Positions 1 to 37,130 of a stretch of DNA of 37,130 bases are shown here, piece after piece. The notes beneath the pieces were generated by a model. The model searched no databases and had not been told where the DNA came from. It saw only the letters and a list, made by a program, of their open reading frames with translations. Source of the stretch: Kiritimatiellia bacterium (GTDB taxonomy: Bacteria > Verrucomicrobiota > Kiritimatiellia > RFP12 > UBA3636); contig JAGCJJ010000091.1 in NCBI GenBank assembly GCA_017648065.1, forward strand, positions 1-37,130, written 5' to 3'. Both the position numbers and the translations under genes were made by a program. Numbering within the stretch: the first letter of the stretch is position 1; each line of letters starts with the position of its first letter.

Positions 1-723
1 GCGAGCTTCATCGCGTGTCAATACACCGGATTTAATATCGCGTTCGTAAAATGGTGTAAGAAATCTATCCAGAGTACCAACGCTATCAGGGTCAGCACTA
101 AAACAAACAAAAATTGATAGAACTGCTTCATAGAAGCATTCTGGTTTATAGCGAGGCACTCGCAATAGTGCTGAAGACAAGCGTTCAAGGCGGTGCTTTG
201 CATCTGGGTCTGCTATTGTTTTTGCAAATTCACTGACTTTGTTTGAGCAAAGCTCGCTCCATTCAATCATTGCATCAGCAACAGCATTTAGTCCTCTTAA
301 AAATTCTTGCTCTTGTGGTTCTGTATGCAACTTCAGCGACAAAGTAATTTCTTCCTTTATGCCTTCTATTCCTTTTTCAAGAACCTTAAAATATGAGGCT
401 GTAGCATGCTGCCACTCCATTGTGGAAAGGTTGTCTATTGGCTTTAGATAATACTTGCTAAGTGCTGCAAATGTATTTGCATGACCTCCACGCTTAAAAG
501 CATCTCCTATTACTGAACCATCAAAATTGAAGCGACCTGTAAATGAGCAATACTCATTTATTACTGGCTCTTGCTTTATGATATATTCGCAAAGCCGACT
601 TACATCTTCATTAACATAACAGGGTGACGACTTGTCGTACTGAGAAAAATCAACATTTCTTGGAACGACATGCATTTCCCCTTTCAAGGTCAATTCTGTG
701 AGTTTTTTAATTCTTTCAATCAT
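1..723 (-). CDS. Pyruvate formate-lyase-type glycyl-radical enzyme, N-terminal part (runs off left edge)
   Basis: The minus-strand frame is open from an ATG at 723 to the window edge, giving the first 241 residues with no stop. Residues about 180-241 carry the typical PFL-domain pattern: LLRVPRYKPECFYEAVLSI, then SVGTLDRFLTPFYERDI and SGVLTRDEA, matching the family's 'GrlDq-l-PfYe-D...G.lt.eeA' stretch. Glycyl-radical enzymes do oxygen-sensitive radical chemistry (pyruvate cleavage, diol dehydration, C-N or C-C lyase reactions) after activation by a radical-SAM partner. The active-site Cys and the C-terminal glycine-radical loop lie outside the window, so the substrate class cannot be assigned. 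An AAGG lies about 7 bases before the ATG, and the gene follows the phosphatase gene by 31 bases, so it may share its transcript. Family confidence is high; function is unknown. Confidence 0.8.
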   Translation of the reverse strand, partial: MIERIKKLTELTLKGEMHVVPRNVDFSQYDKSSPCYVNEDVSRLCEYIIKQEPVINEYCSFTGRFNFDGSVIGDAFKRGGHANTFAALSKYYLKPIDNLSTMEWQHATASYFKVLEKGIEGIKEEITLSLKLHTEPQEQEFLRGLNAVADAMIEWSELCSNKVSEFAKTIADPDAKHRLERLSSALLRVPRYKPECFYEAVLSIFVCFSADPDSVGTLDRFLTPFYERDIKSGVLTRDEAR

Positions 724-754
724 TCTAAACCTTGATAAATGTTTTCGGTGGAGC

Positions 755-1516
755 TTATTTTTTGTCGCTATAATAGCTGCTAAGCGCAGTCTTACCAGAT
801 TTGCGAAGCTTTAGACGAGGGCGTGCAGCAACTAGCATTGCCTCAGCCTCTTCAATAGTTTTTGCATAGCCACGCTCTAATAAAAATGCTGCTGTGAAAA
901 ATCCTGTTCGACCATGACCTTGGCCGCAATGTATGTAAATACCACGTTCTGGCAATGTGGCAATAAATTCGCTAAGCTCTTCCTTTGAGCGAATGCTTGC
1001 TTCAAGGATTGGGAAAGATTTGTAACCAGGCAATGAGCGAATGCTCTTTGCTTCTGGAAATTCTGCTGCTAAATCAACAATTGTTGTGCAACGCTCTGGG
1101 AGCTTAGATGCATGACAAAGGCGGCGTCCGATATAAATACTAGGCAGAAGCTCATTATATGCTGGCTCCTTAGTGCAACGTGTAATAAAAAATTGACGTA
1201 TCCATAATGGAATTAAATATGGAACAAATGAAACAATTCCATACCATACTTGAGAGCCATTTTCTTGTTTCCCAAATGCTAATGGGTCGTTTGTTTGATA
1301 TGCACTGCTTAATAATCCTGCTGCAGCTGCACACCAAAGAGATATTATCATTGGAATATAATAAACAAAACCACCCTTCACTACTCCGCGCTGAATTAGA
1401 ACAATTGAGATTAGCATTAATGCAAGGAATAGATATGAGTAACGCGTATAAATATGGCGTGTTGGCTCAAAGCATTGATTACCACTTTTATTTGTTTGAT
1501 TCTGTTCTTCTGTCAT
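755..1516 (-). CDS. Membrane-anchored dual-specificity/tyrosine phosphatase-like protein
   Basis: This 253-residue protein has a Cys-based phosphatase signature HCGQGHGRTG, with nucleophile Cys197 and phosphate-binding Arg203 in the CX5R spacing. Before it come two to three hydrophobic segments (about 26-42, 50-72 and 90-112), so the catalytic domain (about 120-253) is probably tethered to the membrane on the cytoplasmic face. The family removes phosphate from Tyr/Ser/Thr, phosphoinositides or other phosphoesters. Where relatives often have an Asp general acid in a 'PilD' context, this protein has PILEAS (Glu172), so the acid may be replaced or lie elsewhere. It sits 14 bases after the zinc-ribbon bactofilin and is probably cotranscribed with it. 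A lipid phosphatase such as a phosphatidylglycerophosphatase of the PTPMT1 type is an alternative to a protein phosphatase. Confidence 0.8.
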   Translation of the reverse strand: MTEEQNQTNKSGNQCFEPTRHIYTRYSYLFLALMLISIVLIQRGVVKGGFVYYIPMIISLWCAAAAGLLSSAYQTNDPLAFGKQENGSQVWYGIVSFVPYLIPLWIRQFFITRCTKEPAYNELLPSIYIGRRLCHASKLPERCTTIVDLAAEFPEAKSIRSLPGYKSFPILEASIRSKEELSEFIATLPERGIYIHCGQGHGRTGFFTAAFLLERGYAKTIEEAEAMLVAARPRLKLRKSGKTALSSYYSDKK

Positions 1517-1530
1517 GATAAAAACAACGA

Positions 1531-2352
1531 TTATTTTATGATTTTACAAGAGCCTGTAAGTCCTGCACCTAGTTCCATAACTAATGATGGCGCGGAAATA
1601 TCGCCAACGACATTTCCTCCGGCCTTAATTTCAAGGCACTCTGCCACAGAAATTGAACCTTCAATTTTACCCATTACTGTGAGTCGCTTACATTTAAATT
1701 CTGATGTAGCTTTTATTTCTGCACTTTCAGGAATAACCACATGTGTTTGCTCAAGAACTGTTGGACTGATTTTCCCATCGGTTTCAAGGTAAATATACTC
1801 AGATGCAAGTACTGCAGCACATTGGCTTACATCACCACCAATAGTAACAGAGCGTGCATTGATTGTCAAACCTGGTGCAAGCTTAGCCGTAGGTTTGATA
1901 ATCACATCACCAATTGTCTTGATATTTTCTATCTGTTCTCCATCTATCACGATATCATTAACGCAAAGTAATATTTTGCATTTTGGGCAATATGGAACAT
2001 GTAACTTGCCTGTAACAGTGAAGCTATAACCACAATCATAACATGTAACTACTCTCTTTTTAGGAACAATCGTTACACCAATTTGATTTAGAGGAACTGA
2101 TGGTGATGCTGTACTAGTAGATTGAGCAGATACCACAGGGGAAGGCATAGCGCGCAAAGGAGAAGCAGCAACAAGAGGACGAACACCACTACGCACTGCT
2201 GAGGCTTGAGCCTCTACAGTGCCATTAGTCGTGTTTCCCGATATTGCTGGCTTTGGCTTTCCTGGTGTTCCTATCGTGCCCTTAGCTGCGGCACGCTTAA
2301 ACGCTTGCACCTGAGAAAAGCCATCAATTACTTCTACGGTGCGCTTTGCCAT
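1531..2352 (-). CDS. Zinc-ribbon/bactofilin fusion protein
   Basis: This 273-residue protein has three parts. Residues 1-100 are low-complexity Ala/Ser/Pro/Thr-rich and probably disordered. Residues 102-130 form a CxxC...CxxC zinc ribbon (Cys104, 107, 122, 125). Residues 131-273 show the repeating short hydrophobic/Gly pattern of a bactofilin beta-helix (DUF583), including GKIEGSISV and GNVVGDISA. Bactofilins polymerise without nucleotide into cytoskeletal filaments that often sit on the inner membrane and organise cell-wall or polar machinery. The start is supported by an AGGT about 10 bases upstream. It follows a canonical short bactofilin and precedes a membrane phosphatase. The zinc ribbon could mediate protein or nucleic-acid contacts or cap the filament; that is inference. 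Confidence 0.82.
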   Translation of the reverse strand: MAKRTVEVIDGFSQVQAFKRAAAKGTIGTPGKPKPAISGNTTNGTVEAQASAVRSGVRPLVAASPLRAMPSPVVSAQSTSTASPSVPLNQIGVTIVPKKRVVTCYDCGYSFTVTGKLHVPYCPKCKILLCVNDIVIDGEQIENIKTIGDVIIKPTAKLAPGLTINARSVTIGGDVSQCAAVLASEYIYLETDGKISPTVLEQTHVVIPESAEIKATSEFKCKRLTVMGKIEGSISVAECLEIKAGGNVVGDISAPSLVMELGAGLTGSCKIIK

Positions 2353-2430
2353 ATAAATTTACCTACTAATTTCTCAATAGGAAATTATAGAGATATTTTG
2401 AATTGCTACTATAAAAATAGTGCAGATATG

Positions 2431-2456
2431 GCTGAAAGAGAAATACCTCTTTCAGC
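2431..2456 (-). other. Perfect 10-bp hairpin between the two bactofilin genes
   Basis: GCTGAAAGAG and CTCTTTCAGC form a perfect inverted repeat around a 6-base loop in the 132-base gap between the bactofilin stop (2485) and the next start (2352). There is no T-run on the minus strand after the stem, so it is not a standard intrinsic terminator. It could be an attenuator or an mRNA-processing or stabilising stem that sets the ratio of the two bactofilins. Confidence 0.5.
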
Positions 2457-2484
2457 TCATAATCACAACTTCAAAAAATCAGGC

Positions 2485-2862
2485 TTATTTCTTAATTTCA
2501 GGAGTTGGTGTACCTACCTCTGGAACGACGCCAGATGGGTTTACCTCAGAGCGACCGATAAATGTTACACCATCCTCAACAGACAAGCGCTTTGCCTTGA
2601 TATCGCCATGAACACGTGCTGTGCTCTTCATTTCAATGCGATCCTTAGCTGTGATATTACCCTGAACTGTGCCATTGATTGTTACAGACTCTACTGTGAT
2701 ATTGCCATTAACAACAGCTGTCTTACCGATAACTGCAGAACCTGTGCAAACTAGATTACCATCAAGCTTACCATCAAACTGTAGCTGGCTTGAGCACTTT
2801 ACATCACCTGTAATCTCGATATCATCACCGATAATTGACTTAATTACTTTATTCTCTTCCAT
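2485..2862 (-). CDS. Bactofilin (polymer-forming cytoskeletal protein)
   Basis: This 125-residue protein has the length and architecture of a canonical bactofilin. A short N-terminal tail contains SIIGDDIEITGD, a beta-helical core of about 90 residues follows (KLDGNLVCTGSAVIG, GNITVESVTINGTVQGNI, ARVHGDIKAKRLSVEDG), and a Pro-rich C-terminal tail ends the chain. Bactofilins form nucleotide-independent filaments that scaffold cell-shape, cell-wall or pole functions at the membrane. The ATG is preceded by AAGGGA about 8 bases upstream. It is the first gene of the bactofilin-bactofilin-phosphatase cluster, separated from argC by a stem-loop. The call is firm at family level; the specific role is unknown. 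Confidence 0.93.
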   Translation of the reverse strand: MEENKVIKSIIGDDIEITGDVKCSSQLQFDGKLDGNLVCTGSAVIGKTAVVNGNITVESVTINGTVQGNITAKDRIEMKSTARVHGDIKAKRLSVEDGVTFIGRSEVNPSGVVPEVGTPTPEIKK

Positions 2863-2914
2863 TTTCTTATCCCTTTTCTTTTAAGTTTAGTGTTAAATTG
2901 TTTTATAAATTATT

Positions 2915-2946
2915 AGCTATGGCAAGCCTAATAGCCAGCCATAGCT
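2915..2946 (-). terminator. Stem-loop after argC (probable terminator, weak U-tract)
   Basis: AGCTATGGC and GCCATAGCT form a perfect 9-bp stem just after the argC stop codon. The minus-strand downstream sequence (AATAATTTATAAAAC) is AT-rich but not a clean U-run, so termination may be incomplete. The structure also lies upstream of the first bactofilin gene. Confidence 0.45.
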
Positions 2947-2966
2947 TATTTTTCATTCTTCTCGGC

Positions 2967-4025
2967 TTATGGGAAGAATGAAGGATGATCCAAACCAGTT
3001 GTCTCTGGCAAGCCAAAGATTAGATTCATATTCTGCAATGCAGAACCAGCCTGACCCTTTACAAGATTATCAATGTAAGAAACTACACGTAGACGGCGGA
3101 CACGACGATCTACGCTGATAACAAGATTTGTAAAGTTTGTGCCACGTACGTGCATAGAACCAACAGCTGCTGTTGATGGAAGTACGCGAACAAATGGGCT
3201 GTCCTTATAAAATTCCTTATAAATCTCGATTACCTGCTCTTCTGTCATATCCTCACGCAAATCAGCATATAGGCATGACATAATACCACGGCATAGAGGC
3301 ACAACCTGAGAAGTAAATGTTAGCATAATCTTTTCACCAGCTAACTTTGACAACTCGCGCTCAACCTCGCAAACGTGCTGATGACCTGCAAGCTTATATG
3401 CATTCATCATATCATAGCGGTTTGGATAGTGGAAAGTTGCAGCAAGTTTCTTACCTGCTCCACTGATACCAGACTTACAATCGCAAATTACGCTATTTGG
3501 TGTAAATAGCTTTGCATTTGCAGCTGGTGCAAGACCTAGAATACAGCTAATTGCAAAGCAACCTGGATTACCAACAATCTTACGATCAATATTGATATCT
3601 GCACGGTGTAGCTCTGGAGCACCATAAACAGACAAAGGAAGCAAATCTGGAGCAGCATGAACTGGATCCTTGCCAATGCGTGTTGCATACTCAGCATATT
3701 CCTCTGCTGTATTGAAGCGGAAGTCACCACTATAGTCAATAATCTTTGCACCCTTAGCAAGCTCTGCTGCTGCATTATTCATACCTACACGGTCAGGTGT
3801 AGCCATAAATACAACATCTGCTGGCTCCTGAGCACGTGGATCATCTGGAGCTGTTACTTCCATATCACAGAAGCCTGTCAAATGTGGCCAAATCTGTGAA
3901 ATAGGCATACCAACGCTCTCCATAGCTACAAGGCTGGAAATTTTAGCCTCTGGATGCTTTAGTAGCAATTCAATAATACCAATACCGCCATAACCACTGG
4001 CGCCAACAACCTTTACATTTATCAT
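2967..4025 (-). CDS. argC: N-acetyl-gamma-glutamyl-phosphate reductase (ArgC)
   Basis: This enzyme carries out the third step of arginine biosynthesis, NADPH-dependent reduction of N-acetylglutamyl phosphate to the semialdehyde, in the cytosol. The 352-residue protein starts with the nucleotide-binding motif VGASGYGGIGIIELLLKHPE. The active-site motif GNPGCF places the catalytic Cys at 156, and the AGHQHVCEVE segment carries the conserved His (about 217). The central SGISGAG and the C-terminal VVSYIDNLVKGQAGSALQNMN-like end, typical of ArgC, are present, and length is normal. A strong GAGGA lies about 8 bases upstream of the ATG. The next gene upstream is a polyprenyl diphosphate synthase 42 bases away. 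No other arginine genes are in the window except carB, whose product carbamoyl phosphate also feeds arginine synthesis. Confidence 0.96.
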   Translation of the reverse strand: MINVKVVGASGYGGIGIIELLLKHPEAKISSLVAMESVGMPISQIWPHLTGFCDMEVTAPDDPRAQEPADVVFMATPDRVGMNNAAAELAKGAKIIDYSGDFRFNTAEEYAEYATRIGKDPVHAAPDLLPLSVYGAPELHRADINIDRKIVGNPGCFAISCILGLAPAANAKLFTPNSVICDCKSGISGAGKKLAATFHYPNRYDMMNAYKLAGHQHVCEVERELSKLAGEKIMLTFTSQVVPLCRGIMSCLYADLREDMTEEQVIEIYKEFYKDSPFVRVLPSTAAVGSMHVRGTNFTNLVISVDRRVRRLRVVSYIDNLVKGQAGSALQNMNLIFGLPETTGLDHPSFFP

Positions 4026-4067
4026 AATTTTTTCCTCACTTAAAAATAATTATTTTGAAATTGTTCT

Positions 4068-4949
4068 TTATAAAGTGCGCTTTAGTTGTTCTTCAACCAA
4101 AGTGCGTAAATCCTCGCGACTATCCTCTGCCTTTGCATTTGATACCTTTGGCAGCATTGCAAGCAACTCAAGAGCTTCATCAGAAAGTTTTGCAGCAAGA
4201 GCACGTGCTTCTGCCTCGCTCATTATGCGAAGAATGCTTAGCTCTGTTGCCTTTGCAGGATCTTCACCATCAAGAATATCATCAATTACCTGGAAGGCAA
4301 CACCAAGACGAAATGCAAACGCGCGCAAGGTTTCAATTACATCAGCACTTGCACCACCGGCGATTGCACCCATCACAGTTGCACAGATAATCAAATCTGC
4401 TGTTTTGTGGTGATGCACATAATCAACTAGCTCCTTAGAAAATTCGCCATTTGAAAATACATCCTTCCATTGACCACCAACAACACCTGCCGGACCTGCT
4501 GCACGAGCAAATTCCTTTACCTGGGCAAGTCTCTGCTCTACTGTAAGCTCATCACGCAGACACCCTGCCACATATTCGAAGGCAAGAGCCTGCATGCCAT
4601 CACCTGAAAGCACAGCCATATCCTCGCCATACTTTGCATGAACAGTAGGCTGGCCACGGCGTAACAAATCATTATCCATGCATGGCAAATCATCATGTAT
4701 CAATGTGTATGTATGCAAAAGCTCAATTGCAATAGCTGCATTAAGAGCATTCTCCACCTTGCCACCAACTGCCTGGCAAGCTGTGAGGCATAGCACTGGG
4801 CGATAACGCTTACCTCCTGTGCTTGCTGCATAAGCCATAACTTCTACAAGCTTCTCAGGTACTCCGCGCTCACGCTGCAACTCAAATACCTTTGCTATTT
4901 GCTCATCAACAAGCTCACGAAAGTGCGATGTTTTTTTTACAAAATCCAT
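4068..4949 (-). CDS. Polyprenyl diphosphate synthase (farnesyl/geranylgeranyl type)
   Basis: This 293-residue trans-isoprenyl diphosphate synthase condenses isopentenyl diphosphate with allylic diphosphates to make farnesyl- or longer-chain diphosphates for quinones and undecaprenyl carriers. The GGKRYRP motif (45-51), first aspartate-rich motif DDLPCMD (86-92), HHKTADLI (180-187) and second motif DDILD (223-227) are all visible. The first motif has the DDxxxxD spacing of bacterial FPP synthases (IspA type). The segment after DDILD is oddly short: relatives usually have about 18 residues with a GKxxGxD...KxTYP pattern, while this protein goes almost directly to KATELSILR. Chain length cannot be read with certainty. 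No clear Shine-Dalgarno precedes the ATG. The gene lies just upstream of argC on the same strand. Confidence 0.9.
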   Translation of the reverse strand: MDFVKKTSHFRELVDEQIAKVFELQRERGVPEKLVEVMAYAASTGGKRYRPVLCLTACQAVGGKVENALNAAIAIELLHTYTLIHDDLPCMDNDLLRRGQPTVHAKYGEDMAVLSGDGMQALAFEYVAGCLRDELTVEQRLAQVKEFARAAGPAGVVGGQWKDVFSNGEFSKELVDYVHHHKTADLIICATVMGAIAGGASADVIETLRAFAFRLGVAFQVIDDILDGEDPAKATELSILRIMSEAEARALAAKLSDEALELLAMLPKVSNAKAEDSREDLRTLVEEQLKRTL

Positions 4950-4994
4950 AAATTAATTTTTCTTTCAATTACTGGCTTACTATTTTTTGCCCTA

Positions 4995-5627
4995 TTAGCT
5001 TAAAACATGCAGACAATACTGATTTGTGCGCTTCTCTTTACCAATTGTTGTACTCTCACCATGTCCAGGGAAAACTTCATAATCCTCAGGAAGCTGCATA
5101 AGCTTTTTGAGGGATTGTGCCATAGCATTCCAATCACCACCCGGAAAATCTGTTCTACCAATAGAACCAGAGAAAAGTGTATCTCCTGCAAATAGTTTAT
5201 GACCGGCTTCATCAACAAAACAAACACTACCAGGAGAATGTCCTGGTGTGTGAAGCACGCGGAGTGTGCTATCGCCTGATTTAATTTCATCCCCATCTCG
5301 AATTACACCAATCAAGTCCTCTGGATATTTTTGAATCTTCTCATATCCAGGGAAACTATTAAGAGGTGTAAATGCCCATGCAGCATCCTCTGCTGTAATT
5401 TTTACAGGAATTTGATATCGTTCTAAAAGCTCATCGAGTGCAGAAATATGGTCTGCATGACCATGTGAAAACAAAATTGCTACGGGGGATAAATTATTAG
5501 CTTCTAACGTGCTAATAATATCCTCTGCGTCTGCACCTGGATCAATAATAAATACATTATTTGGGTCATCATAAACGAGGTACGTATTGACCTCATAGAG
5601 CCCTGTCAATATAGTTTTAACTTTCAT
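4995..5627 (-). CDS. Metallo-beta-lactamase-fold hydrolase (glyoxalase II-like)
   Basis: I chose the start at 5627 (MKVKTILTGLYEVNTYLV) rather than an upstream ATG at 5675, because family members begin with this strand and the extra 16 residues look like non-coding sequence. The resulting 210-residue protein has the metal-binding motif SHGHADH (His55, His57, Asp59, His60), then His130 (TPGHSPGS), Asp149 (FAGDT) and His189 (PGHG), a full binuclear-metal set. LFSGSIGRTDFPGGD is typical of the small hydroxyacylglutathione-hydrolase-like group of anaerobes and other bacteria. The likely role is cytosolic thioester or related hydrolysis; the true substrate is unknown, and glutathione dependence is not implied. 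It lies 45 bases upstream of the polyprenyl synthase gene on the same strand. Confidence 0.87.
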   Translation of the reverse strand: MKVKTILTGLYEVNTYLVYDDPNNVFIIDPGADAEDIISTLEANNLSPVAILFSHGHADHISALDELLERYQIPVKITAEDAAWAFTPLNSFPGYEKIQKYPEDLIGVIRDGDEIKSGDSTLRVLHTPGHSPGSVCFVDEAGHKLFAGDTLFSGSIGRTDFPGGDWNAMAQSLKKLMQLPEDYEVFPGHGESTTIGKEKRTNQYCLHVLS

Positions 5628-5764
5628 GCCTTTATTATATGATAATAAGCGCAAGAAAGCAATGAATAATACCAATTTCAGGCCGTAAAAACAGCATTCA
5701 CTTTAGGTTTGTATGGAATTAAACTTAGCCCCACTTTAATTGGTATTGTACAATCTTAATTTTG

Positions 5765-6751
5765 TTAGAGACCTGGTGCTACAATCTCGTCTGATACCGC
5801 CTCAGGGAATTCGCTATATTCTTCTGCAATAAATCCATCTATGAAAGCATCCTGCTCCATCTCTGGAGACATAGCAGCATTTTCTTCTACATCAGCTTGA
5901 GATTCTTGTACAACTTCAACCGCATTGCGTAGCTCCTCTTGACGTTGAGCTTCCTCTTCCTTTGCCTTACGTTCCGCTTGCTCTTTCTCTTCTCTGGCAA
6001 TACGTTCCTCTTCAAGCTTACGCTTTCTCTCCTCCATTCTAAGTCTATGCAATTCTCGGAAAGAAATTCGTTCTACGCCATCTGCATCCTTAATAGTTAC
6101 TGCTTCGCGCACCTCATCAGACAAATTTAAGCCATCAATAGCTTTTTCTTCTTTTGTTTTTTTGCTAGGAGTCTGCTCTTTTACAACAACACTATTTGTT
6201 GCGGCAATGCCGGTATCGAAAACATTAAGTACCGACAATCTGCCAGAAGTCGGATGAATAGTAATTTCTTGAGGCTGTCCAGCGGCATAACTCATTGTAA
6301 TATTGGCAATTGCATTAGTAGTTTCCAACAAAATAGAGTTTTCACCAATATCAGTAAGAGTATATCCTAAAATAGATTGTCCCTTAGTCAAATAATATGT
6401 ACGCTTAGAGCTTATCTCAACAATTCCTGCCGCAGGAACGCCCCTATATGTAGTAATCGCTGTAAGCTTAATATTTTTCCCTAATAAATCTGCTTCTTTA
6501 GCTAATTCCTCCTGAAGCTTTATTTGCTCTGGAGTCAGCTCTGGAACATTACTGGTCGTTTCAGCTTTTCGTATTACACTACCAAATGGAGCTCTATCAA
6601 CGATAACATTATAACGCTCAGGCACCAGACCTGCATATATAGTTGTGCCACATAAAAACAAAATTGCACCAAGCCACAATTTTTCCATATTGAACTTGAT
6701 GCAATTATTAGTTTTCATTTTTATGTTTTTGGGTTTTTCCGACTCACACAT
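5765..6751 (-). CDS. Envelope protein with a GspC/PilP-like domain and charged coiled coil
   Basis: The reading frame encodes 328 residues; translation may begin at Met1, Met12 or Met22, and no start has a clear ribosome-binding site. Met22 gives the cleanest signal sequence (EKLWLGAILFLCGTTIYA). The mature N-terminus YNVIVDRAPFG resembles the 'I..RNPF' motif at the start of GspC/PilP-type periplasmic domains. The following beta-rich part (about 93-150) contains YLTKGQSILGYTLTDIGENSILLE, the style of a HR domain that binds secretin. Residues about 225-290 are a Glu/Lys/Arg-rich coiled coil, and the tail is acidic. I infer a role in a type II secretion or type IV pilus envelope complex, perhaps with the ATPases at 18-23 kb. 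Similarity is by eye only; it could be an unrelated envelope protein. Confidence 0.6.
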   Translation of the reverse strand: MCESEKPKNIKMKTNNCIKFNMEKLWLGAILFLCGTTIYAGLVPERYNVIVDRAPFGSVIRKAETTSNVPELTPEQIKLQEELAKEADLLGKNIKLTAITTYRGVPAAGIVEISSKRTYYLTKGQSILGYTLTDIGENSILLETTNAIANITMSYAAGQPQEITIHPTSGRLSVLNVFDTGIAATNSVVVKEQTPSKKTKEEKAIDGLNLSDEVREAVTIKDADGVERISFRELHRLRMEERKRKLEEERIAREEKEQAERKAKEEEAQRQEELRNAVEVVQESQADVEENAAMSPEMEQDAFIDGFIAEEYSEFPEAVSDEIVAPGL

Positions 6752-6783
6752 TTACATATTGGGAATCAGAATACTGTTTCAAA

Positions 6784-7623
6784 CTACTTCACAGAATAAC
6801 GAGTAGCCTTAGTTAAAACCTTCCAAAGCTCCTCTTGTGTAGTTGCCTCAATAGCAGCTTTAGCATTTGATTCTTTAACAAAAGAATCGGTCAAACCTGC
6901 AAGTAGTTTTAGGTAGAATGCACTTACCGCAGTAGGAATAGTTGAGAAAAAGATAATATGAGCCAAACCTTCCTTTGCTCCACCAAAAGGCACACCCTTC
7001 TTACTTACACCAAATGCAAGGGCTAAGCCACCGCCCTCAATACCACGCACGTGAGGGAAAGCAAGTCCATGACCAATACCTGTACCAAAAATTGTTTCAC
7101 GGGCAATTGCTGCCTCAGTAAGTTTATCTGCGTTATCAATAAAGTGAGCTTCCTGCAAGCAATTAGTTAATTCAGCAATAACCTCCTCAGGTGTGCTACC
7201 TTTCAAATCTGGGATCATCAATGCTGGTGAAGAAAAACGTGCAATACCAACTTTACGCTCACCCTCAGAACGCTTAGGGCTATCAGCAACCCACTTTGCT
7301 CCTGTTGGGTCATAAAGAACACGAGCACAGCCTGGGCATGGAGTAAGTGCATTACATTGCTTTACAGACTGAAGTTGAGAAATAGCTAACTTCATACCAC
7401 ACATTGAGCAACAACCATTATTAGTTGGTGCTAGAACGATATGATCCTTTTTATACAAACGAGTATATAATGCGCGAGCCTCTGGAGAAAGAGATTGTGT
7501 CATTGCATCAATATTCTTATTTAATTCTGAAAGATCTGCTGATGCTCCTTTTATAGAACGTTGTTCATCACGAATTAATGTGAGTTCCTGAAGCTGAATT
7601 AGATGGTTAATTATACTACGCAT
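6784..7623 (-). CDS. Zinc-ribbon / PTS EIIA (PtsN-like) fusion protein
   Basis: This 279-residue protein joins two modules. Residues 1-110 have a helical start (IINHLIQLQELTLIRDEQ) and a four-cysteine zinc ribbon with CSMC at 72-75 and CPGC at 96-99, followed by ARVLYDP, as in the C4-type zinc-ribbon family (PF02591-like, CdsZ/Slr-type). Residues about 127-279 form a PTS EIIA type-2 (fructose/nitrogen) domain, with phosphorylatable His191 in GIGHGLAFPH and the typical GVPFGG and HIIFFSTIP segments. EIIA-Ntr domains usually serve as phosphorylation-state sensors rather than transporters. No EI, HPr or EIIBC genes are nearby. It is followed at 32 bases by the GspC-like gene, so the two probably share a transcript. 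Confidence 0.85.
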   Translation of the reverse strand: MRSIINHLIQLQELTLIRDEQRSIKGASADLSELNKNIDAMTQSLSPEARALYTRLYKKDHIVLAPTNNGCCSMCGMKLAISQLQSVKQCNALTPCPGCARVLYDPTGAKWVADSPKRSEGERKVGIARFSSPALMIPDLKGSTPEEVIAELTNCLQEAHFIDNADKLTEAAIARETIFGTGIGHGLAFPHVRGIEGGGLALAFGVSKKGVPFGGAKEGLAHIIFFSTIPTAVSAFYLKLLAGLTDSFVKESNAKAAIEATTQEELWKVLTKATRYSVK

Positions 7624-7802
7624 ATCTTACTAGTTCCTATTGTTAAAAGTATATTGGTATATGGGATATTTTTTGAGATATATTTTCTCTTTTTTTATTT
7701 TATTTGTCAATAATTAATAAAAAAAAATTTAACATAAATATTTCAAAAAGCATTAATGCCATTTTATTTTACATATTGAACATGGTAAAAAGAACAAATT
7801 CA

Positions 7803-7830
7803 TTGACATTATCAACATATATATGATAAA
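7803..7830 (+). promoter_or_regulatory. Probable promoter of the tRNA-Ala/tRNA-Val pair
   Basis: A perfect TTGACA (7803-7808) is followed after 16 bases by GATAAA (7825-7830), within a TGATAAAT context. It lies 26 bases before the tRNA-Ala gene, the position expected for a stable-RNA promoter. Confidence 0.55.
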
Positions 7831-7855
7831 TTAACGCCACTTTTATCGAAGCAAT

Positions 7856-7931
<76 letters not shown>

Positions 7932-7952
7932 AAAATTGCTTCAACATTACGT

Positions 7953-8029
7953 GGGGGATTAGCTCAGTTGGTTAGAGCACTTGCTTGACATGCAAGGGGT
8001 CACTGGTTCGAGTCCAGTATCTCCCACCA
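7953..8029 (+). tRNA. tRNA-Val (anticodon GAC)
   Basis: The acceptor stem is GGGGGAT/ATCTCCC with one G-U pair. The anticodon stem CTTGC/GCAAG encloses TTGACAT (anticodon GAC), the T-loop GTTCGAGTC is normal, and CCA is encoded. It lies 21 bases after tRNA-Ala and is probably cotranscribed. A short T-run follows the CCA. Confidence 0.97.
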
Positions 8030-8185
8030 TTTTTTTGCCTAAATTCTGTAGCAAATTTAGATAAGGTCGCACTCCGCTCTATGAAGTGGCACAAAGCACC
8101 ATGAGGGATCCGAAACAAAATCCTGTCAATCCTGTCAAAAACTTAACACTTCTAACCTTCACACAAAGACGAGTCTCCTAAAAGC
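8030..8185. other. Non-coding spacer with small hairpin and tandem 9-mer
   Basis: No gene is visible. CTAAATT (8039-8045) and AATTTAG (8054-8060) can form a short hairpin after the tRNAs. The 9-mer TCCTGTCAA is tandemly duplicated at 8121-8138. The surrounding sequence looks like a piece of a dispersed intergenic repeat rather than coding DNA. Confidence 0.4.
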
Positions 8186-8216
8186 AAATTGGCGCCCGAA
8201 ACTCGAGCGCCAATTT
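8186..8216 (-). terminator. Hairpin terminator of the surface-protein gene
   Basis: AAATTGGCGC and GCGCCAATTT form a perfect 10-bp stem with an 11-base loop immediately after the stop codon at 8220. On the minus strand the stem is followed by GCTTTTAGG, a short U-tract. The AT-rich outer stem also contributes. Confidence 0.65.
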
Positions 8217-8219
8217 TAA

Positions 8220-10970
8220 TTAGTTAAGAATCAATATTGTTCCGGCTGCGGATGCTTCATAACAGCCAATATCAATATTCAAACCAATTAAGCGATCCTG
8301 CTTACCAGATAAATCAAATGCTGCCATACCATCATAATTTTGACCAGCACCAGCCAATGGGCCTGCTGAATTTGGTCGGAAGTTACCCTTTTCATAATTT
8401 ATGAAGAACTGCTTAGCTGTGCCAACTATTGTACCTTCAGGATAACCAGCATCTGTAATATCAGCATCTGTAGCTCCATTTATAAAACGAGCAGGAGACT
8501 TTACCACAGGCAATGCAAAAGCTCCATCAATTGTATTTGTAACACCAGCTACAACAACATTTTGAATTGTTGAATTAGAACCAGCATAAATTGCAGCAAA
8601 TGAAGTGCAATAATTATTTGTCTTAGACAAACTGCTATTAACAATTGTGCAATTACGGATAATAGAATTACCATCTGCTTTTATTAAGTATACAGCAGTT
8701 GACTGATTGTTATTCTCAAACAAACAGTTTTCTACACGAGCAGAATTAGCTGTTTCTAATACACCACTTTTGAATTCATGATGCTGCACTGAATCCTGTG
8801 AAGCATTAACACAATCACGAAAAACTGTATGTGTTACCAATCCGCCTAGAACATATGCACCAGCATTAAAACATTGGCTGCCTGTTGTACGAGCACCTAC
8901 AACCACACAATTAGAAACAGTTCCACCAGCACTGTTAATACGGAAGCCTCCGCCATAATTAGAAGCACCAGATCCCCATGTTGAACCATTTGCCATTGTT
9001 AGGTTCGCTACCAAAGCATCTGCATTATTTATAGTAAAGATACGATGACTTCCGTCTTTATATTGAGCATGAACCTTATTGGAAATCACAACATTTGAAA
9101 TATCTTCACTTAGTCCAATCACTGAAGTTGGAGTACTGATGGTCATTGTATTAGTGACAACATATAAACCTTCTTCAATGAATACAGTAGATGGGCCAAG
9201 TTCTGCAGTATTAGCCAATGCATTTAATGCTGTGCCAACTGTTAAGAATGGTGTTTCTTTAGTTAAACCATCATTTTCATCACTACCAGTTGTGCTTACA
9301 TAACGAACAAGAATATCGCCATCGCCTTTTGAACTTATTACATTTATTTCTTTTGTCAAATCTCCTGTCTGAGCAAAATTGTCACCTGAAATTAACAATT
9401 CAAATGATAAATCATCAGTTATCTCAGGAGCCCAAATCGGCATTATCTCAACATCAACATACGAAGAGCCTACAGGAATTGTAACTGTAGTTAAATTATT
9501 TTCAACTACTCCTGCATCAATTGCAGGGCCAGAAAGCACAACTGAAAATACTAAATCTTTATCAATTGCTGCTTCTGAACGAGAGAAACGAATAATACCA
9601 GGTCCAAAATTTAACTCGCTAACATCCTCTAATTTTTGGACTATTGGAGTCCCTGCATAAACATAATCATCACTAGAAATAATCAAACTGGTTGATTGTT
9701 CTTCAATAACAGATAAAATTGAACAAGTATAATTACCCTCCTCCTCAAAAACAGGATAATCATTAACTACGACTGGTGTTGCTGAACTTACAGAAGAGAA
9801 CTCAAGTTCATTTGTAAAAGCTACACCTGTTGCTGTATTCTCATATATTGCAAACATTCTTCCATTACCTGGATAAATTTCACAAGAAAACTCAAAGGCA
9901 GAATCATTCCATTTTAGAGTTGGAGATGATTTTACCTCTGCAAATCCCAGACCTCCAACACCTACAGCGCTATAAGTAATTGCATCTGCTTCCCCCATGG
10001 CAATATATTCTGCTGCCAAATAATCTGCAGAAGCAACACCTTTCATGAGGCGCACCTCGTCAATGGCTCCAGAGAACAATTGAGACCACTGATTTCCGCC
10101 AATCCACATATCCGTTGGATCTGTTGTATTACTAATCCAACCTGCATTCAGCGTTTTAACCAGTTCTCCATTGATATACAATTTTAATCCACCAGTCGTA
10201 TTTTGGGCGAAGGTTACTGCTATATGCCACCACTCATTCAAGGCAGGAAGCGTCAAGCCTGACATCTTATGATCTTGCTTACCTGGAGTAGTAACAGTAA
10301 TTATACTCTTGGATTCTGTGCGAATTGATATAAAATCCTTCTTACCAAAAACAGCTCTATTGCCACTATAAGTATCTGGTTTTATCCAACCTTCAACTGT
10401 GAAACCATCCTTTAGCTCTGAGTTTGGAAGCGTAGCTCCACAATAGATTGAGGAATTGTCTGTGCCAGGAAATGTTACAGCCTTACCTATTTTACCATCC
10501 TCTGTCACAGTTAGGTTTCCGTTACCAATACCATCGTAATCGTTAGCCTTATCTTCTGTATTTACATTCTCTAAATGCCAAACACTAATATAATTTTCCC
10601 AAACATTCTCCATCTCTGCATCAGATGTATAATCAAGGCCATAACGAACCTCTACAATTTGACCTTTTGAAAAATTCGGAACTTTAACCCAAATGGTAGA
10701 TTCTCCATCATTATTCCATGTGTCTATTTCATAAGAAAGTAAATTTTGATCCTTATCTAAAATTTTGAAGGATTTATTTACTACATCAGAATGAGAAAAT
10801 CCTAAAATATTTTCCTCTGACAAACGCAATAGAACAGGCATATTTTCTATTGTTGCACCATCATAAGAAATTGATGCCTTAAAATATTTATATCCTGAAC
10901 CTGACTCAGCTAAGGAATTTATTGCGAACAAAGAAGTCAGCAAAAACACAAAAAAGTATTTAATTTTCAT
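8220..10970 (-). CDS. Large secreted protein: DUF2341-like, LamG, Calx-beta-like and beta-helix domains
   Basis: This 916-residue protein begins with a clear signal peptide (residues 1-21, ending SLA-ES). Residues about 26-125 resemble DUF2341 (NMPVLLRLSEENI, IWVKVPNFSKGQIVEVRYG). Residues 140-325 form a LamG/concanavalin-like jelly roll (FTVEGWIKPDTYSGNRAVFGK, WWHIAVTFAQ, LKLYINGELV, GAIDEVRLMKG). Residues about 340-545 are beta-rich and Calx-beta-like. From about 552 (RYVSTTGSDENDGLTKETPF) to 850 a right-handed beta-helix is likely. The end (NIDIGCYEAS) resembles the 'choice-of-anchor Q' terminus seen in PVC bacteria. It is probably a cell-surface or extracellular carbohydrate-binding protein; no catalytic residues are evident. 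It is monocistronic, with AGGGGT just before the ATG and its own terminator. Confidence 0.8.
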   Translation of the reverse strand: MKIKYFFVFLLTSLFAINSLAESGSGYKYFKASISYDGATIENMPVLLRLSEENILGFSHSDVVNKSFKILDKDQNLLSYEIDTWNNDGESTIWVKVPNFSKGQIVEVRYGLDYTSDAEMENVWENYISVWHLENVNTEDKANDYDGIGNGNLTVTEDGKIGKAVTFPGTDNSSIYCGATLPNSELKDGFTVEGWIKPDTYSGNRAVFGKKDFISIRTESKSIITVTTPGKQDHKMSGLTLPALNEWWHIAVTFAQNTTGGLKLYINGELVKTLNAGWISNTTDPTDMWIGGNQWSQLFSGAIDEVRLMKGVASADYLAAEYIAMGEADAITYSAVGVGGLGFAEVKSSPTLKWNDSAFEFSCEIYPGNGRMFAIYENTATGVAFTNELEFSSVSSATPVVVNDYPVFEEEGNYTCSILSVIEEQSTSLIISSDDYVYAGTPIVQKLEDVSELNFGPGIIRFSRSEAAIDKDLVFSVVLSGPAIDAGVVENNLTTVTIPVGSSYVDVEIMPIWAPEITDDLSFELLISGDNFAQTGDLTKEINVISSKGDGDILVRYVSTTGSDENDGLTKETPFLTVGTALNALANTAELGPSTVFIEEGLYVVTNTMTISTPTSVIGLSEDISNVVISNKVHAQYKDGSHRIFTINNADALVANLTMANGSTWGSGASNYGGGFRINSAGGTVSNCVVVGARTTGSQCFNAGAYVLGGLVTHTVFRDCVNASQDSVQHHEFKSGVLETANSARVENCLFENNNQSTAVYLIKADGNSIIRNCTIVNSSLSKTNNYCTSFAAIYAGSNSTIQNVVVAGVTNTIDGAFALPVVKSPARFINGATDADITDAGYPEGTIVGTAKQFFINYEKGNFRPNSAGPLAGAGQNYDGMAAFDLSGKQDRLIGLNIDIGCYEASAAGTILILN

Positions 10971-11366
10971 GATACCCCTAATAAATAATTGAATAATTTT
11001 GAATTTAATTAAATAAACCTAATCCGAAAATACTTTTTTATAGTACCAAATTAAATAGTTGTTCGTCAAGAATTTGTACTGAAAATTGCATAAGGAAAAT
11101 TGCATAATTAATTTAAGATTGCTATACTCATTTAGCTTGCAATTTGCACAAGAATTTGTACTTTATTTGCAGAATCACTCAAATAAAAGTATTAATCGAA
11201 AATTTATCTATATTGCCATGTTTTTAGTTGTTCGTATGCAACTTTTCAAGAATTATAATTGTAATTTTTAAGCAAGTATTTTATACTTATGTCATAAAAA
11301 TCAAATAAGCAATGTGCTTAACATGTAATACTCTTTACTATTTAATAAAAAAATGGGTAATTAAAG
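10971..11366. other. AT-rich divergent intergenic region with imperfect direct repeats
   Basis: This 396-base gap separates two divergent genes and should hold both promoters. TAGTTGTTCGT occurs at 11056 and 11225, CAAGAATTTGTACT at 11067 and 11149, and a partial CAAGAATT at 11247. AAAATTGCATAA is also doubled at about 11082 and 11095. A 61-codon frame here (TTG start, AT-rich, no ribosome site) does not look like a gene. Confidence 0.5.
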
Positions 11367-12371
11367 ATGAATATAACAATTGCAAAAGCTGAAGAATGTA
11401 ACGATTTAGTAGTATTTCTTAACACCGTATTTGGTCGTGGTCAAGCAACCCAACCACAATTTGACCAAATGTACCCAGATATTTTCAAGCCAACCACAGA
11501 AAAAATGGCTCCTCATGCTCTAATTAAAGATGAAAATACTGGCAAAATTCTTTCTTGCGTAGGCTCATATCCTTTGGATATGGTTGTTGAAGGTTGCAAG
11601 GTACCTATCATTGGTATTGGACAAGTTTCAACAGCAGAAGAAGCTCTTGGCAAAGGTTATATGAGTGCTCTACTAAAATACCAAATAAATGCAGCAAAAG
11701 AAGCTGGTGCTGTTTTAGCATGGTTAGGTGGTCGTCATGATCGTTATGGTCACTTTGGTTTTGAGACCGCTAGCCTCGCATTCCAATATGGATTTGACAA
11801 GGGATCCATCCGTTTCTACAAGCCAAATAATAAAGCAACATGCATTAGTTACGAACAGATTGATGAAGTATTTAATGACGACTTTATGGCTTTACGTAAT
11901 GCAGAAAAGGACGTAATCATTGATACTCGCGAAGGCATACTAGAAAGGCTTGTCCGTTGCACTCCTGATTTGTGGGTAATCTACGATGATAACAATAAGC
12001 CAAAGGCTTGGGCACTTATCTCAAACAAGTGGAAGACTGTTCTTGAATTTGCTGGCGATCACGCTTACATTGCAGACATTATTGTTGCTGCTGTTGAAAC
12101 TTATGGCGACACAAGAATCACTCTTACACATGTTAAGACTGCATTAAGTGAATTTTCTCGTGCATATTGTGCCTGGATGGGTCCAAGAACAGAATCTCTT
12201 CTGGTTCTTAACAAAGAAAAGTTGTTGGAATGCTATAAGCCATTCATTCGCCCTGGCACACGTCTTCCTTCTAAGGAATTATCCGATGCAGAGTTTATAC
12301 GTGCTTGCTTTGGTCCTGAGCCTGGTTCCCTATTCCTACCATTTATGTTACCAAGCCATTACCACGTATAA
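11367..12371 (+). CDS. GNAT-family N-acetyltransferase
   Basis: This 334-residue cytosolic protein has an N-terminal GNAT fold. Strands lead to GIGQVSTAEEALGKGYMSALLKY (about 92-114), the position of the acetyl-CoA pyrophosphate-binding loop, although the usual R/QxxGxG/A is modified to LGKGYM. A conserved-looking AWLGGRHDRYGHFGFE segment (about 118-133) follows, as in Eis-like acetyltransferases where 'YxxfGF' closes the first domain. The C-terminal half (140-334) has no motif I can name. The family transfers acetyl groups to amines of small molecules or proteins; the substrate is unknown. It is alone on the plus strand between a divergent surface-protein gene and convergent carB, and shares a bidirectional terminator with carB. 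Confidence 0.82.
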   Translation: MNITIAKAEECNDLVVFLNTVFGRGQATQPQFDQMYPDIFKPTTEKMAPHALIKDENTGKILSCVGSYPLDMVVEGCKVPIIGIGQVSTAEEALGKGYMSALLKYQINAAKEAGAVLAWLGGRHDRYGHFGFETASLAFQYGFDKGSIRFYKPNNKATCISYEQIDEVFNDDFMALRNAEKDVIIDTREGILERLVRCTPDLWVIYDDNNKPKAWALISNKWKTVLEFAGDHAYIADIIVAAVETYGDTRITLTHVKTALSEFSRAYCAWMGPRTESLLVLNKEKLLECYKPFIRPGTRLPSKELSDAEFIRACFGPEPGSLFLPFMLPSHYHV

Positions 12372-12441
12372 TCAATACAAACATAGCATATAGGCATAGG
12401 ACACTACACACAAAAGCCATTAGGTGTTTATGTGTAAAATA

Positions 12442-12475
12442 AAAAACGAGGGTCGTTTCTTACCCTCGTTTTTTT
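12442..12475. terminator. Bidirectional intrinsic terminator (GNAT gene / carB)
   Basis: AACGAGGGT (12445-12453) pairs with ACCCTCGTT (12462-12470) around an 8-base loop. It is flanked by A5-6 on the left and T7 on the right, so it can stop transcription in both directions between the convergent genes. Confidence 0.9.
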
Positions 12476-12499
12476 ATTACCAAATGTGATTTGGATGTA

Positions 12500-15400
12500 T
12501 TAGATAATATCTGCGTGATAAGCCTGTAGGCTCTTTACTCTGCCCTCGCTGTCGCGTGCAGCACGGATACCCTGAGCTGCAGCCTCAACTGCTGCAAGTG
12601 TTGTCAGATATGGAATCTGATACTTTAATGCTGCCTTACGGATTGAAGCATCGTCAGCACGTGAATCACGGCGGCCAGATGGTGTGTTGATTACAAGTGC
12701 TACCTCACGATTTAGAATTACGTCTAGAACGTTTGGACGGCCCTCATTAATCTTCTGTACCACCTTACCCTCAATTCCATACTGAGCCAACCATTTGATT
12801 GTACCCTCAGTACCGATAACTGAGAAGCCTAGATTTACAAATGCACGGATTGCTGATACTGCAGCTTCCTTCTTCTCTGATAAGCTTACCAATACCTTAT
12901 TCTTAATAGAACGAACTGGTAGCTCTGCATATGTTGCTTCCTGTGACTTGAAGTATGCCAAACCAAAGGATGATGCCAAGCCAAGTACCTCACCTGTTGA
13001 GCGCATCTCAGGTCCAAGAACTGGGTCTACCTCAGGGAACTTGGAGAATGGGAATACAGCTTCCTTAACACCATAGTGTGGAATTACGCGGTGCTTCAAG
13101 CCAAGGCTATCCAATGTTGAACCAAGCATCAATGATGTTGCTGCCTGTGCCATCTGGATGTTACATACCTTTGATACTAGAGGAACTGTACGTGAAGCAC
13201 GTGGATTTGCTTCAATTACATATACCTTGCCATTCTCAATAGCATACTGCATATTCATTAAGCCAACAACATTTAGCTCCTTAGCAATTGCTTGTGTGTA
13301 CTTAAGAATTGTAGCCTTATTCTCTTCAGAAATTGATACTGGAGGAATTACGCAAGCAGAGTCACCTGAGTGGATACCTGCTAGCTCAATGTGCTCCATG
13401 ATTGATGGAATAAATACATTCTCGCCATCTGACAAAGCATCTGACTCGCACTCTAGAGCATCTTGTAGGAAGCGGTCAAGCAATAGTGGGCGATCTGGTG
13501 TTACACCAACTGCCTTTGCTACATACTCGCGAAGCATCTCCTCATCGTAGATTACTTCCATACCACGGCCACCTAGAACGAAGGATGGACGAATCATTAG
13601 TGGGTAGCCAATCTTGTTTGCTGCCTTAATTGCCTCATCAAGATTTGCTGCCATATCTGACTCTGGCATTGGGATGCCTAGCTTATCCATGCGGTGACGG
13701 AATAAATCACGATCCTCAGCAATATCAATTGCATCAATGCTTGTACCTAGAATCTTTACACCAGCATCAGATAGCTGACGAGCAATGTTTAGAGGTGTCT
13801 GACCACCGAACTGAACGATTACACCAGCTGGCTTTTCCTTACGGTAAATCTGGATTACATCCTCCATTGTTACTGGCTCGAAGTATAGCTTGTCGCTTGT
13901 ATCGTAGTCAGTAGAAACTGTCTCTGGGTTGCAGTTAACCATGATTGTCTCATAGCCAAGTGCACGTAGAGCAAATGCAGCATGTACGCAGCAGTAGTCA
14001 AATTCAATACCCTGGCCAATTCTGTTAGGACCACCGCCAAGAATCATTACCTTCTTAGGATTATCTGTTACAGGAACCTCATCCTTGTCTGCATTGTATG
14101 AAGAATAGTAGTAATCTGTATCATTTACACCACTTACAGGAACCTTGTGCCATGTTTCAACAACACCTAGCTCCTCACGACGTGTGCGAATGCTTGTCTC
14201 AGGAACTGCCAAAATCTTTGATAGGTAACGATCAGAGAAGCCATCCTTCTTTGCCTGAATCAATAGCTCATCGCTAGGTAATGTGCCCTTAAATGTTAGT
14301 AGCTTCTCTTCTAGCTCTACTAGTTCACGCATCTGCTGGATGAACCAATGCTTGATGCTTGTCAAAGCAAATAGCTGATCATTTGTAGCACCCTTACGGA
14401 TTGCCTCATACATGATGAACTGACGCTCACTGGATGCTACGCGTAGCATATCTAGTAGCTCTTCAAGTGTCTTTGTATTAAAATCTTTTGCGAAGCCCAA
14501 ACCATGGCGGCTATTCTCAAGTGCGCGGATTGCCTTCTGGAAAGTTTCCTTGTATGTCTTACCAATTGACATTACCTCGCCAACAGCCTTCATCTGTGTG
14601 CCAAGCTTATCCTCTACACCGCGGAACTTCTCAAATGCCCAGCGAGCAAACTTTAGAACGATGTAATCTCCGGATGGAGTATACTTATCTAGAGAGCCAT
14701 CACGCCAGTATGGAATCTCATCAAGTGTCATACCTGCAGCTAGCTTTGCAGAAATTAGCGCAATTGGGAAACCTGTTGCCTTAGATGCAAGAGCTGATGA
14801 GCGTGAAGTACGTGGATTGATTTCGATAATGCAGATACGACCTGTCTTTGGATCATGTGCGAACTGAACATTTGTACCACCAATAACACCGATAGACTCA
14901 ACGATGCGGAATGCCTGCTCCTTTAGGCGATTTTGTGTTTCTTCAGAAATTGTTAGCATTGGAGCTGAGCAGAAAGAGTCACCTGTGTGAACACCGATTG
15001 CATCAATGTTCTCAATCATACAGATTGCAATCATCTGACCCTTAGAGTCGCGTACAACCTCAACCTCAAGCTCTTCCCAACCTGCAACTGATTCTTCAAT
15101 CAAGCACTGATTTGTCAAAGAAGCTTCAAGACCTCTGCCTGCGATTGTGCGTAGCTCTTCAACATTGTAAACCAAGCCACCGCCTGTACCACCAAGTGTA
15201 TATGCAGGGCGAACAACTACTGGATAACCAAGCTGTGCTGCAATCTGCTCTGCACCTTCTACTGTGTGAGTGATTTCACTGCGTGGTGTATCGATATTTA
15301 GTGAGCGCATTGTATCTTTGAAGATTTCGCGATCTTCACCACGCTCGATTGCTTCAAGGTTAACACCAATTACGCGAACACCATATTTTTCTAAGATACC

Positions 15401-15712
15401 AGCCTTATCAAGCTCAAGAGCCAAGTTCAAACCTGTCTGACCACCAAGGTTTGGAAGAAGTGCATCTGGCTTCTCTTGTGCTATGATTTGCTCAAGTCTT
15501 GTAACATTCAGAGGTTCAATATAAGTTGCATCAGCCATAACTGGGTCTGTCATGATTGTTGCAGGATTTGAGTTTACAAGAACGATTTCATAGCCGCACT
15601 CTCGCAATGCTTTACATGCCTGTGTTCCAGAGTAATCAAACTCGCAAGCCTGACCAATCACGATTGGTCCTGAGCCAATAATCATTACCTTTTTGATATC
15701 ATCACGTATCAT
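12500..15712 (-). CDS. carB: Carbamoyl-phosphate synthase large subunit
   Basis: This 1070-residue protein has the normal length and duplicated architecture of CarB. It makes carbamoyl phosphate from bicarbonate, ATP and ammonia supplied by CarA, for pyrimidine and arginine synthesis. The first half starts KKVMIIGSGPIVIGQACEFDYSG and contains GGTGGGLVYN. The second half repeats the pattern with KKVMILGGGPNRIGQGIEFDY and MIRPSFVLGGRGMEVIYDEE. The C-terminal MGS-like allosteric domain (about 930-1070) includes VINTPSGRRDSRADDASIRKAA and PYLTT. AGAGGT lies about 10 bases before the ATG. It follows a small lipoprotein gene by 59 bases and may be cotranscribed with trxB. carA is not in the window. 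Confidence 0.98.
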   Translation of the reverse strand: MIRDDIKKVMIIGSGPIVIGQACEFDYSGTQACKALRECGYEIVLVNSNPATIMTDPVMADATYIEPLNVTRLEQIIAQEKPDALLPNLGGQTGLNLALELDKAGILEKYGVRVIGVNLEAIERGEDREIFKDTMRSLNIDTPRSEITHTVEGAEQIAAQLGYPVVVRPAYTLGGTGGGLVYNVEELRTIAGRGLEASLTNQCLIEESVAGWEELEVEVVRDSKGQMIAICMIENIDAIGVHTGDSFCSAPMLTISEETQNRLKEQAFRIVESIGVIGGTNVQFAHDPKTGRICIIEINPRTSRSSALASKATGFPIALISAKLAAGMTLDEIPYWRDGSLDKYTPSGDYIVLKFARWAFEKFRGVEDKLGTQMKAVGEVMSIGKTYKETFQKAIRALENSRHGLGFAKDFNTKTLEELLDMLRVASSERQFIMYEAIRKGATNDQLFALTSIKHWFIQQMRELVELEEKLLTFKGTLPSDELLIQAKKDGFSDRYLSKILAVPETSIRTRREELGVVETWHKVPVSGVNDTDYYYSSYNADKDEVPVTDNPKKVMILGGGPNRIGQGIEFDYCCVHAAFALRALGYETIMVNCNPETVSTDYDTSDKLYFEPVTMEDVIQIYRKEKPAGVIVQFGGQTPLNIARQLSDAGVKILGTSIDAIDIAEDRDLFRHRMDKLGIPMPESDMAANLDEAIKAANKIGYPLMIRPSFVLGGRGMEVIYDEEMLREYVAKAVGVTPDRPLLLDRFLQDALECESDALSDGENVFIPSIMEHIELAGIHSGDSACVIPPVSISEENKATILKYTQAIAKELNVVGLMNMQYAIENGKVYVIEANPRASRTVPLVSKVCNIQMAQAATSLMLGSTLDSLGLKHRVIPHYGVKEAVFPFSKFPEVDPVLGPEMRSTGEVLGLASSFGLAYFKSQEATYAELPVRSIKNKVLVSLSEKKEAAVSAIRAFVNLGFSVIGTEGTIKWLAQYGIEGKVVQKINEGRPNVLDVILNREVALVINTPSGRRDSRADDASIRKAALKYQIPYLTTLAAVEAAAQGIRAARDSEGRVKSLQAYHADII

Positions 15713-15771
15713 TTTATGAACCTCTACTTATTCTTTTACATTAAAAAAAATCAACTACATGCAAAATCAAC

Positions 15772-16233
15772 TTAATTCTCTGGTCGCACTAGAACAATAT
15801 CTGCAACACTTCGTGCTCCGCGTGTCAACACCTCAAGCTTTGAGTCTGCTTGAAGAAGCTTAATTCCTCGAGAAGAAACATAAGCATCCATATAGTAGAC
15901 TGATTCCTGCTTTAGAAGTGCATTATTGTATTCCAATGAGAACTCCACAGGGAAGTTATTGAAATTTGTGATTGTCTTTTCTGCCACAACCTTAACCTCA
16001 CCGGTCAAGTCCTCTGTATAACAAAGCTTTATGGTTAGCTCATACGTTGCAAGAACAGGTATGCGCTGCAAACATGACACTGTACCAGTCAAAATTTTCA
16101 TCTCAACAGGCGTTTGAATCACCTTATTTTCTTGCTCGTAAGGGCACCCACAAAGTAGGCAGGAAGTACATCCCCAAAATGCGAGCGAAAATAATACAAA
16201 AAAGGTGAACAAAATAAAAGTTTTTTTTCTCAT
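15772..16233 (-). CDS. YbaY/YscW-family lipoprotein
   Basis: This 153-residue protein has a short basic start, a hydrophobic stretch and a lipobox-like LAFWGC (Cys22), suggesting a lipoprotein; the -3 and -2 residues (Phe, Trp) are not ideal. The mature part follows the YbaY/YscW beta-sandwich pattern: LTGTVSCLQRIPVLATYELTI, VVAEKTITNFNNFPVEFSLEY, SVYYMDAYVSSRG, SKLEVLTRGA, then DIVLVRP. Relatives include a secretin-pilotin-like lipoprotein and general envelope lipoproteins of uncertain role. The N-terminal mature part is Cys-rich (CTSCLLCGC). The start is 2 bases after the trxB stop, so translation is probably coupled; carB follows. The domain call rests on pattern, not on search. Confidence 0.7.
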   Translation of the reverse strand: MRKKTFILFTFFVLFSLAFWGCTSCLLCGCPYEQENKVIQTPVEMKILTGTVSCLQRIPVLATYELTIKLCYTEDLTGEVKVVAEKTITNFNNFPVEFSLEYNNALLKQESVYYMDAYVSSRGIKLLQADSKLEVLTRGARSVADIVLVRPEN

Positions 16234-16235
16234 TT

Positions 16236-17171
16236 TTAGGCCTTATTTTTCAAAAATTTTCCAATAGCAAATGCTGCGGTGCAACCGGCAGCTGCTGCAG
16301 TAATGGCTTGTTTAATCGTTCCAGAGACTAAATCTCCTGCTGCAAAAATGCCTTTTTGCGATGTTATTCCGTCTTTTGCAATTACAAAACCATTCTCATC
16401 CAAATCAACTAAATCTTTTAACCATAGAGTGTTAGGATTTCTTCCTCCTCCCTTAGCAATAAACACACCAGCTACAGGGATTGTATACTCTTCGGAGGTA
16501 TTAAGGTTGCGAACTAGCACACCTCCAACACTTTTTCCTTGCTCAGAAGGCAAAATCTGCAGAGGCAGGGTCTGATTACACTCTGCCACATTTTTCAATG
16601 GAACCACGCGCTCAAGAATTGCAGGAGGAGCAGTAAATTCAGAATGTTTATTTATCAGCCAAACCTTTTCACAAACACCTGCCAAATATTCTGCATCAAT
16701 GAGGGCTGCTTCCCCATCACCAATAACCGCGACCTCTTTGCCTTTGAAGAACATTCCATCACACACAGCACAGTGTGAGACACCCCTGCCCTCAAACTCT
16801 TTTTTCCCAGGAATATCTAAAGGCTTAGGGCTTGCGCCCATCGCTAAAAGGATTGCTTCTGTCTGAAGCTCTTCGCCAGAAGAAAGTCTTAAAGAAAATC
16901 CCTCATCATTAGGAAGAGGAGTTATAGCAACAGCCTCCTCATATTCAAATCTTACACCTAACGCCTCTGCTTGTGTGTGCATCGCAAGCATAAGCTCAAA
17001 TCCTGATGTGCCAACAGAAATACCTGGATAATTATCAACACGAGCTGCTTGAGCAAGTAATCCCATCGGGCTTCCTCCCTCGAGCACCAAAGGAGAAAGT
17101 CCTGCTCTTGCAGTATAAATAGCTGCTGTTAATCCAGCAGGCCCTGATCCAAGTATTATGATTTTTTCCAT
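16236..17171 (-). CDS. trxB: Thioredoxin reductase-like flavoprotein
   Basis: This 311-residue FAD-dependent disulfide reductase has the FAD motif GSGPAGLTAAIYTARAG (8-24), DNYPG, the redox pair CAVC (Cys134, Cys137), and the C-terminal FAAGDLVSGTIKQAITAAAAG that closes on FAD. It would keep thioredoxin reduced in the cytosol. The second nucleotide-binding site has GDGEAA (151-156) in place of the common GGGDSA. The HRRxxxR motif that holds the NADPH 2'-phosphate is replaced by NKHSEFT, so the electron donor may be NADH or something else. No clear ribosome-binding site precedes the ATG. It is first of a probable trxB-lipoprotein-carB transcript. No thioredoxin gene is in the window. Confidence 0.92.
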   Translation of the reverse strand: MEKIIILGSGPAGLTAAIYTARAGLSPLVLEGGSPMGLLAQAARVDNYPGISVGTSGFELMLAMHTQAEALGVRFEYEEAVAITPLPNDEGFSLRLSSGEELQTEAILLAMGASPKPLDIPGKKEFEGRGVSHCAVCDGMFFKGKEVAVIGDGEAALIDAEYLAGVCEKVWLINKHSEFTAPPAILERVVPLKNVAECNQTLPLQILPSEQGKSVGGVLVRNLNTSEEYTIPVAGVFIAKGGGRNPNTLWLKDLVDLDENGFVIAKDGITSQKGIFAAGDLVSGTIKQAITAAAAGCTAAFAIGKFLKNKA

Positions 17172-17517
17172 AATTTAACTATGTATTTCCATACCATTTT
17201 TCGTAACAAGAAATACAACCCTACACAACATCTCAAACTATTACATAAACTCCTAAAACAATCAAGAAAATAATTTAAGTATTGCCTGTTTTTAATAAAA
17301 GAAATAACGAAATGCGATAATATTTAAGACAAATTTAATTAAGCGAACAAAATCACAAAAAATATGATAAAATAGTTAAGAAATAAGTGAATGTAAGCAT
17401 AGTATTTGCATTTACTTTGCCACGAAGTTTATATTCTTCAAAAAACTATTGATATCAAAGCAACAGTTGTGCTATAATACGCCCAATTACTACAAATTTG
17501 TAGCAATCAACTCTGAT
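17172..17517. other. Non-coding AT-rich gap upstream of trxB and tRNA-Ser
   Basis: No coding signal is visible. AAGTGAATG (17385-17393) and CATTTACTT (17409-17417) can pair with one G-U. The only clear element is the tRNA promoter at its right end. Confidence 0.5.
17449..17478 (+). promoter_or_regulatory. Promoter of tRNA-Ser/tRNA-Leu
   Basis: TTGATA (17449-17454) and a perfect TATAAT (17473-17478) are spaced by 18 bases. They end 39 bases before tRNA-Ser, a good sigma-70-type stable-RNA promoter. Confidence 0.75.
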
Positions 17518-17606
17518 GGAGAGGTGTCCGAGTGGTCGAAGGAGCAGCACTGGAAATGCTGTGTACCCCCCGGGTACCGAGGGTTCAAATCCCTCCCTCT
17601 CCGCCA
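17518..17606 (+). tRNA. tRNA-Ser (anticodon GGA)
   Basis: The acceptor stem GGAGAGG/CCTCTCC, the anticodon stem CAGCA/TGCTG with loop CTGGAAA (GGA), a long variable arm (GTACCCCCCGGGTAC) and an encoded CCA identify a class II serine tRNA. Discriminator G is typical of serine. Confidence 0.97.
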
Positions 17607-17618
17607 TTGAAACCTAAT

Positions 17619-17705
17619 GCCTAGGTGGCGAAATCGGCAGACGCAAGGGACTTAAAATCCCTTGGTGGAAACACCGTATGGGTTCAAGTCCCAACCTAGG
17701 CACCA
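17619..17705 (+). tRNA. tRNA-Leu (anticodon TAA)
   Basis: The acceptor stem is GCCTAGG/CCTAGGC. The anticodon loop CTTAAAA carries TAA. There is a long variable arm, discriminator A and an encoded CCA. It lies 12 bases after tRNA-Ser, sharing its promoter and the terminator that follows. Confidence 0.97.
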
Positions 17706-17716
17706 TTTACAAAACA

Positions 17717-17758
17717 TGCTGAACCAAGTGAATTTACTAGGGGTTCGGCATTTTTTTT
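17717..17758 (+). terminator. Intrinsic terminator of the tRNA-Ser/Leu transcript
   Basis: TGCTGAACC (17717-17725) pairs with GGTTCGGCA (17742-17750, one G-U) and is followed by eight T residues. Confidence 0.9.
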
Positions 17759-17968
17759 GCAAACATAAAAAGTAATGTGTCGCACAATTGTCTTAAAAAT
17801 AATTCTTCCGCGACACATAAATCACAACAAAAACTCAAAGAATATTCAATAGTAATGGTTCGTTGTATAATACTCTGATTTATCTAAATTCAGACAATAT
17901 TTTAGCATTATATATGAGCTACAAATTACTAAGCGAAATTATATTTCATACACAATAAAAAAAACTTA

Positions 17969-17997
17969 TTGATTTATAAAGCAAATAATAGTATACT
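17969..17997 (+). promoter_or_regulatory. Promoter of tRNA-Leu(CAA)
   Basis: TTGATT (17969-17974) and TATACT (17992-17997) are spaced by 17 bases, ending 16 bases before the tRNA. Confidence 0.7.
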
Positions 17998-18013
17998 TAC
18001 GCCAATTTTCAAA

Positions 18014-18099
18014 GCCGAGGTGGCGAAATGGCAGACGCAGCAGACTCAAAATCTGCCGGTGGCAACACCATGAGGGTTCGATCCCCTCTCTCGGCACCA
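18014..18099 (+). tRNA. tRNA-Leu (anticodon CAA)
   Basis: The acceptor stem is GCCGAGG/TCTCGGC with one G-U. The anticodon loop CTCAAAA carries CAA. The long variable arm, GGTTCGATCC T-arm, discriminator A and encoded CCA are all present. It has its own promoter and terminator. Confidence 0.97.
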
Positions 18100-18107
18100 T
18101 TTTTTAT

Positions 18108-18129
18108 AGCGGGGTTGCCCGCTTTTTTT
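18108..18129 (+). terminator. Intrinsic terminator of tRNA-Leu(CAA)
   Basis: AGCGGG and CCCGCT form a 6-bp GC-rich stem with a GTTG loop, followed by a T7 run. Confidence 0.88.
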
Positions 18130-18147
18130 GTTTTATAAATTTGATAA

Positions 18148-18188
18148 AAAAAAACGAGATGTCTTGAACCAAAACATCTCGTTTTTTT
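18148..18188 (-). terminator. Intrinsic terminator of the pilus-ATPase operon
   Basis: ACGAGATGT and ACATCTCGT pair directly after the stop codon at 18190, with A-runs on the left that become a long U-run on the minus strand. It could act in both directions. Confidence 0.85.
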
Positions 18189-18189
18189 A

Positions 18190-19890
18190 TTATGTATAAC
18201 GTAGAACCTCGTCAACAGTGGTGTAACCATCAAGAATATTGATAACACCATCCTCGCGCATTGTACGCATTCCTAACTCACGAGCCTTCTCACGAATTGC
18301 AAGCGTAGGGCTGCGATTTGAAATCATCTCACGGATTGGATCTGTAACTCGTAGATACTCATACAAACCCTTACGTTTACGATAACCAGCATGATTACAT
18401 TGATCACAGCCCGCACCAAATGCGAACTGACGCCCAGCAACCTCTTCCTCAGTAAGCTCAAGGCGCTTCAAGATATCTGGTGTTGGATCATAGAACTTCT
18501 TACAATTTGTGCAAATTGTACGAACAAGACGCTGTCCTAGCACTGCCTCAAGTGTAGAAGCAATCAAGTATGGAGCAATATCCATATCTACAAGACGTGT
18601 CACGGCACCAGCAGCATCGTTTGTGTGAAGTGTTGAGAAAACCAAGTGACCTGTCAATGAAGCCTGCACAGCAATCTGCGCAGTTTCAAGGTCACGAATT
18701 TCTCCCACCATGATTACGTCAGGGTCTTGACGCAAGAACGCACGCAGTACCTTAGGGAAGGTGTTGCCTTGTACAGGATTGATTGGCACCTGAACAATAC
18801 CTTCAATATCATATTCAACAGGCTCCTCAGCTGTTAGCAGCTTTGTGCCCTCTTTGTTGATACGACGCAAGCATGAGTAAAGCGTTGTTGTCTTACCAGA
18901 ACCTGTAGGACCTGTAACAATAATAATACCATTTGGCTTTGTCACATCCTCACAAATTGCATTATAAAGATATTCTGGCATACCTAAATTTTCAAGGTCC
19001 AAAGACACAACTGAGCGATCAAGCACACGAAGCACAACTGACTCACCAAACTGTGTAGGCAAGCAAGATACACGAAGGTCAATCTGCCTGCCACCTACTG
19101 GCAGCTGAATACGTCCATCCTGAGGCAAGCGGCGCTCAGAAATATTCAAACCAGAGATAACCTTGATACGTGAAATAACTGGTAATGCAAGAGAACGTGG
19201 AGGTGGAGACATCTCATAAAGAGCACCATCAACACGATACCTGATACGGAACTCTTTCTCAAATGGCTCAAAGTGAATATCTGATGCACGTGCATTTACA
19301 GCCTGCTGAAGCACGATACCTACAAAGCGAACAACTGGTGCTGAGCTTGAAGCATCTGCAAGTGCCTTCTCATCAAGCTCCATATCATCCTTGCCTGTAA
19401 TTTCCTCAAAGTCGGACAAGCCTGTCATGAAGTTATCCATTGCAGAGGAATCATCACCATAGTAGCGAGAAATACAATCGTGAATTTCTTTCTGACGAGC
19501 TAACACGAAGAAGATATCTCGTGAAAGCACAAAGTGCAATTCATCTGAAACAATTGGGCTTTGAATAGAATCGCAAGCAAGAGTAACTGATGTATCTGTC
19601 ATTTCTACAGGAACCACATTATACATACGAGCTACGCTACCAGGAACAACCTTTAGAATTTCTGGCATGATATCAATACCTTGTAGAGTTGCCACCTCAA
19701 GGCTATGATATGAAGCCATCTCATTTAGAAGATCATCCTCAGAGACATATCCACCCTCAACAATAAGGTCACGAATTGCTCTGCCAGAGGAAAGATGCTC
19801 GGACATTAGCTCATCACATGTGGCATTGTCCAAGAGTCCACTCATTTGGCAGACCTCTAATACAGGATCTGTTTGAAAATTATCGCTCAT
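18190..19890 (-). CDS. PilB/GspE-family assembly ATPase
   Basis: This 566-residue cytoplasmic motor ATPase powers extension of a type IV pilus or a type II secretion pseudopilus. An N-terminal GSPII_E-like domain (about 1-145) precedes the ATPase core. The Walker [14 protein letters not shown] is at 327-339, an AEEPVEY segment at 354-360 (usually EDPVEY), LRQDPD at 386-391, GEIRD at 396-400, HTND at 422-425, and a tetra-cysteine zinc site at Cys460/463/495/498. Length matches PilB/GspE. It is last in the operon, 25 bases after pilT, and ends at an intrinsic terminator. The EEP variant is conservative and probably functional. PilB versus GspE cannot be told from this protein alone. Confidence 0.93.
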   Translation of the reverse strand: MSDNFQTDPVLEVCQMSGLLDNATCDELMSEHLSSGRAIRDLIVEGGYVSEDDLLNEMASYHSLEVATLQGIDIMPEILKVVPGSVARMYNVVPVEMTDTSVTLACDSIQSPIVSDELHFVLSRDIFFVLARQKEIHDCISRYYGDDSSAMDNFMTGLSDFEEITGKDDMELDEKALADASSSAPVVRFVGIVLQQAVNARASDIHFEPFEKEFRIRYRVDGALYEMSPPPRSLALPVISRIKVISGLNISERRLPQDGRIQLPVGGRQIDLRVSCLPTQFGESVVLRVLDRSVVSLDLENLGMPEYLYNAICEDVTKPNGIIIVTGPTGSGKTTTLYSCLRRINKEGTKLLTAEEPVEYDIEGIVQVPINPVQGNTFPKVLRAFLRQDPDVIMVGEIRDLETAQIAVQASLTGHLVFSTLHTNDAAGAVTRLVDMDIAPYLIASTLEAVLGQRLVRTICTNCKKFYDPTPDILKRLELTEEEVAGRQFAFGAGCDQCNHAGYRKRKGLYEYLRVTDPIREMISNRSPTLAIREKARELGMRTMREDGVINILDGYTTVDEVLRYT

Positions 19891-19915
19891 CTCTAATTAT
19901 ACATCCCTTCTGGCA

Positions 19916-20998
19916 TTAGCCCTGCTGCATTTCCTTTAGCTTATCAACCTGAGTATCTGGGTCACGAGACTTAGAAATTAGATCCTCATAGGAGATACGA
20001 CCAGCCTTAAATAGCTCTAATAAATGTGCATCAAGCGTCTGCATACCAAACTTAGCACCAGTCTGAATATCTGAAGTAATTCGGTGAGTATTACCATCAC
20101 GAATCATTGCTGCAATACTTGGTGTATTAACCATAACCTCAAAGGCAGCAACGCGTCCAGGCTTATCAATGCGAGGAAGAAGCAGCTGAGAAATAACTGC
20201 TACCAAGCCACCAGAGAGCTGCATACGAACCTGACCCTGCTGATCTGTTGGGAATGCATCAACAATACGATCAACTGTGCTTGCAGCACCTGTTGTATGC
20301 AATGTTGCAAACACCAAGTGACCTGTTTCAGCAGCAGAAATAGCTGCCTGCATTGTCTCCAAATCGCGCATTTCTCCAACGAGAATTACGTCAGGGTCCT
20401 GACGCAAGGCACGGCGTAGAGCCTCAGAGAAAGAAGGAACATCGGAACCAACTTCACGCTGAGTAACAACAGAACTCTTATGTGTGTGATAATATTCGAT
20501 TGGGTCTTCGATTGTGATAATGTGACAAGCACGCTTCTCATTAATGTAATTAAGCATACTTGCAAGTGTTGTTGTCTTACCAGAACCTGTAGGACCTGTA
20601 ACAAGCACCAAACCACGAGGCTTATAAAGAAGTTCCTCAATCTGTGGTGGCAAACCAATTACTGACAAAGGAAGCAAATCATTGGGAATCTGGCGCAATA
20701 CTGTACCGTAATTGCCCTTACCCTTCAATACGCTGACACGGAAACGAGCCTTATCGCCAAAAGCCAAACCAAAGTCTGCACCACCATTCTCATTTACTTG
20801 GCGCATCTGGTCCTCAGTACAAATGCTACGAACAAGACGCTCTGTATCTGCTGGAGTAAGAGGAGGTGAATCTAGCGGAGTTAAATCACCGTGAATACGT
20901 AGCATTGGTGGAACACCCACTGTAATGTGAAGGTCGGAAGCATGCTCCTCAACAGCGAGCTCCATCATTGAATTCATGTCTAAAATATCTTCTTCCAT
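19916..20998 (-). CDS. pilT: PilT-family twitching-motility / retraction ATPase
   Basis: This 360-residue protein has the short PilT architecture: an N-terminal PAS-like part ([19 protein letters not shown]) and a RecA-like core with Walker A GPTGSGKT (135-142), EDPIEY, RQDPD, GEMRDLE (208-214) and ATLHTTGA. It retracts type IV pili by depolymerising pilin. The C-terminal motif AIREGK typical of PilT appears as MIRDGN. The start follows the upstream gspE-like stop by only 5 bases, and the GAGGA ribosome site lies in the end of that gene, implying translational coupling. Presence of a retraction ATPase favours a true type IV pilus system over pure type II secretion. Confidence 0.94.
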
Positions 20999-21003
20999 AG
21001 CAA

Positions 21004-22731
21004 TTAATCCTCATCACCCATTGTTACACGTAGAACCTCGCTCACGGTTGTAATGCCTGCAATCACCTTGCGGATACCATCCTCACGCAAAGTACGCATT
21101 CCTAGCTCGCGAGCTCTTGCACGAATTTCAGTCACACCTGAATTTTCAAAAATCAAGCGCTGAATTTCATCATCAACCTTAAAGATTTCAAAAATACCTT
21201 TACGTCCTTTATAACCGCTTTGAGAGCAGCGCTGACATCCAGCACCTCTGTAAAGCATTGCAGACTGAAGATCATCAACATTCAAACCTAGGCTACGTAG
21301 CTCCATTGTCTCTGGAGTATATTGTTCGCGACACTCAGTACAAATTGCACGAACAAGTCGCTGAGCCATAACAGCACGCAAAGCAGAAGCCACCTGGAAT
21401 GGCTTAACACCAATATCAAGCAAACGAGTAATTGCACCAGGAGCATCATTTGTATGCAATGTAGAGAATACCAAGTGACCTGTAAGCGCAGCTTCAATAG
21501 CAATTGATGCTGTCTCAAGGTCACGAATTTCACCAATCATTACGATATTTGGAGCCTGACGCAAGATTGCGCGCAATGCTGCAGCGAATGTCATACCGAT
21601 ATCTGCATTAACATGGACCTGGTTAACACCCGTCATCTGATATTTAACAGGGTCTTCAACAGTAATCAATTTTCTGTCAGGTTTATTGATTTGGCCTAAG
21701 CAAGCATAAAGCGTTGTGGTTTTACCGGAACCTGTAGGACCTGTAACAAGCAAGATACCATCAGGCAAGCCAATTAACTGCTCAAATGTCTGCTGGTCAT
21801 CTGTCATAAAGCCAAGCTCAGGCAAACCAAGAGACAAGTTCTGCTTATCCAAGATACGCATAACAATACTCTCGCCATGGCCTGTAGGAACAGTAGACAC
21901 ACGAAGATCAAGCTCTCGGCCTTTAACCTTGATCTGGATACGGCCGTCCTGAGGAATACGTCTCTCAGAAAGCTTCATATTAGCCATTAGCTTAAAGCGC
22001 TGAAGAATTGCACCCTGAAGGCGTTTAGGTGGAGCCTCTTGCTCACGCAAAACACCATCAATACGATAGCGGATACGGAAGCGCTTTTCCATTGGCTCTA
22101 AGTGAATATCGGAAGCACGTGAAACGAATGCGCGCATGATAATCTGAGCACAAAGCTTAACGATTGGAGCATCTGCCTCACTAGCTTGAGAAACGCCAAG
22201 CTGATCCTCGAGAGCAGAATCTTCTTCATCTCCTCCATGCTCTCCATTGGCAACTGCACCACCAAGCTCATTATAAATATCATCCATGTTTGCATCCTGA
22301 TCAGGATACAACATGGTCATCATTGTAAGAATTTGCTGACGAGGAGCAACCACCGCTTCAACATTTTTGTCAAGAGCATAGCGAAGTCCATCAAGAGTCT
22401 CGAAATTCATTGGATCAGCAAGAGCAACAGTCAATGTTCCATCCATCTCATAAAGCGGAACAACTCTGAACTTACGAGCAATATCACCAGGAAGCAGTGC
22501 ACGAGTAGCATCGCCCATATCAGCCTGTGAGATATCCACAAATTCCATACCAAAAGCCTGAGCAACAAAACCAAGAACTGTTTCCTCAGTTAGCTCACCA
22601 TTTTTCAACATAATGTCAATTACAGACTCGCCTTCACCCGTAACATTTGTTGCAGCAACTTCTGATTGCTCTTGTGTAATCACATTATTCTCGAGCAAAA
22701 TCTGTAATACATAATCATCATTCGAGGTCAC
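21004..22731 (-). CDS. GspE/PilB-family ATPase with altered acidic motifs
   Basis: This 575-residue protein starts at a GTG (22731) with a strong AAGGAGAG about 7 bases upstream. It has the full GspE/PilB layout: an N-terminal GSPII_E domain (about 1-150), an acidic linker (164-188), Walker A GPTGSGKT (331-338), GEIRD (400-404), HTND, and a tetra-cysteine site (Cys464/467/499/502). Two normally conserved acidic motifs differ: EDPVEY reads EDPVKY (359-364), and LRQDPD reads LRQAPN (390-395). The paralogue at 18190 keeps RQDPD. The Walker A and GEIRD motifs suggest it still binds nucleotide, but hydrolysis or coupling may differ. It is first in the three-ATPase operon. Confidence 0.92.
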
Positions 22732-22849
22732 TTAATGCTCTCCTTCTTAAAGTAAGTTAGCAAAACCATCATAAAAAACCGTTTTTAAGGCAAACATTCA
22801 CGAACACCATTAAATAGACACAATGGAATATCCACCCTATTTTTGATTT

Positions 22850-22879
22850 ATTATACCCTAAAATAGACCTATATTTCAA
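22850..22879 (-). promoter_or_regulatory. Probable promoter of the pilus-ATPase operon
   Basis: On the minus strand TTGAAA (22879-22874) and a perfect TATAAT (22855-22850) are spaced by 18 bases, about 120 bases before the GTG start of the first ATPase gene. Confidence 0.55.
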
Positions 22880-23082
22880 CAAAAAACCACATTCTTAATT
22901 GATTAAGAAAGACTCTCAGAAATAAAAAGACAACAATAAAACAGAACCATGCTATTCAAACGCAAGACACTTTCGTAAAAATAGAAGAAAGAACCGGCAT
23001 CTGCAATTAAGATTAATTTGGAGCCATCACATATGTATCTAACTACAAAATTTAGGCTTATACAAATACAAAAAAAATGACT

Positions 23083-23110
23083 TTGTCAAACTTTATCAAA
23101 CGTTTGACAA
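23083..23110. promoter_or_regulatory. LacI-type operator upstream of the LacI gene
   Basis: TCAAACGTTTGA (23096-23107) is a perfect 12-base palindrome with the central CG typical of LacI-family operators. Overlapping it, TTGTCAAAC (23083-23091) and GTTTGACAA (23102-23110) form a second perfect inverted repeat. It ends 5 bases before the predicted -35 box, consistent with autoregulation. Confidence 0.7.
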
Positions 23111-23115
23111 TTTTA

Positions 23116-23143
23116 TTGACGGCTTAGTGTCTTTTTTGATAAT
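23116..23143 (+). promoter_or_regulatory. Probable promoter of the LacI-glycosidase operon
   Basis: TTGACG (23116-23121) and GATAAT (23138-23143), preceded by T residues, are spaced by 16 bases. Initiation near 23150 would give a leader of about 57 bases that contains two further palindromes. Confidence 0.55.
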
Positions 23144-23164
23144 TTAATAACAGATTTAAATCAA

Positions 23165-23180
23165 TAATACTATAGTATTA
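23165..23180. repeat. Perfect 16-base palindrome in the LacI leader
   Basis: TAATACTATAGTATTA is self-complementary over all 16 bases. It lies downstream of the predicted transcription start and could be a second operator or an RNA/DNA structural site. Confidence 0.6.
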
Positions 23181-23186
23181 ACAAGA

Positions 23187-23202
23187 TATTCTTCAAAGAA
23201 TA
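23187..23202. repeat. Inverted repeat directly before the LacI start codon
   Basis: TATTCTT and AAGAATA pair around a 2-base centre, ending 4 bases before the ATG at 23207. The element covers the ribosome-binding region and could affect initiation or serve as a dimer-binding site. Confidence 0.55.
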
Positions 23203-23206
23203 AACT

Positions 23207-24238
23207 ATGCCGAAGAAAAGATCAAAAGTAACACTTAAAATGATTGCAAAGGACGTAGGTTGCTCTACATCCCTTGTTTCTAAAGTATTGTCTGGTCGCA
23301 TGGGCAAAAGCTCTGTAAGTCTTGATCTTGGACTTGAAATTAAAGACCGAGCACTAAAACTTGGCTATAAATCTAATCCTATAGCCTCTGCCCTGCGTCG
23401 CGGCAGCTCCAATACAATCGGCGTTGTTATATATCGTCACGATGGCCAGCCAGGTAGCGAAAATGTTGTCAGCATAATCGATGGCATTACCAGTGTTATA
23501 AATAGCACACATTTTCATTTACGTTGGCTATTCTTCTCTAATGAAACAGAATTTATTAACCAGATCAAATCCTTAGAAGATGTTGATGGAATCATAATCA
23601 ACAGAGCCTATAGCAGCATTATTGGTTCTGACTTCTATATCAACAAACTGAAATCAGATGGCATACCAACTGTTTCATTCACTGATCTTAATAATGGCAT
23701 TACATTTGCAGACATCTCACAAAAAGGCGTAGGCTATATTGCTGCAAAGCATCTTCTAAGCATTGGCTGCAAAAAAATTGTACTATTTAAGAATTCTGGT
23801 ATGCTACCACGTTTTGAAGGCTATGTAGAAGCATTTAAGGAAGCCCAAAAGCCTATAGAGGAAACAATTATCATAGAAGATAAAAGCTATACTCCTGACA
23901 ATATTCCAGCTCATATCAAAAAGCTTTACCAAAACAATTGCGAATTTGATGGAATTATTTGTAATTCAGACCTACAAGGAATTACGGCAATGAAAACATT
24001 GCTAGCTCTTGGAAAAAGAATTCCAGAGGACGTAAAGGTTGTTGGTGTGGATGACTCCCCTTTTGCTCGATATGGCATAATTCCTCTCACATCTATCTCT
24101 GGTAGGACTTATGACAGAGCTATGTGGGCAGCAAATGCAATACTTAAGCTCATAAACAACCCTAAAATGGAAATTGAAAGCACAACATTTGAGCCAAAAC
24201 TCGTTGTTCGCACTTCAACAAAACAATTTAATAAATAA
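23207..24238 (+). CDS. LacI-family transcriptional regulator
   Basis: This 343-residue DNA-binding regulator has an N-terminal LacI helix-turn-helix (about 8-30: TLKMIAKDVGCSTSLVSKVLSGR), the hinge region (YKSNPIASALRRGSSNTIGVVI) and a periplasmic-binding-like effector domain to the end. In that domain VDGIIINRAYSS, GYIAAKHLLSIGCKKIVLF, FDGIICNSDLQGITAMKTL and VKVVGVDDSPFARYGIIPLTSI follow the family's order. Such proteins usually sense a sugar and repress, or sometimes activate, a carbohydrate-use operon. The gene is preceded by a LacI-type operator and followed after 57 bases by a secreted glycosidase gene on the same strand, which is the obvious target. No strong Shine-Dalgarno is seen. 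Confidence 0.95.
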   Translation: MPKKRSKVTLKMIAKDVGCSTSLVSKVLSGRMGKSSVSLDLGLEIKDRALKLGYKSNPIASALRRGSSNTIGVVIYRHDGQPGSENVVSIIDGITSVINSTHFHLRWLFFSNETEFINQIKSLEDVDGIIINRAYSSIIGSDFYINKLKSDGIPTVSFTDLNNGITFADISQKGVGYIAAKHLLSIGCKKIVLFKNSGMLPRFEGYVEAFKEAQKPIEETIIIEDKSYTPDNIPAHIKKLYQNNCEFDGIICNSDLQGITAMKTLLALGKRIPEDVKVVGVDDSPFARYGIIPLTSISGRTYDRAMWAANAILKLINNPKMEIESTTFEPKLVVRTSTKQFNK

Positions 24239-24246
24239 AACTAACA

Positions 24247-24279
24247 GCAATTCCTCTTGCAAATTGCGATAGGAATTGC
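24247..24279 (+). other. Hairpin between the LacI and glycosidase genes
   Basis: GCAATTCCT (24247-24255) and AGGAATTGC (24271-24279) form a perfect 9-bp stem with a 15-base loop. It begins 9 bases after the LacI stop and ends 5 bases before the AAGGAA ribosome site. With no U-run it is not a standard terminator and could be an mRNA processing or stabilising stem. Confidence 0.55.
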
Positions 24280-24295
24280 AAAACAAGGAAAAACA

Positions 24296-27200
24296 ATGAA
24301 AATATTATCAAAAATAAGTCAGCTGCTAGTAGCAACTGCAATAATATTCTCAACAGCTGTAGCTGTAAGTGCTGCTGTTGTTGAGCATGATTGGTGTACA
24401 ATCACCAATAATGAAAGTATCAAGCCTGGTGAACAGCTTGTTGTTAAAATTAAAATCAAGCCAGAAAAAGTTAAGCCTGGTATGAAAATCAACTGCGACT
24501 TCCATTGGATGAAGAAAGATGGTTGGGGTGGTGTTACTGGCTTTACACATAACCAAACAGTTAAAGCTGGCGTAACAGAATACACCTTCACATCTGGCTT
24601 TAATTATAATGAGTCAATGGATCATATCGCTCCATATCTATTTTATTCAAAGAATGGCAACTTCGCTGACAAGATTGGAAATGCATACGGCAACAAGTTT
24701 CGCATTGCAGGAAATAAGCCTGCTGCTGCCGCACCTGCTCCATCAAAATCAGCTGAATTCAAGGGCAAAACAGTTAAAAACGAATTTGATTGGTGCACAA
24801 TTGAAGCTGCTGAATCTATTGAGCCAGGACAGCCTGGTATTGTAAAGGTTACACTTAAGGGTGACAAGGTTAAGCCTGGCATGAAGCTAAGCTGCGACTT
24901 CCACTGGATGAAGCGCGATGGCTGGGGTGGAACAGTTGGTTGGAATCCTGCCCAGACTGTTGAGGCTGGTAAGAACACATATGTCTTCAAGAGTGAGTTC
25001 AAGGTAAACCAGACAATGGATCACTTCTATGGCTATGTATTCTACTCTAAGAATGGTAGCTTTGAGAATCGTATTAGTAATGCAAATGGTCCAAAAACAA
25101 AGTTTGATTTCTCAAATCCTGCAACATCAGGTATCACAAGACCTGCAACAGCTACATTCAAGAAGAGCTGGATGAAGATTTCTTTCAGCAAGAATGTTGT
25201 TAAGGTTGGCGAGGAATATGACTGCATCGTAGAGTACTACATTGACCCATCTGACAGCTGGGGCAACGGCACATCTCTTCAGGTAAATCCTTATGGTCCT
25301 TGGATTGATAATCCTGATGGCGTATACAACAAGCATCGCCACCACGTTCCATATCCAGGTCTTTGGACACAGACAAAGAAGGCTGAGGTAGGTAAGGTTG
25401 CTAAGCTAAGCTTCCCTCAGAAGATTACAAAGGCATTTGACTTCAATGCTACCCTATACGTTTGCCGCTTCATTGATTCAGATGGCAAGGGCTGGCCATG
25501 GGATTCACGTGCAGGTGGTCCTGGCGTTATCCAGACATATGACATCTTCTCTATCAAGTCAAAGGAGCTAGGTGGTGCAACATTTGGTGGTGTAGCTCCT
25601 AAAATCGCTGTTAGAAGAGGCGACACAAATCCTGCTTCATCACTTTCTCTAAAGCTAAAGGCTACAAATGTTGAGGGCGAGGTTATTTGGAACGGCTCTA
25701 AGAGAGTAACATTTGGTAATGAGAACGAAGTTCTGATTACACTTGACGGACTAACAACTCCTGGTGTATACCTAATCGAAGCTGAAGATGAAAATGGCAA
25801 TGTTCGTGAGTCAACTATTGCAAATCTTCCTGACGTACGTAAGGCAATCGGTGAAGGCCGCTCACGCTTCGGTGTTACAGACATCTATTCTCGCGAGCTT
25901 TCAAGAATCGCATACAAACTAGGTTTCTCATACTGCCGTCACTTCACTGGCTGGAAAGGTCTTGAAGACAAACGCGGTGTTTACACATTTGAAGGTTTAG
26001 ACAGAATTGTTGATAACAACAATGCAGAAGGCATCCTTCCTTGGATTATGCTTATCGGACCTCCAAACTGGGTACTTACAAACCCAGACCACCATGGTGC
26101 TGGCTATGAGCCATTCCCATTCAATCGTGAGGCATGGCGTGAGACAGCTGCTACCCTTGCTAAGCACTATAAGGGAAGAATCTTCGGCTTTGAATGGCTA
26201 AACGAAATCGTTCCAGGACATCTTTCTGAGGATCCTGTAGCTGACTATATTGACTTCTGTCGTATTGGTACAGAAGAGGTACGCAAGCATGCTCCAGAAA
26301 TGAAGACAATGTCTGCTGGTGGTTTGTGGCCTCGTAACTTCCTTCTAGACCTACTTAGCGCAGGTTTAGGAAATCACATTGATATGCTACCTGTTCACTA
26401 TGGACACCGTGGCAGCATCATCACAGCAAAGAACGATCTTGCTGCACGTGGTATCACAAATGTTTCTGTTATTGATAACGAAACAGCTGCTGGCTACACA
26501 GTATTCAAGATGCCACAGCTTGTTGCTATGACAAACAGCTTGAACCAATGCCGTCACGTTATGGCAAATTGGCCAGCAGAGCTTGCTGCAGGCTGCGAAC
26601 TGATCATTTACTTTGGCGGCCGTGGTGATGCTTGTGGTAACTGGTCATATATGCTTGACATAAATACACCTCGCCCAGTTATGGCTTCTGTAGCTACAGT
26701 AATTGAAAAGCTTGGCCCTGCACGTCCTATTGGAACATATGCAGATGGAAGCAAGGGCTACGTCCATGTATTTGAGAAGAATGGCAAGGGTATTGTAGCT
26801 CTTCAACCAGCACATCGTGAAGATACACTAATGACTTTGGATTGCCCAGGAGTTAACCCTGCTACCCTAGTTGCAACAGACTACCAGGGTCGTACAGTTA
26901 AGCCTGTTAAGGTTACTGCTACAGCAGCAACTTACAAGCTAACAAATGGCATGGCAATTATTGTTGATGGTGCTCCATTAAATCTACATGCAGCACGTAC
27001 TGCTCTAGAGATTGATGGTCAGGATGCTGGAACTCCTCAGGTTTCTGCAATGGTTATTGCAGGCCGTGAAGCAGAAACATCTATAAAGATTAACAACCCA
27101 TTCACAAGTGAATTCAAGGGTGAAATCGCTATCGCTGATGCAACTACAAGAAAGCCTATCGCAGGAAAGAAATTCACTATCAAAGCAGGCGATTCTGCTC

Positions 27201-28432
27201 GCATCTCTCTTCCACTACCTATGAACGCTGAAAAGGCTGTTGTAATGGTAAAGGGAACAAATCTTGATGTAAGAACAACAACAAGCATCGCTATTGTTTC
27301 TGTAGATCCAAAATCTCTAGGCAACCTAGTCAAGAACGGTAGCATGGAAGGCACAATCGGCCAAAAGCCACACAACTGGAGCGGCAATGGTATTACAGTT
27401 ACACCTCCAGGCTTTGGCCTTGGTACTGCTCTAAAGCTTCAGGGCGAGAGCTGGCAGCATGCTGTTCAGAATGTAGATCTTCCAGTTCCAGGAAAGAAAT
27501 ACCTATATTCTGCATGGGTAAGAAACGAGCACTTTGATGCTGGTAGTAACCTATCTGTTACTGACACAAACAACAAGGCATATACTCTATTCATGCCTGC
27601 AGTATTCTCTGCTGGTCAGAAGACAGATGGTTGGAGATACATGACTAAGATTGTTGACACAGCTGCTAATACAAAGTCTATCTCACCAACACCAGTTGGT
27701 CGTGGTAAAGGCAGAGTTTTCTATGACAACATCCGTGTAACACAATACAATGGCACAGAGTTTATGTCTGAAGCACTAAAGCTACCTGCTGGTAAGAACA
27801 TCAAGATTGATGGTAAACTAGACGATTGGAACGTAAATTCTATTGAGCCACTACCACTACTTTGCGATAACCAGATTATCGCAGAGAAGGGCTATAAGTG
27901 GACAGAAGACAGCCTTGCTGGTGTTGGTTATCTACGTTGGGATGACAACAATCTATACCTAGCTATACAGGTGAAGGATGACAAGCATGTTGCAGATAAG
28001 ACTGGTGATGACACACTAAAGTGTGACTCTATTGAGTTAGCTCTTCACCCATTAAATCGTCTTGATGGTGAAGATATGCGTGCATTTGAGTGGTTCATCA
28101 GCGCTGCATCACCTGGTGGCGGATCTGGTAAGCACACAATCTACCGCAATCCAAAGCACTCTGGTGGTTTGACAGCTGGTCAGCTAGCTAAGGACTCATC
28201 AATGTATGAAATCGTTGTTTCTCGCGTTGGAGACACAACTACATACGAGGTAAAGATTCCTTGGGCAGAAACAGGCGTACCTCGTCAAGCATTAGGAACA
28301 CGCTTCGGATTGTCAATTGGTCTATATGACTGTGACACACCTAATGGTCCAACAGGTAAGATGATATGGGGTGGCGGTATCCATCCTATGTGGATCCCTG
28401 GTTCCTTCGGAGAAATTACTCTGATTGAGTAA
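24296..28432 (+). CDS. Secreted multi-module glycosidase-like protein (clan GH-A core, CBM-like ends)
   Basis: I start translation at 24296, where AAGGAA lies about 5 bases upstream and a signal peptide begins (MKILSKISQLLVATA...SAA); an upstream ATG at 24257 would add 13 unlikely residues. The 1378-residue product has two similar modules (about 28-137 and 160-272), each with KVKPGMK, CDFHWMK and DGWGG, then a third beta-rich module (285-420). A (beta/alpha)8 glycosidase-like core follows (about 520-800). In it FEWLNEI (Glu637) and VIDNETAAG (Glu729) fit the acid/base and nucleophile of clan GH-A enzymes such as GH39/GH5/GH42. A CBM4/9-like segment (NLVKNGSMEG, from about 1009) and a CBM9/DOMON-like domain (DGKLDDWN, from about 1171) end the chain. 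It probably cleaves a polysaccharide outside the cell; family and substrate are unassigned. Confidence 0.82.
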   Translation: MKILSKISQLLVATAIIFSTAVAVSAAVVEHDWCTITNNESIKPGEQLVVKIKIKPEKVKPGMKINCDFHWMKKDGWGGVTGFTHNQTVKAGVTEYTFTSGFNYNESMDHIAPYLFYSKNGNFADKIGNAYGNKFRIAGNKPAAAAPAPSKSAEFKGKTVKNEFDWCTIEAAESIEPGQPGIVKVTLKGDKVKPGMKLSCDFHWMKRDGWGGTVGWNPAQTVEAGKNTYVFKSEFKVNQTMDHFYGYVFYSKNGSFENRISNANGPKTKFDFSNPATSGITRPATATFKKSWMKISFSKNVVKVGEEYDCIVEYYIDPSDSWGNGTSLQVNPYGPWIDNPDGVYNKHRHHVPYPGLWTQTKKAEVGKVAKLSFPQKITKAFDFNATLYVCRFIDSDGKGWPWDSRAGGPGVIQTYDIFSIKSKELGGATFGGVAPKIAVRRGDTNPASSLSLKLKATNVEGEVIWNGSKRVTFGNENEVLITLDGLTTPGVYLIEAEDENGNVRESTIANLPDVRKAIGEGRSRFGVTDIYSRELSRIAYKLGFSYCRHFTGWKGLEDKRGVYTFEGLDRIVDNNNAEGILPWIMLIGPPNWVLTNPDHHGAGYEPFPFNREAWRETAATLAKHYKGRIFGFEWLNEIVPGHLSEDPVADYIDFCRIGTEEVRKHAPEMKTMSAGGLWPRNFLLDLLSAGLGNHIDMLPVHYGHRGSIITAKNDLAARGITNVSVIDNETAAGYTVFKMPQLVAMTNSLNQCRHVMANWPAELAAGCELIIYFGGRGDACGNWSYMLDINTPRPVMASVATVIEKLGPARPIGTYADGSKGYVHVFEKNGKGIVALQPAHREDTLMTLDCPGVNPATLVATDYQGRTVKPVKVTATAATYKLTNGMAIIVDGAPLNLHAARTALEIDGQDAGTPQVSAMVIAGREAETSIKINNPFTSEFKGEIAIADATTRKPIAGKKFTIKAGDSARISLPLPMNAEKAVVMVKGTNLDVRTTTSIAIVSVDPKSLGNLVKNGSMEGTIGQKPHNWSGNGITVTPPGFGLGTALKLQGESWQHAVQNVDLPVPGKKYLYSAWVRNEHFDAGSNLSVTDTNNKAYTLFMPAVFSAGQKTDGWRYMTKIVDTAANTKSISPTPVGRGKGRVFYDNIRVTQYNGTEFMSEALKLPAGKNIKIDGKLDDWNVNSIEPLPLLCDNQIIAEKGYKWTEDSLAGVGYLRWDDNNLYLAIQVKDDKHVADKTGDDTLKCDSIELALHPLNRLDGEDMRAFEWFISAASPGGGSGKHTIYRNPKHSGGLTAGQLAKDSSMYEIVVSRVGDTTTYEVKIPWAETGVPRQALGTRFGLSIGLYDCDTPNGPTGKMIWGGGIHPMWIPGSFGEITLIE
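24470..24931 (+). repeat. Internal duplication in the glycosidase gene
   Basis: About 60 bases encoding KVKPGMKxxCDFHWMKxDGWGG occur at 24470-24532 and again at 24869-24931 with high nucleotide identity. The flanking module sequence is also similar at protein level (DHxxxYxFYSKNGxF), which shows an in-gene module duplication. Confidence 0.8.
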
Positions 28433-28440
28433 TTAAATTA

Positions 28441-28474
28441 AAAAGGTGTGGGCAGAGATGCTCACACCTTTTTT
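28441..28474. terminator. Bidirectional intrinsic terminator (glycosidase / hrpA)
   Basis: AAAAGGTGTG and CACACCTTTT, extended inward by a G-T pair and GC/GC, form a stem of about 13 bp with an AGAGAT loop, followed by a T-run. It separates convergent genes. Confidence 0.9.
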
Positions 28475-28518
28475 GTTTCTACAAATAAAGCACAAAATAC
28501 TGTAAAAGCAATTATAAA

Positions 28519-31500
28519 CTAAGAGATTAGGACAGCTTGCCAAAGCTCATTAAGGCGCTTAAGTGAATAGCCTGATTGAGCAAGGCGTGGCACCCATAGT
28601 GCAAGACGAGCCTCCTCTACTCCCCAACGATATGCCTGAAGTGCTGCCTCATTGTAGCTTGGGCGCGCACCATTAGCATAAAGCTCAATATAACGCTGCC
28701 ACGCAATTCCAAATTCGCGCAACTTGCGCTCCTCAACATCTGGCTTAAGCTGTGCATTTGCCAGACGCGTCTCTACGCCCTCAAGATAACGCATCAATTG
28801 AGAAATATTTTTCATTGACACACTGCGCATATAACCAGGGAATACAAGCCAATTCAGTTGCTCTGTTACATCAAGCGCAGTAGCTTCATCTACATTATCT
28901 AATTGGTCCATGCAACTGTCCCATAGTAAAGCTATACCATGAGCCAACTCCTTAAGCTTACCAGCTAAAAGAGAAAGATGCTGCTGCTCTGATGAGCTAA
29001 GATTTCGTGGCTTAGTTAATCCTTGAGCCAAAATAAAATTACGCAAGACACCTCGTGCTAAATCCGCTGCTGTAGGAAGTAATGCAGCAGCAGAAGAGCT
29101 TAGTTCATCAGAAGAAGAATCGGACGCTTGCTCCAAACTTAATGAAGAAAGAGACTGCAATGAGTTAAAGCTCTGACCACTCTTTTTATTGTTTTTATTT
29201 GTGGATACACCACCGGCACCACCAATCATCTTTACTAGCGAAGGATTTTGCTTTAATAAGCCTTCTATAATGCGGCTGATTAGAAGCTGCTGAGCCTCAT
29301 ATGCAGAGCCTCCAACCGCATAATTTTCTGAGCTTCCAGCTAAGAAAACTCCTAGCTCACGTGCACCACAATTACCAAGCAACAGCTCTCGTGCAGAAAC
29401 AGAATTTGGGAATTGCTCTGAAGTAAATTTTAATTCCTGCTTAGGCAGCTTTACAAGCTTTGATAATTCATCATAAAATTCATATAAGTCCGCTAGCTTA
29501 CGTGTCTCGTAAAGCACCTTTTTATTTGCACTCACAACACGCCAACGAAGCTGCAGATGCTCTGTCGGTATTGCCTTTGCAATAACACACTCTGGAATAT
29601 GACAATCCGTGGCAGCGTAGATAGCATGAGATATTGCTGCAGTAATTGGCATATTATACTTTGTTGCAGAAAGGCGCTCGTAGCATTCACTAACAAGAGA
29701 ATCAACTCGATTTCTATAATTGCTTCCATCCATTAGCTGCAGTGCCGGATGAAGCACAGCTTGAGGAATTGACGTAATATAAAAATATACCAATTCATTC
29801 AAATAGCCAGGTACAAGCCAATCGCTTCTGATGTACTTTACAAAAGGTATTTGCTCTGGGAGCAATGTACAGGTAATACCATCCTCATCGGCACCAGGTG
29901 CATTTTTATATGACAAGCGAAGACGCTGATCTGAAATGCGAAGCTCTGCAGGGAATTGCTGTTTATCAGCCTGACCTGCTTCTATTGAAAGTGTTGGATT
30001 AAATATAAGCGATGACTTTTCTTTATGTGGCAGGGTGTTAACCCAGCGCTTAAACGCTGCCAGATTAACGCAATCCTCAGGAAGGCGTGCTTCATAAAAT
30101 GCAGCACAATCTGTAGCAATGTCAGAAAAATCAATTTTACGAAGCTTTGCTGCTTGCTCCTCTGCTCTGCGAATATTTGAAAAAGTCTGACGCAAACATG
30201 GTGGCATATTTTCAGGAAGCTTGCACTGCGCAATTCCCTCAGAAATAAACAACTCTCGTGAAACAACTGGATAAAGTCTGGAAATATCTGCACGAGAATT
30301 TGTAGCAATAGTAAGTACGCCAAGCGTTGTTGTTTTTATTGCACGAGCAGTTCCTGTTGCTCCGTCCCAATATTGTCCTGTGTAATGCACCTTTGACACA
30401 TGCTCTGCTGCCTTTTCTATCCATTCAATTTGAATTGGAGAGACATTACGAGCAAAGGTGCGTGAGGTATCTACAAGCTCAGCTGCCAGCAACCACTTTG
30501 GTGTGCGCTTCGCAAGACTTGATGCTGGGAAAATCACAAAAGGCTTACCATCTATGCCGACATACTCGCGTTTTTCGTCATCATACTTACCCACATTAGG
30601 TAGGAAGCCACAAAGCATTGCTTGATGAATATGAGCAATAGAACGAGACTCTGGGTCGCCAATCGGTGGAATTGTGGCAGGGTGTGATGCTTGCTTTGCA
30701 TCCTTTGAGCCAGAATTGTGTCGCTCATGCTCAACAAAGCTCTTATGAAGTTGAAGACGGATTTCCTCCCATTCTAGGATACGCTTAAATGAGATATAAT
30801 TTTTCTGGCAAAGTTTGCGCTTTTGTGTGCCTGAAATCTCTCCTGTGGCAGGGTGGAAAAATTCCCACAAACGCAGAATGCTATCAAAATCAGAATGAGG
30901 TGATTTGAATTGGGCATGTGCTTGATTTGCTTTATCCAATTCTTCAGCCGGGCGCACATACACAGTCTCTCCGGAGAGATATGCCACGATTGTAAGTGCT
31001 TCACTATATACGCCAAATTGCTTTGACTCAAGCAATATGCGTGCAAGACGAGGCTCAATATTGAGTTGGGCAATTGCACGGCCAAGTGGAGTAAGCTGGT
31101 AGGTCGTTGCACCAGTTTCCGGATCCGTGCCAGCAGGAACAATAGCCTTTAACCAAAGTAGCTCTTTATATCCCTCACGAACTGCAACATTTGCAGGAGG
31201 CTCAATAAATGGGAATGAGGAAATATCTCCAAGCCTACGGGAAAGCATTGTAAGAATTGTTCCTGCAAGCGATGTGCGGCGAATTTCTGGGTCAGTAAAT
31301 TCAGAGCGTTTTTTATAATCCTCTTGAGCATAGAGGCGAATGCAAAGACCTGGCGCAATACGTCCGCAACGGCCTGCACGCTGATTTGCTGAAGCTTGCG
31401 AAATTGGTTCAATATGTAGCTTCTTAATGTGTGAGCGATAGCTGAAGCGGCTTATACGTGCAACTCCTGAATCGATTACTATTTTAATATTAGGAATAGT

Positions 31501-32364
31501 AACTGATGTTTCAGCAACATTAGTTGCTAAAATTACGCGGCGCTTACCCGGAATTAAAACAAATGCACGGCGCTGCTCTTGAGGAGGAAGGCTAGCCATT
31601 AATGGAATAATCTCGCAATCGGAAAGGAAGCGACCACGAAGTATTTCGCATGCTTCTTTAATATCGCGCTCACCTGGCAAAAATACAAGTATATCTCCAC
31701 TGGCTCCAGAGCTAATTACATCAACTACTGCATTAGAAACAATGCGTGGAAGCTCTGTATCGTCATCTGCGTCCTCAGGAGGAAGATATTTATATGTAAT
31801 TGGATATGTACGGCCTGAGATATGGAGAACTGGCGCATTATTAAAAAATTCGCTAAAGCGCTGAGTTTCAATTGTAGCAGAAGATATAATTACGCGTAAA
31901 TCCTTACGCTTGAGCAAGAGCTGCTTTAAGTAGCCAAGAAGAAAATCAATATTAAGAGTTCGCTCATGGGCTTCATCAATCATAATGATGCCATATTGTC
32001 TTAGAAGCGGATCATTTTTGATTTCTGCTAGAAGAATACCATCAGTAACAAACTTGATGCGATTAGCTTTATCTGTTTGGCGTTGGAATCGATGCTGCCA
32101 GCCAACTAACTTTTGATTGCCTAATTCCTCCTCTACTCTCTCCGCTACAGAAATTGTTGCAACTCGGCGAGGTTGAGTACAGCAGATAAGACGCTTCTTT
32201 TCAAGCTCCATACAGAATTGAGGTAATTGTGTTGTTTTACCTGAGCCTGTTTCGCCAGAAATAACAATAACGCGATTAAAACGCATTGCATCAAGGATGC
32301 GTTGCTTATGCGCAAGAATCGGTAGCGAAAAGCTCTCTTCTGTATTATCGGACAAATTATTCAC
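28519..32364 (-). CDS. hrpA: ATP-dependent RNA helicase HrpA (DEAH family)
   Basis: This 1281-residue protein has the length of bacterial HrpA, a DEAH-box RNA helicase involved in mRNA processing and rescue of stalled ribosomes. Motif I GETGSGKT (37-44), motif Ia TQPRRVAT (63-70), DEAH (130-133), SAT, VATNVAETSVTIPNIK-type motif IV-V, and QRAGRCGR (motif VI) are visible. After them come the HA2/OB region and a long C-terminal DUF3418-type domain. An Asn/Lys/Ser-rich insert (GGVSTNKNNKKSGQSFNSLQ...SSSDELSSS) near 1060-1105 is probably a disordered linker. The start is a GTG at 32364 without a clear Shine-Dalgarno. The upstream ankyrin gene has its own terminator, so hrpA is probably transcribed separately. 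Confidence 0.95.
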   Translation of the reverse strand: MNNLSDNTEESFSLPILAHKQRILDAMRFNRVIVISGETGSGKTTQLPQFCMELEKKRLICCTQPRRVATISVAERVEEELGNQKLVGWQHRFQRQTDKANRIKFVTDGILLAEIKNDPLLRQYGIIMIDEAHERTLNIDFLLGYLKQLLLKRKDLRVIISSATIETQRFSEFFNNAPVLHISGRTYPITYKYLPPEDADDDTELPRIVSNAVVDVISSGASGDILVFLPGERDIKEACEILRGRFLSDCEIIPLMASLPPQEQRRAFVLIPGKRRVILATNVAETSVTIPNIKIVIDSGVARISRFSYRSHIKKLHIEPISQASANQRAGRCGRIAPGLCIRLYAQEDYKKRSEFTDPEIRRTSLAGTILTMLSRRLGDISSFPFIEPPANVAVREGYKELLWLKAIVPAGTDPETGATTYQLTPLGRAIAQLNIEPRLARILLESKQFGVYSEALTIVAYLSGETVYVRPAEELDKANQAHAQFKSPHSDFDSILRLWEFFHPATGEISGTQKRKLCQKNYISFKRILEWEEIRLQLHKSFVEHERHNSGSKDAKQASHPATIPPIGDPESRSIAHIHQAMLCGFLPNVGKYDDEKREYVGIDGKPFVIFPASSLAKRTPKWLLAAELVDTSRTFARNVSPIQIEWIEKAAEHVSKVHYTGQYWDGATGTARAIKTTTLGVLTIATNSRADISRLYPVVSRELFISEGIAQCKLPENMPPCLRQTFSNIRRAEEQAAKLRKIDFSDIATDCAAFYEARLPEDCVNLAAFKRWVNTLPHKEKSSLIFNPTLSIEAGQADKQQFPAELRISDQRLRLSYKNAPGADEDGITCTLLPEQIPFVKYIRSDWLVPGYLNELVYFYITSIPQAVLHPALQLMDGSNYRNRVDSLVSECYERLSATKYNMPITAAISHAIYAATDCHIPECVIAKAIPTEHLQLRWRVVSANKKVLYETRKLADLYEFYDELSKLVKLPKQELKFTSEQFPNSVSARELLLGNCGARELGVFLAGSSENYAVGGSAYEAQQLLISRIIEGLLKQNPSLVKMIGGAGGVSTNKNNKKSGQSFNSLQSLSSLSLEQASDSSSDELSSSAAALLPTAADLARGVLRNFILAQGLTKPRNLSSSEQQHLSLLAGKLKELAHGIALLWDSCMDQLDNVDEATALDVTEQLNWLVFPGYMRSVSMKNISQLMRYLEGVETRLANAQLKPDVEERKLREFGIAWQRYIELYANGARPSYNEAALQAYRWGVEEARLALWVPRLAQSGYSLKRLNELWQAVLIS

Positions 32365-32375
32365 TATTTATATAT

Positions 32376-32405
32376 AAAAAAGGGCAAGCTCATATTGGCT
32401 CGCCC
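32376..32405 (-). terminator. Intrinsic terminator of the ankyrin-MORN gene
   Basis: On the minus strand GGGCGAGC and GCTTGCCC pair (one G-U) around an 8-base loop, followed by TTTTTT. It lies 15 bases after the stop codon and 12 bases before the hrpA start. Confidence 0.88.
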
Positions 32406-32419
32406 ATTTGCTTCAAATT

Positions 32420-33769
32420 TTATTCTTGTTCTTGGGCAACGACTTTATTGTTTTCCCAAACAGCTCTATAGCGATTATATTGAGAATCAATATAAATTCC
32501 TTCGCCCTTCACTAGGACACCATTCTCCCATCTGCCAGAGACATAAGAGCCATTTGCAAACTTGAATATTCCTGTACCATGAGGTACATTACCTTCCCAA
32601 GCACCAGAATAAACATCACCATTGTTATATGTAAAGGTACCAACACCAGAACGGCTGCCTCTAACAAACTCACCTTCGTAAAGAGTTCCATCTGGAGAAT
32701 AAAGAACTCCAACGCCATGGAAATTACCAAATTTATATGAACCCTTATAATAAGAACCATTTGAAAGGCGATCTGTCTGAGGATCATCAATAAGTGCTTG
32801 AATATGCTGCTTCAAAGTAACTTGTTTTGCCATTACTTGCTTCTGCAAATTCTGAATAGTTTCATCTGAAAATGTTTTAATTGTATTCTCTGTGGATTTA
32901 ATTACTGGTGCTGGAGCTTCCTCTTTAACAACAACCTGTTTAGGTGCTTGCTCCAATGCTGGCTCAACCTCTTCTACAACCTTTTCCTTTGTTACCTCAG
33001 CAATTTTCTTCACAGGAGCTGCAGTCTTTTTCTTTTCTGGAGCTACTGTTTCATTCTTTACTGGAACTGGTGTCTCTTTTTTCTCAGGAGTTTTAGCCAC
33101 AACAGGTGCTGGAGCTTCAGCAATTACAGTTGGTGCATTTTTTTTCAATGCATCAATAATTGCCTTTTCTGTTGTCATATCAACAGGTAGCTTTCCTGCT
33201 GCATTAGCAATATCTGTTCTTGCATCTAATTTCAACAAAAGCACAACCATTTTCAAATCGTTTGCAGCAGCAGCAAGGTGGAGTGGCATATTACCAGAAT
33301 TATCCAATGCATTTACATTTGCTCCCAATCTTGCTAAATTAGCTACAGAAAGAAGCTTTCCTGAGCGAGCAGCAAAATGTAATGGACTCCATCCATTATC
33401 TGCCTTTGCATCGATTATTGCTCCATTTTTTACTAAAAATCTTATAACATCGATAGATTCTTGCAATGCTGCCCAATGTAATGGAGTTGTATTATTCTTT
33501 TGTGGTGCGCGAACATCCACTGGAACACCTCTACGAACTAATTCATTCGCAGCGATAGCATGATTTTGAAGTGCAGCAAAATGTAAAGCTGTAAGACCTG
33601 TACGAGAAACAGAACTTAACTCTTCAGCAGTTGATGATTGAACTGTTTCAAGAATAGCACCAACATCATCATTTTTTATTTGCAAAAAAAGCTTATCTGC
33701 AAATTCAGTTGATGCAGAACATAGCTGCACAGCAATAAGAAATGATAAAAATAAAAATACTTTATTCAT
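32420..33769 (-). CDS. Secreted ankyrin-repeat / MORN-repeat protein
   Basis: This 449-residue protein starts with a signal peptide (residues 1-19, FLFLSFLIAVQLCSA). Ankyrin repeats cover about 56-191 (TGLTALHFAALQNHAIAANELV, TTPLHWAALQESIDVIRFLV, GWSPLHFAARSGKL, GNMPLHLAAAANDLKMVVLLL). Residues 215-290 are a Pro/Lys/Glu/Val-rich flexible linker, and 295-335 a short coiled coil. About 341-435 carries four MORN-type units (YKGSYKFGNFHGVGVLY, YEGEFVRGSRSGVGTFTY, YSGAWEGNVPHGTGIFKF, YVSGRWENG). Both repeat types mediate protein or membrane contacts, so this is probably an envelope scaffold. No catalytic motif is present. It follows a lipid-kinase gene by 30 bases on the same strand and ends at a strong terminator. 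Confidence 0.88.
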   Translation of the reverse strand: MNKVFLFLSFLIAVQLCSASTEFADKLFLQIKNDDVGAILETVQSSTAEELSSVSRTGLTALHFAALQNHAIAANELVRRGVPVDVRAPQKNNTTPLHWAALQESIDVIRFLVKNGAIIDAKADNGWSPLHFAARSGKLLSVANLARLGANVNALDNSGNMPLHLAAAANDLKMVVLLLKLDARTDIANAAGKLPVDMTTEKAIIDALKKNAPTVIAEAPAPVVAKTPEKKETPVPVKNETVAPEKKKTAAPVKKIAEVTKEKVVEEVEPALEQAPKQVVVKEEAPAPVIKSTENTIKTFSDETIQNLQKQVMAKQVTLKQHIQALIDDPQTDRLSNGSYYKGSYKFGNFHGVGVLYSPDGTLYEGEFVRGSRSGVGTFTYNNGDVYSGAWEGNVPHGTGIFKFANGSYVSGRWENGVLVKGEGIYIDSQYNRYRAVWENNKVVAQEQE

Positions 33770-33799
33770 AGATTACGACCTTCAATCTTTTCTAAATTG

Positions 33800-34714
33800 T
33801 TATTGCTCTATATCTGAACAATTATTTTGTGGTATCAAAACCTTTAGCATATTTTGCTTTACAGAAACATTGAGCTCTTTACCTGCCTCAATAAGCTCAC
33901 CATCGAGCAGTATTGGAACAGGATCCTCTCGAACAAGCGTTGCAGAAGCAACCTTCTTCATCGTAACATAAGGAAGACTCTTAAGTCCTGTTTCAAAAAC
34001 ACGAGTTATATGAGCTAGCATCATTGGCGCATAAATTGTTTCAGCATAAACTAGCTCTAGCTTTCCATCGCAACCACTAGCCTCTACATCAATAAATGCT
34101 CCGCCACCCCATCCAGATAAATTACCAAGAGTAAGCAATAATGGCTTTTTAATAACTACATCTTCCTCGCCCGGAATCAAAATTCTTGTCTTAGAAGATT
34201 TGTATGTAAAGAAAGAACCTATACCAGCCATTACATATGAACCAACACCACGCACAGGGAAACGATTATATAAATCAACCATATCTGTTTCCCAAGCAAT
34301 GCTTGCACTAACAAGAAATGGATGTTCGTTAATATAGCCAACATCCATACCTACAACTGTAGAATTTGCTAGCTCCTTAACAGCATCAGATGGCTTCAAT
34401 GATTGACTAAAATGGCGTGCCAATCCATTACCACTGCCTAAAGGGATAACACCTAGAACAACATTTGTTCCTATCAGCTTCTTACCAATGCTTGCAATTG
34501 TTCCATCACCACCACCAGCAATGATGCAATCAACGCCATCAGCTATTGCTAAATCAACAAGCCTATCTGACTCTTCCTTTGAGCTAGGAAAATACCAAGC
34601 AATATCATTAGAAACCCCACTCCAATGCTTTGCAAATGCTGCTTGCACCTGCATAAATGAAGTTCCAATGCCTGAACGACGATTAAAAAATACACGTACT
34701 TTCTTAAATTTCAA
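33800..34714 (-). CDS. Diacylglycerol/lipid kinase family protein (DagK/YegS-like)
   Basis: This 304-residue protein has the DAGK catalytic fold: NRRSG at the start, GGGDGT (67-72) for nucleotide binding and PLGSGNGLAR (91-100). The C-terminal beta-rich part has DGELIEAGKELNVSVKQNMLKVLIP, as in YegS/BmrU-type kinases. These phosphorylate diacylglycerol or related lipids at the membrane for phospholipid recycling. The start is a TTG (34714), supported by AGGGG 7 bases upstream; no better ATG exists before the first conserved motif. It lies 37 bases after the epimerase gene and 30 bases before the ankyrin-MORN gene, so the three may form an operon. Confidence 0.92.
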   Translation of the reverse strand: MKFKKVRVFFNRRSGIGTSFMQVQAAFAKHWSGVSNDIAWYFPSSKEESDRLVDLAIADGVDCIIAGGGDGTIASIGKKLIGTNVVLGVIPLGSGNGLARHFSQSLKPSDAVKELANSTVVGMDVGYINEHPFLVSASIAWETDMVDLYNRFPVRGVGSYVMAGIGSFFTYKSSKTRILIPGEEDVVIKKPLLLTLGNLSGWGGGAFIDVEASGCDGKLELVYAETIYAPMMLAHITRVFETGLKSLPYVTMKKVASATLVREDPVPILLDGELIEAGKELNVSVKQNMLKVLIPQNNCSDIEQ

Positions 34715-34751
34715 TGCTTAGCCCCTAACAGCTCAGTTGGCCTAAAAATAA

Positions 34752-35723
34752 CTATTTTACTTCTTGTCCATTCTTAATGAGCTGCTCACGTACCCAAGCA
34801 TATGTCTTTTTCATACCTTCACGTAGTGAGTACTCTGGCTGCCAGCCAATTGATGTAATGCGATCAATAGCAAAATTACGAGATGCAACACCTACTGGAC
34901 CATCTACAGACTTGAAACCAACTGTCTTTCCTGCTGCTTCAGCAGTATATTGAAGAAGCTGGCGAACTGTTACATTTTCCAATGTTCCAATATTAACAGC
35001 GCCCTCTAAATCGGAATGCATTAACATGTAAACTGCACGAACTAAATCTTCGATGTAAATGAAATTACGAACAGCTAAGCCATCTCCCCAAATTTCAACA
35101 TCTCCACCATCCTCAGTTAAAGCAACCTTACGGGAAAGTGCTGCAGGAGCTTTTTCTCGACCACCCTCATAAGAGCTATCTGGTCCATAGCAATTTTGGA
35201 AGCGAGCAATACGAGCAATCATGCCATATTTACGACTAAATGCTTGAAGCATACGCTCAGAATAAAGCTTTTCCCAACCATACTCATTATCAGGAAGTGC
35301 TGGATATGCTGCAGTTTCATCAATCATAGGCTCGCCATGTTTCATATCGCGATAAACACATACTGATGAAGAGAAGAAGTAACGTTTAACGCCTATCTTT
35401 GCTGCTTCAGAAATCATATTCACATTGATAAGAATGCTGTTATGCATGATTTCACATTCTGCATTTTTAATAAAGCCCATGCCACCCATATCAGCAGCAA
35501 GCTGATAAACCTCATCAAAAGGTTTTCCACTATCAAGAGCTAGAGCTTTCTCACAATTTTCACGTTCACGCAAATCTAAAACAAGAAAATCATCTGCTTC
35601 TGTAGGAGAGAATTCTGGTAATTTACGATCAACACCACGAACCCAATAGCCCTTCTCTCTCAAAAATCTTACTAAGTGTGAGCCAATAAACCCACCTGCA
35701 CCACAAACTAATGCTGTTTTCAT
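34752..35723 (-). CDS. GDP-mannose 3,5-epimerase-like NAD-dependent sugar epimerase
   Basis: I take the start at 35723 (MKTALVCGAGGFIGSH), where the Rossmann fold begins and AGAAG lies upstream, over an ATG at 35792 with an unconvincing 23-residue extension. The 323-residue extended SDR has GAGGFIGSH (8-16), AADMGGMGFI (76-85), SSSVCVY (118-124), Tyr148 and Lys152 (YxxxK), and GGREKAPAA (187-195). Cys122, Tyr148, Lys152 and Lys191 align with the catalytic Cys145, Tyr174, Lys178 and Lys217 of plant GDP-mannose 3,5-epimerase. It would convert GDP-D-mannose to GDP-L-galactose or GDP-L-gulose for surface glycans. A related UDP-sugar epimerase is possible but less likely given GGREKAPAA. Confidence 0.82.
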   Translation of the reverse strand: MKTALVCGAGGFIGSHLVRFLREKGYWVRGVDRKLPEFSPTEADDFLVLDLRERENCEKALALDSGKPFDEVYQLAADMGGMGFIKNAECEIMHNSILINVNMISEAAKIGVKRYFFSSSVCVYRDMKHGEPMIDETAAYPALPDNEYGWEKLYSERMLQAFSRKYGMIARIARFQNCYGPDSSYEGGREKAPAALSRKVALTEDGGDVEIWGDGLAVRNFIYIEDLVRAVYMLMHSDLEGAVNIGTLENVTVRQLLQYTAEAAGKTVGFKSVDGPVGVASRNFAIDRITSIGWQPEYSLREGMKKTYAWVREQLIKNGQEVK

Positions 35724-35870
35724 ATTAATTCTTCTATTTAGATGTACACCAAAAATTTCAATTATATTAACAAAATAACGGAAAAAATTCAATTATAAAT
35801 AAAGCATTTTAATATAAGAATTTAACATAAATTTCGCAGCAAAATATAAGTACAAAGGCTTAATATACAA

Positions 35871-35909
35871 AATCAGCCACCAAAAATAATAATTTTGGAG
35901 GGGCTGATT
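35871..35909 (-). terminator. Stem-loop terminator after the HAD phosphatase gene
   Basis: AATCAGCC pairs with GGCTGATT, and inner CCAAAA with TTTTGG, with small bulges between. It lies 24 bases after the stop codon. The minus-strand U-tract after the stem is short (ATTTTG), so efficiency is uncertain. Confidence 0.6.
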
Positions 35910-35932
35910 CTGTCATATATTTGCACATTTTA

Positions 35933-36694
35933 TTACAATGTAAGCTGAGAAAGCTCAGCATAATCCTCTACCACAAAGTCTGGCTTTATTTTTGCTGTGG
36001 CACAATCTTCGCGCTTGGAATATCCTGTCAGAATTAGCACAGTGCGCACACCAGCTGCAGCTGCTGCAGGTATATCTGTCTCTAAATTATCGCCTATCGC
36101 GACTGCTTCTTCGGCTGTAACACCTGCCTGCTCCAATGCTGCATCCATAAGTGCTCGCTCTGGCTTTCCTAGCATTACTGGAGCAACATCTGTGGCTGTC
36201 TGCACCGCAGCCACAATGCTGCCTGAGCCTGGAGCAATGCGACCATTCAAATGCAAGCGATGATCTGGATTTGTTGCTATAAACCTCGCTCCTTTAAGGA
36301 TATACGTTGCTGCTTTGGCTAATTTTGAATATGTAAATTCGCGATCAATGCTTACAACAACATAATCAGGCTGCTCATCTTCTACAATTGTATGACCTGC
36401 CTCTTTTAATGCAATGCGTAAGCCATCCTCACCTACTACATACACCTTGGATGGTGTTGAAATATAGGAAGCAGCAGCAAGAGCTGTAGTCATCACATCG
36501 GAAAGTTCACATGGTATACCATAGCCACGAAGCTGCTCTACCACTAACTCAGGCACACGATTGGACCGATTTGTCACAAACATTGTACGAATGCCATTTG
36601 CATGACATTGTTTGATATACTCTGCGGCACCTGGCACCTCTTTTTCACCTAAATATACGGTGCCATCTAAATCAAAAATTATTAGCTTTGTCAT
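35933..36694 (-). CDS. HAD-IIA family phosphatase (NagD-like)
   Basis: This 253-residue cytosolic phosphatase has motif I DLDGTVYLG (nucleophile Asp8, acid Asp10), motif II TNRSN (Thr41), the Lys177 of GKPERALMDAALEQ (motif III) and motif IV GDNLETDI (Asp202, Asp207). A C2-type cap domain sits between motifs II and III, as in the NagD/AraL/phosphoglycolate-phosphatase group. Substrates in this group include nucleotide monophosphates and sugar phosphates; the one here cannot be read. The start ATG is 3 bases after the stop of the branching-enzyme gene (TAGAGAATG), so translation is probably coupled. That context suggests, without proving, a sugar-phosphate clean-up role. Confidence 0.92.
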   Translation of the reverse strand: MTKLIIFDLDGTVYLGEKEVPGAAEYIKQCHANGIRTMFVTNRSNRVPELVVEQLRGYGIPCELSDVMTTALAAASYISTPSKVYVVGEDGLRIALKEAGHTIVEDEQPDYVVVSIDREFTYSKLAKAATYILKGARFIATNPDHRLHLNGRIAPGSGSIVAAVQTATDVAPVMLGKPERALMDAALEQAGVTAEEAVAIGDNLETDIPAAAAAGVRTVLILTGYSKREDCATAKIKPDFVVEDYAELSQLTL

Positions 36695-36697
36695 TCT

Positions 36698-37130
36698 CTA
36701 GTCATTTCGCTTTAGAACTAATGCACAGCGCGATGGAACATACAAGCTTATATGTAGCACCTGCTCATTTCCCCATAGCGATGGCATTGTAAAATATGTC
36801 TGTGGCATAGAAACACGTTCATGTCCACCAAACTTGACAGAATCCGTTGTAAGCAATAGCTTATAATCACCAGGAGGAACCATAAGCTTCCAATCCGTAT
36901 AGGATTTTGTTGGGTGGAAGTTAAATATAAAGAATAAATTACCACGAGAAAATGCAAGCAACTTCTCTTCCCCACTTGCATATAACTGGCGGGTATATTC
37001 TGTGAGAACCTCGCTATTCTCATTAAACAGCTTTAGCATTGCCTCATCAAAATCTGCCAAAGAAGAGAATTGCAGCAGTGGGTTATCACGCAAGCTCCAC
37101 AAACGGCGTGCATGCGCATAGGAAAATCCA
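36698..37130 (-). CDS. glgB: 1,4-alpha-glucan branching enzyme, C-terminal part (5' end beyond window)
   Basis: The frame is open to the right edge and ends at TAG (36698-36700). About 144 residues are seen: GFSYAHARRLWSLRDNPLLQF, then FDEAMLKLF, LLAFSRGNLFFIFNFHPTKSYTDW, PGDYKLLLTTDSVKFGGHERV and LYVPSRCALVLKR. This matches the C-terminal end of eukaryote-type branching enzymes (GH13_8: 'vfvFNFHp..Sy.dYriG', 'LdSD...FGG', 'PSR.alVl'). These make alpha-1,6 branches in glycogen. The catalytic barrel lies outside. A TTG at 37102 could be misread as a start, but the conserved sequence continues upstream. It is followed 3 bases later by the NagD-like gene. Confidence 0.88.
   Translation of the reverse strand, partial: GFSYAHARRLWSLRDNPLLQFSSLADFDEAMLKLFNENSEVLTEYTRQLYASGEEKLLAFSRGNLFFIFNFHPTKSYTDWKLMVPPGDYKLLLTTDSVKFGGHERVSMPQTYFTMPSLWGNEQVLHISLYVPSRCALVLKRND

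Follow-up and report, generated by a model that had tools for sequence, protein, structure and literature searches.

Zinc ribbons of the type found in FlgZ and CdsZ belong to the family PF02591, also listed as Zn_ribbon_9, DUF164 and zf-RING_7; to our knowledge, this family is widespread and almost without assigned function. EIIA-Ntr (PtsN) regulates many processes, and its partners vary by species. FlgZ (HP0958) of Helicobacter protects RpoN from turnover, and the cysteines of its ribbon matter (PMC3372290); the same ribbon binds the flaA mRNA (PMC5947703). The RpoN-binding part of CdsZ (CT398) of Chlamydia is the long N-terminal coiled coil, as far as the work of Barta 2015 is recounted in PMC5947703, and the coiled coil and ribbon bind FliH and the type III export regulator CdsL (PMC5947703). 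CdsZ has been proposed as a sigma-54 repressor (PMC7482065). The gene for EIIA-Ntr is classically located in the rpoN operon (PMC13104625). Our literature search found no paper joining a zinc ribbon and PTS_EIIA_2, and for Kiritimatiellae and the phosphotransferase system (PTS) it returned only incidental ecology papers.

In the window, that is, the whole stretch of 37,130 nucleotides that was analysed, a single gene joins these two modules. The features of the locus are as follows.

6784 to 7623, minus strand: the ribbon-EIIA fusion gene, an intact open reading frame of 279 aa.
7444 to 7623, minus strand: N-terminal helical lead, residues 1-60, with three predicted helices (AlphaFold2 pLDDT about 80-93) and a conserved motif L-x-Q-L-Q-E-L.
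7306 to 7437, minus strand: C4 zinc ribbon, residues 63-106, with invariant cysteines C72, C75, C96 and C99, recognised by profile and Foldseek matches.
7249 to 7305, minus strand: inter-domain linker, residues 107-125, with the lowest pLDDT of the protein (block mean 65) and variable in the alignment.
6787 to 7248, minus strand: EIIA-Ntr-fold domain, residues 126-279, recognised by a PTS_EIIA_2 match and Foldseek.
7051 to 7053, minus strand: codon of His191, the predicted phosphorylation site, which aligns with the EIIA-Ntr active-site histidine and is invariant.
6913 to 6915, minus strand: codon of Tyr237, which in the alignment replaces the second active-site histidine of EIIA and EIIA-Ntr.
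5765 to 6751, minus strand: GspC-like gene, 32 nt downstream of the fusion (NCBIfam GspC_delta, E 2.8e-6, below cut-off).
7682 to 7710, minus strand: sigma-70-like promoter match upstream of the fusion, TTGACA-17-GAAAAT, suggestive only, as the count of such matches is not above chance expectation.

The C-terminal half of the fusion matches Pfam PTS_EIIA_2 over residues 137-272 (E 4.8e-22). The ribbon of the window copy, taken alone, matches PF02591 weakly over residues 72-103 (17.1 bits; cut-off 29.1), but the ribbons of many orthologues exceed this cut-off, with up to 38.6 bits. Two more specific models fall below their cut-offs: the NCBIfam CdsZ model (NF047363) matches residues 18-105 with an E value of 3.2e-7 and 30 bits (cut-off 275), and the PtsN equivalog TIGR01419 gives 31.7 bits (cut-off 138.7). 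A profile built from 26 relatives matches CT398/CdsZ (4ilo, E 1.5e-10) and HP0958/FlgZ (3na7, E 1e-6), as well as EIIA-Ntr (2a0j, E 1.5e-10; 1a6j, E 8e-9). Because this profile reaches solved structures of CdsZ, FlgZ and EIIA-Ntr, both halves of the fusion are firmly assigned. The AlphaFold2 model (mean pLDDT 89, pTM 0.85) places helices at residues 2-28, 32-43 and 47-60, before the ribbon. When this model was compared by Foldseek, the top four matches were all EIIA-Ntr structures, 2a0j and 1a6j among them, and 4ilo (CT398) was matched over 76 columns with an rmsd of 1.8 Å. The ribbon spacing, C72-x2-C75-x20-C96-x2-C99, falls within the PF02591 pattern CXXC-X18-26-CXXC. Judged by profiles and the structural model, the protein combines a predicted C4 ribbon of the FlgZ/CdsZ family with an EIIA-Ntr-fold domain that retains the phospho-histidine. 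The preliminary description, made from the letters of this stretch, had reported a helical lead, a four-cysteine ribbon and an EIIA with intact His191 in one frame, and each of these elements is borne out, including the numbering of the histidine.

Both domains are already known. FlgZ and CdsZ share with the fusion the C4 CXXC-X20-CXXC ribbon and a preceding helical segment; however, they consist of a long N-terminal coiled-coil hairpin and a C-terminal ribbon, whereas in the fusion about 60 aa of helices are followed by the ribbon and then by the EIIA domain. With EIIA-Ntr/PtsN, the fusion has in common the fold, the PHxR phospho-histidine, the Arg-Glu pair and the lack of a dedicated EIIB or EIIC. 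In contrast to the stand-alone, single-domain PtsN, the EIIA domain here is fused, has a tyrosine for the second histidine, and is encoded outside the rpoN operon.

The fusion is widespread among related bacteria. It was found at full length in 131 of the 145 genomes of the order (E <1e-50); a larger order total of 140 matching genomes also counts EIIA-only matches. None of the 14 order genomes without a full-length fusion reaches 90% completeness. Of the 240 genomes sampled in the class, about 205 match the fusion at E <1e-40. Family f23 of Kiritimatiellia departs from this pattern: the fusion is missing in 10 of its 11 sampled genomes, and the absence is real, so the fusion is not essential everywhere. 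Within the phylum but outside the class, families f70 and f77 also carry the fusion, and other families give EIIA-only matches. Nine residues (C72, C75, C96, C99, R101, R175, E176, H191 and R193) are invariant in 66 sequences, comprising 26 order members and 40 from other orders and another class. The genomes with close matches are mostly gut and rumen metagenome genomes. Beyond the phylum, sampling consisted of one pattern scan of contigs, with patterns biased to the Kiritimatiellia form. In one genome (G154, contig C1), the fusion recurs in complete or incomplete copies at intervals of about 11.5 kb close to either end of the contig (at 4391, 15900 and 27411, and at 3064018, 3075529 and 3087040), which would be either a tandem repeat or an error of assembly.

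The two halves also occur as separate, adjacent genes. A search with the profile of the ribbon half revealed short ribbon genes (about 110 aa) in families f53, f64, f65, f67 and f75. Of 16 loci examined, 15 have an EIIA gene on the same strand immediately after the short ribbon gene, the exception being L322 of family f56, and the gap between ribbon and EIIA ranges from -50 to 296 nt, mostly <111 nt. At L312, the longer EIIA frame overlaps the ribbon, and an internal start yields the usual EIIA N-terminus. The flanks of these pairs vary by family, with an SNF2 helicase and DUF349 at L275, a DinG-like helicase at L278, a ClpX-like gene at L317 and YebC at L320. The pair at L275 consists of a ribbon protein of 112 aa and an EIIA of 154 aa. 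As to the survey of domain architectures that the preliminary description had called for, the phylum shows the fusion in most of the class and in f70 and f77, and split pairs in the five families above. In the EIIA tree, one clade holds all fused copies (support 91/98; the row labelled L281_other is the fusion of genome G243) and another holds 10 of the 11 split partners (100/99). The two clades lie within a 100/99 group that also contains a few solo EIIAs of f55-f57 and excludes the other EIIAs of the source genome. The simplest history compatible with this tree would be that the ribbon-EIIA pair fused once. Since the association is found both as a fusion and as an operon, with unrelated flanks, a joint function of the two domains is strongly suggested.

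The preliminary description had pointed to the absence of EI and HPr. This is true within the window, but a genomic search showed that the source genome encodes both: a 769-aa EI of the GAF type with GGATAH in its mobile domain, and an HPr with the active-site histidine (motif GMHVRPA). In addition, a search with PF02378 found PTS_EIIC in none of 40 genomes (the source genome and 39 relatives), and the PTS therefore looks regulatory. In its GAF-containing EI, its HPr and its lack of PF02378 matches, the source genome resembles PTS-Ntr; it differs in that PTS-Ntr has ptsN in the rpoN operon, where the fusion is not placed. In family f1, to which the source genome belongs, EI frames are of the GAF type and about 770 aa, but elsewhere in the order most are about 600 aa; the fusion is thus not always accompanied by the sensory GAF domain. 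In the source genome, HPr directly follows hpf and lies beside an LptB-like ABC gene (L054, contig C95, 5102-6471); this lptB-hpf-HPr cluster is a remnant of the classical lptB-rpoN-hpf-ptsN-npr arrangement, minus rpoN and ptsN.

Three other EIIAs are encoded in the source genome, namely a solo PtsN-like protein, a Na+/H+ exchanger-EIIA and an amino-acid permease-EIIA, the latter two at L052 (10797-13124) and L053 (7547-9400). The statement that EIIA-Ntr proteins are normally single-domain does not hold here, as three of the four EIIA_2 domains of this genome sit in fusion proteins. In the transporter fusions, EIIA is likewise a regulatory tail in the same PTS network; their output is membrane transport, whereas that of the ribbon-EIIA would be a soluble ribbon adaptor. 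A further kind of fusion is seen in family f23, where an HTH_17-EIIA protein with a divergent active site (ALLHP) is encoded beside a stand-alone ribbon gene (L245, 601-1434, genome G161). It also couples EIIA to a predicted cytoplasmic regulatory module, which is a helix-turn-helix DNA-binding module and not a zinc ribbon, and it is similar to the chlamydial PtsN with a helix-turn-helix. In EIIA proteins, the second active-site histidine serves transfer to EIIB. A tyrosine occupies this position in all 33 fused EIIAs, whereas the histidine is retained in 9 of 11 split partners and 14 of 29 other EIIAs. The tyrosine in every fused copy fits a role of the fused EIIA as a terminal phospho-acceptor.

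Taken together, the class-wide invariant residues, the recognition of both folds, the pairing as fusion or operon, the presence of EI and HPr and the absence of EIIC (PF02378) lead us to favour, as a fairly likely reading, that the fusion is a phosphorylation-gated ribbon adaptor and belongs to the four outputs of a regulatory PTS that has no permease. EI and HPr would phosphorylate the EIIA domain at His191, and the phosphorylation state of this residue may alter how far the ribbon and short helices reach or how tightly they bind a partner. The ribbon, of the FlgZ/CdsZ type, would bind zinc. The fusion could thereby act as a gated adaptor on a cytoplasmic partner, either protein or RNA, for which sigma-54 or its RNA polymerase would be the nearest precedent, as in FlgZ and CdsZ. 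Because the fusion is nearly unchanged across the class and the same parts are adjacent genes in related bacteria, it probably represents a genuine though unstudied switch by which nutrient signalling is coupled to some machinery of the cell. The phosphorylation-controlled regulator suggested in the preliminary description is accordingly left as a plausible candidate, given the conserved fusion, the intact histidine and the genomic EI and HPr. A narrower version, in which nutrient-driven phosphorylation of the EIIA half switches a PTS-controlled adaptor of sigma-54, RNA polymerase or the ribosome that operates class-wide and takes a two-gene form in related families, is rather doubtful at present; if true, it would provide a direct physical link from the PTS to the transcription or translation machinery. 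The conserved fusion, together with the operon of the same parts, gives the EIIA-Ntr and DUF164 families a testable partner. If sigma-54 were the target, the long-standing genetic connection of PtsN with RpoN would gain a direct physical basis in this group.

The identity of that machinery was considered through the neighbouring genes, counted by anchored searches around the fusion loci. No conserved neighbour that would name a target was found across the class-level fusion loci. The fusion might control a type II secretion or type IV pilus machine encoded next to it, in the manner of CdsZ, whose coiled coil and ribbon serve to bind CdsL and FliH (PMC5947703). In 9 of 14 family f1 loci, and nowhere else, the fusion is directly followed by a GspC-like gene, a probable co-transcribed neighbour in this family; in 8 other order-level loci, the gene that directly follows is a secretin gene. 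However, neither gene adjoins the fusion elsewhere in the order or class, or the split pairs examined, and the GspC match itself is weak; the envelope neighbour named in the preliminary description stands as a sub-threshold match, and the secretion link proposed there keeps its local basis only. A class-wide type II secretion link is not supported by this distribution, and since the GspC-like neighbour is confined to f1, the fusion may have a secretion role in that family only; control of secretion is an improbable reading. A regulator directed at the ribosome or RNA, in which the ribbon binds either and EIIA phosphorylation tunes the effect with nutrient state, is just as improbable. It would accord with the binding of the flaA transcript by the FlgZ ribbon (PMC5947703), with S1-domain genes that adjoin the fusion in four class- or phylum-level loci, and with the position of HPr beside the hibernation factor gene hpf in the source genome; the neighbourhoods are otherwise variable.

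As a special case of the gated adaptor, the ribbon and helical lead may bind sigma-54 or its holoenzyme, and phosphorylation of H191 may set the amount of active sigma-54. We regard this as a tentative possibility. The link to transcription that the preliminary description had suggested has its only ground in the homology of the ribbon to the sigma-54 binders FlgZ (3na7) and CdsZ (4ilo) (PMC3372290, PMC5947703). The classical encoding of EIIA-Ntr in the rpoN operon (PMC13104625) and an intact rpoN in the source genome and in all 32 good relatives would also accord with sigma-54 as the target. On the other hand, the fusion lacks the greater part of the coiled coil that binds RpoN in CdsZ, and rpoN is not near it: the fusion is on contig C4 and rpoN on C93, so the fusion is not part of the rpoN operon. 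Moreover, sigma-54 is found in 283 of 289 genomes of the phylum (the search gave no match in G331, a 94% complete genome with a split pair); it is near-universal, and co-occurrence is therefore uninformative about the target and was discarded as a pointer. The source genome also has a separate full-length ribbon protein of the FlgZ/CdsZ type (contig C81), which may perform the classical job. Given this protein and the loss of most of the coiled coil, the role of FlgZ is not transferable to the fusion. It is also conceivable, though unlikely, that the ribbon serves structure or dimerisation alone and that the protein, as one more ordinary EIIA-Ntr, works through the surface of its EIIA domain. 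Extra modules are indeed common on EIIA domains, but the four cysteines and R101 are invariant in the 66 sequences, and the ribbon, where other families encode it separately, still stays beside EIIA. That the fusion is an assembly or frameshift artefact, which the preliminary description had named as a refuting outcome, is ruled out for practical purposes, as the uninterrupted fusion recurs in well over a hundred separate genomes.

Two loci in other genomes may have a sigma-54 link. In G381 (contig C1, 2219087 and 2220782), a full-length ribbon gene lies near rpoN, and in G407 (contig C46, 79462 and 80680), rpoN lies near an EIIA of the subfamily of the fusion. Other genes of the window include three consecutive type II/IV secretion ATPases upstream of the fusion (18190-22731; GspE/PilB-like, shorter PilT-like and GspE/PilB-like) and two adjacent bactofilins (1531-2352 and 2485-2862), the larger with weak N-terminal zinc-finger-like matches (HypA, DUF7564). 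A protein with ankyrin and MORN repeats is encoded at 32420-33769.
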